From: a virus
IMG/VR virus record: IMGVR_UViG_3300036900_000158
Span: 1-47,818 of that record
Direction: 5' to 3' (one strand)
Length of the DNA: 47,818 nt
The notes beneath the pieces were generated by a model. The model saw only the letters and a list, made by a program, of their open reading frames with translations, searched no databases and was not told the origin of the DNA. The first letter of the stretch is position 1. Every line of letters begins with the position of its first letter. Shown one piece after another: positions 1 through 47,818 of this stretch. The position numbers and the translations under genes are program-made.

Positions 1-292
1 TCTTATACACGCCCATAATAAGATTTTTAAACACATATGCTATCTCATCAATGGTTAAGAAGTAATATTTCTTAAAGATAGCCTCCCTGTACATAGGAAT
101 TTGTGCCAAACCGAACTTGTTATTTACCGTTATTGAATCAGCAAGCAAAGACAGGAGTTTACCGAAAATATAATCAAATGATTGCTTGTCCGTTTTTCGG
201 ATTAAAGAAACTGCCGTGCCTTGTATTGCTTTTTCGCAACTTAATCCAAATTGATATTCTGCTAATTTTTCCGGATTACTAACGATTTCCAA
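1..292 (-). CDS. Conserved phage protein next to replication gene, 3' part beyond window
   Basis: An open frame runs from a possible TTG start at 292 to the window edge with no stop, so only the N-terminal ~97 residues are visible. The start overlaps the stop of the DUF4373 gene by about 14 nt. The protein looks mostly helical and contains the stretch YYFLTIDEIAYVFKNLIMG. From memory, this resembles a family that often follows DnaD/DUF4373-type replication proteins in Bacteroidota phages (pattern 'LTIDDIALVFxNxxxGxYG'). Its function is unknown to me. A replication role is inferred only from position. The start codon is uncertain because there is no ATG near the beginning of the frame. Confidence 0.6.
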   Translation of the reverse strand, partial: MEIVSNPEKLAEYQFGLSCEKAIQGTAVSLIRKTDKQSFDYIFGKLLSLLADSITVNNKFGLAQIPMYREAIFKKYYFLTIDEIAYVFKNLIMGVYK

Positions 293-1046
293 AAAACTGC
301 CTGTCAAATTCGTCTGATATGCTAGTTGCTTGTTTTCCTCCTGTGCCATTTCCTTTAAAATTATCTGGTTTATAAATTCCTTTCCAACCTTTCGATATTG
401 CATTTTCAATTAAATCAATTGCCATTTGTTCGTTTCCATCCGATATTTTTGACAAGTCTTTCAAAGCCCCCTGTTCACTCATTGAAGATTTGTATGTGAA
501 ATTGTGTTGCTGTTTTTTAAATAAAATCCAGTTGTTCCACATTTTTTTAAAATTTTCAGACACAAAAGGGAAAACGATTTCAATACTTTCTTTATGTATT
601 TTTTTTACTTTATTTTCATTTACTATACTTTCCTTTATAGTATTACGTTTTAAGTTATTAGTATTACTTTCGTTTTGCGTTTGTAATACGTTCGTATTAT
701 TTTTAACCCTTTCCCATCTCTTAAGTACTGATTCTCTTGCCTTTTCGCTTTTAGCATTTCTTGACTCTAATCGTTCATGTATTGAACTGCTGCCGAAAAT
801 ATCTCCTTCAATAACAAATAAATCAAAGTCGTTTATGATACTTTTAACCATTTCAATGTTGCATCGTAAATCGAATGAAATCGTTTCGTAATCTAATCGT
901 AATACGTTCGTATTATTATAAAGGTCTTCAATCAGAGCCCAAAATATCCCATAACCCTCATATCCGAATTTGGATAAAAGCCGTTTTATTTTAATGTCAT
1001 TCCTGGCATTATAGTCGTGAGAAAAATAAAATGTATCCTTTGCCAT
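279..1046 (-). CDS. DUF4373 (Lin1244/Lin1753-like) phage replication protein
   Basis: About 255 residues if translation starts at the ATG at 1046, just after the TAA of the HNH gene. An ATG 36 nt further upstream (1082) would overlap that gene and add 12 residues, so I prefer 1046. The N-terminus MAKDTFYFSHDYNARNDIKI followed by KFGYEGYGIFWALIEDLY is the hallmark of the DUF4373 domain, a winged-helix domain of phage replication-initiation proteins related to DnaD. The middle is Asn/Ser/Lys-rich and linker-like. The C-terminal ~90 residues (FKKMWNNWILFKKQQ...GWKGIYKPDN) resemble the C-terminal domain of such replication proteins. It probably binds the phage origin or recruits a helicase loader. 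The domain family is recognised; the precise role is inferred. Confidence 0.85.
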   Translation of the reverse strand: MAKDTFYFSHDYNARNDIKIKRLLSKFGYEGYGIFWALIEDLYNNTNVLRLDYETISFDLRCNIEMVKSIINDFDLFVIEGDIFGSSSIHERLESRNAKSEKARESVLKRWERVKNNTNVLQTQNESNTNNLKRNTIKESIVNENKVKKIHKESIEIVFPFVSENFKKMWNNWILFKKQQHNFTYKSSMSEQGALKDLSKISDGNEQMAIDLIENAISKGWKGIYKPDNFKGNGTGGKQATSISDEFDRQFFGNR

Positions 1047-1047
1047 A

Positions 1048-1434
1048 TTATAAACCGATTGATGCTTTCGCGTATAACTCATCGTCAGGTCTTTCCTGTC
1101 TTTTAATTACTGCCAATGGCATATTATAACCACCTTGCTTTAAATATTCAACATGGTCATGGCAATGGTCACACAAAGTAATCAAGTCAATATCTTTAGC
1201 TTCCCAAGGTTCTCCAGAGTAGTTAATATGGTGAACTTCAAGTATAGTAGTATCTTCTTCCCAAGATTGATAATCAATGTCTGATTGGTCTTCTAAAAAA
1301 TGTAATCCAAACTTATGCATTACACCGCATCGTTGACAAACGTATTTATCACGAATAAGTATATCTTCACGCTTTTTAGACCACCGAGGATCTTTAATCT
1401 TTAGATAATATTTCTCTTTGTTTACCTCTGACAT
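1048..1434 (-). CDS. HNH endonuclease
   Basis: 128 residues. Zinc-binding CxxC (C33, C36), the HNH core with H68-H69, and a second CxxCH (C88, C91, H92) make this a small HNH nuclease. An unusually long insert (residues 41-63) separates the first Cys pair from the HH motif. It lies between the D12 methyltransferase gene (2 nt upstream) and the DUF4373 gene (1 nt downstream), not beside the terminase. A packaging role like that of HK97 gp74 is therefore less likely here. It could be the nuclease half of a restriction-like pair with the adjacent methyltransferase, or an early nicking or host-DNA-degrading enzyme. That choice is inference. Confidence 0.88.
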   Translation of the reverse strand: MSEVNKEKYYLKIKDPRWSKKREDILIRDKYVCQRCGVMHKFGLHFLEDQSDIDYQSWEEDTTILEVHHINYSGEPWEAKDIDLITLCDHCHDHVEYLKQGGYNMPLAVIKRQERPDDELYAKASIGL

Positions 1435-1436
1435 GA

Positions 1437-2378
1437 TTAAAATAAATTTAACTGTTTACTTTTAATTTCGCCCTTTCCATTCCAGAAAAGCTTTTCTTTA
1501 ACCTGTTTTTTATTATTGGTTGCAGATAGTGAGCTCCTGTGATTATACTGGCATACAACTTCAAATGGAGCATCGTATTCACTCATGTATGCAGGGTAAT
1601 CAAGGCCAATAAACCATTCATAAAATAAATCATGGTTAAAACCGCCTTCTTTATACTCTCCAGTTCCTTTGTAAGGAATGTCGCAATAAACCAATGGATT
1701 ATCACCCATAATAACAACCTGTTCGTAACTCTTATTGCTAATTTTCAGGTTCTGAAGGTTCTGAAGGTTCTGAAGGTTCTGTAATCTCGTTAAGTGCTCA
1801 ACAAGTTCTAAGTTTTGTATTCTGTTGTCTGTTAATTTTGATCCGTTTTTTTTAATGTAATCACAAAAAACAGTTCTTCTTTTCTGAACACTTTTTATAT
1901 TTGAAAGCAATGGGATGTTAATACCTATCTTATACATTGCAGATAAGTCGTTATTAACTATAAACTCGTGTGCCAGTCTTTTTATTTCTTCTATTTCAGA
2001 TCCATAAAGGTATGATGATTGTTTATTACCGAAACTCCAGCAACTCATAACAAATCCACTATACCAATCTGCCTGCTCGTTTGATTTACTGCATTGATTA
2101 AAAAATTCTTCCCTTGTTACCCATTCATAAAACCTTGGTTCGAGATCTCTATTATTTTTTAAATATTCAACCAGGCTGTATATATGCCTATTTAATTCAT
2201 TGTAATGAACACTGAATTTAAAATCTCTTATTGCAGAGAACGATATTGAACCACCTCCACCAAACAAATCATAAAAATCAGAAATGTTTTGATGCCGTTC
2301 CGTAATAAAATTTAATATATCTACAGCAAGTTTTCTTTTGCTTCCCATATATGGGATTCCGAGTGCCTTTAACGCCAT
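1437..2378 (-). CDS. D12-class DNA adenine-N6 methyltransferase
   Basis: 313 residues; uses S-adenosylmethionine to methylate adenine in a specific DNA sequence. Motifs in the D12 (Dam-like) order: PYMGSKRKL at 9-17, the SAM-binding FYDLFGGGGS at 35-44, and catalytic motif IV at 233-236. Motif IV reads DIPY rather than the usual DPPY. I remember the DIPY form in other Bacteroidota phage enzymes, so I do not read it as inactivation. Residues 199-211 are a QNL tripeptide repeat encoded by a 9-bp tandem repeat. Its 5' end shares one base with the DUF4406 stop, and the HNH gene follows directly. Probable role: protection against host restriction, or a solitary modification enzyme. Confidence 0.9.
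   Translation of the reverse strand: MALKALGIPYMGSKRKLAVDILNFITERHQNISDFYDLFGGGGSISFSAIRDFKFSVHYNELNRHIYSLVEYLKNNRDLEPRFYEWVTREEFFNQCSKSNEQADWYSGFVMSCWSFGNKQSSYLYGSEIEEIKRLAHEFIVNNDLSAMYKIGINIPLLSNIKSVQKRRTVFCDYIKKNGSKLTDNRIQNLELVEHLTRLQNLQNLQNLQNLKISNKSYEQVVIMGDNPLVYCDIPYKGTGEYKEGGFNHDLFYEWFIGLDYPAYMSEYDAPFEVVCQYNHRSSLSATNNKKQVKEKLFWNGKGEIKSKQLNLF
1746..1781 (-). repeat. 9-bp tandem repeat inside the D12 methyltransferase gene
   Basis: Nearly four copies of the 9-nt unit aaggttctg (plus strand) encode consecutive Gln-Asn-Leu triplets at residues 199-211. The unit length keeps the frame, so copy-number changes would lengthen or shorten the protein without inactivating it. Confidence 0.9.
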
Positions 2379-2665
2379 TATTCAAACATTATTTTAAAAC
2401 CTAACTCTTTAGCTAAATTAAATTCAATGACTGCTCCTCTGCTCAAATCCCACCCTTTTAGCATATAAATGGTTTCACATTGCATTAGGGCGACTATATC
2501 CTCTTTCATATAGGATAGCCATGTCTTATCGTGATCGTGCTTTAAAACCATTGGATTAACAACGCTATGTCCTTTTTCTTTTAAGAATTCCTCTGCCTTT
2601 GAAAAATGCTTTGATGCTTCTTCAATAGGTCTGTTTGTAATTGAACCAGATATGTAAACGATCAT
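2378..2665 (-). CDS. DUF4406 family protein (nucleoside deoxyribosyltransferase-like fold)
   Basis: 95 residues. The N-terminal MIVYISGSITNRP, the central AEEFLKEKGHSVVNP, and the C-terminal IYMLKGWDLSRGAVIEF are the conserved blocks of DUF4406. This family is common in phages and related to nucleoside 2-deoxyribosyltransferases. An Asp or Glu in the last block (SRGAVIEF) is the usual catalytic position in that superfamily. A role in nucleotide salvage or metabolism is possible but unproven. The TAATG-type junction with the downstream D12 methyltransferase suggests coupled translation. The 127 nt upstream hold a structured RNA rather than another gene. Confidence 0.82.
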   Translation of the reverse strand: MIVYISGSITNRPIEEASKHFSKAEEFLKEKGHSVVNPMVLKHDHDKTWLSYMKEDIVALMQCETIYMLKGWDLSRGAVIEFNLAKELGFKIMFE

Positions 2666-2679
2666 GTTATAAAATGCAT

Positions 2680-2782
2680 AAAGCCCTGTCCGATTGTAGC
2701 TGGAAGACTACGCACAAACAAGGCTTTTTTGATTAATGTTTTATTACTGCTTCCAGACAGTACACCTAACCCGATTAGGTGT
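2680..2782 (-). ncRNA. Candidate structured RNA with a predicted kissing-loop
   Basis: Read on the minus strand, this intergenic stretch forms three hairpins in a row. Hairpin A has a perfect 8-bp stem (2775-2782 with 2762-2769) and loop 2770-2774. Hairpin B has a 4-5 bp stem (2758-2761 with 2746-2749) and an 8-nt loop at 2750-2757. Hairpin C has a 10-bp outer stem with one G-U pair (2718-2727 with 2680-2689) and an inner 4-bp stem (2708-2711 with 2696-2699) closing an 8-nt loop at 2700-2707. Seven loop bases of B (CUGGAAG) are the exact complement of seven loop bases of C (CUUCCAG), so the two loops could kiss. It starts 11 nt after the HTH gene and ends 15 nt before the DUF4406 start. It could be a cis-acting leader or a stable small RNA. 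I do not recognise a named family. Confidence 0.55.
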
Positions 2783-2792
2783 TGCAATTATA

Positions 2793-3008
2793 CTACTTAA
2801 TTTTTGTATTCAAAACATATTTACCGTAAATCTTTCCGGTAATTTTGTTTTTCATCATTATTGTTTTGATATCCATTCCTTCTGCCCTCAGCTGCCTTAC
2901 ATATTCTGATAGCCGGTATATATTTAGGGCGTTGAAAGCTGTTGAAGGGTCTATCTTCTTGTATTTTTTAAGGTAATTTTTTAGAATTTGCTTGTTTGTA
3001 TGTACCAT
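2793..3008 (-). CDS. Small helix-turn-helix protein (HTH_39-like)
   Basis: 71 residues. The pattern 'NKQILKNYLKK...DPSTAFNALNIYRLSEYVRQLR..GMDI' followed by a basic tail (KNKITGKIYGKYVL) fits the phage helix-turn-helix family HTH_39, in which the recognition helix is followed by an 'I/V-x-x-LR-x-x-G-x-x-I' wing. It probably regulates phage transcription, perhaps through sites near the structured region just downstream of it. Its start lies 1 nt after the stop of a 31-residue membrane micro-gene. Family assignment is from memory of the motif. Confidence 0.7.
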   Translation of the reverse strand: MVHTNKQILKNYLKKYKKIDPSTAFNALNIYRLSEYVRQLRAEGMDIKTIMMKNKITGKIYGKYVLNTKIK

Positions 3009-3009
3009 A

Positions 3010-3105
3010 TTAACAATGTTTAAAGTAAATAGCGGTGCATAGTATTATAATCAAAACTAAAATACACATCCATTCAGAATCTATTTTCTCGTTTCTACTG
3101 CCCAT
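3010..3105 (-). CDS. 31-residue membrane micro-protein
   Basis: ATG at 3105, stop at 3010-3012, one base before the next ATG. The protein has a charged N-terminus (MGSRNEKIDSEW) and one hydrophobic segment (MCILVLIIILCTAIYF), so it is a probable single-pass membrane peptide. It overlaps the 3' end of the upstream gene by 25 nt. Support is positional (tight spacing) plus the clean transmembrane composition. No family recognised. Confidence 0.5.
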   Translation of the reverse strand: MGSRNEKIDSEWMCILVLIIILCTAIYFKHC

Positions 3106-3356
3106 AATTTTATCTTTTTAAATTTATTTTTGTAGTACTCAGTTTTGTCAAATTCAAATAAAGATGATTGTACTGCACCTTTATACGGCTTCCAGAAACG
3201 CAAAAGTTTATCCTTGTGTATAAATTTTACTTCTTTTGTATCTAAGTCTATAACCTGAATTAAATATTCATAATCTGGCTCAGAGCTTAGTACCTGGACG
3301 CACTCTTTTTTTCTTGAAATGGATTTGGTCCGGTAAAATTTATCTCCCTTTTCCAT
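3081..3356 (-). CDS. Hypothetical protein, ~91 residues
   Basis: I place the start at the ATG at 3356 (MEKGDKFYRT), which overlaps the upstream gene by 17 nt. An ATG at 3404 would add 16 residues and a 65-nt overlap. The protein is basic and probably a small beta-rich domain: the segment 'EKGDKFYRTKSIS...VQVLSS..YEYLIQVIDL' looks like a short SH3/KOW-type beta barrel. This is weak inference. No family is recognised. It sits in the early-gene cluster. Confidence 0.65.
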   Translation of the reverse strand: MEKGDKFYRTKSISRKKECVQVLSSEPDYEYLIQVIDLDTKEVKFIHKDKLLRFWKPYKGAVQSSLFEFDKTEYYKNKFKKIKLWAVETRK

Positions 3357-3750
3357 GTTCTTTGACCACGTGCGCGTTAACCATTTTTGTATAGGCTTCA
3401 GCATCGGTATTTTTTACCCAATCAAAGTATGATTGTTGCTCTTTCTGTAGCGATTTTAAAGCCACCTTTCTTTTAGTCAATACAAATGACTTGTAATAAA
3501 TATTGATGGGATTGTGAGCGCTTTTATGCCCGTATTCCGGCATGCCTTTCCCGGTTGTTACTTTGTAATATCCGTCTCCGTATTCATTATCAATAAAAAA
3601 GATGTTTCCATCCTGTTCAACTTTTAAACCTTGTCGGCGCTTGCCCTCCAGTCTTTTACTCCACCATAGCGCAGCATCGATTGTGTGTGGTCCAATTTCA
3701 TAGGTTACCGGTGTTATTTCGGCCGGTAAACCGTTCCAGAATCCCTTCAT
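3340..3750 (-). CDS. Hypothetical early phage protein, 136 residues
   Basis: The protein contains many Gly, Tyr and Lys residues, with a C-terminal helical segment (KRKVALKSLQKEQQSYFDWV). I recognise no enzymatic motif. It overlaps the downstream gene and begins 3 nt after the 65-residue gene, so it belongs to the same co-transcribed early cluster. Function unknown. Confidence 0.75.
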   Translation of the reverse strand: MKGFWNGLPAEITPVTYEIGPHTIDAALWWSKRLEGKRRQGLKVEQDGNIFFIDNEYGDGYYKVTTGKGMPEYGHKSAHNPINIYYKSFVLTKRKVALKSLQKEQQSYFDWVKNTDAEAYTKMVNAHVVKEHGKGR

Positions 3751-3753
3751 TTT

Positions 3754-3951
3754 TTATTTTTTAGAATTTGAACGTGATTTTATTTGTGCATTTCTGGCAT
3801 CTATTTCTTTTAATAAACGCCTTTTTTGAGATGTATACAAGCACTCATAGCCACCATGAGTCCATTCCCATTCACTCATTTCTTTGCGAGCCTTATCAAA
3901 GTCTGCCTCTAGTACTTCAAGTGTACTTGTTACGTTAAATGAGTATTTCAC
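3754..3951 (-). CDS. Hypothetical protein, 65 residues, GTG start
   Basis: The start codon is GTG at 3951 and overlaps the TGA of the upstream 44-residue gene in a GTGA junction, which suggests coupled translation. The protein (KYSFNVTSTLEVLEADFDKA...) looks like a short beta-alpha fold with a basic C-terminal helix. The opening strand followed by a 'DFDKARKEM' helix resembles other small phage accessory proteins. Function unknown. Confidence 0.7.
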   Translation of the reverse strand: MKYSFNVTSTLEVLEADFDKARKEMSEWEWTHGGYECLYTSQKRRLLKEIDARNAQIKSRSNSKK

Positions 3952-4082
3952 TTAGTAAACTTTTCGTTTTCGATACGTTCTTTTTCATCTTGATTTGCTT
4001 TTGTTTCAGCTATTTTGTGACCTATTAAAAGGAAAACAGTTGCTACAATTGTATGGGTTATTAGCCAGCCTAATGTTGTCAT
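3948..4082 (-). CDS. 44-residue single-pass membrane protein
   Basis: ATG at 4082, TGA at 3948-3950. An N-terminal hydrophobic helix (LGWLITHTIVATVFLLIGH) is followed by a charged, coiled-coil-like tail (ETKANQDEKERIENEKF). The GTGA overlap with the next gene supports it as real. It immediately follows the structured intergenic element at 4099-4174. The role is unknown; small phage membrane proteins of this form are often superinfection-exclusion or lysis-timing factors, but nothing specific shows that here. Confidence 0.6.
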   Translation of the reverse strand: MTTLGWLITHTIVATVFLLIGHKIAETKANQDEKERIENEKFTK

Positions 4083-4098
4083 AATTTTAAGAGTTAAA

Positions 4099-4174
4099 GA
4101 GAGGGCTGTACAATTTTCAATCAGCTATGGTTTAGTTTGTACACCTCAGACCTTCTGTGTGTGGCTGCCCTCTC
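4099..4174 (-). ncRNA. Candidate three-way-junction RNA element
   Basis: The ~100-nt gap between the coiled-coil gene and the 44-residue gene folds as a compact junction on the minus strand. P1 is a perfect 8-bp stem GAGAGGGC/GCCCUCUC (4167-4174 with 4099-4106). P2 is a perfect 7-bp stem UGUACAA/UUGUACA (4137-4143 with 4107-4113) stacked directly on P1. P3 is a short CAGA/UCUG hairpin in the segment 4144-4166. It ends 17 nt before the ATG at 4082, a position typical of a riboswitch-like or protein-binding leader. I do not recognise the class. Confidence 0.5.
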
Positions 4175-4181
4175 ATTTGTT

Positions 4182-5639
4182 TTAAATTTTTTCCGCTTCC
4201 GATTTGGCCCAAGATTTCATTTTATCGACCTTATCAATGATGTCTTTTACTTTAAAAACAGACTCTTCAGTCATGCCTTTAGTGTCAATTTCTGGAAGGA
4301 TTATTTTATCAATCCAATTAATGATCCGGACCTTGTCCCCAGCTTTCAATAAGTCTTTTTCGGCCTTTAATTTAGCTTTTTCGGCAGCAACTTTATCTGC
4401 AGCATCTTTAGCTTCCTTATCCTTTTTTTCCTGTAATTCTTTAGCCAGTTTGGCATTTTCAGCTTCCTGATCTTTGGCCTTTTTATCGCGATCGTTGTTA
4501 ATTAAAATTTGATTTTTGAACGTTTCAAGTTGTTCATCGTTTTCAAAACTAGAATATCGGTTAATAGAAATGAAATACTTAAATTCTTTTGATGTTACGC
4601 CTCCAGATGTATGTATAAAACCATTTTTTAAAAGGAAATTATGTGCCGATTCCGTTCTTTTTGATTTTTCAGCTAAAAGTTTTTCTTCTGCTGCAGCCTT
4701 TTGGTCAATGTCATGCTGAAAAGACTTTCTGATATCTGCAAATTGAAGTTGGTATTCTTCTTCATCGAGTACAAGAAGCGTGTTTATGTCTCTTATGTGT
4801 GTTGCATAAGGCATCAATTCGGTTGTTCTTGATTCTTTGATGGCAGCCTCTTCCTTTAATTTTTCGTTTTGTAAACGTTGATTTTCGATCATGACATCGT
4901 AATCTTTTTTCTTTTCCTGCAAATCAATATAAAGCTTATTATATTCATCTTGAGAAATTTCTCCCAAAGAAACAGATTCGGCATTTTCAAAAAATTGTGC
5001 ATATGGCTGAATTTCTATTGATCTTTGTGATCTTAATTTTTCAATGCGCTCTTTTTCTTCCTTCTCTTCTTGAACTTTTTTATCGGCCGCCTCTTTGGCT
5101 TCTTTTTGCATTTTAATACCGCTGAACAATTCATTAAAAGTTTGCTCCTCCATATTAGCCAGATCAAATTTATCGGCATTATCTGTGTAAGGAGTAAGCA
5201 ATTCAAGGCGTTCGGATTTCAATGCTTCTTTACGTTCTTTCTCGCGGTTCTCGGCAAACTTTTCAATCTTTTCGTATTCTGCTTCAATTAACTGAGAAGT
5301 ATTTTTAACAACCCCGTACAGGTTATCGATAAGTTCTTCTTCAATTAACAACCCGGATTTAAGTTCCTTTTTTATTTTGTCAGATGACGTCCTGTTTGAT
5401 ACCAAATCAAGCCTGTTTCTTCGTGCCACCTTTGCCTCTGCATCGCTTGGGTTTTCTTTGTTTATGGTTGACAAGGCTTCAGATAATTCTATAACCTTAT
5501 TCATTTTAGGGGCAAACGCTAAAGCATGACTCATCGCCTTTGGTTTTTCCATCAAGCTATTTTCCGAAACAACTTTTTCAAGTTGTGGGGAAATAATTAC
5601 TTCTACTTCTGATGATTGTTGTTCCTGGTTGTTTTCCAT
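4182..5639 (-). CDS. Coiled-coil protein of the recombination operon
   Basis: 485 residues, strongly charged. Residues ~120-440 are dominated by heptad-like Glu/Lys/Ala-rich segments (for example EKEEKERIEKLRSQ and KAAAEEKLLAEKSKRTE), interrupted by three related units. Each unit follows a 'R..EL.PY....' pattern (LELLTPYTDN, IEIQPYAQFF, ELMPYATHI), so the protein is an internal repeat of roughly 70 residues. It is co-translated (1-nt overlap) with the PD-(D/E)XK exonuclease and lies in an operon with recT. By context it resembles the accessory coiled-coil proteins (such as DUF1351) found beside exonuclease/annealase pairs in other phages. I cannot confirm homology. Confidence 0.75.
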   Translation of the reverse strand: MENNQEQQSSEVEVIISPQLEKVVSENSLMEKPKAMSHALAFAPKMNKVIELSEALSTINKENPSDAEAKVARRNRLDLVSNRTSSDKIKKELKSGLLIEEELIDNLYGVVKNTSQLIEAEYEKIEKFAENREKERKEALKSERLELLTPYTDNADKFDLANMEEQTFNELFSGIKMQKEAKEAADKKVQEEKEEKERIEKLRSQRSIEIQPYAQFFENAESVSLGEISQDEYNKLYIDLQEKKKDYDVMIENQRLQNEKLKEEAAIKESRTTELMPYATHIRDINTLLVLDEEEYQLQFADIRKSFQHDIDQKAAAEEKLLAEKSKRTESAHNFLLKNGFIHTSGGVTSKEFKYFISINRYSSFENDEQLETFKNQILINNDRDKKAKDQEAENAKLAKELQEKKDKEAKDAADKVAAEKAKLKAEKDLLKAGDKVRIINWIDKIILPEIDTKGMTEESVFKVKDIIDKVDKMKSWAKSEAEKI

Positions 5640-6433
5640 TATAGTAATGTATTTTTAATGTAAGTTCTTGCGTTTATTATTTTAATCTTCAACAATTCAA
5701 GATCTTGCTCGTTACGATCGAAATCAAATTTGAAGTGTCTCTCTGCTAAAGGTATTTCAACGAAACCCTTAATAATAGTTGAAACATGTTCTTTAGATTC
5801 TGAAATATTCCTGAAATCTAAATAATCATTGAATGTTTTAAAGTCGTATACGTGGTTAGCTATAATCATAGCTTCAACCCATTCAGGTGTTTCGTTTTCG
5901 GGGTATTTGTAAGACTCTTTTCTTAATTCAGATTCGATTAAGCCCCACGGGGTATTGTTTAAAACATATGCTATAGTACAGGACTTAGCATTTGTAAGCC
6001 ACATATAGCCCTGCCCCTGCCAGTAATACAATGGCTTTAATTTCGCATGCTTGGCAGTTAAAAAGGTTTCTAAATCCCAGCTACTTTTTGTATCTGTTAT
6101 ATGATCGGCATTTGTAATTTCTTGACCTTCAAAAATATCAGGAGTGCCTTTTATGAAGTCATTTTTTAACATGACATCATTTTTTCTATACCTTTTTTTG
6201 TCAATTCGGCTTAAAACGGTTATCGAATCTTCTTCTGTATCATTGCCTTTTGTCAAATACTTAGATGTTATTTCCTTATAACGGTTATATTTTGTGGTTA
6301 TGAATGTTTTAAGCGCATGGGTTTTTGCCCCTTCGCTAAGGAACTCGCCCTTTAATTTAGGGGCAGTCATTAAATTACCTAACCCAGAGCAACGAAAAAG
6401 TATTTCGTTAACATCAATGTTATTTGATTGCAT
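5639..6433 (-). CDS. PD-(D/E)XK exonuclease of the recombination module (YqaJ/RecE-like)
   Basis: 264 residues. The nuclease core is visible as G96-T-P-D99, then D114-T-K116 (the D-x-K of motif II/III), then WQGQGYMWL around 138-145, the Q-x-x-G-Y motif of RecB/YqaJ-type nucleases. Partnered with RecT directly upstream (14-nt overlap), it should resect double-stranded DNA ends 5' to 3' so that RecT can load on the single strand. This supports phage recombination and replication. Family assignment rests on the motif order and context. Confidence 0.85.
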   Translation of the reverse strand: MQSNNIDVNEILFRCSGLGNLMTAPKLKGEFLSEGAKTHALKTFITTKYNRYKEITSKYLTKGNDTEEDSITVLSRIDKKRYRKNDVMLKNDFIKGTPDIFEGQEITNADHITDTKSSWDLETFLTAKHAKLKPLYYWQGQGYMWLTNAKSCTIAYVLNNTPWGLIESELRKESYKYPENETPEWVEAMIIANHVYDFKTFNDYLDFRNISESKEHVSTIIKGFVEIPLAERHFKFDFDRNEQDLELLKIKIINARTYIKNTLL

Positions 6434-7325
6434 TTCTCAATTCCTCCTTTCTCGCTTCAAAAATTTCAACTGGAAAATCCGGCCAGCCAATTTGAAGCTC
6501 TTCAACTTCTTCAACTGTCTTGCAGTCGCCAATCATTAAATTAAGGCGCTCAGCTTCTTTATCTATTACAATCTCTTCGTGATCGTCATATGTAAACTTT
6601 TCACCGTTTGCATCTTGAATAATTGCCTGGTCTAATACTACAGCCTGCTGCATTTCAACTGATAATGGGGCAAATTTTGAAAGCAAAAGTTTGATAACAG
6701 TTTTTGTGGCCATACCTTCAAAATCATCCTTCCATAATCCGGAATCCTTTTTGAATGTCTGAGAAAACTTTTTCCCATGCTTAGTAAGGCTTTCAACGCT
6801 CATGTAAAGTGTTTTTTCAAAGCCATTAAGCAATTTAAAGTAAGAAGCATATCCAAGCACCTTACCAGTTGAAGGCTTTGTAAAATCGAACTCAAATCCT
6901 GTTAAAGGGTTCTCTGAAACTAGCTGACCTTCATAAATTGCACTCGCTGAAATTGTTTTGAATTGCCCGGACCGCTGAGCCAGTTGAATAAATCCTTTGT
7001 AACCCATTTGGAATTGAGCAACCTGTTTCTTCTGCCATTGTCCACTATTATCTTTGTATGATTGATTATATGGCACAATGTAAGCGAACCCAAGATTACT
7101 GTTTAATGGAAGGTCTAATGTTGCCGCAACTGCTGCAGCATGAAATACGCTTTGCGGTTCGGCTTTAGATAACAAATCATTTTGTGAAACAATCTGCAAA
7201 ACTGATGTCATAAAAGCTGTTGACCTTTTGCCGAGCAATTCGTCAAACTTGCCCTTTACATTTGGTTGGGCAAATAACGACTTTGCTGTAATTTGCTGAT
7301 TTGGCTTTTGTAATTCGGTACTCAT
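6420..7325 (-). CDS. recT: RecT family single-strand annealing protein
   Basis: 301 residues, close to the usual RecT length. Recognisable blocks are the N-terminal 'MTSVLQIVSQNDLL...PQSVFHAAAVAATLDLPLN', the 'GFAYIVPY' segment, the hallmark 'AQFQMGYKGFIQLAQRSG', and the later 'YFKLLNGFEKTLYMS' and 'MATKTVIKLLLSKF'. RecT binds single-stranded DNA and anneals complementary strands, with the downstream exonuclease as its partner. It is preceded by a 49-residue gene ending 3 nt before its ATG. High confidence by sequence pattern and operon context. Confidence 0.95.
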   Translation of the reverse strand: MSTELQKPNQQITAKSLFAQPNVKGKFDELLGKRSTAFMTSVLQIVSQNDLLSKAEPQSVFHAAAVAATLDLPLNSNLGFAYIVPYNQSYKDNSGQWQKKQVAQFQMGYKGFIQLAQRSGQFKTISASAIYEGQLVSENPLTGFEFDFTKPSTGKVLGYASYFKLLNGFEKTLYMSVESLTKHGKKFSQTFKKDSGLWKDDFEGMATKTVIKLLLSKFAPLSVEMQQAVVLDQAIIQDANGEKFTYDDHEEIVIDKEAERLNLMIGDCKTVEEVEELQIGWPDFPVEIFEARKEELRNAIK

Positions 7326-7328
7326 AAT

Positions 7329-7478
7329 TTACTCTTGTTCAAAATTTTTATCTTCCGTATCCAAATGTGTGATGTGTGGCAATTCAGATAATAAATACTC
7401 ATCATCTGTAAAGTCAAAATTGGCTGTTTCTGGTTCTTCTGCCGGATCCTTAAATCCTGGCGGTGTATTGGATGCCAT
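7329..7478 (-). CDS. 49-residue acidic early protein
   Basis: ATG at 7478, overlapping the stop of the 30-residue gene (TAATG), and TAA at 7329-7331, three bases before the recT start. The product is very acidic (about 13 Asp/Glu in 49 residues, e.g. FKDPAEEPETANFDFTDDEY). It is preserved between two tightly linked genes, so it is very probably real. The acidity could fit a DNA mimic or a RecT/exonuclease partner; this is speculation. Confidence 0.65.
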   Translation of the reverse strand: MASNTPPGFKDPAEEPETANFDFTDDEYLLSELPHITHLDTEDKNFEQE

Positions 7479-7570
7479 TATAATCTTGATTTAATAAGGT
7501 TTTGAAAATCTTTAAATTTGCCGATAAACCTTTTCGGCATTGCCTGTCGAGCGAGTTGATGTATTGCCAT
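7478..7570 (-). CDS. 30-residue basic micro-protein
   Basis: ATG at 7570, overlapping the TAA of the XRE gene (TAATG). Its own TAA overlaps the next ATG in the same way. The peptide (MAIHQLARQAMPKRFIGKFK...) is basic and amphipathic. Evidence is the double TAATG coupling in a strictly ordered operon. Function unknown. Confidence 0.5.
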   Translation of the reverse strand: MAIHQLARQAMPKRFIGKFKDFQNLIKSRL

Positions 7571-7767
7571 TAGTCAATAATTTTAAACCCTAATTCTTTT
7601 TCGATATTAAGTCTGTCGAATCTTCTAGGTGGCCGAACATCGTCTTCAATGTATTTTAAGTATTCATGTGATTTGCCGATTTTATACCCTAATTCAGGCC
7701 TAGATAAACCTTTTTTCTCTCTAGCTGCTTTAATTTGTTGCCCAAGTGTTAGTTTTTTCGTTGCCAT
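7570..7767 (-). CDS. Small XRE-family helix-turn-helix regulator
   Basis: 65 residues: an HTH_3 domain with almost nothing else. The pattern LGQQIKAAREKKGLSRPELGYKIG..HEYLKYIEDDVRPP shows the standard five-helix XRE arrangement, with recognition helix around 'SHEYLKYIED'. As the second gene of the early operon, it is the best candidate to bind the operator-like repeats in the two duplicated promoters (7999-8057 and 44862-44920). That could make it a Cro- or CI-like switch; the target is inferred. Confidence 0.88.
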   Translation of the reverse strand: MATKKLTLGQQIKAAREKKGLSRPELGYKIGKSHEYLKYIEDDVRPPRRFDRLNIEKELGFKIID

Positions 7768-7789
7768 TTTATAGTTTAAAGGTTTATAA

Positions 7790-7975
7790 TTAATAAAGTT
7801 CGTAATGATCGTTAATTCTTTCTGTCCAATTACAAAAGAAGTCTATAACTCGCTCTTTTGTAAATACTTTTAAATACCAATTTTTAATTGATCTATGAAA
7901 TCTTGATCCATAAAATAACCAAAAACATATAATTAACAGACCTGCTAATGGAAATAGTGTTATAAGTGTATTCAT
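7790..7975 (-). CDS. 61-residue membrane protein, first gene of the early operon
   Basis: One N-terminal transmembrane helix (LITLFPLAGLLIICFWLFYG) is followed by a basic and aromatic cytoplasmic tail (RFHRSIKNWYLKVFTKERV...). It starts about 20 nt after the predicted transcription start of the duplicated promoter. First-position early genes of phages often act on the host envelope or defence, but no motif is recognisable. Confidence 0.65.
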   Translation of the reverse strand: MNTLITLFPLAGLLIICFWLFYGSRFHRSIKNWYLKVFTKERVIDFFCNWTERINDHYELY

Positions 7976-7998
7976 AGTATCTTTCTTTTTTGTTGATG

Positions 7999-8057
7999 TA
8001 AACTTACCAAATTATACGTTACCAAGCAAACATTTGTTGTAATATTTACTAAATATT
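7999..8057 (-). promoter_or_regulatory. Early promoter, copy 1 of a duplicated 48-bp promoter/operator
   Basis: On the minus strand, TTTG (8027-8030) is followed after 20 nt by TAAGTTTA (7999-8006), a near match to the Bacteroidota TTTG-N19/20-TAnnTTTG promoter. Just upstream is a perfect palindrome AATATTTA-G-TAAATATT (8041-8057), and an imperfect CAAA-n2-TTTG repeat overlaps the -33 box. Positions 8013-8060 are identical to 44876-44923. It should drive the early operon starting at 7975. Confidence 0.7.
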
Positions 8058-8071
8058 TTTAGGTGGGATAC

Positions 8072-8105
8072 AAAAATAGCCTGTAATATCAATTACAGGC
8101 TATTT
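8072..8105 (-). terminator. Terminator after the cold-shock gene
   Basis: A 14-bp stem (8092-8105 with 8074-8087) with a 4-nt loop is followed on the minus strand by a short U-run. It separates the cold-shock gene from the early promoter. Confidence 0.85.
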
Positions 8106-8128
8106 CATTAAATAGTTCTGGTTAGCTT

Positions 8129-8323
8129 TTAGCCGATTACTCTTACATCTACGCAATTTGGACCTTTTTTGCCGTCTACCAGCTCAAAAGAAACCTTATC
8201 GTCCTGCTTAATTTCATCCGTGCAACCGGAAACGTGAACAAATATTTCTTTTGCTGTTTTGTCATCAACAATAAAACCGAAGCCTTTTTGACTTTGAAAG
8301 AATTTTACTTTACCTGTATTCAT
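8129..8323 (-). CDS. Cold-shock domain protein
   Basis: 64 residues, one complete cold-shock domain. RNP1 is KGFGFI at 13-18, RNP2 is IFVHVS at 27-32, and the 'G.VKFF....GFGFI' opening is standard. It binds single-stranded RNA/DNA and melts RNA secondary structure. It stands alone between its own promoter (8362-8391) and terminator (8072-8105), and between the lysis and early operons. The phage may use it to favour translation or antitermination of its own structured transcripts (inference). Confidence 0.95.
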   Translation of the reverse strand: MNTGKVKFFQSQKGFGFIVDDKTAKEIFVHVSGCTDEIKQDDKVSFELVDGKKGPNCVDVRVIG

Positions 8324-8361
8324 AATAATTAATGTTAATAGTTTTTACTTTATTTAGAAAC

Positions 8362-8391
8362 CAAATATACAAATAATATGCAATAAAAAAA
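8362..8391 (-). promoter_or_regulatory. Promoter of the cold-shock gene
   Basis: TATATTTG (8362-8369) is an exact -7 box. A TTT triplet lies exactly 19 nt upstream at 8389-8391, inside the U-tract of the preceding terminator. The same TTT-N19-TATATTxx arrangement occurs at 34135-34164 and 45912-45941. Confidence 0.6.
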
Positions 8392-8418
8392 CACCGACAA
8401 ATCAATGAAGGTGCTTTT
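8384..8418 (-). terminator. Terminator at the end of the late/lysis operon
   Basis: The stem AAAAGCACC/GGUGUUUUU (8410-8418 with 8387-8395, one G-U pair) with a 14-nt loop is followed by a U-run. It lies about 60 nt after the spanin-like gene. Confidence 0.6.
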
Positions 8419-8478
8419 GCAAATGAATCAGCCTGGTACGCTTACTCGTTAACGAATGGCGCGCGCTGATTACTGTTA

Positions 8479-9099
8479 TTATCGTAACAAAAATATAGTG
8501 ATAAGTGTTCCAGCCAATCCAGAAATAGTAGCAATTAACGGAATTTTCCGGTTTAACTTCTTAGCTTTTCCTTTCTCCTGCTTTTCTTGTGCAGCAAGTG
8601 CAATTATATCCTGCAAAGCCAGCTCCTTAGTTGCATTTGAAGCCTTAAGCGCAACTATAATGTTCTCATTGCTTTCATTGATTGAGTCTTTGCCGGCAAT
8701 TCTTTTATTCTGTTCTGAAATAATTGAATCACAAAGGTTCCCGGATTCGATTAAGGCATTGTATTCCTCAACGGGAACACCGTTCACAACCTGACCGGAT
8801 GAATCTGCTCTGATAACTGAAATGTGTTTTACAAGCGTTCTTAAGCGGCTATTTTCTTTTGCCAGACTTAACACCTTTATTCTTGAAATTGAATCTTGCT
8901 TTTCAAATCTCCTAATTTGTGAGTTTTTGTGAGATATTAGGGAATCTGTTTTGATATTTTGAATTGAATCTGCCCGAAATGATTCGGTTGCATCTGATTC
9001 CGACTTAGATACACCTTCACGATTGCCACGACCGCACATGATTAGAGTCAGCATGATTGCGATAACTGCAAGCAAAACAATTGATACATTCTTGGTCAT
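8479..9099 (-). CDS. Putative spanin (u-spanin-like), two membrane anchors and coiled coil
   Basis: 206 residues. The N-terminal hydrophobic segment (VSIVLLAVIAIMLTLIMC) ends in a cysteine at 22, a degenerate lipobox because Met precedes Cys. A long Ser/Asp/Lys-rich, heptad-like middle region follows (e.g. RRFEKQDSISRIKVLSLAKENSRL). A C-terminal transmembrane helix (IPLIATISGLAGTLITIFLL) ends the chain. This 'N-anchor, coiled coil, C-terminal TM' plan is that of unimolecular spanins, which fuse inner and outer membranes at the last step of lysis. Position as the last gene of the lysis cassette agrees. The weak lipobox is the main doubt; it could instead be an i-spanin or another membrane-spanning factor. 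Confidence 0.55.
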   Translation of the reverse strand: MTKNVSIVLLAVIAIMLTLIMCGRGNREGVSKSESDATESFRADSIQNIKTDSLISHKNSQIRRFEKQDSISRIKVLSLAKENSRLRTLVKHISVIRADSSGQVVNGVPVEEYNALIESGNLCDSIISEQNKRIAGKDSINESNENIIVALKASNATKELALQDIIALAAQEKQEKGKAKKLNRKIPLIATISGLAGTLITIFLLR

Positions 9100-9173
9100 A
9101 TAACAGGAGGTATATTTTTCTTATCGAACGAATAAATTATTGCAACAATAGTAATTATGAATATTATTTCCAT
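9096..9173 (-). CDS. 25-residue membrane peptide in the lysis cassette
   Basis: ATG at 9173, one base after the stop of the upstream gene. Its TGA overlaps the ATG of the spanin-like gene (ATGA). The peptide is almost entirely one hydrophobic helix (EIIFIITIVAIIYSF) with a short basic tail. The tight coupling on both sides supports it. It could be a holin-like or antiholin-like peptide, or a leader that tunes spanin translation. Confidence 0.5.
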   Translation of the reverse strand: MEIIFIITIVAIIYSFDKKNIPPVI

Positions 9174-9174
9174 G

Positions 9175-9573
9175 TTAAATGTGATCGGGCGACTTATATT
9201 CCTGAACCGTTTCTTTCATTTCAACACCATCGGATTTAATTTCCGTTGTTGTGGTTGCCGGCTTAGGCAACGATGCAGTGTCGGGGGTATTGAGTGGTTT
9301 ATCCTTGCTGAATATGTGTGCTGTTACGCCAGCATAGCAAGTAAGCGCCAGGGTAATAAAGTCACCTCTTGAATCTTTGAATAACGCGATTATTTCAGGC
9401 GCTTTTTCTAGTTTCAAGCTAGGAATAAACATCGGTGCAATAGCGCAAACAAGTAAGCCGGTAAGTCCGGCAAAGAATCCAGCAACACCGCATACGAGTA
9501 CGGCTTGAGTTTTCCCGTTATTGTCGTTAAACATTTCGGGAAAATTAAATTTTTTTAGGTTGGGTAGATCCAT
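9175..9573 (-). CDS. Two-helix membrane protein of the lysis cassette (holin candidate)
   Basis: 132 residues with two hydrophobic segments: ~23-52 (QAVLVCGVAGFFAGLTGLLVCAIAPMFI) and ~72-90 (FITLALTCYAGVTAHIFS). A hydrophilic Thr/Lys/Glu-rich tail follows. The gene lies between the endolysin region and the spanin-like gene, so a class II holin or a pinholin-type role is possible. Phage lysis cassettes often carry more than one such protein, and I cannot choose between this one and the gene at 10538-10831. Confidence 0.55.
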   Translation of the reverse strand: MDLPNLKKFNFPEMFNDNNGKTQAVLVCGVAGFFAGLTGLLVCAIAPMFIPSLKLEKAPEIIALFKDSRGDFITLALTCYAGVTAHIFSKDKPLNTPDTASLPKPATTTTEIKSDGVEMKETVQEYKSPDHI

Positions 9574-9618
9574 TTTAATTTGTGCCGGTGAGCGGACGGA
9601 TCGCCTGGCCGGTCTTGT

Positions 9619-10038
9619 TTATTTTTTGTCGTATTTTAAAGTAAATCCTATACCACGAATTGTTTTCAAAATAAGCACGCCTGCAATGATCCACCACAGG
9701 GAAATGTTTTCATAATGAACAACCATATAAGATAGTACAATTTCATAGCAAAGAAACATTTTCCATTTATACCCGTGCCATTCGTCTGTAAGAAAGACAA
9801 GTATAGTAGAAGAAAACGGAAATGCTTCTTTAAATTCTGGACTGTGCAACCCGAAGTAATACCAACGCTTCACGTATGGGTCGCGTGTCTTGGTATATCT
9901 GTCGCCCGGGAATACCGGAAACCACTTCCATTTATTTTCCCAGCTTTCTGAATCCAGATTAAATTTCTTGATGTAATCCATCCAGCCGTTGAAGTATCCG
10001 GCAGCAAATACAATTACCATTATAGCTATCAGTGTCAT
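9619..10038 (-). CDS. Polytopic membrane protein in the lysis region
   Basis: 139 residues. Hydrophobic segments occur at 1-18 (MTLIAIMVIVFAAGYFNGW), around 76-90, and at 95-125 (MFLCYEIVLSYMVV, ISLWWIIAGVLILKTI). A Trp/Lys/Tyr-rich loop lies between them. The start ATG overlaps the endolysin stop (ATGA). No family recognised; probably accessory to lysis or envelope remodelling. Confidence 0.65.
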   Translation of the reverse strand: MTLIAIMVIVFAAGYFNGWMDYIKKFNLDSESWENKWKWFPVFPGDRYTKTRDPYVKRWYYFGLHSPEFKEAFPFSSTILVFLTDEWHGYKWKMFLCYEIVLSYMVVHYENISLWWIIAGVLILKTIRGIGFTLKYDKK

Positions 10039-10541
10039 TTTGTTTCCTTTTCAATCATTTTAATTACAGCTGTGAGGGTCTTGGCATAATTTGGATCTGT
10101 TGCATATCCAGCCTTTGCAATTAATTCAACGAATGAGTATGGATTCTTACCGTATGCCACTGCATTCTTATATCTCGGATTTCGCAGAAAGAAATTAGCG
10201 TGATCAGTAAAGCATTCTTCCGGAGTTGAATATTTCCTGAACCAGTCTTTGATCCTGTATTTAAATAGACGTTTACCATTCAAAACTATCGGCGTAATAC
10301 CAAGAATTTGTGGGTATTTATGCGTGGCATCAGAGTGATATTCGGTAGTTGTAAGTAGCTGCTCATTACCGTTAATTCCGTCCGTATCTTTCACACCGAA
10401 AAACATATTTCCAGGTGCGACACTACCCCATCCGCTTTCAACTGCTGCCTGGGCAAGTATGGCGATTGCAGAAATACCAGATTTTCTTTCTGTAATATTT
10501 GCGAATGGAAGGTATTTGGTAACGAACTCTTTTGGTGTCAT
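10035..10541 (-). CDS. Endolysin: GH73-type N-acetylglucosaminidase
   Basis: About 168 residues from the ATG at 10541, which overlaps the upstream stop in an ATGA junction. An alternative ATG at 10553 adds 4 residues. The segment ILAQAAVESGWGS carries the catalytic Glu of the glucosaminidase (FlgJ/LytB-like) family. Further family blocks are 'GNMFFGVK', 'FRKYSTPEECFTDHANFFLRNPRY' and the C-terminal 'AKAGYATDPNYAKTL'. It cleaves the glycan strands of peptidoglycan. It has no signal sequence, so it should need a holin, and a membrane-protein gene lies directly upstream. Confidence 0.9.
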   Translation of the reverse strand: MTPKEFVTKYLPFANITERKSGISAIAILAQAAVESGWGSVAPGNMFFGVKDTDGINGNEQLLTTTEYHSDATHKYPQILGITPIVLNGKRLFKYRIKDWFRKYSTPEECFTDHANFFLRNPRYKNAVAYGKNPYSFVELIAKAGYATDPNYAKTLTAVIKMIEKETK

Positions 10542-10831
10542 TTCTTTAACCATTTAAATGATGCTAAATAAACAGATTTTCTAAACGCAATAGTCAGCCA
10601 GCTTTCCGGATCTTTCAACAACTCTTTTGAGATATGAATTATGAAGTAAGAGCCTACAGGTACAAGCATTGACACAAGTCCATGAAAGAAACTGGCCAGA
10701 TAAGGATTTATTACAAGCAACTTAACTTCTATAGGTATTCCGATCTGGAATATCACAAATGAAAATCCAGCAACTATCCATTCGGCAGCTTTACAAAAGA
10801 AGTAATGTACATGCTCAAATATTTTGTGCAT
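10538..10831 (-). CDS. Putative holin upstream of the endolysin
   Basis: 97 residues with two hydrophobic segments: ~17-40 (EWIVAGFSFVIFQIGIPIEV) and ~44-68 (YLASFFHGLVSMLVPVGSYFIIHI). The C-terminus is basic. It overlaps the endolysin start (ATGA) and directly follows the fibre gene. Size, topology and position next to the endolysin make it the best holin candidate. No specific holin family is recognised. Confidence 0.6.
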   Translation of the reverse strand: MHKIFEHVHYFFCKAAEWIVAGFSFVIFQIGIPIEVKLLVINPYLASFFHGLVSMLVPVGSYFIIHISKELLKDPESWLTIAFRKSVYLASFKWLKK

Positions 10832-12130
10832 TTATTTTTCAGTTATTAGAACGTCAATATTCAAACCATTTGTAGCTACAGTATTTCCCAGTAGAACTTC
10901 TGTACTAAGCAAATTAACAGTATTTCTTTGATATGCTGTTACGGTAAATCCGGTAGTTGTAACAGTTGGAACAACCGTTTGGTTTGGTGTACCTCCTACA
11001 ATATTTGCTTGGATATTAGGTGCCACACTATAGGCGGTAGAAAATGTAACAGTATAAGTTCCTAAAGTACCGCCTGAACCGGAAGTAACTCCTGAATAAG
11101 GAACTGATTTTTTTAAGTTAACTGTATTACCGCCACTTCCTGAAATTGTAAGATTTGATCCGGTAATAGAAAGAGTTTGAATTTCGTTCGTAACGCTACC
11201 ATCTACCTCGGAAGATAGCTTTCCGTTCAATGCGGTTTGTGTTGCGCTGCTGATCGGCTTATTTAAGTCAGAAGTATTATCAACATTACTTAAACCGACT
11301 TGGGTTTTAGTTAAACCGGTTAAAGAAGAACCATTGCCTGTAGGCTGTAGCCCATCTGTTATGCCGTATCCTGCCAAAGTAGTTGGTTTATTCAATACTT
11401 GAGAAACTCCTGTGTTGCTTGACCAATCACTATTTACTTGTGCTGCAGGGATACTTGGTTTACCGGATAAATCACTATATGATCCGCTTGTTGCTACTGT
11501 AGAAAATATGGGTTTACCAGATAAATTTATCCAGGTAAAATTACTGGTTTGTACATAACGAGAATCAAAGCCTGTATAAGAAGAGCTAATTGGAGTAAAA
11601 CCAAGTGCGCCTGTTACGTCCGAACTTGAAATACTCGTTAAATAAATACCTTTGGTCTGATATGTTGCTGCTGCCGTTGACTTCCTAAGCAATGCAGATG
11701 TATCAGTTACATATCCGGCACCGTTTGCTATCTGACTATTATCTGTAGGTATTGGTGGCTTGTTGGTTAAGTCTGCATAATCTCCGGTTGTAGCCACTGT
11801 CGCAAATGTTGGCTTCCCTGTCAATCCTGACCATGTAAAATTTGTTATCTGTAAATATCTTGCATCAGATAAAGCTTTAGTATAACACCTCAAAGAAATA
11901 TACGAGGATAAATTGTTGATATTAAAAGTATCCAAGCGTAAATAATTTTTATCTACCACTTTTATTCTTCCGACTTCCGAGCCTGTAGTAGCTGGGTCCA
12001 TCCATGTGAGATTCGGCACATCAGATGCCACAGGAGTTCTTTGACCAGATATTAACGTACTTGCTGTTTGACTAAAACCGATAAAGATAAAGCAAAATAC
12101 AAGGGGTAATAAAAAGGTTATTTTTTTCAT
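10832..12130 (-). CDS. Tail-fibre-like protein with an N-terminal Sec signal peptide
   Basis: 432 residues. Residues 1-20 (MKKITFLLPLVFCFIFIGFS) form a textbook signal peptide. The rest is fibre-like: two near-identical units (GLTGKPTFATVATTGDYADL and NLSGKPIFSTVATSGSYSDL), then the phage-fibre motif 'GLSNVDNTSDLNKPIS', and a beta-rich C-terminal ~90-residue domain (SGGTLGTYTVTFSTAYSVAPN...) likely to be the receptor-binding knob. A signal peptide on a virion protein would export it unless it is cleaved or unused. Either the protein is exported during infection or the hydrophobic segment has another use in the virion. Confidence 0.8.
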   Translation of the reverse strand: MKKITFLLPLVFCFIFIGFSQTASTLISGQRTPVASDVPNLTWMDPATTGSEVGRIKVVDKNYLRLDTFNINNLSSYISLRCYTKALSDARYLQITNFTWSGLTGKPTFATVATTGDYADLTNKPPIPTDNSQIANGAGYVTDTSALLRKSTAAATYQTKGIYLTSISSSDVTGALGFTPISSSYTGFDSRYVQTSNFTWINLSGKPIFSTVATSGSYSDLSGKPSIPAAQVNSDWSSNTGVSQVLNKPTTLAGYGITDGLQPTGNGSSLTGLTKTQVGLSNVDNTSDLNKPISSATQTALNGKLSSEVDGSVTNEIQTLSITGSNLTISGSGGNTVNLKKSVPYSGVTSGSGGTLGTYTVTFSTAYSVAPNIQANIVGGTPNQTVVPTVTTTGFTVTAYQRNTVNLLSTEVLLGNTVATNGLNIDVLITEK

Positions 12131-12148
12131 GACTACGGGGTTTTAAAT

Positions 12149-12526
12149 TTATTTTCCTATTAAAATTGTTCCATCCCAAAAATATTCTATATGTTCGGAC
12201 GGAACTCTGTAATCTTCTGATTTTTTATAAGACGGAGGATTATCCGCTGCATAAAACCAAGGAAGACCATCAGAAGAAACAATTTGTAAAGTTCCGGTAC
12301 CACACTGCCATATTCTAAAATAGAAATAACTTCCTGTGGGAACTACTATTGTAGCAATACCTCCTGGTCCTTTATACACATATTCATCGCAATTATCAAT
12401 TGTAAAATTTGCAGTTGTTATTACTTTAGTATCCATAGAAGAAAGTCTGGGAAACATCTCCCCAGATCTCTTCATAGTAAATACTCTACCTTCTCCTAAG
12501 TTAGGAATTTCATTTCCTGTTTTCAT
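12149..12526 (-). CDS. Small tail-associated protein, 125 residues
   Basis: Predicted all-beta chain with many aromatic residues (TGSYFYFRIWQCGTGTLQIVSSDGLPWFYAADNPP). The segment 'FTIDNCDEYVYKGPGGIATIVVP' resembles the jelly-roll-like ends of fibre proteins. It lies between two fibre genes in the tail region, so it is a likely minor fibre or fibre-tip protein. The assignment is by context. Confidence 0.65.
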   Translation of the reverse strand: MKTGNEIPNLGEGRVFTMKRSGEMFPRLSSMDTKVITTANFTIDNCDEYVYKGPGGIATIVVPTGSYFYFRIWQCGTGTLQIVSSDGLPWFYAADNPPSYKKSEDYRVPSEHIEYFWDGTILIGK

Positions 12527-12532
12527 GTATGT

Positions 12533-14956
12533 TTATTTATCTAATATAACTTCAATACGCATATATTGAGATGGAATTATGATTGGAGAAACAGTTGTAT
12601 TTGTGGCTCTAACTGTAACTATAGACGCAGGCGTTCCGACTACTGCTGCTGTACTTACAAATCCTTGCAAATTTATCCCAGCAATGGGGGCAGAAGGAGT
12701 TATACTTACTGGCATCTTATCGGTAACATTATAAATTACAAAAGTCAGATCTGCACTTGCTCCACCAGCTATTGCAGAAGCAGAGAAATTTACAACAAGA
12801 TTTCTATATGTGCGTTTTGCTAGTAATACAGTTCTTTCTAATTCAAATAATAATCTATACCCAGCATCATTCAAATGAATGTTATCTGTATCAAAGAAAC
12901 TTGACGGTGTTGGAGTATCAAGAATTAAATTATAAGCATCTACAAATGGTACGTTGTTGTTCAAAGCAACATCAGCAGAAGCCTCTACATACTTTAATAA
13001 TTTTGTCTGATTTATAGTACTTGTATAAGGAGGAGAAATAATACGTGTCTTTTTATTCAATTGTAGGTATTTTAAAACCTTTGCGTTATACTTTGTTCTA
13101 AAATCTGCAATGATTGTATTATCGCCTGTAGTAGTACCATCTCCTGTTCCAGCATCATTTGTACCCCATGCAAACCTAACAGAATTAAAATCCAAATTCA
13201 ACATAGAAGCATCTCTATCTAACCCGCCAACTAGACCATTTAATGTACCAGCTACTGTTGTAGTTTGACGGAGTTGTGCACCACCTTGAGATACATTTAA
13301 TTCTTGCAGTCCCAATTCAGCAGCAATTAAACTTGCAGCACGTTTATACCCAGTAGAAGCGCCTACACCAATAGTTAGTGAATCCCCATCTTCTAATTCT
13401 ACACCACCTGTTGCAGTCTGTGCTCCTACAACCTTTAACAATTTTGCAATTGCTTTTTGATATGACTCTTGCTGTGTAGCTGTCATAGGAGTACCAATTG
13501 AAAGATAAGCATAACGCCCTTTACCAAATCGATATGTACCTGTAGAAAATAATGATCTGAATAAATTCACGTTTCCGTCGATAGCTTCAGTAGACATAGT
13601 ACTGCCGTTTGTAGCGTTTATATCTGTTACCCCATTTCTTGTAACAATATATGAATTAGCTCCTGATATAGATATGCCAAAAACAGCAGGAGCAAATGTA
13701 TTATCAGTACGTCCAGCTGTTAAACCTGTAACCAACATCATACCAGCGGCAGATGCTTGTCCTCTTAGTCCAATAATTAATGGAGAACGTGCAGGAGTAT
13801 CTAATCCCAATACACCGTATCCATTCGTTGCATTATTGGTTTCTGAAGTAGAATCTGAACTAAATATTGTAAGAGAAATATTTTGAAGAGACAATCCTAA
13901 GTCAGACGGTTTGAAACCTGCATCACAGTATTTATTTGTGTTCGTAGCTCCCGGCCCAAAACCTAATATTTGAGAATGGTCTGCACTAACAAGATTAAAA
14001 TTCGCAAGTTCATCAGGAACTAACGCATTACCTTTAACAAGATTAACTAACGCACCTACTAATGTGTTAGATAAAACTGGGCATGATACCCACTTACGTG
14101 TAGCTAACCATCCATTTGCTTTTCCTGAAATAAAATATTCATCTATTGCATTAATAACACTTCCTGATACATATGTATTTGCTTTGGCAGTTAATTTTGC
14201 AACATATGCAACCGTTTCCGCCTGTAGCGGAATTCCTGCAAGTGCTAAGTTGGCTGTAATTTGCCCTTGAAGTTTTTCTGCAACAACTTGTGGATCATCA
14301 CCAGAAGATAGTGCCGCATTTACAGGAGTAAGTGCAGAAAGAGCATAGCTATTAGCTTTAGCTACTCGTGAGTTAGCATCAAGACCAGCGTAACCGTTTG
14401 CAGCATTTTTATTAGCTGTCAATTCTACTCCAGACACAGAAACTGCTACAATTACAATGGCTGTTGTGCCAACAACAACTGTATCATTTGTACACTTCCA
14501 TTGTGTGTCTGCGTTTACCGTTCCTTGGTTAACCGGGATGTATGCAGATGGGAATTCCGCGGCAGAATCCATATCTGTAGCTCTTGTCCATGCGCCCGAA
14601 GCAACCACATAAATACCATTCTGAGATGCTGTTGTTTGGTTCTTAACCAAAACACGCATTCCTACAGTTACAGCAACGCCATCTATTGTTTGCGTTCCAG
14701 ACAATGTAATATTGGCCGTGGTTGCAACATCTACCGGCTGTTTTGCCTGCAATCCTTGCAGCTTTGCATCTGTATAACTTTGAGCGGCAGAAGTTGCCGC
14801 CGACTGCGCACCAGAAATGGCTGTTGCTTGCGGAGCACTTACAGGTAGGTCTGCAAGAGTTGTTTTTTTAGTAACGCCGCCCTGAACTACAGGTATCGAT
14901 TCCGATCCGCTCGGCGTGGTTGCTACTGAAAGTTCTGATATTTTAGTGTTAGCCAT
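12533..14956 (-). CDS. Tail fibre with SGNH/GDSL hydrolase domain
   Basis: 807 residues. The N-terminus (MANTKISELSVATTPSGSES...VVQGGVTKKTTLADLP) is a virion-attachment segment shared by many Bacteroidota phage fibres. Residues ~70-175 form a common phage-fibre repeat domain; ~285-500 are beta-rich and lectin-like. A hydrolase follows with block I GDSL (524-527, nucleophile S526), GTND (598-601), and D691/H694 in DNIH. These are the Ser, Gly/Asn and Asp-His elements of SGNH esterases. A C-terminal ~95-residue beta domain ends the chain. It probably deacetylates or otherwise trims surface polysaccharide during adsorption. Confidence 0.88.
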   Translation of the reverse strand: MANTKISELSVATTPSGSESIPVVQGGVTKKTTLADLPVSAPQATAISGAQSAATSAAQSYTDAKLQGLQAKQPVDVATTANITLSGTQTIDGVAVTVGMRVLVKNQTTASQNGIYVVASGAWTRATDMDSAAEFPSAYIPVNQGTVNADTQWKCTNDTVVVGTTAIVIVAVSVSGVELTANKNAANGYAGLDANSRVAKANSYALSALTPVNAALSSGDDPQVVAEKLQGQITANLALAGIPLQAETVAYVAKLTAKANTYVSGSVINAIDEYFISGKANGWLATRKWVSCPVLSNTLVGALVNLVKGNALVPDELANFNLVSADHSQILGFGPGATNTNKYCDAGFKPSDLGLSLQNISLTIFSSDSTSETNNATNGYGVLGLDTPARSPLIIGLRGQASAAGMMLVTGLTAGRTDNTFAPAVFGISISGANSYIVTRNGVTDINATNGSTMSTEAIDGNVNLFRSLFSTGTYRFGKGRYAYLSIGTPMTATQQESYQKAIAKLLKVVGAQTATGGVELEDGDSLTIGVGASTGYKRAASLIAAELGLQELNVSQGGAQLRQTTTVAGTLNGLVGGLDRDASMLNLDFNSVRFAWGTNDAGTGDGTTTGDNTIIADFRTKYNAKVLKYLQLNKKTRIISPPYTSTINQTKLLKYVEASADVALNNNVPFVDAYNLILDTPTPSSFFDTDNIHLNDAGYRLLFELERTVLLAKRTYRNLVVNFSASAIAGGASADLTFVIYNVTDKMPVSITPSAPIAGINLQGFVSTAAVVGTPASIVTVRATNTTVSPIIIPSQYMRIEVILDK

Positions 14957-14963
14957 TTCTTTT

Positions 14964-15347
14964 TTATATGTCTAAAATTAAAGTGTCTCCTGATTCTGTT
15001 GTAAGGGTGTCCCCTGTTTCAGTTAATAACAAATCTCCTGTTGACGGAATAGTGTCGTATCGCAAACCAATGTATGAGAATCGGTATGTATTGGCTGGTA
15101 TATCAACACTGGATGCAAATGCATAAGTAATTTTATCTGTTTGAATTTTCGGACCCATATTCACAACCTCATTTGTTGAATTATTAATCAACAGAGGGAA
15201 TGCGGTCGGATCATTTAAAGCATTTGTGATTACCCATGTACACGCTCCTGCAACACTTGTCAATAAAGGGTTTGATAAATTTAGTTTTACGGGAAGCCCA
15301 TAAACTATATCATTATCAAAGTAAACCTTATCATCAATGCTCTTCAT
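14964..15347 (-). CDS. Tail-tip/baseplate-associated protein, 127 residues
   Basis: Opens with 'DDKVYFDNDIVYGLPVKLNL', followed by Ig-like beta strands. It ends in a repeated motif 'LLTETGDTLTTESGDTLILD', a terminal repeat I have seen on phage tail-tip and fibre-adaptor proteins. It sits between the beta-helix and SGNH fibre genes and ends 7 nt before the next start. Probably an adaptor or upper fibre component. Confidence 0.65.
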   Translation of the reverse strand: MKSIDDKVYFDNDIVYGLPVKLNLSNPLLTSVAGACTWVITNALNDPTAFPLLINNSTNEVVNMGPKIQTDKITYAFASSVDIPANTYRFSYIGLRYDTIPSTGDLLLTETGDTLTTESGDTLILDI

Positions 15348-16753
15348 TACTTAGTTAAGTTTACGTCTATAACGTTATATGCTGTATTTATTAAATTTGT
15401 ATATGGAGCGGCAGAAACCAAGTTGAAATCCTGATTTGTTTCACAATGTGAAATATTGACCGAAGCCCCTGAATCTACTTTAATTGAATCCTGAGTTGAT
15501 TCCATCTGAATTGCTGTTGTGTATTTTATCCTTCCACTTTCGCCAATTTTTAATACATCAACAAATGAGCCTTCCTCATTTAAAAAATAACAATTTTCAA
15601 CAAGGCCTAAATGTGTGCCGTGTGAGTTGTAACCTTTGCAATTTTTAATAACACCGGTACTGGTTGTTGATCCATATGCGTTAAGTCTATCGGTACCGGT
15701 TGCTACAACTGTACAGTTTTCAATTAAACCAGAAACAGAATTAAAGCCAGGTGAGGAATAGCCAAATGAGAAACCTTTAGATTTGCAATTTCTTATAATT
15801 CCAGAAACTGTAACCTGTATTCCACTATTTACAGCTGATCCAAAAGAGAATGTTCCATTGCTTTCACAATTTTCGATCAAACCAGAAATTATTACTTGGT
15901 ATGTATTTGGCGCTTGGGTATATCCAAAGGAATTCGCCGAAGCTTTACAATTTCTAATAACGCCGGATATATTTATAGTCCCAGCAAGCGATGAGCCAAA
16001 GCCTGCACCTGAAGAAGTGCAGTTTTCAATTAAACCAGAAATCAACATAGTTCCTGTCGGATTATTTCCAATTGCTCCGGAACAATTAAAAATATGCCCG
16101 GATATGTTACCGCCAAAACAGTTGCCAGTGCATATTAAATATCCATAACTACCATTATAATTTTTATTATCGGTAGTTCCTGAGTCAAGTATTAAATCTC
16201 TCCATACCCCATCGTCAATAGAAGATGTGATTGAAATAGATTTACCAGATGCTGAATTGCTTATTTTAAAACCAGATAATGAGTAATTGTTTGAAATACC
16301 TACTACTATTGTTCCTGTAGCATTTGAAGATGTTATAATAACGCTTTCTTTACTGGAGAGAGATTTTATATCAACATACAGTCCAATCGCAATAGAGTCT
16401 GAACCTAAATTATAGGTGCCGGCTAAAAGATATAATACAGCCCTGTTGTTTGCTGATAATGCAGCCCCGTTTGGTGTTTTGGAATAACATGCCGCCAATG
16501 CTGTTTTTAAATTGGTTCCATTCTGGGTATCAGAACCGGTATTTTTTACAATTTCATAGTTTTGACCAGAATAAGGAATATAACCCAGGTTAGATATTAC
16601 CTGTTCAAAAGTTATTTTACGTGATGATCCCGTATCATATGATGGAGAACCGTAGGTACCTGTGTTTTTTGAAATTTCAAGTAAATCACTTAGGTACGCC
16701 GGACTATTTACCGATCCGTATGGGTCTAATTCAGGTATTTTTTTTGTCGCCAT
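15347..16753 (-). CDS. Tail spike with right-handed beta-helix
   Basis: 468 residues. It has the same kind of N-terminal attachment segment as the SGNH fibre (MATKKIPELDPYGSVNSP...). From ~190 to ~380 it is a beta-helix built from rungs of the form SGLIENC or SG(V/I)IRNC separated by 18-25 residues. Rungs with ENC and RNC or KNC alternate, giving a Cys ladder. Such helices carry polysaccharide-binding or depolymerase activity, but no catalytic residues are identifiable. It overlaps its neighbours by single bases on both sides. Confidence 0.8.
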   Translation of the reverse strand: MATKKIPELDPYGSVNSPAYLSDLLEISKNTGTYGSPSYDTGSSRKITFEQVISNLGYIPYSGQNYEIVKNTGSDTQNGTNLKTALAACYSKTPNGAALSANNRAVLYLLAGTYNLGSDSIAIGLYVDIKSLSSKESVIITSSNATGTIVVGISNNYSLSGFKISNSASGKSISITSSIDDGVWRDLILDSGTTDNKNYNGSYGYLICTGNCFGGNISGHIFNCSGAIGNNPTGTMLISGLIENCTSSGAGFGSSLAGTINISGVIRNCKASANSFGYTQAPNTYQVIISGLIENCESNGTFSFGSAVNSGIQVTVSGIIRNCKSKGFSFGYSSPGFNSVSGLIENCTVVATGTDRLNAYGSTTSTGVIKNCKGYNSHGTHLGLVENCYFLNEEGSFVDVLKIGESGRIKYTTAIQMESTQDSIKVDSGASVNISHCETNQDFNLVSAAPYTNLINTAYNVIDVNLTK

Positions 16754-19200
16754 CAGTTTACAATCCGTATCTCATCATTGTTTGTAGCCCTAAGAATATT
16801 ATCGTTGGTAATCCTTCCACCATCCGGCACATCTGTATTATTAAACTCGTAAATACGGGCATAAACGGTTACTTTTTGACCCGTTGGAAGCTTACTATAA
16901 TCTAATATAGCCCGGCCCGTAAATATATTAATATTTTTTGTAATTTCCACTATTTTTAGCAAACCAATTCCCTTCCATGCCGATGTTGAAAGTACATCAT
17001 ATATGCTGGATATGCGTGTTATTTCAGTAATTCCACCACCCTCAAAGGTTTCATACCACAATACTATAGCAACGTTCATAATATCTGGCACCGGACCCGT
17101 TGATTTGGTAAAACTAGCAACAATTAACGTATCTTTTTGTGACTGATTAGAATAAACAAACTTTTTAGCCCCACCAATAAGCTCCGTATTTGTTGGAATG
17201 TCATAACTTTTTATTTCGCAATCCGACCAATCGGTGTTTGAATTGTAATTGGTTGATGTTAATTCATAATCAAAAGATTGTTCAAAGTCTTCACCATTTT
17301 GTTCTAAATCAAAATTTACCCGATAAACACAGGTCCACCCTGGTATGTTTATAAGTCGATTCCAGAAATGGTTTGCCCCTTTAAAAGGTAGGGATGAATC
17401 AAATATTGATTCGGGTATTTGATTTAGTCCGGCTATTTTTATCCAGTATTCCCATCGATTCATAAATGGGAAATTCATTACCCAAGCCTTTACATTTCCT
17501 GAATCTTCCGGATAATCACGTTTGAATGTAATGCTTTTTCTGATCCCTGATTCAATTTTATAAGGCCTATCGGCTGTGAAATCTATATCCTGAACACTTG
17601 GTAAACTTCCGACAACCGGATAGTTTTCAGTTGAAATAAAATAACTATCAAGAACAATATCCGCCTCTGTATCGTGAACCAAAACAATCTGAGGCATAAC
17701 TGACTTAATAACTATTCCATCATTTTCAAGACCAGTATAATCAAGGGTAAATAATGTATTGGCAACAACATCGTCAACCGGAAATATCTCCAATGTAGGC
17801 TGTCCGAATGCCGGATCTGAATATGGATGCTCGATAAAGACATTTTGAGCATCCAACAAATCAATCTTTGTTTTTTGAACGTAGATATAATTTACATCCA
17901 CCAGTAAATTAGATTTGTCAGATAGTTCAGGAGTTAAAGATGTATCCTCAACAATGCACCATAAATCATATTGCGCCAGATCGCCTTGTTTCAATATAGG
18001 CAATTGGCCGGATTCAATATCTATGGTTGCTGTTATGCGGCATATGCTGGAGCTTACAATCTCTCCCTTTACATTTTTTATTATCTGTTTTGGGGTTCCG
18101 AATTTATCACCATTTACCGGAGTATTATTTGGAATAAATTGCTTACTATCATAACAGAAATTTTCTTCTAAGCTTCTGCCTGTTTTTTGGTAAAATGATT
18201 CATCGGAAGGCAGATAGTTAAACCCAAAAACTAAAGATGTATTTGCCGATATACTACCCGTTAATGATTCAACAAGAAATATGACCTCCATAGAAGTATA
18301 CTCAAGTTGATTTGCAAACGATAAATCCGGCCTTTTGAATTGAAGTGATGAAATTAAATAATCGGACTTTGCCCCATTAAATTTAGTATTAAACCATCCA
18401 AATTGACCAACCGGGTCAGGAATAAGACTACTTGATTCGCTTACGATATAGGCCGTTTTCTGGTAGTCTATTTGGGAAGTGTACTTTATTTGATTGTCTG
18501 GTTTGAAATAGTCCGGAGCAATTCCATTATATAAATCATCGTATTGTCCTGCCAGAAATAGCGGGGAAACGATTGTGCTATGAGTAATTAACAGGCGTTG
18601 CTGCGTTACATACAAACTTGAATCAACACCTTCTGAAATTACAGAATCAAACTGCCAATCTAAATCTCCTACATTTTCAAGAGTTATCGTTACTGTATCA
18701 AGTTCATCATCTGAATTTACAACAAACTTCTGTAAAGAATCGTCCGTGTTGGAATTGAAACCACCAGTGCCAAGACCAAATTGATAAATCAGAGACTTTA
18801 ACGGCGTGATGTTTGCGGCATATTCCCCTGATGAAAATCCTAAGCTGCTATTTGTAAATGTTGAATCAAACCGCCCGAGTCCACCATTGATAATTTCTAA
18901 AAGAGTATGGATTTCGGTTGGTATTGAATTGTGTTTGAACAAAATCAGATCACCTACCTGGCAATTATTTAAGAAGTCGCCATCTTCAAAAAAGACAAGG
19001 TCATCATTATATACACGACCAGAAACAGACGGATCTGGCGCAAACGTAATCTTGTTGTCAGCTGTCGCAATATCAACCTGATCGAAATATATTTCAGTGA
19101 TAACTTTAATCTTTTCCCCTATGCATGCATATAGGAAATCAAGATCAACGTTTCCACGTGTCTGTGTTTGATATTTACGCGAAGCAACAAAAAGGCTCAT
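16753..19200 (-). CDS. Large tail-tip/baseplate protein, 815 residues
   Basis: Acidic and beta-rich throughout (for example FDQVDIATADNKITFAPDPSVSG and DSLQKFVVNSDDELDTVTITLENVGDLDW). Starts MSLFVASRKYQTQTRGNVDL. Position two genes after the tape measure and directly before the beta-helix spike suggests the central tail-tip or baseplate scaffold to which fibres attach. No named domain is recognised. Its TGATG junction with the spike gene implies coupled synthesis. Confidence 0.7.
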   Translation of the reverse strand: MSLFVASRKYQTQTRGNVDLDFLYACIGEKIKVITEIYFDQVDIATADNKITFAPDPSVSGRVYNDDLVFFEDGDFLNNCQVGDLILFKHNSIPTEIHTLLEIINGGLGRFDSTFTNSSLGFSSGEYAANITPLKSLIYQFGLGTGGFNSNTDDSLQKFVVNSDDELDTVTITLENVGDLDWQFDSVISEGVDSSLYVTQQRLLITHSTIVSPLFLAGQYDDLYNGIAPDYFKPDNQIKYTSQIDYQKTAYIVSESSSLIPDPVGQFGWFNTKFNGAKSDYLISSLQFKRPDLSFANQLEYTSMEVIFLVESLTGSISANTSLVFGFNYLPSDESFYQKTGRSLEENFCYDSKQFIPNNTPVNGDKFGTPKQIIKNVKGEIVSSSICRITATIDIESGQLPILKQGDLAQYDLWCIVEDTSLTPELSDKSNLLVDVNYIYVQKTKIDLLDAQNVFIEHPYSDPAFGQPTLEIFPVDDVVANTLFTLDYTGLENDGIVIKSVMPQIVLVHDTEADIVLDSYFISTENYPVVGSLPSVQDIDFTADRPYKIESGIRKSITFKRDYPEDSGNVKAWVMNFPFMNRWEYWIKIAGLNQIPESIFDSSLPFKGANHFWNRLINIPGWTCVYRVNFDLEQNGEDFEQSFDYELTSTNYNSNTDWSDCEIKSYDIPTNTELIGGAKKFVYSNQSQKDTLIVASFTKSTGPVPDIMNVAIVLWYETFEGGGITEITRISSIYDVLSTSAWKGIGLLKIVEITKNINIFTGRAILDYSKLPTGQKVTVYARIYEFNNTDVPDGGRITNDNILRATNNDEIRIVN

Positions 19201-19457
19201 ATATTAATACCTGCTTTTCTTAACATGTCTGTTGCGGCATTCATTGCCTTATCTGTGTCCGGTTTTATTTTAGATGCCGCCGCGCGTGCTTGTGATTTTA
19301 ATTGTTCAATTTCGAAACGCTTTTCTGGAGTCAATGAGTTCATTACTTCTGGAGTTGTTACCTCTTCCATTTTAGCCATTAACGCATCTACACCACCAGC
19401 CATTTGAGACAGTCCAGCCATTAAATCCCCAAGTGAATTACTCCCCGTCTGGTTCAT
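19197..19457 (-). CDS. Small helical tail-region protein, 86 residues
   Basis: Predicted all-helical, Met/Ala/Lys-rich (GDLMAGLSQMAGGVDALMAKMEEVTTPEVMNS). It overlaps the genes on both sides (20 nt and 4 nt). It may be a small tail-assembly or tail-tip component; no family is recognised. Confidence 0.65.
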   Translation of the reverse strand: MNQTGSNSLGDLMAGLSQMAGGVDALMAKMEEVTTPEVMNSLTPEKRFEIEQLKSQARAAASKIKPDTDKAMNAATDMLRKAGINI

Positions 19458-21321
19458 ATATATCTAATTTTAAATTAGTTATGTATTGCTTTCTTACCTT
19501 ATAGGTACATGAGGCCGTTTGTTTTACAGGATTAAATTTCAAAGAAATTAATTCGCCTTGCCCCCCGTCAGGTGTAAATATAGCATTATTATTTCTAACC
19601 GTTTCGTAATCATCGAACGAAAATGGAAATTCAGTGTTTTCTTTTAATAAAAACTGATTACCAGGCTTGCCATTATATTCCACGAATGCTTTTAAGTAAT
19701 GATAATTTTCAAATAAGTACCGGGCATTTATGAGTGACTTGTTGTTCTTACTAATTTTCGTACTCCTTGGATTTGAATTCTGATCGATCAAGAATATTTT
19801 AGCCACAGAAACATAATCCTGCTCCATTTTAAGTACGCCTAATCGATCTTTAATCAGATTCTTTATTGAAGGAGTCGGTATTTTTTTGATTGGTTCTAAC
19901 TTAATTTTTATCTTGATTCCAACTGTTGCCAGGGACTTAAGTATTTTTTGAATGATAGCAATTAATATGTTTATTGCAATAATTGCGATGTTCAAGGTTG
20001 TTACAACGATAGTAAGTACCACTTGAATTCCAGAAGAAAAGTCCAAAAGCAACGATTCAACCAAGGTTAGTTCTGTCTTTTCTTTAGCTAAAGCAAATTG
20101 AATTCGGGCTTCATTCAAATTCCTTAGTAATGACCGTTGATTAAATATTGCTGTCTTTGGAACTTGGTTAACCTGAACACTGGTACCTTTATACTCCTGT
20201 ATAGTATGCCGATCATATAAATCGGCCATAAAAGATACAATTATGGTAGAATAAAAGTCCTCATGATTCAATGTAAAGCTATCCTTATTATCGAACCTGT
20301 CCGGAATGGTTATGCCATTGCTGCCTAATTTAAAATCAAATGGCTCAAAGTAAAGCACGCCCTGAGATATGACAATTTTTGCGTTAAACATGGTTTTCAT
20401 GGCCCGCAAAAAGTCCCCGAATGTGCCTTTAAAATAGCCTACCTTTTCATTATTATTCTTTAAATCACCGGCAATTCCTGCAAATATTCCTTTATTACCC
20501 TCGAATAGATTATACTTTTCTGGCATTATTACAAGGCCTTTGAACTTTGGATTCTGAATTATACTGCTTTTGAATTCCATATTCATATACTTGCAGCCTA
20601 TTTCGAACTGATCCAATACAGTCATTACGTTGTGGTACTTTACAGGAGGCACAAGCAATGTGATAACGCGAATGATTAACGGAATAAGTGATGCAAACAG
20701 CAGAATCAAATAAATAATCTGCAGGATAAGCCGTGGAATACTCGACATTTCTAACGGGTTAGCCGAACCAGTTGCAAGCTGCGCAATAGCTGTTATCTGA
20801 TCTCGTATTTTATCCACTATCAGGAATATGGTAACAAGGGTCATGGCCACCTCGAAGTAATCCTGTTTTTTTACAAGAATATATGGCACTGGAATAAACT
20901 TATCCTTAGAAAAAAACTTTTGTTGGTATAAATATTCAAATGAAAATGAATCGGCATAGTCATTTAGCCAATCAATAGATCCCGTTTCAACGGCAGGAGC
21001 CGTTACCTTGCCGTTAGAATATTGAGCCTTCCAAAGATCTACATACCCATTAAATATCGTGTACTGCTTGCCGCGTTCGTTAGATAATATTATTTTGAAT
21101 TCTTTACCTTCAATTATTCCAACGCCATTTTGGTCGTTTAAATCCTGCTTCAACATAAAAGCCCCGTCTGGCTGGCCCTTTTCCATAACGCCAAACTCCC
21201 AATCGTTTATACTGAGTGCCTGTTGCGCTCCATCGGTATCCCAATTCAGCTCAATAGAAAGCTCGGCATAGTTGTTTGGTGGGTTAATTTCGGTACCCTT
21301 CAGAAGAAATTTTTCTATCAT
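19438..21321 (-). CDS. Tail protein after the tape measure, with two long hydrophobic segments
   Basis: 627 residues. The N-terminal ~130 residues look like a distal-tail-type beta domain (KGTEINPPNNYAELSIELNW). Two hydrophobic stretches follow: ~190-232 (LILQIIYLILLFASLIPLII) and ~435-470 (VVLTIVVTTLNIAIIAINIL). The segment between them and the C-terminal portion (KIFLIDQNSNPRSTKISKNN...) are soluble. As the first gene after the tape measure, it is in the position of the distal tail or hub protein. The membrane-active stretches suggest it may insert into the host envelope during DNA entry (inference). Confidence 0.7.
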   Translation of the reverse strand: MIEKFLLKGTEINPPNNYAELSIELNWDTDGAQQALSINDWEFGVMEKGQPDGAFMLKQDLNDQNGVGIIEGKEFKIILSNERGKQYTIFNGYVDLWKAQYSNGKVTAPAVETGSIDWLNDYADSFSFEYLYQQKFFSKDKFIPVPYILVKKQDYFEVAMTLVTIFLIVDKIRDQITAIAQLATGSANPLEMSSIPRLILQIIYLILLFASLIPLIIRVITLLVPPVKYHNVMTVLDQFEIGCKYMNMEFKSSIIQNPKFKGLVIMPEKYNLFEGNKGIFAGIAGDLKNNNEKVGYFKGTFGDFLRAMKTMFNAKIVISQGVLYFEPFDFKLGSNGITIPDRFDNKDSFTLNHEDFYSTIIVSFMADLYDRHTIQEYKGTSVQVNQVPKTAIFNQRSLLRNLNEARIQFALAKEKTELTLVESLLLDFSSGIQVVLTIVVTTLNIAIIAINILIAIIQKILKSLATVGIKIKIKLEPIKKIPTPSIKNLIKDRLGVLKMEQDYVSVAKIFLIDQNSNPRSTKISKNNKSLINARYLFENYHYLKAFVEYNGKPGNQFLLKENTEFPFSFDDYETVRNNNAIFTPDGGQGELISLKFNPVKQTASCTYKVRKQYITNLKLDIYEPDGE

Positions 21322-24300
21322 ATACGACCTCTTTTATGGGTAATTGTTTTTTTGCCTTTCTTGCTGATAATCGTTTCAACAATATTGCCTAATGCATCCG
21401 CGGACAGGTTAGAGCTTGGCTTATTGCTTATATCCTCCAGCAATGATTCAATTTTAGAAGCATTTTGCAGCATTATTGAATTAGCGATGTTATGTGCTGT
21501 AGATCCGGTATCAATATTAGGTATTTTAGGCGTGTATAATTGCTTAAACGTCCCGGCATTCAATGCTTTTACAACTCCTTTGTTTTCTAAATTAGCATCT
21601 GCCTTAACAACGCCTTCATGTTTTGATAACATAAAAGGAATAGAATCAGACTTTGTTGTTCCGGGTCCTTGCACATCATCATTACCATCTGCGGCGAACT
21701 GAACAATACCTTTAGCAAGGCCTTTGAATAACAATACGTCCGCTATCGCGCGCGCGCCTGCGCTTGCAGGATTTGCGCCTGGCTGATTAAGCTCTGAATT
21801 ATATGCATTAAGTAACGCCTGAGCAGTTTGTATTTGATCCTGAATCTTAGCCTGGCGTTTAGCGGCATCCTGCTGAGCAAGCTGCTGCTCTGCAAGTCTT
21901 TTTTCTTCAAATGCCAGTTGATTTTCTTGCCCACGTGCTGCAAGATCCTGCTGCTTGGCAATATTGGCATTTGTTTTATCAATACTTGCCTGTTGTGCGT
22001 TGCTTTGCTGCTGAAATCTTTGATCTAAAGCATCGCTGAAAGCCCCTGAAGCCTTGTTTATGTAGTCAACGACAACCTCAGTTTGCTTTACAAGTATCTG
22101 CCTTTGTGTTTCTGCGATCTGTTTATTCAGTTCTTCAGTTGAATTTGCCCGATCGGTATTTAATTTAATAACATTTTGATTGTATTGCGCTTGTAATTTT
22201 TCTAATTCTTTGGCTTTTACTTGCTCATCGGTAACATTTTTTTCAATGTTTTCTTTATCAATTTGATATTGTTTGTCAATCAGCTCCTTTTTAATACGCG
22301 CTTCTTCTTCTGCGATAGCAATTCGTTCATCTGATAACCTTTGAGCTTCAGATATTATTTTATTATTAAATACGTTTTCATTTCGGAATAAAAGATTAAG
22401 CGTTTCCTGTTCTTGAGACGCGCGTTTTGAACCAGCCTCATTTAATGCCTGAAGTTGTGTATTTTGCTCAATGATCGCAATCTCTTGGTTTATCCGAGCG
22501 ATTTTTGCAAGCCTTTCAATCTTTTCATCCTCAAATTTAGCAATCCTGTCATTGTTTGCAATCTCATTTGTTTGTGCTTCATTAACAACTTTTGCCACCT
22601 CTGTCGTGGCTTCTTCGGATAATCTAGTCGCTCTTAATATCTTCAATTTGCCAGCTAATACTACGGCATCTGTGGTTGCAATTAAATCATTTAGCTCAGC
22701 TTCAGATATTGCCTGCTCCCCTTTACTGGTTTTTAGTTCAGCAAGTATGCGTATTTCTTCATTCTGTGCCTCGATTTGCTTACTACGAAGTTCTTCATTT
22801 ATCCTTTCACGTTCTTCAAGTTGTATTTTTTCATCGGCAACTTGTTTTGTAAGGATTTGAACCTGTGCATCAGCACCTAATTTTTTTGAACGGATCAATT
22901 CAACCTGGTTAATTATTTCCGTTTGGGCTATCTGCCTTCTGCGCTCTGCCTCCTGACGGTCCAAGTCATCTAATGCATCAGCGGCCGCAAGTTGTGCAAG
23001 GTATTTTTCCTGTACGGCATTAATGGCTTCTGTACTCGCCTTTACGGATAGCTTAGAATTAGATATGGTTTCAAAGCCTTGCTGTCTTAGCAATTCAATA
23101 TCCTGCTCACTTACTTTATTTTTGCGTAATTCTAATTCTAATTGTTTGCCGGCCAATATCAAATCTGTATCTGCAATCTTCGCACTTATTCTTGCACCTT
23201 CAAGTCGTGCCTGTATTGCACCTTCAAGGGCTGCCTTTTGCTCGTTAAGTGAAATAGTATTGTCAGCCTGTATTTCGTTGAAATCTTCCTCGTCCATTTT
23301 GACCTTTGCAAGCGCAATCTGGAGTAAACGCAATTGATCCTCGTAAGCAAAAATAGCCTTAGTGAGTTCATCATAGCCTTTTATCTGCTCAACTATTGCG
23401 GAGGCGTTGCCATCAAAAGCATTCTTAATTGTCTTCGTTCCTTCCGATGCCTGGTCTGCAGCCTTGGAAAAGTCGCCACTAAAAAAAGACACGAACGCAT
23501 CGCCCAATGAAACCAACCCTTTACCAACCTGGGCAAAAGAGCCAATCAGTACGTCAAGAGTAGCCTTTAATTTATTTAATGCTAAATCAAACTGTAATGC
23601 CCCTTCCCGGGATGAAGTAAAGAATGAAAATAGCGATGCAATAGCGGCAATTAATACCGTTATTCCTGCAGCCTTTAAAGATTTTCCTAATTTATTTGAT
23701 CCATCGGTGGCAACATCCTGAGCCTGTCGAACCTTTTTTAGTTGTTCAACTACACCACCAAACCCGGCAACAATTGCCTTTGTGTTATTGTCAAGTTTTC
23801 CAAGACCGGCAGAAAACAGATCGGTACCCTCCAAAGCTTCTGCAACTTGGTTTTTATAATCGCCTACATTACGGTTAAACTGCCCTACCTCAGCATCAAG
23901 ATCTTTTAATTCCTTGTCTAACGCCTGTATTGATTTTTTTAAATCCTGTGTGGCTTTATCGGAACCTTTGCCGGCAAGTGCCAGTTCTTTGTATTCCTTG
24001 CGTAGCTCGTTAAGTCGTTTTGACTGCTGAAAATAAAGGGAGTTTTCTTGTTGTAAAGCCTTTGCAGTCTTTGCCTTTTCCGCGTTGGTTTTCTTTTCCT
24101 GGCTTTCTTCTGCCGCCTTTGCTTTGGTCGCGGCAATAGTAGCCTCGGCCTCTAACTTCTTTGCTTCAGCAATAAGTTTTCGACTCTTAGCAGCTTTGTC
24201 TAAAAGTTCATTCTGTTTTTTTATATCTGCAGCCGACTCACCCTTCTTTGCATTAGCAAGTTGTTTCGTTTGCTCTTTGTTTAAGGCAACAATAGCATCC

Positions 24301-24407
24301 TCGGTCTTGACAATTACATCAAGAAACTTTTCTGCATTCGCTATTGCGTTGCTTAAGAAATCCTTCTGTATTACATCATTACCGGTAACCTTTTTAGATT
24401 CTGCCAT
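21318..24407 (-). CDS. Tail tape measure protein
   Basis: 1029 residues, the largest tail protein. The first ~200 and ~350-830 residues are Ala/Lys/Glu/Gln-rich coiled coil. A hydrophobic patch (AAGITVLIAAIASLFSFFTSS, ~240-262) is typical of tape measures. The C-terminal ~120 residues contain the 'SIPFMLSKHEGVVKAD' segment seen in phage tail tape measures. By the usual ~0.15 nm per residue rule, the tail would be about 150 nm, as in a siphovirus. Its ATG overlaps the stop of the preceding chaperone-position gene (TAATG). Confidence 0.92.
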   Translation of the reverse strand: MAESKKVTGNDVIQKDFLSNAIANAEKFLDVIVKTEDAIVALNKEQTKQLANAKKGESAADIKKQNELLDKAAKSRKLIAEAKKLEAEATIAATKAKAAEESQEKKTNAEKAKTAKALQQENSLYFQQSKRLNELRKEYKELALAGKGSDKATQDLKKSIQALDKELKDLDAEVGQFNRNVGDYKNQVAEALEGTDLFSAGLGKLDNNTKAIVAGFGGVVEQLKKVRQAQDVATDGSNKLGKSLKAAGITVLIAAIASLFSFFTSSREGALQFDLALNKLKATLDVLIGSFAQVGKGLVSLGDAFVSFFSGDFSKAADQASEGTKTIKNAFDGNASAIVEQIKGYDELTKAIFAYEDQLRLLQIALAKVKMDEEDFNEIQADNTISLNEQKAALEGAIQARLEGARISAKIADTDLILAGKQLELELRKNKVSEQDIELLRQQGFETISNSKLSVKASTEAINAVQEKYLAQLAAADALDDLDRQEAERRRQIAQTEIINQVELIRSKKLGADAQVQILTKQVADEKIQLEERERINEELRSKQIEAQNEEIRILAELKTSKGEQAISEAELNDLIATTDAVVLAGKLKILRATRLSEEATTEVAKVVNEAQTNEIANNDRIAKFEDEKIERLAKIARINQEIAIIEQNTQLQALNEAGSKRASQEQETLNLLFRNENVFNNKIISEAQRLSDERIAIAEEEARIKKELIDKQYQIDKENIEKNVTDEQVKAKELEKLQAQYNQNVIKLNTDRANSTEELNKQIAETQRQILVKQTEVVVDYINKASGAFSDALDQRFQQQSNAQQASIDKTNANIAKQQDLAARGQENQLAFEEKRLAEQQLAQQDAAKRQAKIQDQIQTAQALLNAYNSELNQPGANPASAGARAIADVLLFKGLAKGIVQFAADGNDDVQGPGTTKSDSIPFMLSKHEGVVKADANLENKGVVKALNAGTFKQLYTPKIPNIDTGSTAHNIANSIMLQNASKIESLLEDISNKPSSNLSADALGNIVETIISKKGKKTITHKRGRI

Positions 24408-24844
24408 TATTTATTTGGTATTGGTTTAGCCTTTGCCTCTGTCTTTTTAATTACGAACTTGACCCGGTTGTAGTATTCAAATACGCTGGTCGTAAAGGTA
24501 TTTATGTGCATGCCGCCCATTTCATGTTCAATCCAGGGAACGGTATCCCATATGTTATTTTTTGCATTTTTATACCTTTTCATTTCTTCAATTTCATCTG
24601 TAAGGAAATCAATAAAGAATTGATCGGAATAATTGCCTGTTTGGGCTTGTTTGCAAAGTAATAATTCTAATTCGATACGTTTTCTTTGAAGTTTTAAGAA
24701 ATCTTCCGAGGGTCCAAACGTATCAATAAATTCATCCTGCAGCTGTTCAAAGATTAATCCTGCCCTTTTGCATATTTTACCGGTCCGACTTAATTGCGTA
24801 GGATCGTTATTATCATACATGTTAAACCAATTACGGCTTGGCAT
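24407..24844 (-). CDS. Putative tail assembly chaperone
   Basis: About 145 residues from the ATG at 24844 (MPSRNWFNMYDNN), 13 nt after the upstream stop. A longer start at 24931 would overlap that gene by 74 nt, so I reject it. It is rich in helices with charged residues (LQDEFIDTFGPSEDFLKLQRKRIELELLL). It lies between the tail tube region and the tape measure, the usual place for the chaperone that solubilises the tape measure. I see no obvious slippery sequence for a programmed frameshift. Function by position only. Confidence 0.6.
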   Translation of the reverse strand: MPSRNWFNMYDNNDPTQLSRTGKICKRAGLIFEQLQDEFIDTFGPSEDFLKLQRKRIELELLLCKQAQTGNYSDQFFIDFLTDEIEEMKRYKNAKNNIWDTVPWIEHEMGGMHINTFTTSVFEYYNRVKFVIKKTEAKAKPIPNK

Positions 24845-24857
24845 TGTATGTATTGAC

Positions 24858-25334
24858 CTATAATACTTCGTTAAGTATCGCTCGTTTAATCGCGTCCTGA
24901 AGGAATGGTAACATTTTACTAGCCAATTCATTTTTACTGTTTGTTGTTAAACCTAATATTTCGCCAAACCTGATTATATCACCATCCACTTTATCCGTAT
25001 TTGCAACTATTGAAAACCCGTCTGAAAGTATCCGAACGCTGAACGATGCGTAAAACTCGCCGGTATCGTAAAGCGTATATGGCTCTCCAAATTGCTTAGT
25101 AGATGGCACCCCGTTGTAAATATACGTTTCTTCTCCTGCGTATAAAGCAGTGGTATAAGAATATGTACCAATTATTTTATCGTTTGCATCAACCCCTTCG
25201 CTGTATAACTGTTCAAACCTGTTTAGCCTAAGTATAAATTGTTTGATTTCCGGCAATGCAAATACACTTACTGACAATTCGCTCGTCTGTAAATTTATTA
25301 CATTATTTGCCAGATTCTTAAGCGCACCAAACAT
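24858..25334 (-). CDS. Tail-region protein between tube and tape measure, 158 residues
   Basis: Mixed alpha/beta sequence (QTSELSVSVFALPEIKQFIL...GDIIRFGEILGLTTNS). First gene after the terminator at 25343-25377. Its start codon is at 25334. It may be a minor tail or tail-completion protein; no family is recognised. Confidence 0.65.
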   Translation of the reverse strand: MFGALKNLANNVINLQTSELSVSVFALPEIKQFILRLNRFEQLYSEGVDANDKIIGTYSYTTALYAGEETYIYNGVPSTKQFGEPYTLYDTGEFYASFSVRILSDGFSIVANTDKVDGDIIRFGEILGLTTNSKNELASKMLPFLQDAIKRAILNEVL

Positions 25335-25342
25335 ATTTTAGA

Positions 25343-25377
25343 TTAAATAAAAGAGGCTCCCCGTAAAGGGAGCCTCT
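25343..25377 (-). terminator. Strong terminator after the tail tube gene
   Basis: Perfect 10-bp GC-rich stem (25368-25377 with 25352-25361) with loop CGUAAA complement, followed on the minus strand by UUUUAUUU. It would reduce expression of tape-measure and later genes relative to the very abundant capsid and tube proteins. Confidence 0.85.
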
Positions 25378-25408
25378 CGGTCAACAAACAAGAAAACATC
25401 AGAAAGGT

Positions 25409-26341
25409 CTATGCAGTAAATGTTTTGGCAACTACCTGCCCAAAATCAAATCCAAGCTTATCGGGAGTTAATCGCTTAACTTCTGATGTTGGAGTTGTTG
25501 GAATTACAAAGTTATAAGTACCTGGTGTAGGTTCTGTAACTGAAGTAATAACGATAGGCGCTGCGTCTGTTACGTTGTACAAGTCGAAATCCGCAGCAAG
25601 CAATCCACTAACGTTGAATTTATCTATGCCGCCAATATTAGTAGAATAAAGCGTTGATAATTTCGCAGTAAATCCGGTTGTCGTTACGTTTGTAACAGTC
25701 AGGAATGCATCAATCAAACCTTTTGCACCAAGCAAATCCGCAGATACTTTTCCGCTTGGGTATACACGTAACAATTCATCCTTTTCATTCAATCCGTATT
25801 GCCATGTTACGGCTAAGTGTTCCGGGTTGTCTTCAGTTGCTAAAATTAACTGAGAATCGAATGAATTTGGTTGAATTTTAATAGGGTATAGGTCGGCAGA
25901 TGGATCAGTTTTATCCAATATTTTACCTCTTAATTTGCCTTCAGCATCAACAGCATAGAAAGCTAAAGCCTCACATGAACACGCTTTAATTTGCCCAAGG
26001 TATTCAGCACCGCGGTTTCTGATTTCAAAAGAAAGATCGCGCGCACCTTGTTTTACTATTTCTTTAGCACCCGAGCCAGTTGTGTAAACTGTAGGTTCTG
26101 CTCTTGTGGATGCAGCTTCTTCAATATTCATTACCGGGTACCATCTTGTACTTGGGTCCGGATCATTAACTCTGGCATCTAAATATGCCTGGTCAATTTC
26201 GGTGCCAAATGGGATAAAGTTTAAGTCTCCATCATCATCTTCCATCTTCAGGATGAAAGCACCGCGCATTACTTTGAAATTGGAATCACAGGCTTCATAA
26301 AAACCAGTATTCCCGAAACCTGTCAAACAATCATCAGCCAT
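25409..26341 (-). CDS. Probable major tail (tube) protein
   Basis: 310 residues, acidic. The N-terminal part (MADDCLTGFGNTGFYEACDSNF) and beta-rich core are followed by a C-terminal Ig-like domain (~215-300: FLTVTNVTTTGFTAKLSTLY...). It is placed after connector genes and before a strong terminator, and its length fits a tail tube subunit with a decorative domain. The strong downstream terminator suggests it is the last of the high-expression genes. Identified by position and overall fold pattern, not a named motif. Confidence 0.75.
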   Translation of the reverse strand: MADDCLTGFGNTGFYEACDSNFKVMRGAFILKMEDDDGDLNFIPFGTEIDQAYLDARVNDPDPSTRWYPVMNIEEAASTRAEPTVYTTGSGAKEIVKQGARDLSFEIRNRGAEYLGQIKACSCEALAFYAVDAEGKLRGKILDKTDPSADLYPIKIQPNSFDSQLILATEDNPEHLAVTWQYGLNEKDELLRVYPSGKVSADLLGAKGLIDAFLTVTNVTTTGFTAKLSTLYSTNIGGIDKFNVSGLLAADFDLYNVTDAAPIVITSVTEPTPGTYNFVIPTTPTSEVKRLTPDKLGFDFGQVVAKTFTA

Positions 26342-26365
26342 AATACTTTATATTTATAGGTTAAA

Positions 26366-27070
26366 TTATATACAACATTCGCAGCATGCCCTTGTTAAAG
26401 GCAATGTGATCGACAATCTTACTCCAGATAGGTCATCGTCAAATAACGCACTTTCGTATCCCTTGTCGTTTATTAATACCCCAAACTTTATCATATCTAG
26501 GGTTTCGTAGGTATCTAAAAAACCAACCTTTGATGGTCGCTTTTCTAACCAAGCAATCCATGCATTCATTAAGTTTCGCATAGGAATAATTGCATGCTTG
26601 TCGTGGTCGTCTGTCTTCCACTTTTCGAAGTTGGCCTGTGTTAAGAAATAAAGCACAACATCGGCAGTTCTTTCAATTTCGACTATACCCCTTTTTGCCC
26701 TTGGGTCTACTGATTCTGGAAATGGTCTTTGTAAATAGACCATTGGCGTTTTTTGAAACTCACTTTGTATTCCACCTAATTCTGTATTTGCTTGCTCAAT
26801 AGTTCCGTGAAAGAAATATGGAGCTGCCAAATTAAATGTAATAGCAGGGGGGGCAACCGATCCCTTTATTGTAAAACTTTCATTATTAGCAACGGAAACA
26901 ACGGTATACGATACACCATTAATTACTAATTTTGATTTTTCCTGTAGGTAATAAGTATTACAAGATTCAATGGTATATGTACCATTTAGATTATCAGTAA
27001 CAAGGGTAATTTCAACAGGTAAAGGAACCGATTGAACCAAATTCCTGATTATGTCTAGTGTTTGAACCAT
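26366..27070 (-). CDS. Head-tail connector or tail-completion protein, 234 residues
   Basis: The N-terminal half is beta-rich (LPVEITLVTDNLNGTYTIES...SYTVVSVANNES). The C-terminal half contains 'GFLDTYETLDMIKFGVLIND', and the chain ends in a Cys-rich tail CCECCI. It shares one base with the upstream connector gene. In Bacteroidota phages this position is usually occupied by a neck or tail-terminator protein. Confidence 0.65.
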   Translation of the reverse strand: MVQTLDIIRNLVQSVPLPVEITLVTDNLNGTYTIESCNTYYLQEKSKLVINGVSYTVVSVANNESFTIKGSVAPPAITFNLAAPYFFHGTIEQANTELGGIQSEFQKTPMVYLQRPFPESVDPRAKRGIVEIERTADVVLYFLTQANFEKWKTDDHDKHAIIPMRNLMNAWIAWLEKRPSKVGFLDTYETLDMIKFGVLINDKGYESALFDDDLSGVRLSITLPLTRACCECCI

Positions 27071-27543
27071 TAGAACAGTGATGTTTTTTTAATGTATTGA
27101 CCGGCATAATCCGGGTAATTAGTGCTATCATTTGAAGCAATTCTCTGTATAGCATAGTATGTATTAACAGACTTGTTGTACATTCTTGCCAAGTAATCAA
27201 GGTTTGCCGGCTCTGATACCTCTGTGTTTCTTTTAACCGGACCGTTCATGCCTTGCGAGCGCGGTGCATCGCGTATGTATTCGTAATAAATAAAGCCAAG
27301 TAGCATTTTCTTCATGCCCTTAGTACACAAATCCTCATTAGGTTCGTATAGCTTTAGGTAAATTGGATCTGTTGGTACCTGATTAGTTAAGTCTGCAACA
27401 AATAAATTAAACAAGTCCGACCCTAATAGCTTTCTTAGAATTGATTCCTCAAACTCTTCGATATACTCATCAACCTTATCCTTGATAGATATGTTGAGTT
27501 CATATATGCCAGTAAAATCGGACTTGTTAATTAAGGTTCCCAT
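27070..27543 (-). CDS. Head-tail connector (DUF6712-like)
   Basis: 157 residues, helical. Blocks 'DKVDEYIEEFEESILRKLLGSDLFNLF' and 'GMKKMLLGFIYYEYIRD' match, from memory, a Bacteroidota phage connector family (DUF6712), comparable to gp6-type adaptors that sit below the portal. It follows the capsid cluster and precedes the next connector with a 1-nt overlap. The role is inferred from family and place. Confidence 0.75.
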   Translation of the reverse strand: MGTLINKSDFTGIYELNISIKDKVDEYIEEFEESILRKLLGSDLFNLFVADLTNQVPTDPIYLKLYEPNEDLCTKGMKKMLLGFIYYEYIRDAPRSQGMNGPVKRNTEVSEPANLDYLARMYNKSVNTYYAIQRIASNDSTNYPDYAGQYIKKTSLF

Positions 27544-27548
27544 TATTA

Positions 27549-27974
27549 TTACTTAAAGTAATTTCTTGGTAAAATGTATCCATTCAGTGTACCAATCATT
27601 GTGCCTGAACCTGTCCAACTTAACCTATAATAAAGGTATGGAGAACCTGTAATAACAAATATCTTGGCTTGTGATGCTACATCCGTTACAGTATAGGTTG
27701 CCGGTGTTGGAAGCACCAGTGAAGCATTAACAGTTTCATAGTTAACGCCATCAATACTACCTTGGACCGTTAAAGTTCCGGCCAATGTACCGCTGGTTTT
27801 TGCAATTACAGCCTGGATAGAAACTGTATTAGCAGGCAATTCTACTTTCAAACTACATGCAACAGTTGCTGCACCAGAAAGTATCACTCCACTACCAGTC
27901 ATTTGTTTTTGGGCGAATACAGAATTAATGCTCAAAAAAGAAAACACAATCAGAAATGATAATAATTTTGCCAT
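27549..27974 (-). CDS. Capsid-region protein with signal peptide
   Basis: 141 residues. MAKLLSFLIVFSFLSINSVFAQ is a clear Sec signal peptide with a likely cleavage after Ala-21. The mature part is a beta-sandwich (GVILSGAATVACSLKVELPANTV...YLYYRLSWTGSGTMIG). It sits between the major capsid region and the connectors and carries the duplicated leader. It could be a capsid decoration protein or an exported protein; a signal peptide here is unexpected. No family is recognised with confidence. Confidence 0.7.
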   Translation of the reverse strand: MAKLLSFLIVFSFLSINSVFAQKQMTGSGVILSGAATVACSLKVELPANTVSIQAVIAKTSGTLAGTLTVQGSIDGVNYETVNASLVLPTPATYTVTDVASQAKIFVITGSPYLYYRLSWTGSGTMIGTLNGYILPRNYFK

Positions 27975-28014
27975 GATATGATTTTTTTAAATTTTGATAC
28001 TTATTTTAAATTGT
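27971..28014 (-). repeat. Duplicated 5' leader, copy 2
   Basis: This 44-nt leader lies immediately before the start of the signal-peptide gene. It matches 28324-28368 except for one base in a T-run. A short inverted repeat (GTAGAAT-T-ATTCTAC, about 28013-28027) that includes the preceding stop codon lies just upstream. Confidence 0.85.
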
Positions 28015-28018
28015 AGAA

Positions 28019-28327
28019 TTATTCTACAATTTTACCTACACCCTTAGTCTGTAGACGTTGAGCTGTAAGTCGGTGAATTTTATGAACACCTTCTTTTAAA
28101 TGTTTTTTACCGGCATAGCCTTCTTTGTATTCACATTTAAAAGTAACTAAATCTGTCAGGCTGTAATTACCTACCTTATGCTCATGCTTAGGGTGTGCAA
28201 TTATTCCAGCTTCTTCATTTTTAGTTTGATTGTTTTTTCCAGACTTTGATGATTTAGCTTCTGCCTTGGCTTGTTCATCGGCTAATTTTGCCTCTTCGAT
28301 TTCTTCTGGTGTCAATTGATTTGCCAT
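28019..28327 (-). CDS. Small Lys/Glu-rich capsid-region protein, 102 residues
   Basis: The N-terminal ~40 residues are charged and probably disordered (EEIEEAKLADEQAKAEAKSS). The C-terminal half is a compact, basic, His-containing domain (GNYSLTDLVTFKCEYKEGY...). Flanked on both sides by the duplicated leader. Its place directly after the major capsid gene suggests a capsid or head-completion role. No family recognised. Confidence 0.65.
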   Translation of the reverse strand: MANQLTPEEIEEAKLADEQAKAEAKSSKSGKNNQTKNEEAGIIAHPKHEHKVGNYSLTDLVTFKCEYKEGYAGKKHLKEGVHKIHRLTAQRLQTKGVGKIVE

Positions 28328-28368
28328 GATATGATTTTTTTTAAATTTTGATACTTATTTTAAATTGT
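28324..28368 (-). repeat. Duplicated 5' leader, copy 1
   Basis: The 45-nt AT-rich leader before the 102-residue gene is identical to 27971-28014 apart from one extra T. It follows the strong hairpin at 28367-28395. The duplication suggests that the leader was copied to give both genes the same translation signal. Confidence 0.85.
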
Positions 28369-28395
28369 CCGGTCCAATAATAAATTGGACCGGAC
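28367..28395 (-). terminator. 12-bp hairpin after the major capsid gene
   Basis: Perfect inverted repeat (28384-28395 with 28367-28378), 5-nt loop, beginning 5 nt after the capsid stop. It is followed by AAUUUAAAAUAA rather than a U-run, so it may be a partial terminator or, more likely, a structure that protects the 3' end of the capsid message. Confidence 0.65.
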
Positions 28396-28400
28396 TTTAA

Positions 28401-29645
28401 TTATACTTTTTCGATATCCTGTTTAATCACATCGAAATTGGCATAAATGAAGCCAGATCGTTTAGATTGAGGGATATAATCGTAGAAGTATTGCTCTACA
28501 ATCATCGTGTATTGGTTTTTACTGAAATCATCATTATTCCAGCCAATTCTTACTTGAATCTCTCCTCTTAGAAGAACTTCGTAAGCAGTACCGTCACCGA
28601 TAAAGAAATAGCCAGTTGCGACACGTGGGTCAATAATAACCTTCCCAAATTCGTAAGTTGCACCGTTCCATTGGAAAGGAGGCATAATGTAATGCCCATC
28701 AACACCTTTTGTTAATCTGATTCTCCATGCGTCAGCAGGGTTCAATACCAATACATTTGGAGTTTTGTACAACGATTGCAATTGAGCGATTGCTGCACCA
28801 ATTGCCGCGTAATCATCAGGATTTTCAATCTGGTTATCCAAACCATTGTAAGCGTAAGAAGATGCGCCTGTTACCATGTGTCCTAGGATAATATCGTTCA
28901 TCTCATTCCTTACATCAATAGACATAAGCTGTTTGATTTTAGATAACAAACGCGGGAAGTCCATTTCGAACTCTTCGGTAATAATTGTACGACCTGCAGC
29001 TTTTTCATACGAAGCTGTACTTCTAACAAAAAGATATTGTAATAATGGCTTAACGCCGCCTTCTGCAACAATTGCAAAATCGCCCTCTTTTGGAATTTCA
29101 TCAAACCAAATTAGAGCTGCAGCATCAGTATTGCCCAATGTAACGAAATCCAAAATGAATGGACGGCCACGGTCAATTGTATAAATAGGTCCATCGCCTA
29201 ATCTTAACAACGCAGCAGCAGAGCCATTTTCAACAATAGATGCGGCGTTACCACCTAAACCTACAGTTGCAGTAATGCCTGCGGCCTTAATTGTGAATGT
29301 TTTTGATCCAGATCCGTTTTTAAACATTTCTTTAAATGTTCCTTTATCGGATGCATCTTTGAATTCTTTTTCGAATGCCAACAATGGGCTTTCTCCATTA
29401 AATCCACCTTTGCCAATCTTGCCCAACTCTATACCTTGAGTTTTAACAATATCTTCAAGTTTTTTATTTGCCGCTAAAACTTCTGTTTTAAAGGCTTCAA
29501 TTTCTTCTTTAGATGCAACACCCTTCATTGCGTTGGCATGTTTTTCATCTAATTTTTTTTGCAAATCTTCGGAAATGGCCTTCATTTCTAAGGCTGTTTT
29601 CTCTCCTACTTGATCGGCAAGTGCTTTTAGTTCTTCCGGTGTCAT
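28401..29645 (-). CDS. Major capsid protein (HK97 fold)
   Basis: 414 residues. The N-terminal ~100 residues (LADQVGEKTALEMKAISEDL...KKLEDIVKTQ) are a coiled-coil delta/scaffold domain to be removed by the protease. The body has the HK97 pattern: 'FVTLGNTDAAALIWFDEIPKEG' (E-loop region), 'LLSKIKQLMSIDVRNEMNDIIL' (spine helix), and the beta-rich A/P domains 'TPNVLVLNPADAWRIRL' and 'GTAYEVLLRGEIQVRIGWNN'. Placed after the protease and before the connectors. It is very likely the most abundant virion protein. Confidence 0.92.
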   Translation of the reverse strand: MTPEELKALADQVGEKTALEMKAISEDLQKKLDEKHANAMKGVASKEEIEAFKTEVLAANKKLEDIVKTQGIELGKIGKGGFNGESPLLAFEKEFKDASDKGTFKEMFKNGSGSKTFTIKAAGITATVGLGGNAASIVENGSAAALLRLGDGPIYTIDRGRPFILDFVTLGNTDAAALIWFDEIPKEGDFAIVAEGGVKPLLQYLFVRSTASYEKAAGRTIITEEFEMDFPRLLSKIKQLMSIDVRNEMNDIILGHMVTGASSYAYNGLDNQIENPDDYAAIGAAIAQLQSLYKTPNVLVLNPADAWRIRLTKGVDGHYIMPPFQWNGATYEFGKVIIDPRVATGYFFIGDGTAYEVLLRGEIQVRIGWNNDDFSKNQYTMIVEQYFYDYIPQSKRSGFIYANFDVIKQDIEKV

Positions 29646-29646
29646 T

Positions 29647-30537
29647 TTAGTTTTGGTTAAAGTTTTTAATAATAGGACCTAAATCGTTTAGCATTTCTGC
29701 AATCGATTTTTTTGGAGTGGAAGGTTCCGGCTCTTCTTTATTTTCGTGAGTGTCTTCTGACGGCTCAGTTTTATTTTCTTCTGTAATGTCTGGAGTAATC
29801 TCGTTGGATCCGAAAAGAACCGCTGAGTTTTCGTATAGTCTTAGCTCAGGAACTACCCAGAAATAACCGGCTTTATCAACTTTCTCCTTGTTGATAACCA
29901 TTGGATAGTATTTATTCCAGTTTTCAAACTCTAATGCTGATGCATATTCTTTATCAGAAACACACAAATCAAGCTTAATGTATTGCAATCCGATTGAATG
30001 CTGCTTTATTTTCTTGTCAAGGTATAGCTGGTAGCATTTTTCATCCAGCGATTCCTTAACAAGTGATTCCATGATTAGGCATTGAGTTGAACCCATGCCA
30101 AACTTAGAAAGTCCTAAGTCAGATAATAAAAATTCCTGAGAATAAATTTTTTGAGGGTAGCCAATTATGCCCTCAGTGGTTTGCTTGTGGTCTCTAAGGT
30201 GGTAAATCTTATCTGATCCGCTTGGACCGTTCTCTGAAATAGTTTTTTTCCACGCATCTGGCAAAATAACATCCATTTGAGAATCGCACCATAGGGCAGT
30301 ATTGCAAATAACCTTTACATTTACTTCGCCTGGCTCAATTTCTTGAACCTGTTGAGCATCACCTGCAGCCTTAGATGTGGTGGTTTTTTTCTTGAATGAC
30401 AACACATCTGTAGTAAAGCCAAAGTCATCGGACTTAATTGGCATAGATGTTTTCTGCTTAATCAGTTCCTTCTTGTTTTCTACAAGATACTTGATTAATG
30501 CTTTGCCGTGTAGGTCTTTTGGAAGGGTTATTCTCAT
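29647..30537 (-). CDS. Prohead maturation protease (HK97/U35-like)
   Basis: 296 residues. The protease half (~60-240) has the His block 'IYHLRDHKQTTEGIIG' and the Ser block 'KQHSIGLQYIKLDL' expected of herpes/HK97-type prohead proteases. The C-terminal ~60 residues are acidic and flexible (ENKTEPSEDTHENKEEPEPS), ending in a short helix, which may serve as scaffold. It cleaves the capsid delta domain during maturation. It starts in an ATGA overlap with a 43-residue Cys-rich gene and ends 1 nt before the capsid gene. Confidence 0.82.
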   Translation of the reverse strand: MRITLPKDLHGKALIKYLVENKKELIKQKTSMPIKSDDFGFTTDVLSFKKKTTTSKAAGDAQQVQEIEPGEVNVKVICNTALWCDSQMDVILPDAWKKTISENGPSGSDKIYHLRDHKQTTEGIIGYPQKIYSQEFLLSDLGLSKFGMGSTQCLIMESLVKESLDEKCYQLYLDKKIKQHSIGLQYIKLDLCVSDKEYASALEFENWNKYYPMVINKEKVDKAGYFWVVPELRLYENSAVLFGSNEITPDITEENKTEPSEDTHENKEEPEPSTPKKSIAEMLNDLGPIIKNFNQN

Positions 30538-30665
30538 TTAGAGATCACTCGTTTAGATTTAACTATACGCGCTTTCTCGGCCTTAGATTCCTCTAAGGCT
30601 TTTTTATCTAAACATGACTTTGTGCATGATTTGGAATCATTACACGGCTTATTTTCGTTACACAT
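30534..30665 (-). CDS. 43-residue Cys-rich micro-protein
   Basis: ATG at 30665; TGA overlaps the protease ATG (ATGA). Four Cys in the first 18 residues (C2, C8, C14, C18) are followed by a basic tail, a pattern that could bind zinc. It appears coupled to the protease gene. Within it, the plus strand contains a perfect hairpin plus T-run (30580-30605) of the terminator type. Confidence 0.5.
   Translation of the reverse strand: MCNENKPCNDSKSCTKSCLDKKALEESKAEKARIVKSKRVISK
30580..30605 (+). terminator. Plus-strand terminator-like hairpin
   Basis: GCCTTAGA/TCTAAGGC with a 4-nt loop followed by six T, read on the plus strand. It lies inside a minus-strand gene. It could stop antisense transcription, or it may be a coincidence of codons. 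Confidence 0.4.
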
Positions 30666-30704
30666 ATTTTGCAATGCTTAGTAGTTATCCAAGAAATTAC
30701 GTTA

Positions 30705-30735
30705 CAAGTATACGTTTTTTATTCAATACAAACAA
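30705..30735 (-). promoter_or_regulatory. Candidate promoter before the protease/capsid genes
   Basis: TTG (30733-30735), 20 nt, then TATACTTG (30705-30712), one mismatch from TAnnTTTG. It lies between the portal stop and the 43-residue gene, with a ~40-nt leader. It could give extra capsid expression. Confidence 0.4.
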
Positions 30736-30747
30736 AAAACGAGTTTT

Positions 30748-32067
30748 TTATTCTGATTCTGTGGTTGATGATACCATTGGAGGTAATTTAACGTACCCTT
30801 TCGCTTCCTGCTCATCAAATCCCCATTCAGATACAAGTATTTTAATAGCGGAATCATAGGTAAGTGTTCCATTTCCAACATTGGAATTTAATTCTATTAT
30901 TGCGGATTGTGTGGTTTGCGCCTTTTCTGCCCTGGCTTGCTGCCCTTCCTGCAAACAATCTATTCCGGAAACATCTAAATAAATTTCATAGCCAAGGAAA
31001 TCAATTATTTCTTTATTATTGGTTATCATTTTTGTAAAAGGAATAATACAGTCCAAATACAAAGCTTTATTTGATTCTATTACATTGGCAAATTTCTTAT
31101 TATCCGGATCATTAAACTGGCCTGAATCTACCTGAAATACTGTACAAAGATCCCGGTGCTTGATTTTGTATCCATCCCATAATGCCATTTCTTTAGTTGA
31201 TCGCCCAAATTGAACGAATCTCAATTTTTTGGTAGAAGTTGCAACCGATCCTGCCCTTCTTGCGCCGGATATTCTTCCATTTAATTCGCGATCAAATTCT
31301 GCTTGCTCTATACCCTTTATTGGTTCGTCAGAATCATTGGTTACCATACCGTCAACGCCTTTATTTTTTAGCATTGCAGTATCCGCCGTGTACATTTCTT
31401 TAAGCGACTCTATGGCCATTATAGCCGATTGGAATGGAGAAAGCCCCATGTTTGTTTTTTGACACGCGGTTATATCATCGAACTTAATAAAAATAATATC
31501 ATCTTCTGTTAGTTTCAAACAAGTTCCATCAAGATTATCAACTTTGTAGTACAGTTTACCAAAGTACAATTTTTCTGTTACGTTTATTGTGTTTAGCACC
31601 TCCAGTTCCGATTCAAAACCCACAATTACCTTTTTGTAACACATGCAGGTGCCTGTCATTATATACATTTTGAGAGCCTTGTATACATCAAAATTAAAAG
31701 CCTTTGATTTATATGGCTTACCTTTCCAATATGGGATAAAATTTATGTTTCGTTGATTGAGTAATATTTTGTCTATAATTCCACGGCCGGCCGAGTTCAT
31801 TGTGTAACCCGTATCAATCAAATACTTTAGACCTTTGCGGTTAAATGAGTGATTACCTGTTAATCGCTCCCACCAAGTCTGAACAAAAAAATCATTCACT
31901 GGCATATCCTGGGCTACTCCATCGCCACTTATTTGAGGGTAAGTTGCAGAATTTAAAAGCATAGTATTGTTGGCCCATGATTTGACAGCCATTTTTAAAC
32001 CTGTTGCAATTGCCGGCAAAAGCTTGACCTCATGGGCTTGCTCTTTATTACTATCCTTGTTTTCCAA
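30748..32067 (-). CDS. Portal protein
   Basis: 439 residues. Features of the HK97-type portal family are the central block 'DDIIFIKFDDITACQ..NMGLSPFQSAIMAIESLKEMYTADTAML', followed by 'RISGARRAGSV', a clip/stem-like segment, and 'GLKYLIDTGYTMNSAGRGIID' near the N-terminus. The portal forms the dodecameric ring at the packaging vertex, where TerL docks. It lies between terL and the protease, as expected. The 126 nt upstream contain no gene. Confidence 0.85.
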   Translation of the reverse strand: MENKDSNKEQAHEVKLLPAIATGLKMAVKSWANNTMLLNSATYPQISGDGVAQDMPVNDFFVQTWWERLTGNHSFNRKGLKYLIDTGYTMNSAGRGIIDKILLNQRNINFIPYWKGKPYKSKAFNFDVYKALKMYIMTGTCMCYKKVIVGFESELEVLNTINVTEKLYFGKLYYKVDNLDGTCLKLTEDDIIFIKFDDITACQKTNMGLSPFQSAIMAIESLKEMYTADTAMLKNKGVDGMVTNDSDEPIKGIEQAEFDRELNGRISGARRAGSVATSTKKLRFVQFGRSTKEMALWDGYKIKHRDLCTVFQVDSGQFNDPDNKKFANVIESNKALYLDCIIPFTKMITNNKEIIDFLGYEIYLDVSGIDCLQEGQQARAEKAQTTQSAIIELNSNVGNGTLTYDSAIKILVSEWGFDEQEAKGYVKLPPMVSSTTESE

Positions 32068-32193
32068 AGTGTATATCTTTTTGCGTAAATATATAAAATA
32101 TTAATGGTTGTTATGCAAATATTAGAATAGTTATATAAATATTAGGCAAATCGCCTAGTAAACATAAGGCATTTTGTATTAATAAAGTACAAT

Positions 32194-33573
32194 TTAAAAA
32201 CCACTACCAATTTCAAACCATGCACGCATCATAATTGAATCCCAATCATCAGGAGACCTGCGCAGTGCAGACTTGACTTCATCTTTTGGTATAACTTTTA
32301 GCTTTCCATCGTCATCAATACCGCGTTCTCTAACCCATTCCATTTCTTGCTTTACTCTGGATAGTATTTGTGGACTATCGCAAGCCTCGTACATTTCCCG
32401 CTTATTAATCAATTCAGCTGCCTTAAATGTACATTGAGCCTTCAAGTTGGAATAGTTTTCCCTTCCGATTGGTCTTTTATTGGCCACAAAACCTTCGCAA
32501 TTCAATATATCAACGACACCGCCACCAACACCATCTTCATCGCAAATAGTTCTACTCATTGGTATGGAATACTTAACTGCTGTTTGCTTAATTGCATCGG
32601 CAGTATCGTTTACTCGTGACTTAAATATTTCAATCCTTTCAATAACACGCAATCCATGCCATACTCGGATCATTGTACTATCCCTACCAAGTCGAGCAAT
32701 ATCGGCCGTAATGTATTTATGCCCTTCTGCCTTAACGTGTTCATTGCTGAAGTAATCGTTAATAGCGTCCTGCTCAATTAGCTTATCCTTGCTTTCATCA
32801 TAATCAAAATTACCGTACACAAGTCGCTGTATAGTAATTTCTGTAGACGTTTCTATTTGTATTTTAATCCATTTTGCAACCGCCGGGTCCGGGTTATCAC
32901 TTGGCAATGCCTTAATAAACTTTTGCCTTTCCGGTTCCCGTCCTTCTTTGTATGGTAAATAGAACCGGTTATATACATGGCCCTTGTCAGGGTTAAACAT
33001 TTCAAATGTTGTGGCACTAAGATTATATTCGATATTTTTTCTAAACCCGCAGCGCCCAGAAAGAATTTCTATCGCCTCATACATGGTTTCATTTGATTCG
33101 TCAATTACCAACCCGGTCAATTCATACCCACCAAATCGTAAAAACAACGGATCTGATGGTTGAAAAGCAGTATCAATTAAAAATATTTGTGAGCCATTAA
33201 AGAATGTAATTATTTGATCCTGTTGATTGTAATTGTAATCAGACCGGTACTTCAAACCATATTTATTAAATACCTTAAACAGGGTTAAAAGAGTGGTACG
33301 CTTTAAGTTCTTTAACTCCTTACGAGCTAAACCCCATCCGGTGCCAGGGTAAGCCAGACAATTCATTGTAAGCCATTCTGAAGCTACCCACGATTTCCCA
33401 CTTCTTGCGCTTCCGCCGTAACCTACAGAATTACATTCAATGGAGCACAAAAGAACCATAGCCTGCAGCTGCTTCTCATGTATTCCCCACGGTGTTTTTG
33501 TCTGAATAGAGTAATCGCCACGCTTAAATAATTCTGCAGCTATCTGCCAGTATTTAATATTCGATATGTTCAC
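32194..33573 (-). CDS. terL: Terminase large subunit
   Basis: 459 residues. ATPase: Walker A GGSARSGKS (53-61) and Walker B 'TGLVIDESNE' (about 150). Nuclease: 'YITADIARLGRDSTMIRVW' (D-x-A-x-x-G..D), 'CDEDGVGGGVVD', and the final 'RSPDDWDSIMMR'. This is the complete two-domain packaging motor that cuts and pumps DNA into proheads. It ends 126 nt before the portal and starts 1 nt after terS. Confidence 0.95.
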   Translation of the reverse strand: MNISNIKYWQIAAELFKRGDYSIQTKTPWGIHEKQLQAMVLLCSIECNSVGYGGSARSGKSWVASEWLTMNCLAYPGTGWGLARKELKNLKRTTLLTLFKVFNKYGLKYRSDYNYNQQDQIITFFNGSQIFLIDTAFQPSDPLFLRFGGYELTGLVIDESNETMYEAIEILSGRCGFRKNIEYNLSATTFEMFNPDKGHVYNRFYLPYKEGREPERQKFIKALPSDNPDPAVAKWIKIQIETSTEITIQRLVYGNFDYDESKDKLIEQDAINDYFSNEHVKAEGHKYITADIARLGRDSTMIRVWHGLRVIERIEIFKSRVNDTADAIKQTAVKYSIPMSRTICDEDGVGGGVVDILNCEGFVANKRPIGRENYSNLKAQCTFKAAELINKREMYEACDSPQILSRVKQEMEWVRERGIDDDGKLKVIPKDEVKSALRRSPDDWDSIMMRAWFEIGSGF

Positions 33574-34107
33574 TTATTTAGCTTCCCGCTTTTCCTTCAT
33601 TTCGGCCATAAACAATAATTCTTCTGGAGTGTAATCATCAAGGCTTTCACTTTGCTTCATTTCAACCTCGGATTTATCTTTCCATCCCATATTTTTTAGA
33701 ACAAAAATAGATCCTTGAGGCTTGTCTGAAAACATATTTTCTTCGTGCCTTTTCTCTATCAAAGTCCGCGCGCGCTTGATTAAGTAAGAATACTCTGTGT
33801 TCTTTTCTTGATCGTATAGGCTTTGTTTATCTGCAAACCCAAGATAAAGAGCTAATCCTGTGATAGTTGCCTTTTCTGGATATCTATCCCAAATTTCCTT
33901 ATCTTCAAACTTTGGTTCGCCCTTTTTAGTTTGAATTTCTACTTCTTCCCAATGCGATTCCCCCTTTATGAATTCGAAGTAAGAATCTATAGCTGTGGCC
34001 AATTCATCTACATTAGCATATTTCCTTGGCTGCCCTCCGTTATTTCCAACTGAATACTGGTTTCCATGAGTATATCTTCCCCTTTCGTCTTTTCCTTGTA
34101 TTGGCAT
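33574..34107 (-). CDS. terS: Terminase small subunit (P22 gp3-like)
   Basis: 177 residues. Blocks 'EKATITGLALYLGFADKQSLYDQEK' (helix-turn-helix-like DNA-binding) and 'YSYLIKRARTLIEKRHEENMF...GSIFVLKNMGWKDKSE' match, from memory, the P22-type terminase small subunit that recognises the packaging site. First gene of the late operon, about 20 nt after the predicted transcription start. Confidence 0.88.
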   Translation of the reverse strand: MPIQGKDERGRYTHGNQYSVGNNGGQPRKYANVDELATAIDSYFEFIKGESHWEEVEIQTKKGEPKFEDKEIWDRYPEKATITGLALYLGFADKQSLYDQEKNTEYSYLIKRARTLIEKRHEENMFSDKPQGSIFVLKNMGWKDKSEVEMKQSESLDDYTPEELLFMAEMKEKREAK

Positions 34108-34134
34108 AATGCTTTTCTGTTTACTTGCTTGATG

Positions 34135-34164
34135 CTAATATACAAAGGATTGGGATAAAATAAA
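34135..34164 (-). promoter_or_regulatory. Late promoter upstream of terS
   Basis: TATATTAG (34135-34142) with TTT exactly 19 nt upstream (34162-34164) in the U-tract of the preceding terminator. Same architecture as the cold-shock and 45912-45941 promoters. Confidence 0.5.
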
Positions 34165-34191
34165 AAAACCTTCGATTTCTCAAAGGTTTTT
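34164..34191 (-). terminator. Terminator at the end of the accessory operon
   Basis: AAAAACCUU/AAGGUUUUU stem (34183-34191 with 34164-34172), 10-nt loop, U-run. It separates the accessory genes from terS. Confidence 0.75.
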
Positions 34192-34226
34192 AGTTAAAAA
34201 ATTATACTACTACTTCTGGATATTGT

Positions 34227-34586
34227 TTATAGTTTAGATAATAATTCACTGATTTTTTTCTGTGTTTCTATGACATTAGGGTTTGAAATGCCACCGTATT
34301 CAAGCTGTGGTTTCAAAAGATGTGTTAATACTGAAATCTGGCTAGTAATAGTCTCTTTTGTTTGATTTGGTTGTTGTTCAAATGTTAGATTTTCAGAATC
34401 TACTAATTCTAAGTAAAATGGTGGTACCCACTCGCAATTTCCCTGTGCATGTTCAGTAGATTTACTACATACTCCAATGCGTTTATATCCATCCATATAT
34501 TCACACTTACCAACCACTACTCCAGTAAATCCGGTTGTAAAATCTCTTACTGTTTGCCCGTATTCAAATGTTTTGTTTTCACTCAT
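34227..34586 (-). CDS. Hypothetical protein with SH3/KOW-like N-terminus
   Basis: 119 residues. The N-terminal ~60 residues (YGQTVRDFTTGFTGVVVGKCEYMDGYKRIGV) read like a small beta-barrel of KOW or CarD type. The C-terminal half is helical. It is the last gene of the accessory operon, before the terminator at 34164-34191. No known function. Confidence 0.7.
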   Translation of the reverse strand: MSENKTFEYGQTVRDFTTGFTGVVVGKCEYMDGYKRIGVCSKSTEHAQGNCEWVPPFYLELVDSENLTFEQQPNQTKETITSQISVLTHLLKPQLEYGGISNPNVIETQKKISELLSKL

Positions 34587-34619
34587 AATTCTGTTTTTTT
34601 AATTGTTAAATTTCACTTT

Positions 34620-35201
34620 TTATGTTAATGTTCCACTTCCATATGTTGTATCAGGTCTTATTTTAGGGTTTAGCCTAGGTCCGGATACGTACTCACCACA
34701 CCTTTGGCAAAACCGTTGGTCTTGCTGGATAATTACTAGAAATTCGTATTTTACCGATGAATACTTCCTTTCTTCACAAACTTCACACTTAAATAAAGAC
34801 CCAACAGGAATTCTTATTCCTTGGTCTTGAGGCATTTTATACAGCAAGTCATTATTAATTAGGAACTCCATTACTTCCTTACCTTTGGTTGCAGCATATT
34901 CAGCTGATTCCTTTGTTATTTCCCGATCACCGTGTATTATTCCGGTTATTGCCTGGCGTATTTCTTTTTCTCTCATAATATTTTTTACTTTATTGTTGTA
35001 AACTATTGTTAATTCGATTTCCAAGTCCTTTGTGGCATCATTAAGCCATTTTTTTCTTTCCAAAACCTTATCTTCGCCTGCCTTTTTTAAATCACAATCC
35101 GATTTTCGCATTATCGACTTACGCATTCTATCAAGTAATAAGAATAGTCCAAAAACACATATTAAATAGCCCAAAGTCCATATGATCTCTTGTTTTTCCA
35201 T
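34620..35201 (-). CDS. Membrane-anchored protein with C-terminal zinc finger
   Basis: 193 residues. One transmembrane helix at ~8-24 (IWTLGYLICVFGLFLLL) precedes a charged helical region. The C-terminus carries two CxxC pairs (FKCEVCEERKYS and RFCQRCGEYVS), which should coordinate one zinc. The arrangement places the zinc finger in the cytoplasm. No family recognised. Confidence 0.7.
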   Translation of the reverse strand: MEKQEIIWTLGYLICVFGLFLLLDRMRKSIMRKSDCDLKKAGEDKVLERKKWLNDATKDLEIELTIVYNNKVKNIMREKEIRQAITGIIHGDREITKESAEYAATKGKEVMEFLINNDLLYKMPQDQGIRIPVGSLFKCEVCEERKYSSVKYEFLVIIQQDQRFCQRCGEYVSGPRLNPKIRPDTTYGSGTLT

Positions 35202-35204
35202 AGT

Positions 35205-35423
35205 TTATTCTTCTGACCTGTCTCCTAAAATGTATGTTTTTGTTTCTGAGTCCCATATGCTTTTCCACCTTGACTTCCAATCTTGGCTTGTCGGTCCGAA
35301 ATTCAAATGTTCTTGATTTATTCGCTCAATAGCTTCATCAATTGTATCAAAGTCGCCAATAAAATCTCCCATTCCACCGGCTGGATAGTAATTATGACCA
35401 TAAAATGCGAAATATCTCTTCAT
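35205..35423 (-). CDS. Hypothetical protein, 72 residues
   Basis: I use the ATG at 35423 (MKRYFAFYGHNYYPAGGMGD), which overlaps the exonuclease stop in an ATGA. A longer start at 35462 is less likely. The pattern 'FYGHNYYPAGGMGDFIGDFDTIDEAIERI' is a compact alpha/beta domain that I recall from other phage accessory genes. Function unknown. Confidence 0.7.
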   Translation of the reverse strand: MKRYFAFYGHNYYPAGGMGDFIGDFDTIDEAIERINQEHLNFGPTSQDWKSRWKSIWDSETKTYILGDRSEE

Positions 35424-35896
35424 TGTCCACCTTTTAAATACTTCAAATACAATTCTGCACATGCTTTTGAATCGGATCCTGCATCATGATGTCCGGCTAA
35501 TTCTATTCCGTTTTCAATGCATGCCTGCTTTAATCCTTTACCGTAAATTTTGTATGTGCATACCTCGGTCATGCATGGATAGTCTATTCCGTAGTAACTT
35601 AGCGTTTTTGCCAATACATCGAAGTCAAAACTACCATTATGAGCCACTACTGTTTTGCCTTCCAGAAAAGGCTTTATTTGGGGCCATATCAAATCGAATG
35701 TGTCGGCGTGAGCTGTTTGTTCAGGATTAATTCCGTGTATTTCAATGTTTTTGTCTGAATATTCGTTATTTGGTGGTTGAACTAACCAAGATTGTACCCA
35801 TACGCATACTCCATCGATAACCATTGTTATTCCTACCTGGCATATTGAATTCCTGTTGACTTTTGCGGTTTCAAAGTCTATTGCTGTAAAGTTCAT
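35420..35896 (-). CDS. DnaQ-like 3'-5' exonuclease (DEDDh)
   Basis: 158 residues. Exo I at D7-x-E9 (AIDFET), Exo II in 'VVAHNGSFDFDVL', and Exo III with HHDAGSDS near the C-terminus (His and Asp of the DEDDh set). These are the four metal-binding acids plus His of the DNA polymerase III epsilon family. It may proofread, process DNA ends or degrade host nucleic acid. The adjacent genes are small accessory genes, so it is not part of a recognisable replisome cluster. Confidence 0.92.
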   Translation of the reverse strand: MNFTAIDFETAKVNRNSICQVGITMVIDGVCVWVQSWLVQPPNNEYSDKNIEIHGINPEQTAHADTFDLIWPQIKPFLEGKTVVAHNGSFDFDVLAKTLSYYGIDYPCMTEVCTYKIYGKGLKQACIENGIELAGHHDAGSDSKACAELYLKYLKGGQ

Positions 35897-36084
35897 ACAT
35901 GTTTTATTTTAGGCCCTCTTGGCTTCCAATTAGGCGATTTTTCTTTTTTTACTGGATTTAATACCGAATTGGCACATTCTATGCCATTGATTGATTCATA
36001 CTTACTACTCAAAAGAATGGATATGGCTTTACTTTTTAATTCATCTGCCGGCATTTCTATTCTATCGGATCCTGGGTATGTCAT
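35893..36084 (-). CDS. Hypothetical protein, 63 residues
   Basis: Basic tail (KKEKSPNWKPRGPKIKHV) after a short helical N-terminus. Overlaps the exonuclease start by 4 nt and touches the next gene. No family recognised. Confidence 0.6.
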   Translation of the reverse strand: MTYPGSDRIEMPADELKSKAISILLSSKYESINGIECANSVLNPVKKEKSPNWKPRGPKIKHV

Positions 36085-36402
36085 TTACTTAATCATTTCA
36101 GGTTGGTAGGCGCCAAGTATTGAATAGGCGGCATTTGCGAGAAGTTTTTTATTCACATAAACAAGCATATCGCCGGACGATTTTTCAATATCGGAAATTA
36201 CTTTTGTGTATATGTCCTTCTTGGCTTGCTCTACATGATGCTGGGCGAACAAGACAGCGTATTCGTGCATGGCAATTTTAACATGATTAACTGATTCCAA
36301 CAAAGGCAGGTACATAGCCATTGCCAAAGCATTGCGATGCCCTTGCTTAACAGCAAATAAATCTAAATATTCTTCCGGTGTAGGTATTGCTTTACTTTCC
36401 AT
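36085..36402 (-). CDS. Hypothetical helical protein, 105 residues
   Basis: Predicted all-helical with a long central helix (HRNALAMAMYLPLLESVNHVKIAMHEYAV). The N-terminal 'PTPEEYLDLF' and central '(F/L)A..H.EQ' elements are similar to those of the neighbour at 36421-36795, so the two are probably divergent paralogues. Function unknown. Confidence 0.7.
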   Translation of the reverse strand: MESKAIPTPEEYLDLFAVKQGHRNALAMAMYLPLLESVNHVKIAMHEYAVLFAQHHVEQAKKDIYTKVISDIEKSSGDMLVYVNKKLLANAAYSILGAYQPEMIK

Positions 36403-36420
36403 TATTCAGAGATTTAAATT

Positions 36421-36795
36421 TTAATCAATTACATTTTGTTGACCTTGTCCAGCGGATTTACCATTAAGAATTAGTTTAGTTCTCTCTTTCTCCCATTCTT
36501 TACGGGCTTGCTCTACTGCCTCAACTATTTTGGTTTCATAATGTGCGCTCAATTCATCTAAACGCTCATTACAAAGTTCTTGTTCATGCTCTACTGCTAG
36601 GGAGGCGAACGATTCCATAATTTTAATAAATTCTTCATTACCTAATCCAAAAGGATACTTTGAAGTATTAAATTCTTTATAAAAATACTCTTCCGCACTC
36701 GGTAGTATCTTTACCTCTTCGGATTTAAAATATTCCTTAAACCCTTCAGATAGTAGTTTTGCTTTCTGCTCATTGAGTTGTTCTATGTTTCCCAT
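36421..36795 (-). CDS. Hypothetical helical protein, 124 residues, paralogue of its neighbour
   Basis: The segment 'PSAEEYFYKEF' corresponds to 'PTPEEYLDLF' in the adjacent gene. A central 'SLAVEHEQELCNERLDELSA' corresponds to 'FAQHHVEQAKKDIYTKVISD'. The C-terminus is charged and coiled-coil-like. Probably a tandem duplication that diverged. Confidence 0.7.
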   Translation of the reverse strand: MGNIEQLNEQKAKLLSEGFKEYFKSEEVKILPSAEEYFYKEFNTSKYPFGLGNEEFIKIMESFASLAVEHEQELCNERLDELSAHYETKIVEAVEQARKEWEKERTKLILNGKSAGQGQQNVID

Positions 36796-36799
36796 TGTT

Positions 36800-36958
36800 T
36801 TATAGTTTGGTTATGAATTGATAAGTGTGAGATTCAGGTCTATAAGACATCATCCAATTGTAGAATTTTGTACCCCTTCTAATTGAAACCTCAAATAGTA
36901 ATTGTTCGAAATCAATATACTCGATTCGATACCGTGGTTTTTGCTTCCCCTCACTCAT
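36800..36958 (-). CDS. Hypothetical protein, 52 residues
   Basis: ATG at 36958 overlaps the stop of the zinc-protein gene (ATGA). TAA at 36800-36802, 4 nt before the next ATG. Basic and aromatic (KQKPRYRIEYIDFEQLLFEV). Real by coupling; function unknown. Confidence 0.6.
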   Translation of the reverse strand: MSEGKQKPRYRIEYIDFEQLLFEVSIRRGTKFYNWMMSYRPESHTYQFITKL

Positions 36959-37179
36959 GGCTTAACTTTTCTTCTGTTTTCAAAACATTCCTGTGTATGT
37001 AAAAGTAAGATATTCGCTATTTCACCAACATCTTTTTTAAATTTATTACACACTCCATAATGCACTTTGCATTCAACAATTTTAGGATTATTATTTAAAG
37101 CTTTTGTTTTCGGAATATCCCGAACGAAATGAATGCAGTTATTACAGTTGCAATCTACGTCTTGAATGGTATCACTCAT
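36955..37179 (-). CDS. Cys-rich small protein, probable zinc binding
   Basis: 74 residues. Pattern CNCNNCIHF ... ECKVHYGVCNKF contains six Cys and two His, in the form of a compact zinc or Fe-S site often seen in phage accessory proteins. ATGA overlaps on both sides. No enzymatic motif. Confidence 0.7.
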   Translation of the reverse strand: MSDTIQDVDCNCNNCIHFVRDIPKTKALNNNPKIVECKVHYGVCNKFKKDVGEIANILLLHTQECFENRRKVKP

Positions 37180-37577
37180 TTTTGAATGTAGTTTATGTTG
37201 ATAGCTAAGCCTTTACTTATAAGATCAAATACATCGAAATGCCACTCAAATAATTTATTATACTCATTCCAATATTCCATTTCTACATACCCATCTGTAA
37301 AGCAAACAGAAGGTGACGAATGTTTTATAGGCTTTCCAATTTCATCCAATACATGAATCGGCACAAACCTTTCCCCGTTTACCTCTATCTCTTTGGTGAG
37401 ATCGGAAAGTGGGTGTAATAGCATTATTTGACTACCATCTAAGAAAGTGTTAATATTATTAACTTGCAATTTGGGTCTATAAATACGATTTGATTGATCT
37501 CTTGAATCAACTCCATACGGCAAATATGGTGCAAGTTGCTTGAGGGTTATCCCCTCTATAGGGTTAGATGTTTCCAT
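37176..37577 (-). CDS. Conserved Bacteroidota phage protein, 133 residues
   Basis: The blocks 'LKQLAPYLPYGVDSRDQSNR' and 'MLLHPLSDLTKEIEVNGERF' are ones I remember from several Bacteroidota prophages. Mixed alpha/beta; no known activity. Confidence 0.75.
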   Translation of the reverse strand: METSNPIEGITLKQLAPYLPYGVDSRDQSNRIYRPKLQVNNINTFLDGSQIMLLHPLSDLTKEIEVNGERFVPIHVLDEIGKPIKHSSPSVCFTDGYVEMEYWNEYNKLFEWHFDVFDLISKGLAININYIQK

Positions 37578-37583
37578 GATTAC

Positions 37584-37754
37584 TTAGGCATATATTAAAT
37601 TAATCCCTATTATTAATATAGTTACTGAGCCTACTGAAAACAGCATTAGTAATACTGTTTTATAGAAGCCTATTACAGGAACCAATGGAATAAACATTAA
37701 CACTATACATAAAAGTATTATTAATGCATACCCTATTATTTGATTTGTTGTCAT
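37584..37754 (-). CDS. Membrane protein, 56 residues
   Basis: Start placed at the ATG at 37754 (MTTNQIIGYALIILLCIVLM), 26 nt after the previous stop. A longer frame starts at 37811. Two hydrophobic helices (IIGYALIILLCIVLMFIPLV and KTVLLMLFSVGSVTILIIGI). Holin-like in size, but far from the lysis genes. Confidence 0.65.
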   Translation of the reverse strand: MTTNQIIGYALIILLCIVLMFIPLVPVIGFYKTVLLMLFSVGSVTILIIGINLIYA

Positions 37755-37780
37755 TGCTTTGTTTGTTGTGTGGTGGTTAC

Positions 37781-37882
37781 TTATCCGAAAATATAGCATA
37801 ATGTACCACATACCATAGCAATTGATACCATAGTAAAGAATGCGATAATTTCTAATGATGTTGAGTCTATTTTATTTGCCAT
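37781..37882 (-). CDS. 33-residue membrane peptide
   Basis: ATG at 37882, 5 nt after the previous stop; TAA at 37781-37783. One hydrophobic helix (LEIIAFFTMVSIAMVCGTLC). Supported by spacing and composition. Confidence 0.5.
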   Translation of the reverse strand: MANKIDSTSLEIIAFFTMVSIAMVCGTLCYIFG

Positions 37883-37887
37883 ATTAC

Positions 37888-38247
37888 TTATCCGTTTGTG
37901 GTTTGTTGGTTGTGCCATTTAATGAAATCAACAACACATTTAAATAACGTTAAACATTTGTCTTTGCCTACAGGATTAACCCTTGTTGTAATAATTCCGC
38001 TACCATCATCAAATTTAGTAAATGAAATACCATCACCTGTTATACTAAACTCGTAATTGTATTCCTTATGTTCGATAGATTCGATTTTAGTTATAACTTC
38101 AAACAGTAGATCGATTCTATTGTGAAATGCCAATTTCCCTAAATCTGGCTTATGCATCATATATATGTCAATCTCCTGCTCTGTCCATTTAATGAACCTG
38201 GCAATAGTCTTGATGCCTTCTAGTATCTCTTGTTGTTCTGCTGTCAT
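37888..38247 (-). CDS. Hypothetical phage protein, 119 residues
   Basis: Helical N-terminus (AEQQEILEGIKTIARFIKWTEQ), then beta strands with an acidic turn (SITGDGISFTKFDDGSGIITTR), and an ending 'CVVDFIKWHNQQ' that I recall from Bacteroidota phages. Overlaps the upstream gene (ATGA). Function unknown. Confidence 0.7.
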   Translation of the reverse strand: MTAEQQEILEGIKTIARFIKWTEQEIDIYMMHKPDLGKLAFHNRIDLLFEVITKIESIEHKEYNYEFSITGDGISFTKFDDGSGIITTRVNPVGKDKCLTLFKCVVDFIKWHNQQTTNG

Positions 38248-38471
38248 GATTGAGAAACGTTAGAATTTAAATTTTCATAATAATCAATCGCGTTTTTTAA
38301 TCCTTGTGATGCTTCAAACATTTCTTCTGATTCAAAATCATAAACAGCTTGCTTAATTTTTTCTATGGCAAAGCCAGCATTCAGGAGATCCAAACACGTT
38401 TCTTCAAAAGCTATAACCCTTTCATGAATGGAGCATTTACTGAGAGATTTAAATTCTGAATAAACATTCAT
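38244..38471 (-). CDS. Hypothetical helical protein, 75 residues
   Basis: Acidic, helical (CSIHERVIAFEETCLDLLNAG). ATGA overlaps both neighbours. No family recognised. Confidence 0.65.
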   Translation of the reverse strand: MNVYSEFKSLSKCSIHERVIAFEETCLDLLNAGFAIEKIKQAVYDFESEEMFEASQGLKNAIDYYENLNSNVSQS

Positions 38472-38668
38472 GATTGCTTTCCTTTCGGCTTTTTAACTTC
38501 CCAACTTTTTAAAATTTCATTGATTATCGGATCGCATTTCTGCTTGTAAAGCTTTCGGTATAGCTTCTCCTTTGACTTTGGAACACGCCGTCCGAATACC
38601 GTTACTGTTTCCTCTCCGTACTTTAATGGCTTCTGACCGCCGGCTCCTTTAATTGTGTGTTTGCCCAT
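38468..38668 (-). CDS. Small basic protein, possible ribbon-helix-helix
   Basis: 66 residues, strongly basic. The pattern 'KYGEETVTVFGRRVPKSKEKLYRKLYKQ' is like the beta-strand plus helix of ribbon-helix-helix or antitoxin-type DNA-binding proteins (an 'x-T-x-x-x-R-V-P-K-S-K' strand). The fold call is weak. Confidence 0.55.
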   Translation of the reverse strand: MGKHTIKGAGGQKPLKYGEETVTVFGRRVPKSKEKLYRKLYKQKCDPIINEILKSWEVKKPKGKQS

Positions 38669-38771
38669 TATGTATTAAATAAATTGAAATTATTGCAACT
38701 ATAAATACTATAATTATCACAAAAAAACACCCATCTGCCTTGTCATCATCGTAACCTTCATCAAAGTCCAT
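38649..38771 (-). CDS. 40-residue membrane micro-protein
   Basis: ATG at 38771, overlapping the upstream gene end by 11 nt; TAA at 38649-38651 overlaps the next gene by 20 nt. Acidic N-terminus (MDFDEGYDDDKADG) and one helix (CFFVIIIVFIVAIISIYLI). Confidence 0.5.
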   Translation of the reverse strand: MDFDEGYDDDKADGCFFVIIIVFIVAIISIYLIHNGQTHN

Positions 38772-38985
38772 TACTAAAATTGTTTTTTTCGTTTATGTCA
38801 ATATTTTGGGCTGTTTCCCACCCAAGCACCCAGCTAAAATATTTATTGCTTTGATGGTTGTAAGGATTCAGAAAGTTAACTCTATTTCTATATTCTGGAA
38901 TGTAAGAATATTTATGATACGCATCCAACCCATGTTGAACAGCCGTACTGTCGGCATCTTCACCATTAAATAATTTTAAACCCAT
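38761..38985 (-). CDS. RMF-like small protein
   Basis: About 74 residues from the ATG at 38985; a longer frame to 39192 overlaps the upstream gene heavily and is less likely. The C-terminal half has the pattern 'G..AYHKYS...FLNPYNHQSNKYFSWVLGWETAQ'. It aligns by eye with the ribosome modulation factor core (G-Y-x-A-G...PY-x-x-x-x-x-x-x-W-x-x-GW-x-x-A). RMF dimerises ribosomes in stationary phase, and related CrpP-type proteins exist. A ribosome role here is inferred from the motif only. Confidence 0.6.
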   Translation of the reverse strand: MGLKLFNGEDADSTAVQHGLDAYHKYSYIPEYRNRVNFLNPYNHQSNKYFSWVLGWETAQNIDINEKNNFSNGL

Positions 38986-39274
38986 GCCTAATAAATTTAT
39001 TAAAATCTTCCATAAACAATTCAAGCTCTTTTTCAAACTCTTCACGGCTACACTCTTCGTATAGATCAGAATAGTACTTATATCTATTCGTGTCAATGCT
39101 TCCATAAAATGGAGTTTCCATACCTGCAACAAAATGATTTTCTCTTGATGTTCTTTCAAACTGAAAGACTTGGCAAGTTTCTTTATCACCATTATGTTTG
39201 ATTATTTTAGCATACAACCACCATGTTGCGTGATCTGGATCAAAAGAGTTTTTATATTTAAAGTATAGGTGCAT
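38966..39274 (-). CDS. Hypothetical protein, 102 residues
   Basis: Aromatic-rich N-terminus (MHLYFKYKNSFDPDHATWWLYAKI) and an acidic helical C-terminus (CSREEFEKELELFMEDFNKFI). Ends overlapping the RMF-like gene start by 20 nt. No family recognised. Confidence 0.65.
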   Translation of the reverse strand: MHLYFKYKNSFDPDHATWWLYAKIIKHNGDKETCQVFQFERTSRENHFVAGMETPFYGSIDTNRYKYYSDLYEECSREEFEKELELFMEDFNKFIRHGFKII

Positions 39275-39278
39275 ATTC

Positions 39279-39440
39279 TTATTTGATAGGTTGCTCGTTT
39301 TTACCTTTATTCCAACTATACCAACTGTTTGTATTTTTTACGAAAGGATTTTTAGAATTTACATTAGCCTCTTTGCCTTTTATAAAGGCACATAAATTAA
39401 ACTCATGCAGCATCCACAATACAGGCTTTTCTTTATTCAT
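39279..39440 (-). CDS. 53-residue protein with NPF...W..WNKG motif
   Basis: ATG at 39440 overlaps the upstream stop (ATGA); TAA at 39279-39281. The pattern 'GK.ANVNSKNPFVKNTNSWYSWNKGK' is a short relative of the RMF-like core seen at 38761-38985. This makes two such proteins in the operon. Confidence 0.55.
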   Translation of the reverse strand: MNKEKPVLWMLHEFNLCAFIKGKEANVNSKNPFVKNTNSWYSWNKGKNEQPIK

Positions 39441-39664
39441 AGTGCCATGATTTTTTTAATATCATCGTGTTGAAGCATACACAAAACTTCTCTGTAATTT
39501 GATCTCATTTTATATGATCCAGAAGTTTTTTGGCCTTCAATTGTGTATGAAATTTTACCATCAACAACACAAACATTTGCGCCTTTTCTGAGTGCAACAC
39601 TACTTCTTTGAATAGCTTCACTGAACATTGATGCCTTTAATTCGTTTTTAGTAGTAGTTGTCAT
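39437..39664 (-). CDS. First gene of the 39.7-kb promoter operon, 75 residues
   Basis: I use the ATG at 39664 (MTTTTKNELKASMFSEAIQR). The ATG at 39697 would lie inside the predicted -7 box (39695-39702), upstream of the transcription start, so it cannot be used from that promoter. Mixed composition with a strand pair (ANVCVVDGKISYTIEG). No family recognised. Confidence 0.65.
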   Translation of the reverse strand: MTTTTKNELKASMFSEAIQRSSVALRKGANVCVVDGKISYTIEGQKTSGSYKMRSNYREVLCMLQHDDIKKIMAL

Positions 39665-39694
39665 ATCTGTAAGTGTTTTGCGTTTGAACTGATA

Positions 39695-39724
39695 CAAATA
39701 TACAACTTTAATTAATCAATGCAA
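39695..39724 (-). promoter_or_regulatory. Promoter of the distal accessory operon
   Basis: TTG (39722-39724), exactly 19 nt, then TATATTTG (39695-39702): a perfect match to the Bacteroidota promoter consensus. It should drive the ~20 small genes down to the terminator at 34164-34191. Confidence 0.75.
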
Positions 39725-39756
39725 CACATTCATTAATTATTTACAAATATTTTGCT

Positions 39757-39876
39757 TTAGTTTATAGTGTCCAAAAATTCAATATTATCTGTTCTGTCCA
39801 TTTCTTTCCACGATTTATGACCTGTAATATTCTTTACATGTTTCAAGATGTTGTATGCTTCCGCGTAAATTATTTC
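39757..39876 (-). pseudogene. Possible remnant of a small gene
   Basis: An open frame of 39 codons ends at TAA 39757-39759 and reads like protein (IIYAEAYNILKHVKNITGHK ... WKEMDRTDNIEFLDTIN). It has an in-frame TAG just upstream (39877-39879) and no ATG near its beginning. An ATG-started frame upstream (MIFSVGNNLRG...) is out of phase. This suggests a small gene broken by a frameshift, or one using an unrecognised start. The rest of the 39703-39911 gap shows only the promoter. Confidence 0.3.
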
Positions 39877-39911
39877 CTACGGAAAATATCATTATTGAAA
39901 TAAGGATGCTT

Positions 39912-40643
39912 TTACTCAAATAAATTTTTTTGGTAATTATTATTTGATTTATTAGTGCTTTCTAAATTCGATTTTGCTATCCTATAATAATCAGCATCAA
40001 TTTCAATCCCCAAAAATGATCTTTTAAGTTTTTTACAAGCAACTCCAGCACTTCCGCTACCCGCAAATGGGTCTAATATCATGTCACCAATATTGCTTGA
40101 ATTAGCAATATAATATTCTAACAAATCTGTAGGTTTTTCTGTTGGATGAATTTTTTTACCTAAAATATTATCAAACTTATGAACTGTTTTGCTCGAACCT
40201 ATATCATTTATCCACTTCGCTTTCCCTTTTCTGCAAAATATTATATACTCGCAATTCTTCATATAAAATTGTGAAGGAGTACAATTATTTTTTTCCCATA
40301 CAAGAAAGTTGTGAATTTTAAATCCAGATAAAACTACTTCATTTGCCAATTCAAGCAAATTAGAACTGTTGACCATGAAGTATGCGTGAGAGCCATTTTT
40401 AAGCACTCTGAAACATTCTGGAAGCCATTCTGAAAATTTTGGTATAATTTTCATTATCTTCCGATCGCCAGAAAGCATACCTTTCGGGCGTATAGAGTTT
40501 TTACCGCCTGAATCTCCGCCTGAAATTATCTTATAAGGCGGATCGGTAACTATAAGATCAATACTTTCTGTGTCGATGGACTTAAGTAATTGTATGCAAT
40601 CTCCGTGTATAAGTTGTATGTTAAGTATTTGTTCTGTGCTCAT
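39912..40643 (-). CDS. N4-cytosine/N6-adenine DNA methyltransferase (beta class)
   Basis: 243 residues. Catalytic TDPPY (33-37) comes before the SAM-binding 'DPFAGSGSAGVACKKL' (about 192-207), the motif order of beta-class enzymes. Target block 'KKIHPTEKPTDLLEYYI' is typical of the family (HPTEKP). It probably modifies phage DNA to evade restriction. It is the second of three DNA methyltransferases in the window and belongs to a different class from the others. Confidence 0.92.
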   Translation of the reverse strand: MSTEQILNIQLIHGDCIQLLKSIDTESIDLIVTDPPYKIISGGDSGGKNSIRPKGMLSGDRKIMKIIPKFSEWLPECFRVLKNGSHAYFMVNSSNLLELANEVVLSGFKIHNFLVWEKNNCTPSQFYMKNCEYIIFCRKGKAKWINDIGSSKTVHKFDNILGKKIHPTEKPTDLLEYYIANSSNIGDMILDPFAGSGSAGVACKKLKRSFLGIEIDADYYRIAKSNLESTNKSNNNYQKNLFE

Positions 40644-40722
40644 TGGAGTACTGTTTTAAGTCATGTAAAAAGGCACATATTGCCTGCATGTAATGAGAAT
40701 GTTTTAACCTTCGGCCATATTC

Positions 40723-40899
40723 TTACTTTTTTATCTCTGTTATCTCTACAGGTACGCAGCGGTATCCCATTTTATGAAGAACATTCCATTCGTAATTTGA
40801 ATATTCTTTGGAATAATGGCGTTGACATCTGCGTTTTCCATAACATACCGAATATGGATATATTTTCCCTTTAGGAGATTTTATTGCGTATGCTTTCAT
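40723..40899 (-). CDS. 58-residue basic protein
   Basis: ATG at 40899, TAA at 40723-40725. Basic and aromatic (MKAYAIKSPKGKIYPYSVCY). Its last part reads KMGYRCVPVEITEIKK. The pattern 'AIKSPKGKIYPYSV...W..L...GY.C..V.I' looks like a conserved small phage protein. It lies between two clear genes. Function unknown. Confidence 0.6.
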   Translation of the reverse strand: MKAYAIKSPKGKIYPYSVCYGKRRCQRHYSKEYSNYEWNVLHKMGYRCVPVEITEIKK

Positions 40900-40965
40900 A
40901 ACCTCATTACCCTTTGTTTAAAATTTTATTTTTTCTACGCTGAACAAAACCATTGAACCGGCGGC

Positions 40966-41280
40966 TTAGCTCGGCAAGACTTCCAGGTAACGCATATTGT
41001 CTTCCATCTGCCTTTTATTTAGCATCTGCGGACCACTGGCGCCAGCCCTCTTATACTCCATGCACTGGGAGTGATAAGAGCCTTTAGATGAAGTTAAACG
41101 CTGAAATACACTCTTCGTAATCTTGTCATTCTGAACGTCTGCAAAACGAACGTTCATGAACTCGAAATCCTCTTTAATCTGCCGGGGATTGTTTAGCCAA
41201 CCTTGATTAATTCGCAATACAATAATATCCGGCTCTTGATATTGCTCTCCATTTCGAATATCTGTAAATTTTAATTTCAT
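40966..41280 (-). CDS. Hypothetical protein, 104 residues
   Basis: Alternating charged and hydrophobic residues, with 'PDIIVLRINQGWLNNPRQI' near the middle. Overlaps the repeat-protein gene (ATGA). No family recognised. Confidence 0.65.
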   Translation of the reverse strand: MKLKFTDIRNGEQYQEPDIIVLRINQGWLNNPRQIKEDFEFMNVRFADVQNDKITKSVFQRLTSSKGSYHSQCMEYKRAGASGPQMLNKRQMEDNMRYLEVLPS

Positions 41281-41816
41281 GACTCAATTGACTTAAGGTA
41301 AGCCTTAGCAGCTTCGAAGCATGCTCGTATCTTTTTAAACTCCTCCGTTCCGCGAGGAGTGGAATAAGTCTTATCTGAATCAAACCAGGCTTCCCAATCC
41401 TCAAGAGTCTTTTCTTTGCATCCGATTTTTATTTTACCGTCATGAGTAAAGCCGTATACCCATTTACATAATGGCATCATTACGCCGCCACGGAAATAGC
41501 CGCCAAGGAACTCGCCGCCAAGGAAATAGCCGCCACGGAACTCGCCGCCACGGAACTCGCCGCCACGGAACTCGCCGCCAAGGAAATAGCCGCCACGGAA
41601 CTCGCCGCCAAGGAAATAGCCGCCAAGGAACTCGCCGCCAAGGAAATAGCCGCCAAGGAACTCGCCGCCACGGAAATAGCCGCCACGGAACTCGCCGCCA
41701 AGGAAATAGCCGCCATTCCAGACTACTTGACCAAATCTATTATAATCTACATCGGCATTCTTTGTGTCTGCCATCACAAGCCATTCAGGCGCATTTTTTA
41801 ATTCTGAAATTTTCAT
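41277..41816 (-). CDS. Pentapeptide-like repeat protein (GG[E/Y]F[L/R])
   Basis: 179 residues. Residues 35-109 are 15 uninterrupted pentapeptides of the form Gly-Gly-(Glu/Tyr)-Phe-(Leu/Arg). Flanks are a short N-terminal helix and a C-terminal globular part ([20 protein letters not shown]...). A regular Phe every fifth residue is the defining feature of pentapeptide-repeat quadrilateral beta-helices, here with Gly at the usual small-residue site. Some such proteins mimic DNA (e.g. gyrase inhibitors), but the mixed Glu/Arg surface here makes that uncertain. It lies between a methyltransferase gene and a small gene. Confidence 0.85.
41484..41714 (-). repeat. 15-bp repeat array with two variable codons
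   Basis: Fifteen and a fraction copies of a 15-bp unit. All variation falls in two codons: TAT/GAG for Tyr/Glu and CTT/CGT for Leu/Arg. The rest (GGC GGC .. TTC ..) is invariant. The order by unit is YL ER YR EL YL EL YL ER YL ER ER ER YL EL YR. Confidence 0.95.
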
Positions 41817-41831
41817 AAAATATGTATGATG

Positions 41832-42905
41832 TTAAAATTTAGTTAATAGATCACTAAATGCAAGTGAAGCTGTCTGCCACACTACTCCGTTTCCGGCCCC
41901 ACGAAGAAGGTCTTCTCTAAAGTTGTACCCATCAATTGTAATACCCAAGCTGGGTTTAACGACTCTCGGGTGTTCCCAATCGTATTGGTATTGTCCTGGT
42001 CTTGCAGGGAAGCAACCTTGTGATCCAGACGATCGTTCTCTCTGCTCTTTCCTGTTGATCGATTCATACTTCCTGGCGAAGCTCCTTTGTACATCACTGA
42101 CACAGGTGTCGGCCAATTTTTTACCTGATATTCCAGACTCTGTCCTCCCTGCTGGTACTTCGTATGTTGCTGGTGTGCTGTTGGTGTTACCCACGATTTC
42201 AATTCTTGTTTCGTTTTCGGATAATCCGCTGGACGCTGCACCTGCTCCATTAACCCCGAATGTCTCAGAACATTCCTTCCGTCGTTCCGAATCATTTTCT
42301 CGGGAGTTCTCGGCGCACAATCCCTGTGATCCATTACCGTCGGCGTTAACCATGCATTCGTTGAATTGTGAAAGTATGTCTCTTCTGATTGCAAGGATGA
42401 AGAGCCTGTCTCTTCGATGTGGCGCGCCAACTTCTTCCGCAGAATAGATTCCCTCCCTAACCTCGTAACCAAGTTCTTGAAGCTCTCTTCTAACTTGCTC
42501 ATATCCGAGATTGAGGTGCCCTCGGACGTTTTCGAAGAAACAGAAAACAGGTCTAATTGCTTCGATTCCATCTTTAATGTATGGCCATAAGTGTCGGGGG
42601 TCTTCTGTTCCTTTTTGATTACCGGCAACAGAAAAAGGCTGACACGGGTATCCTCCAATAATGCCGTGTATATTTCCGTGAAAATAAGAGAAAGGGAAGG
42701 TTTTAAGATCCGTCCAGATAGGTGCCGGATCCAAAAAACCCTTTTCCATCCCGCATAAAAGGTTTTCAATGATAAAGGCTTCGATTTCCGCATAAGCGGC
42801 AACCCTGATTCGTTGCTGTAAAGCGTGTTCAATTCCAACTTCAAGCCCTCTAAGGAGTCCGGTACAAAGGCTGAGTATAACGGGTGATTCTTTGGTAGTA
42901 GCCAC
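41832..42905 (-). CDS. C5-cytosine DNA methyltransferase
   Basis: 357 residues starting at GTG 42905. Motif IV with the catalytic Cys: GGYPCQPFS (C88). Motif VI: FFENVRGH (E125). Motif VIII: APHRRDRLF (163-169). Motif X-like GNGVVWQTA is near the C-terminus. Motif I (LCTGLLRGLEVG) is an unusual form of the SAM site. The long central region (190-310) is low in structure and overlaps a second reading frame of 341 codons. It transfers a methyl group to cytosine C5, probably for anti-restriction. The GTG start shares a base with the ATG of the overlapping frame. Confidence 0.9.
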   Translation of the reverse strand: MATTKESPVILSLCTGLLRGLEVGIEHALQQRIRVAAYAEIEAFIIENLLCGMEKGFLDPAPIWTDLKTFPFSYFHGNIHGIIGGYPCQPFSVAGNQKGTEDPRHLWPYIKDGIEAIRPVFCFFENVRGHLNLGYEQVRRELQELGYEVREGIYSAEEVGAPHRRDRLFILAIRRDILSQFNECMVNADGNGSQGLCAENSRENDSERRKECSETFGVNGAGAASSGLSENETRIEIVGNTNSTPATYEVPAGRTESGISGKKLADTCVSDVQRSFARKYESINRKEQRERSSGSQGCFPARPGQYQYDWEHPRVVKPSLGITIDGYNFREDLLRGAGNGVVWQTASLAFSDLLTKF

Positions 42906-42907
42906 AT
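41882..42907 (-). CDS. Overlapping gene in a second frame of the C5 methyltransferase
   Basis: 341 residues starting at ATG 42907, two bases before the GTG of the methyltransferase; it lies within that gene but for two bases. The frame has no stop for more than 1 kb and encodes patterns I recall from Bacteroidota phage proteins: 'MRKSKPLSLKTFYAGWKRVF', 'HLSGRILKPSL', 'KQLDLFSVSSKTS', repeated 'W.TP' (WLTPTVMDHRD, WVTPTA, NWPTP), and 'NPAWVLQLMG' near the end. These tail motifs resemble the C-termini of other phage cytosine methyltransferases ('LNPxWVExLMGFPxGWT'). Function unknown; coding is inferred from these motifs and the open frame. Confidence 0.7.
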   Translation of the reverse strand: MWLLPKNHPLYSAFVPDSLEGLKLELNTLYSNESGLPLMRKSKPLSLKTFYAGWKRVFWIRHLSGRILKPSLSLIFTEIYTALLEDTRVSLFLLPVIKKEQKTPDTYGHTLKMESKQLDLFSVSSKTSEGTSISDMSKLEESFKNLVTRLGRESILRKKLARHIEETGSSSLQSEETYFHNSTNAWLTPTVMDHRDCAPRTPEKMIRNDGRNVLRHSGLMEQVQRPADYPKTKQELKSWVTPTAHQQHTKYQQGGQSLEYQVKNWPTPVSVMYKGASPGSMNRSTGKSRENDRLDHKVASLQDQDNTNTIGNTRESLNPAWVLQLMGTTLEKTFFVGPETE

Positions 42908-42929
42908 GTTTTTAATTTAAATTTTTCTT

Positions 42930-43070
42930 TCAGTTTAAATAGCGGGTACTGGCAGCATGGCTCTCCCCGCTCCTGTTAATGATTGATTTCATGTATTGTT
43001 TTTCTTCCCACTTCTGAAGCCGTAAGATTAATCGATTAAACCAAAATGGATTAGGTTCTAATATTTTCAT
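42930..43070 (-). CDS. 46-residue basic protein
   Basis: ATG at 43070 overlaps the upstream TAA (TAATG); TGA at 42930-42932. Starts MKILEPNPFWFNRLILRLQK. The last third overlaps RNA motif copy A at 42941-42971. Real by coupling, though its 3' end may be constrained by the RNA rather than the protein. Confidence 0.5.
   Translation of the reverse strand: MKILEPNPFWFNRLILRLQKWEEKQYMKSIINRSGESHAASTRYLN
42941..42971 (-). promoter_or_regulatory. RNA hairpin motif, copy A, 33 nt before the C5-methyltransferase start
   Basis: Minus-strand stem AGCGGG/CCCGCU (42966-42971 with 42941-42946) encloses a loop with conserved GA, AUGCU and AGUA. The same motif with compensatory changes occurs at 44571-44607, also 33 nt before a start codon. 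Likely a cis-regulatory leader. I do not recognise a riboswitch class. Confidence 0.5.
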
Positions 43071-43267
43071 TACTTACTGCCTAAAAGATCCATTAAGCTC
43101 AATTCCAGCCTTCCAATAACATCTTTTTGAAGCGATACAATCTCAATCAAATCTTTGTTTTTCTTGGTCAGCCTTGAATTTTCATCCAACAAACTATCAT
43201 TAATTTGACGCAATGATCTATTAGTAGACAACAATTCAAAATTGTTTTGGACATTTACTTTTGTCAT
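43070..43267 (-). CDS. Small coiled-coil protein, 65 residues
   Basis: Heptad-like throughout (LSTNRSLRQINDSLLDENSRLTKK..). No family recognised. Overlaps the 44-residue upstream gene by 32 nt and is coupled to the next gene by TAATG. Confidence 0.65.
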   Translation of the reverse strand: MTKVNVQNNFELLSTNRSLRQINDSLLDENSRLTKKNKDLIEIVSLQKDVIGRLELSLMDLLGSK

Positions 43268-43370
43268 TTTCCGGGTCGCTTTTTACTTTTAAATACTCTT
43301 TTATTAAATACCCTTTCTTGCCGTGATATTTACGAATCAATACGTAGGTATTACCGTTTATAATTTTCAT
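43236..43370 (-). CDS. 44-residue basic protein
   Basis: ATG at 43370 overlaps the upstream TGA (ATGA); TGA at 43236-43238. Very basic (MKIINGNTYVLIRKYHGKKG). Supported by the ATGA junction. Confidence 0.5.
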   Translation of the reverse strand: MKIINGNTYVLIRKYHGKKGYLIKEYLKVKSDPENDKSKCPKQF

Positions 43371-43588
43371 TTTTTAGTAGCCCATGTCCGTACTTTGGAA
43401 ATTATTTTTGAAATGGTTTTGTGGGTCATTTCAACATACCCGACAATTGCCGGTAAGTAAATGAACATGTAAACCCATATGCTTTGATTCAATGGGCTGT
43501 GAGTTGAATCATACTTTGATATTGCAATCCAAATGATCGATATAATCAAGGCGAATTTTACGGCATGAACGAATAGAAATGATTTCAT
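43367..43588 (-). CDS. Two-helix membrane protein, 73 residues
   Basis: Hydrophobic segments at ~6-24 (FVHAVKFALIISIIWIAIS) and ~35-52 (SIWVYMFIYLPAIVGYV), with a basic tail. Begins 2 nt after the lipoprotein stop. Possibly works with that lipoprotein at the cell envelope. Confidence 0.65.
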   Translation of the reverse strand: MKSFLFVHAVKFALIISIIWIAISKYDSTHSPLNQSIWVYMFIYLPAIVGYVEMTHKTISKIISKVRTWATKK

Positions 43589-43590
43589 AA

Positions 43591-44004
43591 CTACTTCAAG
43601 TCGGTTAGTTTAACGAAAGCAAAAGACAATCCCGGCACACTATTTTTTGATGCTGATTTCCCTTGATAGTCTGCCCGTATGCTCATTACATCGGTATTTT
43701 TACCGCTTGTGTTGAACGTTACAAAATACCCGTATGCCAGGTTACGCGTATCGTATGGCTCATACTTAACAGCGTTGTTGGTCTTAATCGTATCCTGTAC
43801 CCAATTGCCATTTACAACACGCTTCCAGATATACGGCACACGGTTAGAATACAGGGTAAATTTAACGAGCGTAGTGTCGTCTTCTTGGTTTAGGTTTGTT
43901 GTGACATCGATCACGGTTGCAGTAATTTGAGGTTGTGGTGCATCATCTTCTCCGCATGAAGTAAGAAGAAATGCGATTGATAAAGCGATTAGTAAATTTT
44001 TCAT
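43591..44004 (-). CDS. Phage-encoded lipoprotein
   Basis: 137 residues. Lipobox LLTSC at 13-17 follows a basic start (MKNLLIALSIAFLLTSC). After the Cys comes GEDDAPQ, an acidic stretch close to the surface-export signal of Bacteroidota lipoproteins, so it may be on the outer face of the outer membrane. The rest is beta-rich (TATVIDVTTNLNQEDDTTLV...). Phage lipoproteins often block receptors against superinfection; this is the likely but unproven role. Confidence 0.8.
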   Translation of the reverse strand: MKNLLIALSIAFLLTSCGEDDAPQPQITATVIDVTTNLNQEDDTTLVKFTLYSNRVPYIWKRVVNGNWVQDTIKTNNAVKYEPYDTRNLAYGYFVTFNTSGKNTDVMSIRADYQGKSASKNSVPGLSFAFVKLTDLK

Positions 44005-44213
44005 AATTGGTTTGGTTTATAGTTGTTAGTAAATTTTAATCCATGTACATAAAATTCTATAGGAAATTTTATGTTTAATAATGACTCAGTGAATTCTTTA
44101 AATGTTACATTATTGGATTCAAGACCCATATATTTTAAAGCTATATTCATTTGTATACAACCAATGAAGTCATTAAACTCATTCAATTTTGCAGCAGCTT
44201 CTTTGTAGTTCAT
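44001..44213 (-). CDS. Hypothetical protein, 70 residues
   Basis: Start at ATG 44213 (MNYKEAAAKLNEFNDFIGCI), 4 nt after the upstream stop; a longer frame to 44228 is less likely. Overlaps the lipoprotein start (ATGA). No family recognised. Confidence 0.65.
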   Translation of the reverse strand: MNYKEAAAKLNEFNDFIGCIQMNIALKYMGLESNNVTFKEFTESLLNIKFPIEFYVHGLKFTNNYKPNQL

Positions 44214-44217
44214 AATT

Positions 44218-44538
44218 TTAATCTGCAAATGTTAACTCAATATTTATGCCTTGGTGCTTGTCAATTACTTGTTGAATTAATTCACATGGAACATAACCAT
44301 AAACTGTTTGAGTTAAATCAGATTCATTTTCAGCGTAAGACTTAATCAATTCCTCTTCTTGATTTGGGAATCCTATTTCCATTTCTGAATACCAATATTG
44401 ATTTTTTCTAGGCTCACAGTAATGAATTTTAGAACCTTGAACTGAAAATTGAAATCCATCATTGCAAATGATTAGTGGTTTACATGGATATTCATCCTGT
44501 GGATTAAACGTTTTTAAATTAAATTCTGCTAGGTTCAT
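44218..44538 (-). CDS. Hypothetical protein, 106 residues
   Basis: Alpha/beta sequence with 'KPLIICNDGFQFSVQGSKIHY' near the N-terminus and 'YVPCELIQQVIDKHQGI' near the C-terminus, a pattern of small phage accessory proteins. Preceded by RNA motif copy B. Function unknown. Confidence 0.65.
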   Translation of the reverse strand: MNLAEFNLKTFNPQDEYPCKPLIICNDGFQFSVQGSKIHYCEPRKNQYWYSEMEIGFPNQEEELIKSYAENESDLTQTVYGYVPCELIQQVIDKHQGINIELTFAD

Positions 44539-44570
44539 AATTAATAAATTTTTGTAGTTTTTAAATTAAG

Positions 44571-44607
44571 GTCGGGTACTAGGAAATGAGCATAACCGTT
44601 CCCCGAC
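44571..44607 (-). promoter_or_regulatory. RNA hairpin motif, copy B
   Basis: Stem GUCGGG/CCCGAC (44602-44607 with 44571-44576); loop with GGAA/UUCC, AUGCU and UAGUA. Two outer base pairs differ from copy A by compensatory change. It fills most of the 80-nt gap and lies 33 nt before the ATG at 44538. Confidence 0.5.
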
Positions 44608-44618
44608 TTCTATGTGTT

Positions 44619-44825
44619 TTATAGAGAGATTATTTTATAATAAGAAGCATCTAAAAAAATTTGAAATGTATTTATCCCCATACGTTGAAGCATATTTTTA
44701 TCAAACCATAAATAATGTTCCGTTACGCGAGTGATTTTTACTTTAGTAGGAATCTCCATTCTTTCAGGTGAAAAATTTACTGGAACTTCAACAATTGATC
44801 CTTTTTTCAAATCTGATGCTTTCAT
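44619..44825 (-). CDS. First gene after the duplicated promoter, 68 residues
   Basis: Small beta-rich protein (SDLKKGSIVEVPVNFSPERM..KVKITRVTEHYLWFDKNM) of KOW/SH3 type in outline. It starts about 30 nt after the predicted transcription start. No family recognised. Confidence 0.65.
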   Translation of the reverse strand: MKASDLKKGSIVEVPVNFSPERMEIPTKVKITRVTEHYLWFDKNMLQRMGINTFQIFLDASYYKIISL

Positions 44826-44861
44826 AATATTTAGAAGTTTATCTGTTGTTGTTTGACCTTA

Positions 44862-44920
44862 CAAACATACCATACTATACGTTACCAAGCAAACATTTGT
44901 TGTAATATTTACTAAATATT
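44862..44920 (-). promoter_or_regulatory. Accessory-operon promoter, copy 2 of the duplicated promoter/operator
   Basis: TTTG (44890-44893), 20 nt, then TATGTTTG (44862-44869), an exact -7 match. The palindrome AATATTTA-G-TAAATATT (44904-44920) lies upstream. Positions 44876-44923 are identical to 8013-8060, so the same regulator should act on both promoters. Confidence 0.75.
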
Positions 44921-44935
44921 TTTTGAATGGGGTAT

Positions 44936-44970
44936 AAAAATAGCCCCTAAGCTTATTAGGGGCTATTTTT
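44936..44970 (-). terminator. Terminator after the isolated structural gene
   Basis: Perfect 15-bp stem (44956-44970 with 44936-44950), 5-nt loop, U-run. Begins 2 nt after the stop codon. Confidence 0.88.
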
Positions 44971-44971
44971 C

Positions 44972-45889
44972 TTATTCTCTTAGGCGTGTAAAATTCTGTA
45001 CGTATGGATTAAATGTAAGTGTTACGTTTGCAAATCGTACACCCTGCACCCATTCAGGCGAATAACTAGAAGATCGAACTACTTCTTTATCCCTGTAAGG
45101 TGTTGGATTCGTTGAATTATAATCAGTTATGGTAATCTTTCCGGACTGCATCATATCCACCCTTAAAAATTTATGGACCGGTTCTGGCATGGCTACAACA
45201 AACCATGTTAATTCTTCAACATCATCGTCTTTAAGCCATGTCATAGCGCCATTAGGGTACTTCACAAACTCACTTTCATTGGCAGTGGTCCAGTAGCCGA
45301 ATGTGCTGCGTGGTATTCTTATTGCATTAAACCAGTTTAAATTAGAATAGTCGTCAACCTTAATGTCCGCTTCTTTGGATCCATTTATACCATTTCTATA
45401 CCAAAATGCGTAAACGCTTTCCTCAGCCCTTTCATCGGTGTACTTCATTACCTTAAATTCAAAGGAAAAGTATTCAACTGAAGCACCTATGGATGGAGTT
45501 GCTTCCGATCTAAACCGGTATACGCCCTTGCCGGAAACAGATAAAACCTTAGACCATTCTATCTGGTATCCAATTGCTTTTTCATTGAATTTATTTGTAT
45601 AAAAACCAAATTCATAAAAAGTGCCGTATGTATCATCGATTAATTCTGCAACATCATTCCAAACTCCGGCAGTACGCTTTTGGATGTATATTTTTGCATC
45701 GGGGAAAAGTTCGCCAAAGAACCATATTACTGAATGCCGATCGTTTTTGCGTTCATCCGTAAAAGAAAGCTCTGCCAAGGCCGGCAATTCGAAGCAGCAT
45801 TCTAAAGACTTGTTTTCTATCATTGCCCCTCCTGGTTGCTCTGAGGTATAAAGGATATAAAAATCCTGTTTTATTGCCTGTCCATTCAT
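44972..45889 (-). CDS. Isolated structural-type protein, 305 residues
   Basis: Beta-rich and aromatic (KQDFYILYTSEQPGGAMIEN..FYEFGFYTNKFNEKAIGYQIEW). A C-terminal part carries 'GVRFANVTLTFNPYVQNF'. It reads like the tail-tip or baseplate proteins of Bacteroidota phages, yet it is an independent unit with its own promoter and terminator, far from the structural cluster. It is not a reverse transcriptase: no YxDD or other RT motif is present. Function unknown. Confidence 0.65.
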   Translation of the reverse strand: MNGQAIKQDFYILYTSEQPGGAMIENKSLECCFELPALAELSFTDERKNDRHSVIWFFGELFPDAKIYIQKRTAGVWNDVAELIDDTYGTFYEFGFYTNKFNEKAIGYQIEWSKVLSVSGKGVYRFRSEATPSIGASVEYFSFEFKVMKYTDERAEESVYAFWYRNGINGSKEADIKVDDYSNLNWFNAIRIPRSTFGYWTTANESEFVKYPNGAMTWLKDDDVEELTWFVVAMPEPVHKFLRVDMMQSGKITITDYNSTNPTPYRDKEVVRSSSYSPEWVQGVRFANVTLTFNPYVQNFTRLRE

Positions 45890-45911
45890 AATTATTTGAT
45901 TTTAGCTTGAG

Positions 45912-45941
45912 GCAATATACAAAAAGCCAGCCCTTAAAAAA
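45912..45941 (-). promoter_or_regulatory. Promoter of the isolated structural gene
   Basis: TATATTGC (45912-45919) with TTT exactly 19 nt upstream (45939-45941) inside the preceding terminator hairpin region. Confidence 0.45.
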
Positions 45942-45952
45942 AGGCTGGCTTT
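45921..45952 (-). terminator. Terminator just after the DGR template repeat
   Basis: 10-bp stem AAAGCCAGCC/GGCTGGCTTT (45943-45952 with 45923-45932), followed by U-run. It would end the transcript 18 nt after the TR. Confidence 0.85.
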
Positions 45953-45969
45953 ATTCATAATTTAAAGCA

Positions 45970-46040
45970 TAGGTGCGAACTGACATTCGTATTCGTGTTC
46001 GAGTTATCGTAATTCGAGTTCGAAAAGCTGGAGCCTGCCT
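45970..46040 (-). repeat. DGR template repeat (TR)
   Basis: A non-coding copy of the variable repeats found in the two genes just upstream. In the frame of the VRs it would read GSSFSNSNYDNSNTNTNVSS, with AAC/AAT codons at every position that varies in the VRs, the hallmark of a DGR template. Over 69 aligned bases (45970-46038), VR3 differs at 14 positions and VR1 at 17. All of the VR3 changes and 16 of the VR1 changes fall on the 21 adenines of the TR. A 41-codon frame in another phase also crosses it (45951-46076), but I regard this as incidental. Confidence 0.93.
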
Positions 46041-46083
46041 CACTGAACAATCGACAACTTTACAACGTACAACCATTGTTTTT

Positions 46084-46512
46084 TTACTTAATGATCAATT
46101 GATTTATTAAGTAATTTTTATTGAAGTGTTCCGCGGCAAAAAGTGCCAGATCCGGAGAAATAAACAAAAGGCGCGAACCGACATCCGTACCCGTGTACGA
46201 GTGACCGAAATACGAGCTCGAAAAGCCGGAGCCCGCCGGCTTTGACTTAGATGCGTCTACAAGGAACCATGGATAATATTTCCATGTCCCGTTATCCCAA
46301 TTTGGCTCCCAATCCTTACCACTGTTTTCTGCCTTGTTCAAAGCTTTAACTACATTGATCAGTATAAAATGATTTAACATGTAGTTTCTGAATTCTTCCG
46401 GAAACGCTGAAACGTCTGGAAGTTTGGCGGCATCCAAACCAATGTATTTGAATGCCGCCTCAACTGTTGTCAAAGACAATGTTTTCTTTTTTAAATCGAA
46501 TTTTTTTGGCAT
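46084..46512 (-). CDS. DGR target protein with VR3
   Basis: About 142 residues from the ATG at 46512 (MPKKFDLKKKTLSLTTVEAA), 11 nt after the upstream stop; a longer frame starts at 46545. The N-terminal half has 'LPDVSAFPEEFRNYMLNHFI', then 'WEPNWDNGTWKYYPWF', the VR (GSGFSSSYFGHSYTGTDVGS), and 'RLLFISPDLALFAAEHF'. From memory, this is a family of Bacteroidota phage proteins with a variable 'G.GF....VGSRL.F' region. No signal peptide, so it is probably cytoplasmic or carried in the virion. Binding role inferred from DGR biology. Confidence 0.85.
   Translation of the reverse strand: MPKKFDLKKKTLSLTTVEAAFKYIGLDAAKLPDVSAFPEEFRNYMLNHFILINVVKALNKAENSGKDWEPNWDNGTWKYYPWFLVDASKSKPAGSGFSSSYFGHSYTGTDVGSRLLFISPDLALFAAEHFNKNYLINQLIIK
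46168..46236 (-). repeat. DGR variable repeat VR3
   Basis: 69 nt aligned to the TR without gaps: 14 substitutions, all at TR adenines; 48 of 48 non-A positions identical. Confidence 0.93.
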
Positions 46513-46523
46513 TATTTTAAACT

Positions 46524-47411
46524 TTAAAGTGTATAACCATTCCACTCAGCTAAAAACTGACTTCCGCAATGTACCGCAGCTTTTGCGCTAACAAGCAAAA
46601 GGCGCGAACCGACGCCCGTACGCGTATACGAGTAATCGTAATACGAATCCGAGAAGCCGACGCCCGCCTTATAATCTGTTAGCCAAACCCTGTATTTCAT
46701 CTGGTTTGTATTATTAAAATCAGGAAACCAATCTTGACCGTTATTTTCAATTTTGTTAATTGCTTTAACGATGATCTTAAGGCGCTTATAGAAGCGATCT
46801 GAGCGATCTTCTGAACTTTCGCCCTTTACTTCATTATAAAGGTTTGGATTGTCTCCTGTGATGCTGCAGGCAATCTCAAAAGAGGTTATTTCTTCTATTG
46901 CTGTAATCTTAGATTGAAACAATCCCAATAAATACTTGCTGAATTCGGCTCTAAATTTCGTTGCAAAAAACTCTGCCTTTTCTTTCGTTGGAAAAACAAG
47001 GCGCGAACCGACATGCGCACCCGTGCGCGAGCCACCGTAATCCGAGTCCGAAAAGCCGCAGCCCGCCTGGTACTCCATCCAAGGCCAATATTTATATTCG
47101 TTTTTATCGTTATAATTTGGCTCCCAGCCCTCTTTAATTACATCGGCGATGTTTGAGACAATAAAAAAATCGTTGCTTGATCCCTCGATTTTGTTTTTTG
47201 GATTTGGAAAAGGGAGTGATTTAATCGGATCTATCCCTTTAATTTCGCAAACCTGTTCATAACTTTCCAGCCATTCCAAAACGCTTCCTGAAAGTTGTTG
47301 CTTGCTAAATTTTGATTCTAATTCCTTTTTTAAATTTGAATCAGTCGTGTTTTTGTAAATTTGTCGTGCTGCCTCCGGACTTAAATTGACGCATGCCTGT
47401 TGATTTTCCAT
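46524..47411 (-). CDS. DGR target protein with two variable domains (VR1 and VR2)
   Basis: 295 residues made of two copies of the same target domain. Copy 1 (~85-165): 'WEPNYNDKNEYKYWPWMEYQ', VR1, 'SRLVFPTKEKAEFFATKF'. Copy 2 (~210-295): 'WFPDFNNTNQMKYRVWL', VR2, 'SRLLLVSAKAAVHCGSQF'. The first ~80 residues are helical. A tandem arrangement of two DGR targets in one chain would give a bivalent variable protein. No signal peptide or membrane segment is visible. Confidence 0.85.
   Translation of the reverse strand: MENQQACVNLSPEAARQIYKNTTDSNLKKELESKFSKQQLSGSVLEWLESYEQVCEIKGIDPIKSLPFPNPKNKIEGSSNDFFIVSNIADVIKEGWEPNYNDKNEYKYWPWMEYQAGCGFSDSDYGGSRTGAHVGSRLVFPTKEKAEFFATKFRAEFSKYLLGLFQSKITAIEEITSFEIACSITGDNPNLYNEVKGESSEDRSDRFYKRLKIIVKAINKIENNGQDWFPDFNNTNQMKYRVWLTDYKAGVGFSDSYYDYSYTRTGVGSRLLLVSAKAAVHCGSQFLAEWNGYTL
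46599..46667 (-). repeat. DGR variable repeat VR2
   Basis: Aligned to the TR: 13 substitutions at TR adenines and 6 elsewhere. It is the most diverged of the three, perhaps an older or no longer rewritten copy. Confidence 0.8.
46998..47066 (-). repeat. DGR variable repeat VR1
   Basis: Aligned to the TR: 16 of 21 TR adenines changed, and only 1 of 48 other positions. Confidence 0.92.
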
Positions 47412-47444
47412 GTTGTTTTTATTGAAATGTGAAGGTTAAATAAT

Positions 47445-47562
47445 CCGGCGCCTCGCTATGGTAGGCGAACATTAGCGCCGGTCGGCCCTGGAGAATGACA
47501 AACTCCCGAACCATATTTTTGGTTTATCGATATGAACCCTTTGGCCGAAGCCGCCGGGTTCA
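47445..47562 (-). ncRNA. Candidate structured RNA upstream of the DGR target genes
   Basis: This GC-rich stretch in an AT-rich genome has five hairpins on the minus strand. First is UGAACCC/GGGUUCA (47556-47562 with 47532-47538) enclosing a GGC-UUCG-GCC hairpin. Next come AACCA/UGGUU (47520-47524 with 47509-47513) and GGAG/CUCC (47503-47506 with 47490-47493). Last is CCGGCGC/GCGCCGG (47475-47481 with 47445-47451) enclosing UCGC/GCGA. The stretch starts right after one gene and ends about 34 nt before the VR1/VR2 gene. It may be a leader, a processed RNA or part of the DGR. The class is unknown. Confidence 0.55.
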
Positions 47563-47569
47563 ATAAGCC

Positions 47570-47818
47570 TTAATCAAGATCAGTTATTCTGACCGTTACT
47601 TTGCCTAAAGTAAGAGCGCCAAAGCGGTCAACCCTGTTACCGGCATCCACGATTTCAGTTAAAGAAAAAAGTTCGTGGTTTTTTTCTATGATATCCTTTA
47701 ATCTGGATATAGCAGATTCTTTGTTTTCAAAGTTTTCTTCAATCAAAATTTCTGAAGTTCTTAGTTGCTGCGACTTAAGGCCAAACAAAGCGGCATCATC
47801 TCGATGTTCTTGTAATGC
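47570..47818 (-). CDS. Hypothetical protein, 5' part beyond window
   Basis: The frame is open to the right edge (ALQEHRDDAALFGLKSQQLR..), so only the C-terminal ~82 residues are visible. The visible part is alpha/beta, with a final strand 'GALTLGKVTVRITDLD'. No family recognised. It precedes the structured region and the DGR target genes. Confidence 0.65.
   Translation of the reverse strand, partial: ALQEHRDDAALFGLKSQQLRTSEILIEENFENKESAISRLKDIIEKNHELFSLTEIVDAGNRVDRFGALTLGKVTVRITDLD

Follow-up and report, generated by a model that had tools for sequence, protein, structure and literature searches.

Background

In the diversity-generating retroelement (DGR) of the Bordetella phage BPP-1, the spacer between the template repeat (TR) and brt folds, recruits bRT-Avd and primes cDNA (PMC12875486). 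Isolates of Treponema denticola carry target genes left over after DGR loss, the reverse transcriptase (RT) and the TR both being gone (PMC4891356), and truncated RT genes have been reported in the DiGReF set (PMC3521204). The phage and metagenome surveys that we consulted begin from the RT gene or require one before repeats are searched for (PMC6199706, PMC8008677), and another ties every target to an RT (PMC8144416), so that cassettes with a TR and variable repeats (VRs) but no RT go uncounted. We found no description, in the open-access literature that we searched, of recurring TR retention with loss of exactly the RT and spacer in several phages.

The locus described here lies in a linear IMG/VR virus record of 47,818 bp from a Bacteroidota phage, the whole of which record was analysed (the window). 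The record has no end repeats and each end cuts an ORF, so the record may not cover the whole phage genome. Joining of the two end-cut ORFs into one gene was considered and rejected, since the reading frames are not directly compatible and a search for homologs of the left ORF found none. All recognisable genes are on the minus strand and include those for terminase, portal, capsid, tape measure, tail proteins, endolysin, RecT, exonuclease, replication initiation and methyltransferases. A 179-aa ORF on the same strand (41277-41816) contains a long amino-acid repeat. Phages of Flavobacterium, Bacteroides, Cellulophaga and Polaribacter have the terminases closest to its own, sharing up to 41% identity with it. 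The best relative found was a 33-kb contig, G001, with tail-region proteins up to 79% identical; no RT was found on it, and no VR/TR repeats were present in the 20.9 kb scanned. The locus works, or worked, like a DGR, and the RT and the spacer, both of which define a complete DGR, are absent from it. Most likely this part of a DGR can no longer diversify by itself, and we consider it probable that the RT and spacer RNA were lost recently and that the variants are now frozen.

Template and variable repeats

The TR (45970-46038, minus strand) is a non-coding segment of 69 nt between the stop of gene B and a 305-aa ORF. Read on the minus strand from 46038 to 45970 it runs GCAGGCTCCAGC...TCGCACCTA and contains 21 A, 19 C, 13 G and 16 T. 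It aligns without gaps to 47066-46998 (VR1), 46667-46599 (VR2) and 46236-46168 (VR3), all on the minus strand. VR1 and VR2 are the first and second of two tandem modules in gene A (46524-47411, minus strand, 295 aa), and VR3 lies in the C-terminal part of the next gene, B (46084-46545, minus strand), which encodes up to 153 aa from a GTG start and has an in-frame ATG 11 codons on. Both products belong to phrog_11581.

The differences between TR and VRs are concentrated at TR adenines, which account for 14 of 14 in VR3 (hypergeometric P 7.5e-10), 16 of 17 in VR1 (P 1.6e-10, one non-A) and 13 of 19 in VR2 (P 5.9e-5, six non-A). Realignment returned the same coordinates, gap-free pairing and mismatch counts as the first-pass annotation, which had also proposed a test of the bias to adenine; pooled over the three VRs, 43 of 50 differences fall at TR adenines (P 9e-22). 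This bias leads us to reject plain paralogy, in which duplicated gene segments would have diverged without a DGR. The domain common to genes A and B does extend outside the VR, as paralogy would have it, but the TR is non-coding and its TR/VR relatives sit beside DGR RTs, and we give this explanation practically no chance of being correct.

At six TR adenines (positions 3, 10, 47, 58, 65 and 69) the three VRs share one and the same non-A base. The TR/VR differences at positions 58 and 65 are fixed across the family and are therefore not independent mutagenesis events. These two positions belong to the TR 3' segment at 45973-45981 (minus strand), which is AGTTCGCAC (SSH) in the TR and GGTTCGCGC (GSR) in all VRs. 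Most relatives have the same arrangement, with mostly SSH at the 3' end of the TR and GSR in the VRs. As with IMH*/IMH in BPP-1, this conserved distinction lets the 3' ends of TR and VR be told apart. The adenine counts as originally read had included the fixed differences as mutagenesis events and so carried too much weight; the conclusion is independent of them. When the six common positions were removed, the bias was retained in VR3 (8 of 8 differences at A, P 1.7e-6) and VR1 (10 of 11, P 2.4e-7) and was weak in VR2 (7 of 13, P 0.009).

The variable protein (gene B) was examined for the C-type lectin or Ig-like fold of DGR targets; its AlphaFold2 model has a pLDDT of 82 overall and below 60 over residues 101-120, beside and in the VR. 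A fold search gave no PDB match and returned only uncharacterised viral proteins. Neither gene A nor the TR region had a DNA or protein match among named phages, and gene A as a single-protein query had none among viral contigs. Relatives were reached only with an alignment of the three VR modules as query, which identified 70 contigs with related VR proteins.

Search for a reverse transcriptase

RVT_1 is carried by 58 of the 71 records tested, namely the 70 with VR-module relatives and G001, which has no VR gene. The layout of the relatives is constant, with VR, VR, TR, spacer RNA and RT on one strand. Among the 127 usable loci recovered with a TR-specific pattern, an RT follows on the same strand 0-511 nt downstream in 117; four of the others end too soon to tell and six have more than 3 kb without an RT. 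A second TR pattern added 15 loci, 13 of which have an RT match beginning 67-114 nt downstream. One of the remaining two has an RT match that overlaps the motif, and the other (L265) is without an RT, its motif reading on as VR-gene-like coding sequence.

The PF00078 and phrog_1423 profiles give no RT candidate in the 47.8-kb record, whereas positive controls for phrog_1423 score E values of about 1e-123 to 1e-128. A search of the window for an RT remnant by tblastn with 33 RTs of relatives produced chance matches only (best E 0.27). No RT of DGR type was thus found within the record, which may itself be incomplete.

An RT, together with a spacer and perhaps a second TR, could lie in a portion of the genome that was not sequenced, acting on the VRs from afar, in which case the DGR would still be working. 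The record is linear with open ends, VR1 and VR3 are clean, and a remote VR is found in G040, where the RT is at 41.9 kb and the VR gene near 8 kb. However, little of the genome may be missing, since structural, lysis, recombination and replication genes are already in the window, and the RT directly follows the TR in the 117 of 127 loci noted above. VR2 has also decayed, and a TR without its spacer RNA would probably be unusable as a template even if an RT were supplied. We therefore regard an unsequenced RT as unlikely.

Spacer RNA

A conserved RNA begins about 20 nt past the TR in the RT-bearing relatives. Its parts are, in order, a GCC...GGC hairpin, the run AAAAAA and another hairpin around GGCGTTGGTA; AAAGCAAAGG comes last, immediately ahead of the RT start. 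This RNA coincides with Rfam RT-17 (RF03020), matches to which fall just after the TR. RT-17 corresponds to the TR-to-RT spacer in about 80 relatives (for example, L116:3606-3724), most of the matches being just below the gathering threshold.

A covariance model, R1, was built from 39 RT-bearing loci, with the other RT-bearing loci held out. The held-out loci score 49-112 bits, compared to 4.4 bits in the window (45965-45874), and nothing elsewhere in the window rises above chance. RT-17 likewise has no match in the window between 45600 and 46150. By both searches, the RT-17-like element of the relatives is absent from the site that the spacer RNA and RT start would occupy (45890-45969, minus strand). 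The window is thus without the enzyme and without the RNA part that would recruit it. DGR mutagenic retrohoming, the process to which the first-pass annotation had attributed the repeats, is the correct history for the A-specific TR/VR pattern, and close relatives have the same repeats beside a DGR RT; with RT and spacer RNA absent, the window holds only part of a DGR.

Break point after the TR

DNA homology of the window to other DGRs ends at the TR 3' end. Directly after the TR is an intrinsic terminator with a 13-bp hairpin (45923-45952, minus strand), followed in the RT's place by the 305-aa structural-region gene (44972-45889, minus strand; phrog_12180), which shares 64% identity with a gene that G001 carries between tail genes. 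G001 also has a terminator-like hairpin before this homolog and no VR gene there. The break can therefore be placed between the TR end and the terminator, and the phage's own DNA starts right after the TR.

These observations bear on whether the contig is chimeric, the true DNA after the TR being spacer and RT. Assemblies do break at repeats such as TRs and VRs, and the end of the TR is where homology to other DGRs stops. Nevertheless, what follows the TR is a gene block from the phage's own lineage, homologs of the 305-aa gene and of a lipoprotein being close together in G001, and similar breaks occur at other points in other records. We consider a chimera very unlikely.

The block from the 305-aa gene to the lipoprotein (43591-45889) has its homologs between tail genes in G001 and is at the contig's far end, beside the VR genes, in the window. 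It is a rearrangement adjoining the DGR fragment.

Age of the VRs

Non-A differences between each VR and its own TR were counted over a 54-nt core, with 215 VRs of RT-bearing loci as the reference. None was present in 192 of these VRs and one in 20, and the maximum was five. The window has no such difference in VR3 (0 changes across 48 non-A positions), one in VR1 and six in VR2. VR1 and VR3 cannot be told apart from the VRs of loci that have an RT. Four of the six changes in VR2 are pyrimidine transitions at third codon positions, as expected of coding sequence drifting under selection. The higher count in VR2 indicates that it was left alone longer than the other two.

Taken with the break point, these counts suggest the following history. 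An intact ancestor of the kind common in Bacteroidota phages would have had one or more VR genes, a TR, the spacer RNA and an RT. Reverse transcription of TR RNA would have introduced errors at adenines, with the resulting cDNA replacing VR sequence in two small phrog_11581-type genes, a mechanism to which the observed A-only signature points. The spacer RNA and RT, now absent, would then have been lost, with the terminator and 305-aa gene found after the TR instead. Judging from its six non-A changes, rewriting of VR2 probably stopped first, and VR1 and VR3 may have been rewritten until shortly before the loss. Since a cassette with neither spacer nor RT should make no cDNA, the three VRs would now be fixed variants evolving by ordinary mutation. 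Counting against a loss are the cut ends of the linear record, the cleanness of VR3, as would be expected of an active element, and the likeness of VR1 and VR3 to VRs of RT-bearing loci.

Other cassettes without an RT

TR/VR cassettes without an RT were also found in L068, L115, L199, L239, L127 and L214. Their end points differ, which points to independent losses. L068 breaks at the TR end relative to the RT-bearing L054 (82% identical), the same kind of break as in the window, and the spacer RNA is absent from it as well. L127 is 99.6% identical to the RT-bearing L215 up to mid-spacer. L199 is 98.6% identical to the RT-bearing L167 up to the RT start, where about 1.56 kb is skipped. L115 keeps the spacer and a small ORF (phrog_19665) whose place in L116 and L117 is after the RT. 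L239, a Chitinophagaceae MAG of about 4.6 Mb, has a TR, two clean VRs and spacer RNA. Spacer scores with model R1 are 104 bits in L199, 84 in L115 and 59 in L239. Non-A counts are 0 and 0 in L199, 0 and 0 in L239, 0 in L127, and 0 and 1 in L115. L068 and L214 yielded no VR in the 54-nt-core test; elsewhere, the L068 VRs have 18 of 18 and 16 of 16 mismatches at A.

The phrog_19665 ORF, of about 95 aa, is located at L116:2379-2675, L117:53-349 and L115:3400-3681. Its product is a candidate accessory protein of these DGRs.

The recurrence of RT-less cassettes with clean VRs (L199, L239, L127 and L115), three of which retain a strong spacer RNA (L199, L115 and L239), could mean that such cassettes are non-autonomous and are served in trans by an RT that comes from the host, from a prophage resident there or from a co-infecting phage. 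This does not fit the window or L068, which have no spacer RNA. Nor was RVT_1 found anywhere in the 4.6-Mb assembly of L239, although this is a MAG, and L199 simply lacks the RT segment of L167, which is what a recent deletion would leave. An RT acting in trans is accordingly a quite improbable explanation for the window. We see a similarly slim chance that the RT-less cassettes of Bacteroidota phages are a standing, non-autonomous DGR class that spreads without an RT of its own and is rewritten by an RT belonging to some other phage or prophage of the same cell. If true, this class would parallel non-autonomous transposons that use a partner's transposase.

Three further records without an RT, L143, L204 and L265, were excluded from the RT-less TRs, because their TR-like sequence is inside coding sequence or continues into it. 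A TR-like sequence with the SSH end is inside VR-protein coding sequence in L143 (motif at 6250-6270, minus strand) and L204, and continues into it in L265 (9921-9941 and 10534-10554). It looks as if the TR, 3' end included, had been copied into the target gene in these records.

Comparison with known DGRs

Loss of the RT and spacer RNA remains our preferred reading of the window, and it indicates that the TR boundary is a point at which both can be lost at once. RT-less cassettes make two questions directly testable: whether shedding the mutator lets a phage fix a useful variant, and whether templates can be served in trans by a DGR RT. Non-A changes in the VRs provide a rough clock since the last retrohoming.

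The window has much in common with the DGRs of Bacteroidota phages that combine small phrog_11581-like VR proteins with a phrog_1423 RT (for example, L116/L117, L002 and L054), including the VR protein family, the VR-TR order, a VR-to-TR spacing of about 170-200 nt, a TR rich in N codons and the SSH/GSR 3' end. It differs from them in being without RT and spacer RNA, the latter corresponding to Rfam RF03020 in this DGR family, and in that one of its two VR genes has two VR modules.

Adenine-specific TR-to-VR differences and fixed 3'-end differences like IMH*/IMH are shared with the DGR of BPP-1, from which the window differs in having no RT, spacer or Avd. Avd (PF05635) is also absent from the five relatives tested. 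A stem-loop downstream of the VR is an efficiency element in BPP-1, but the family of the window has no consistent counterpart, a BPP-1-like hairpin following the VRs in 30% of cases compared to 22% in shuffles. The Treponema denticola isolates resemble the window in that VRs have outlived the RT; there the TR is gone too, whereas the window keeps its TR and has lost only the RT and spacer.
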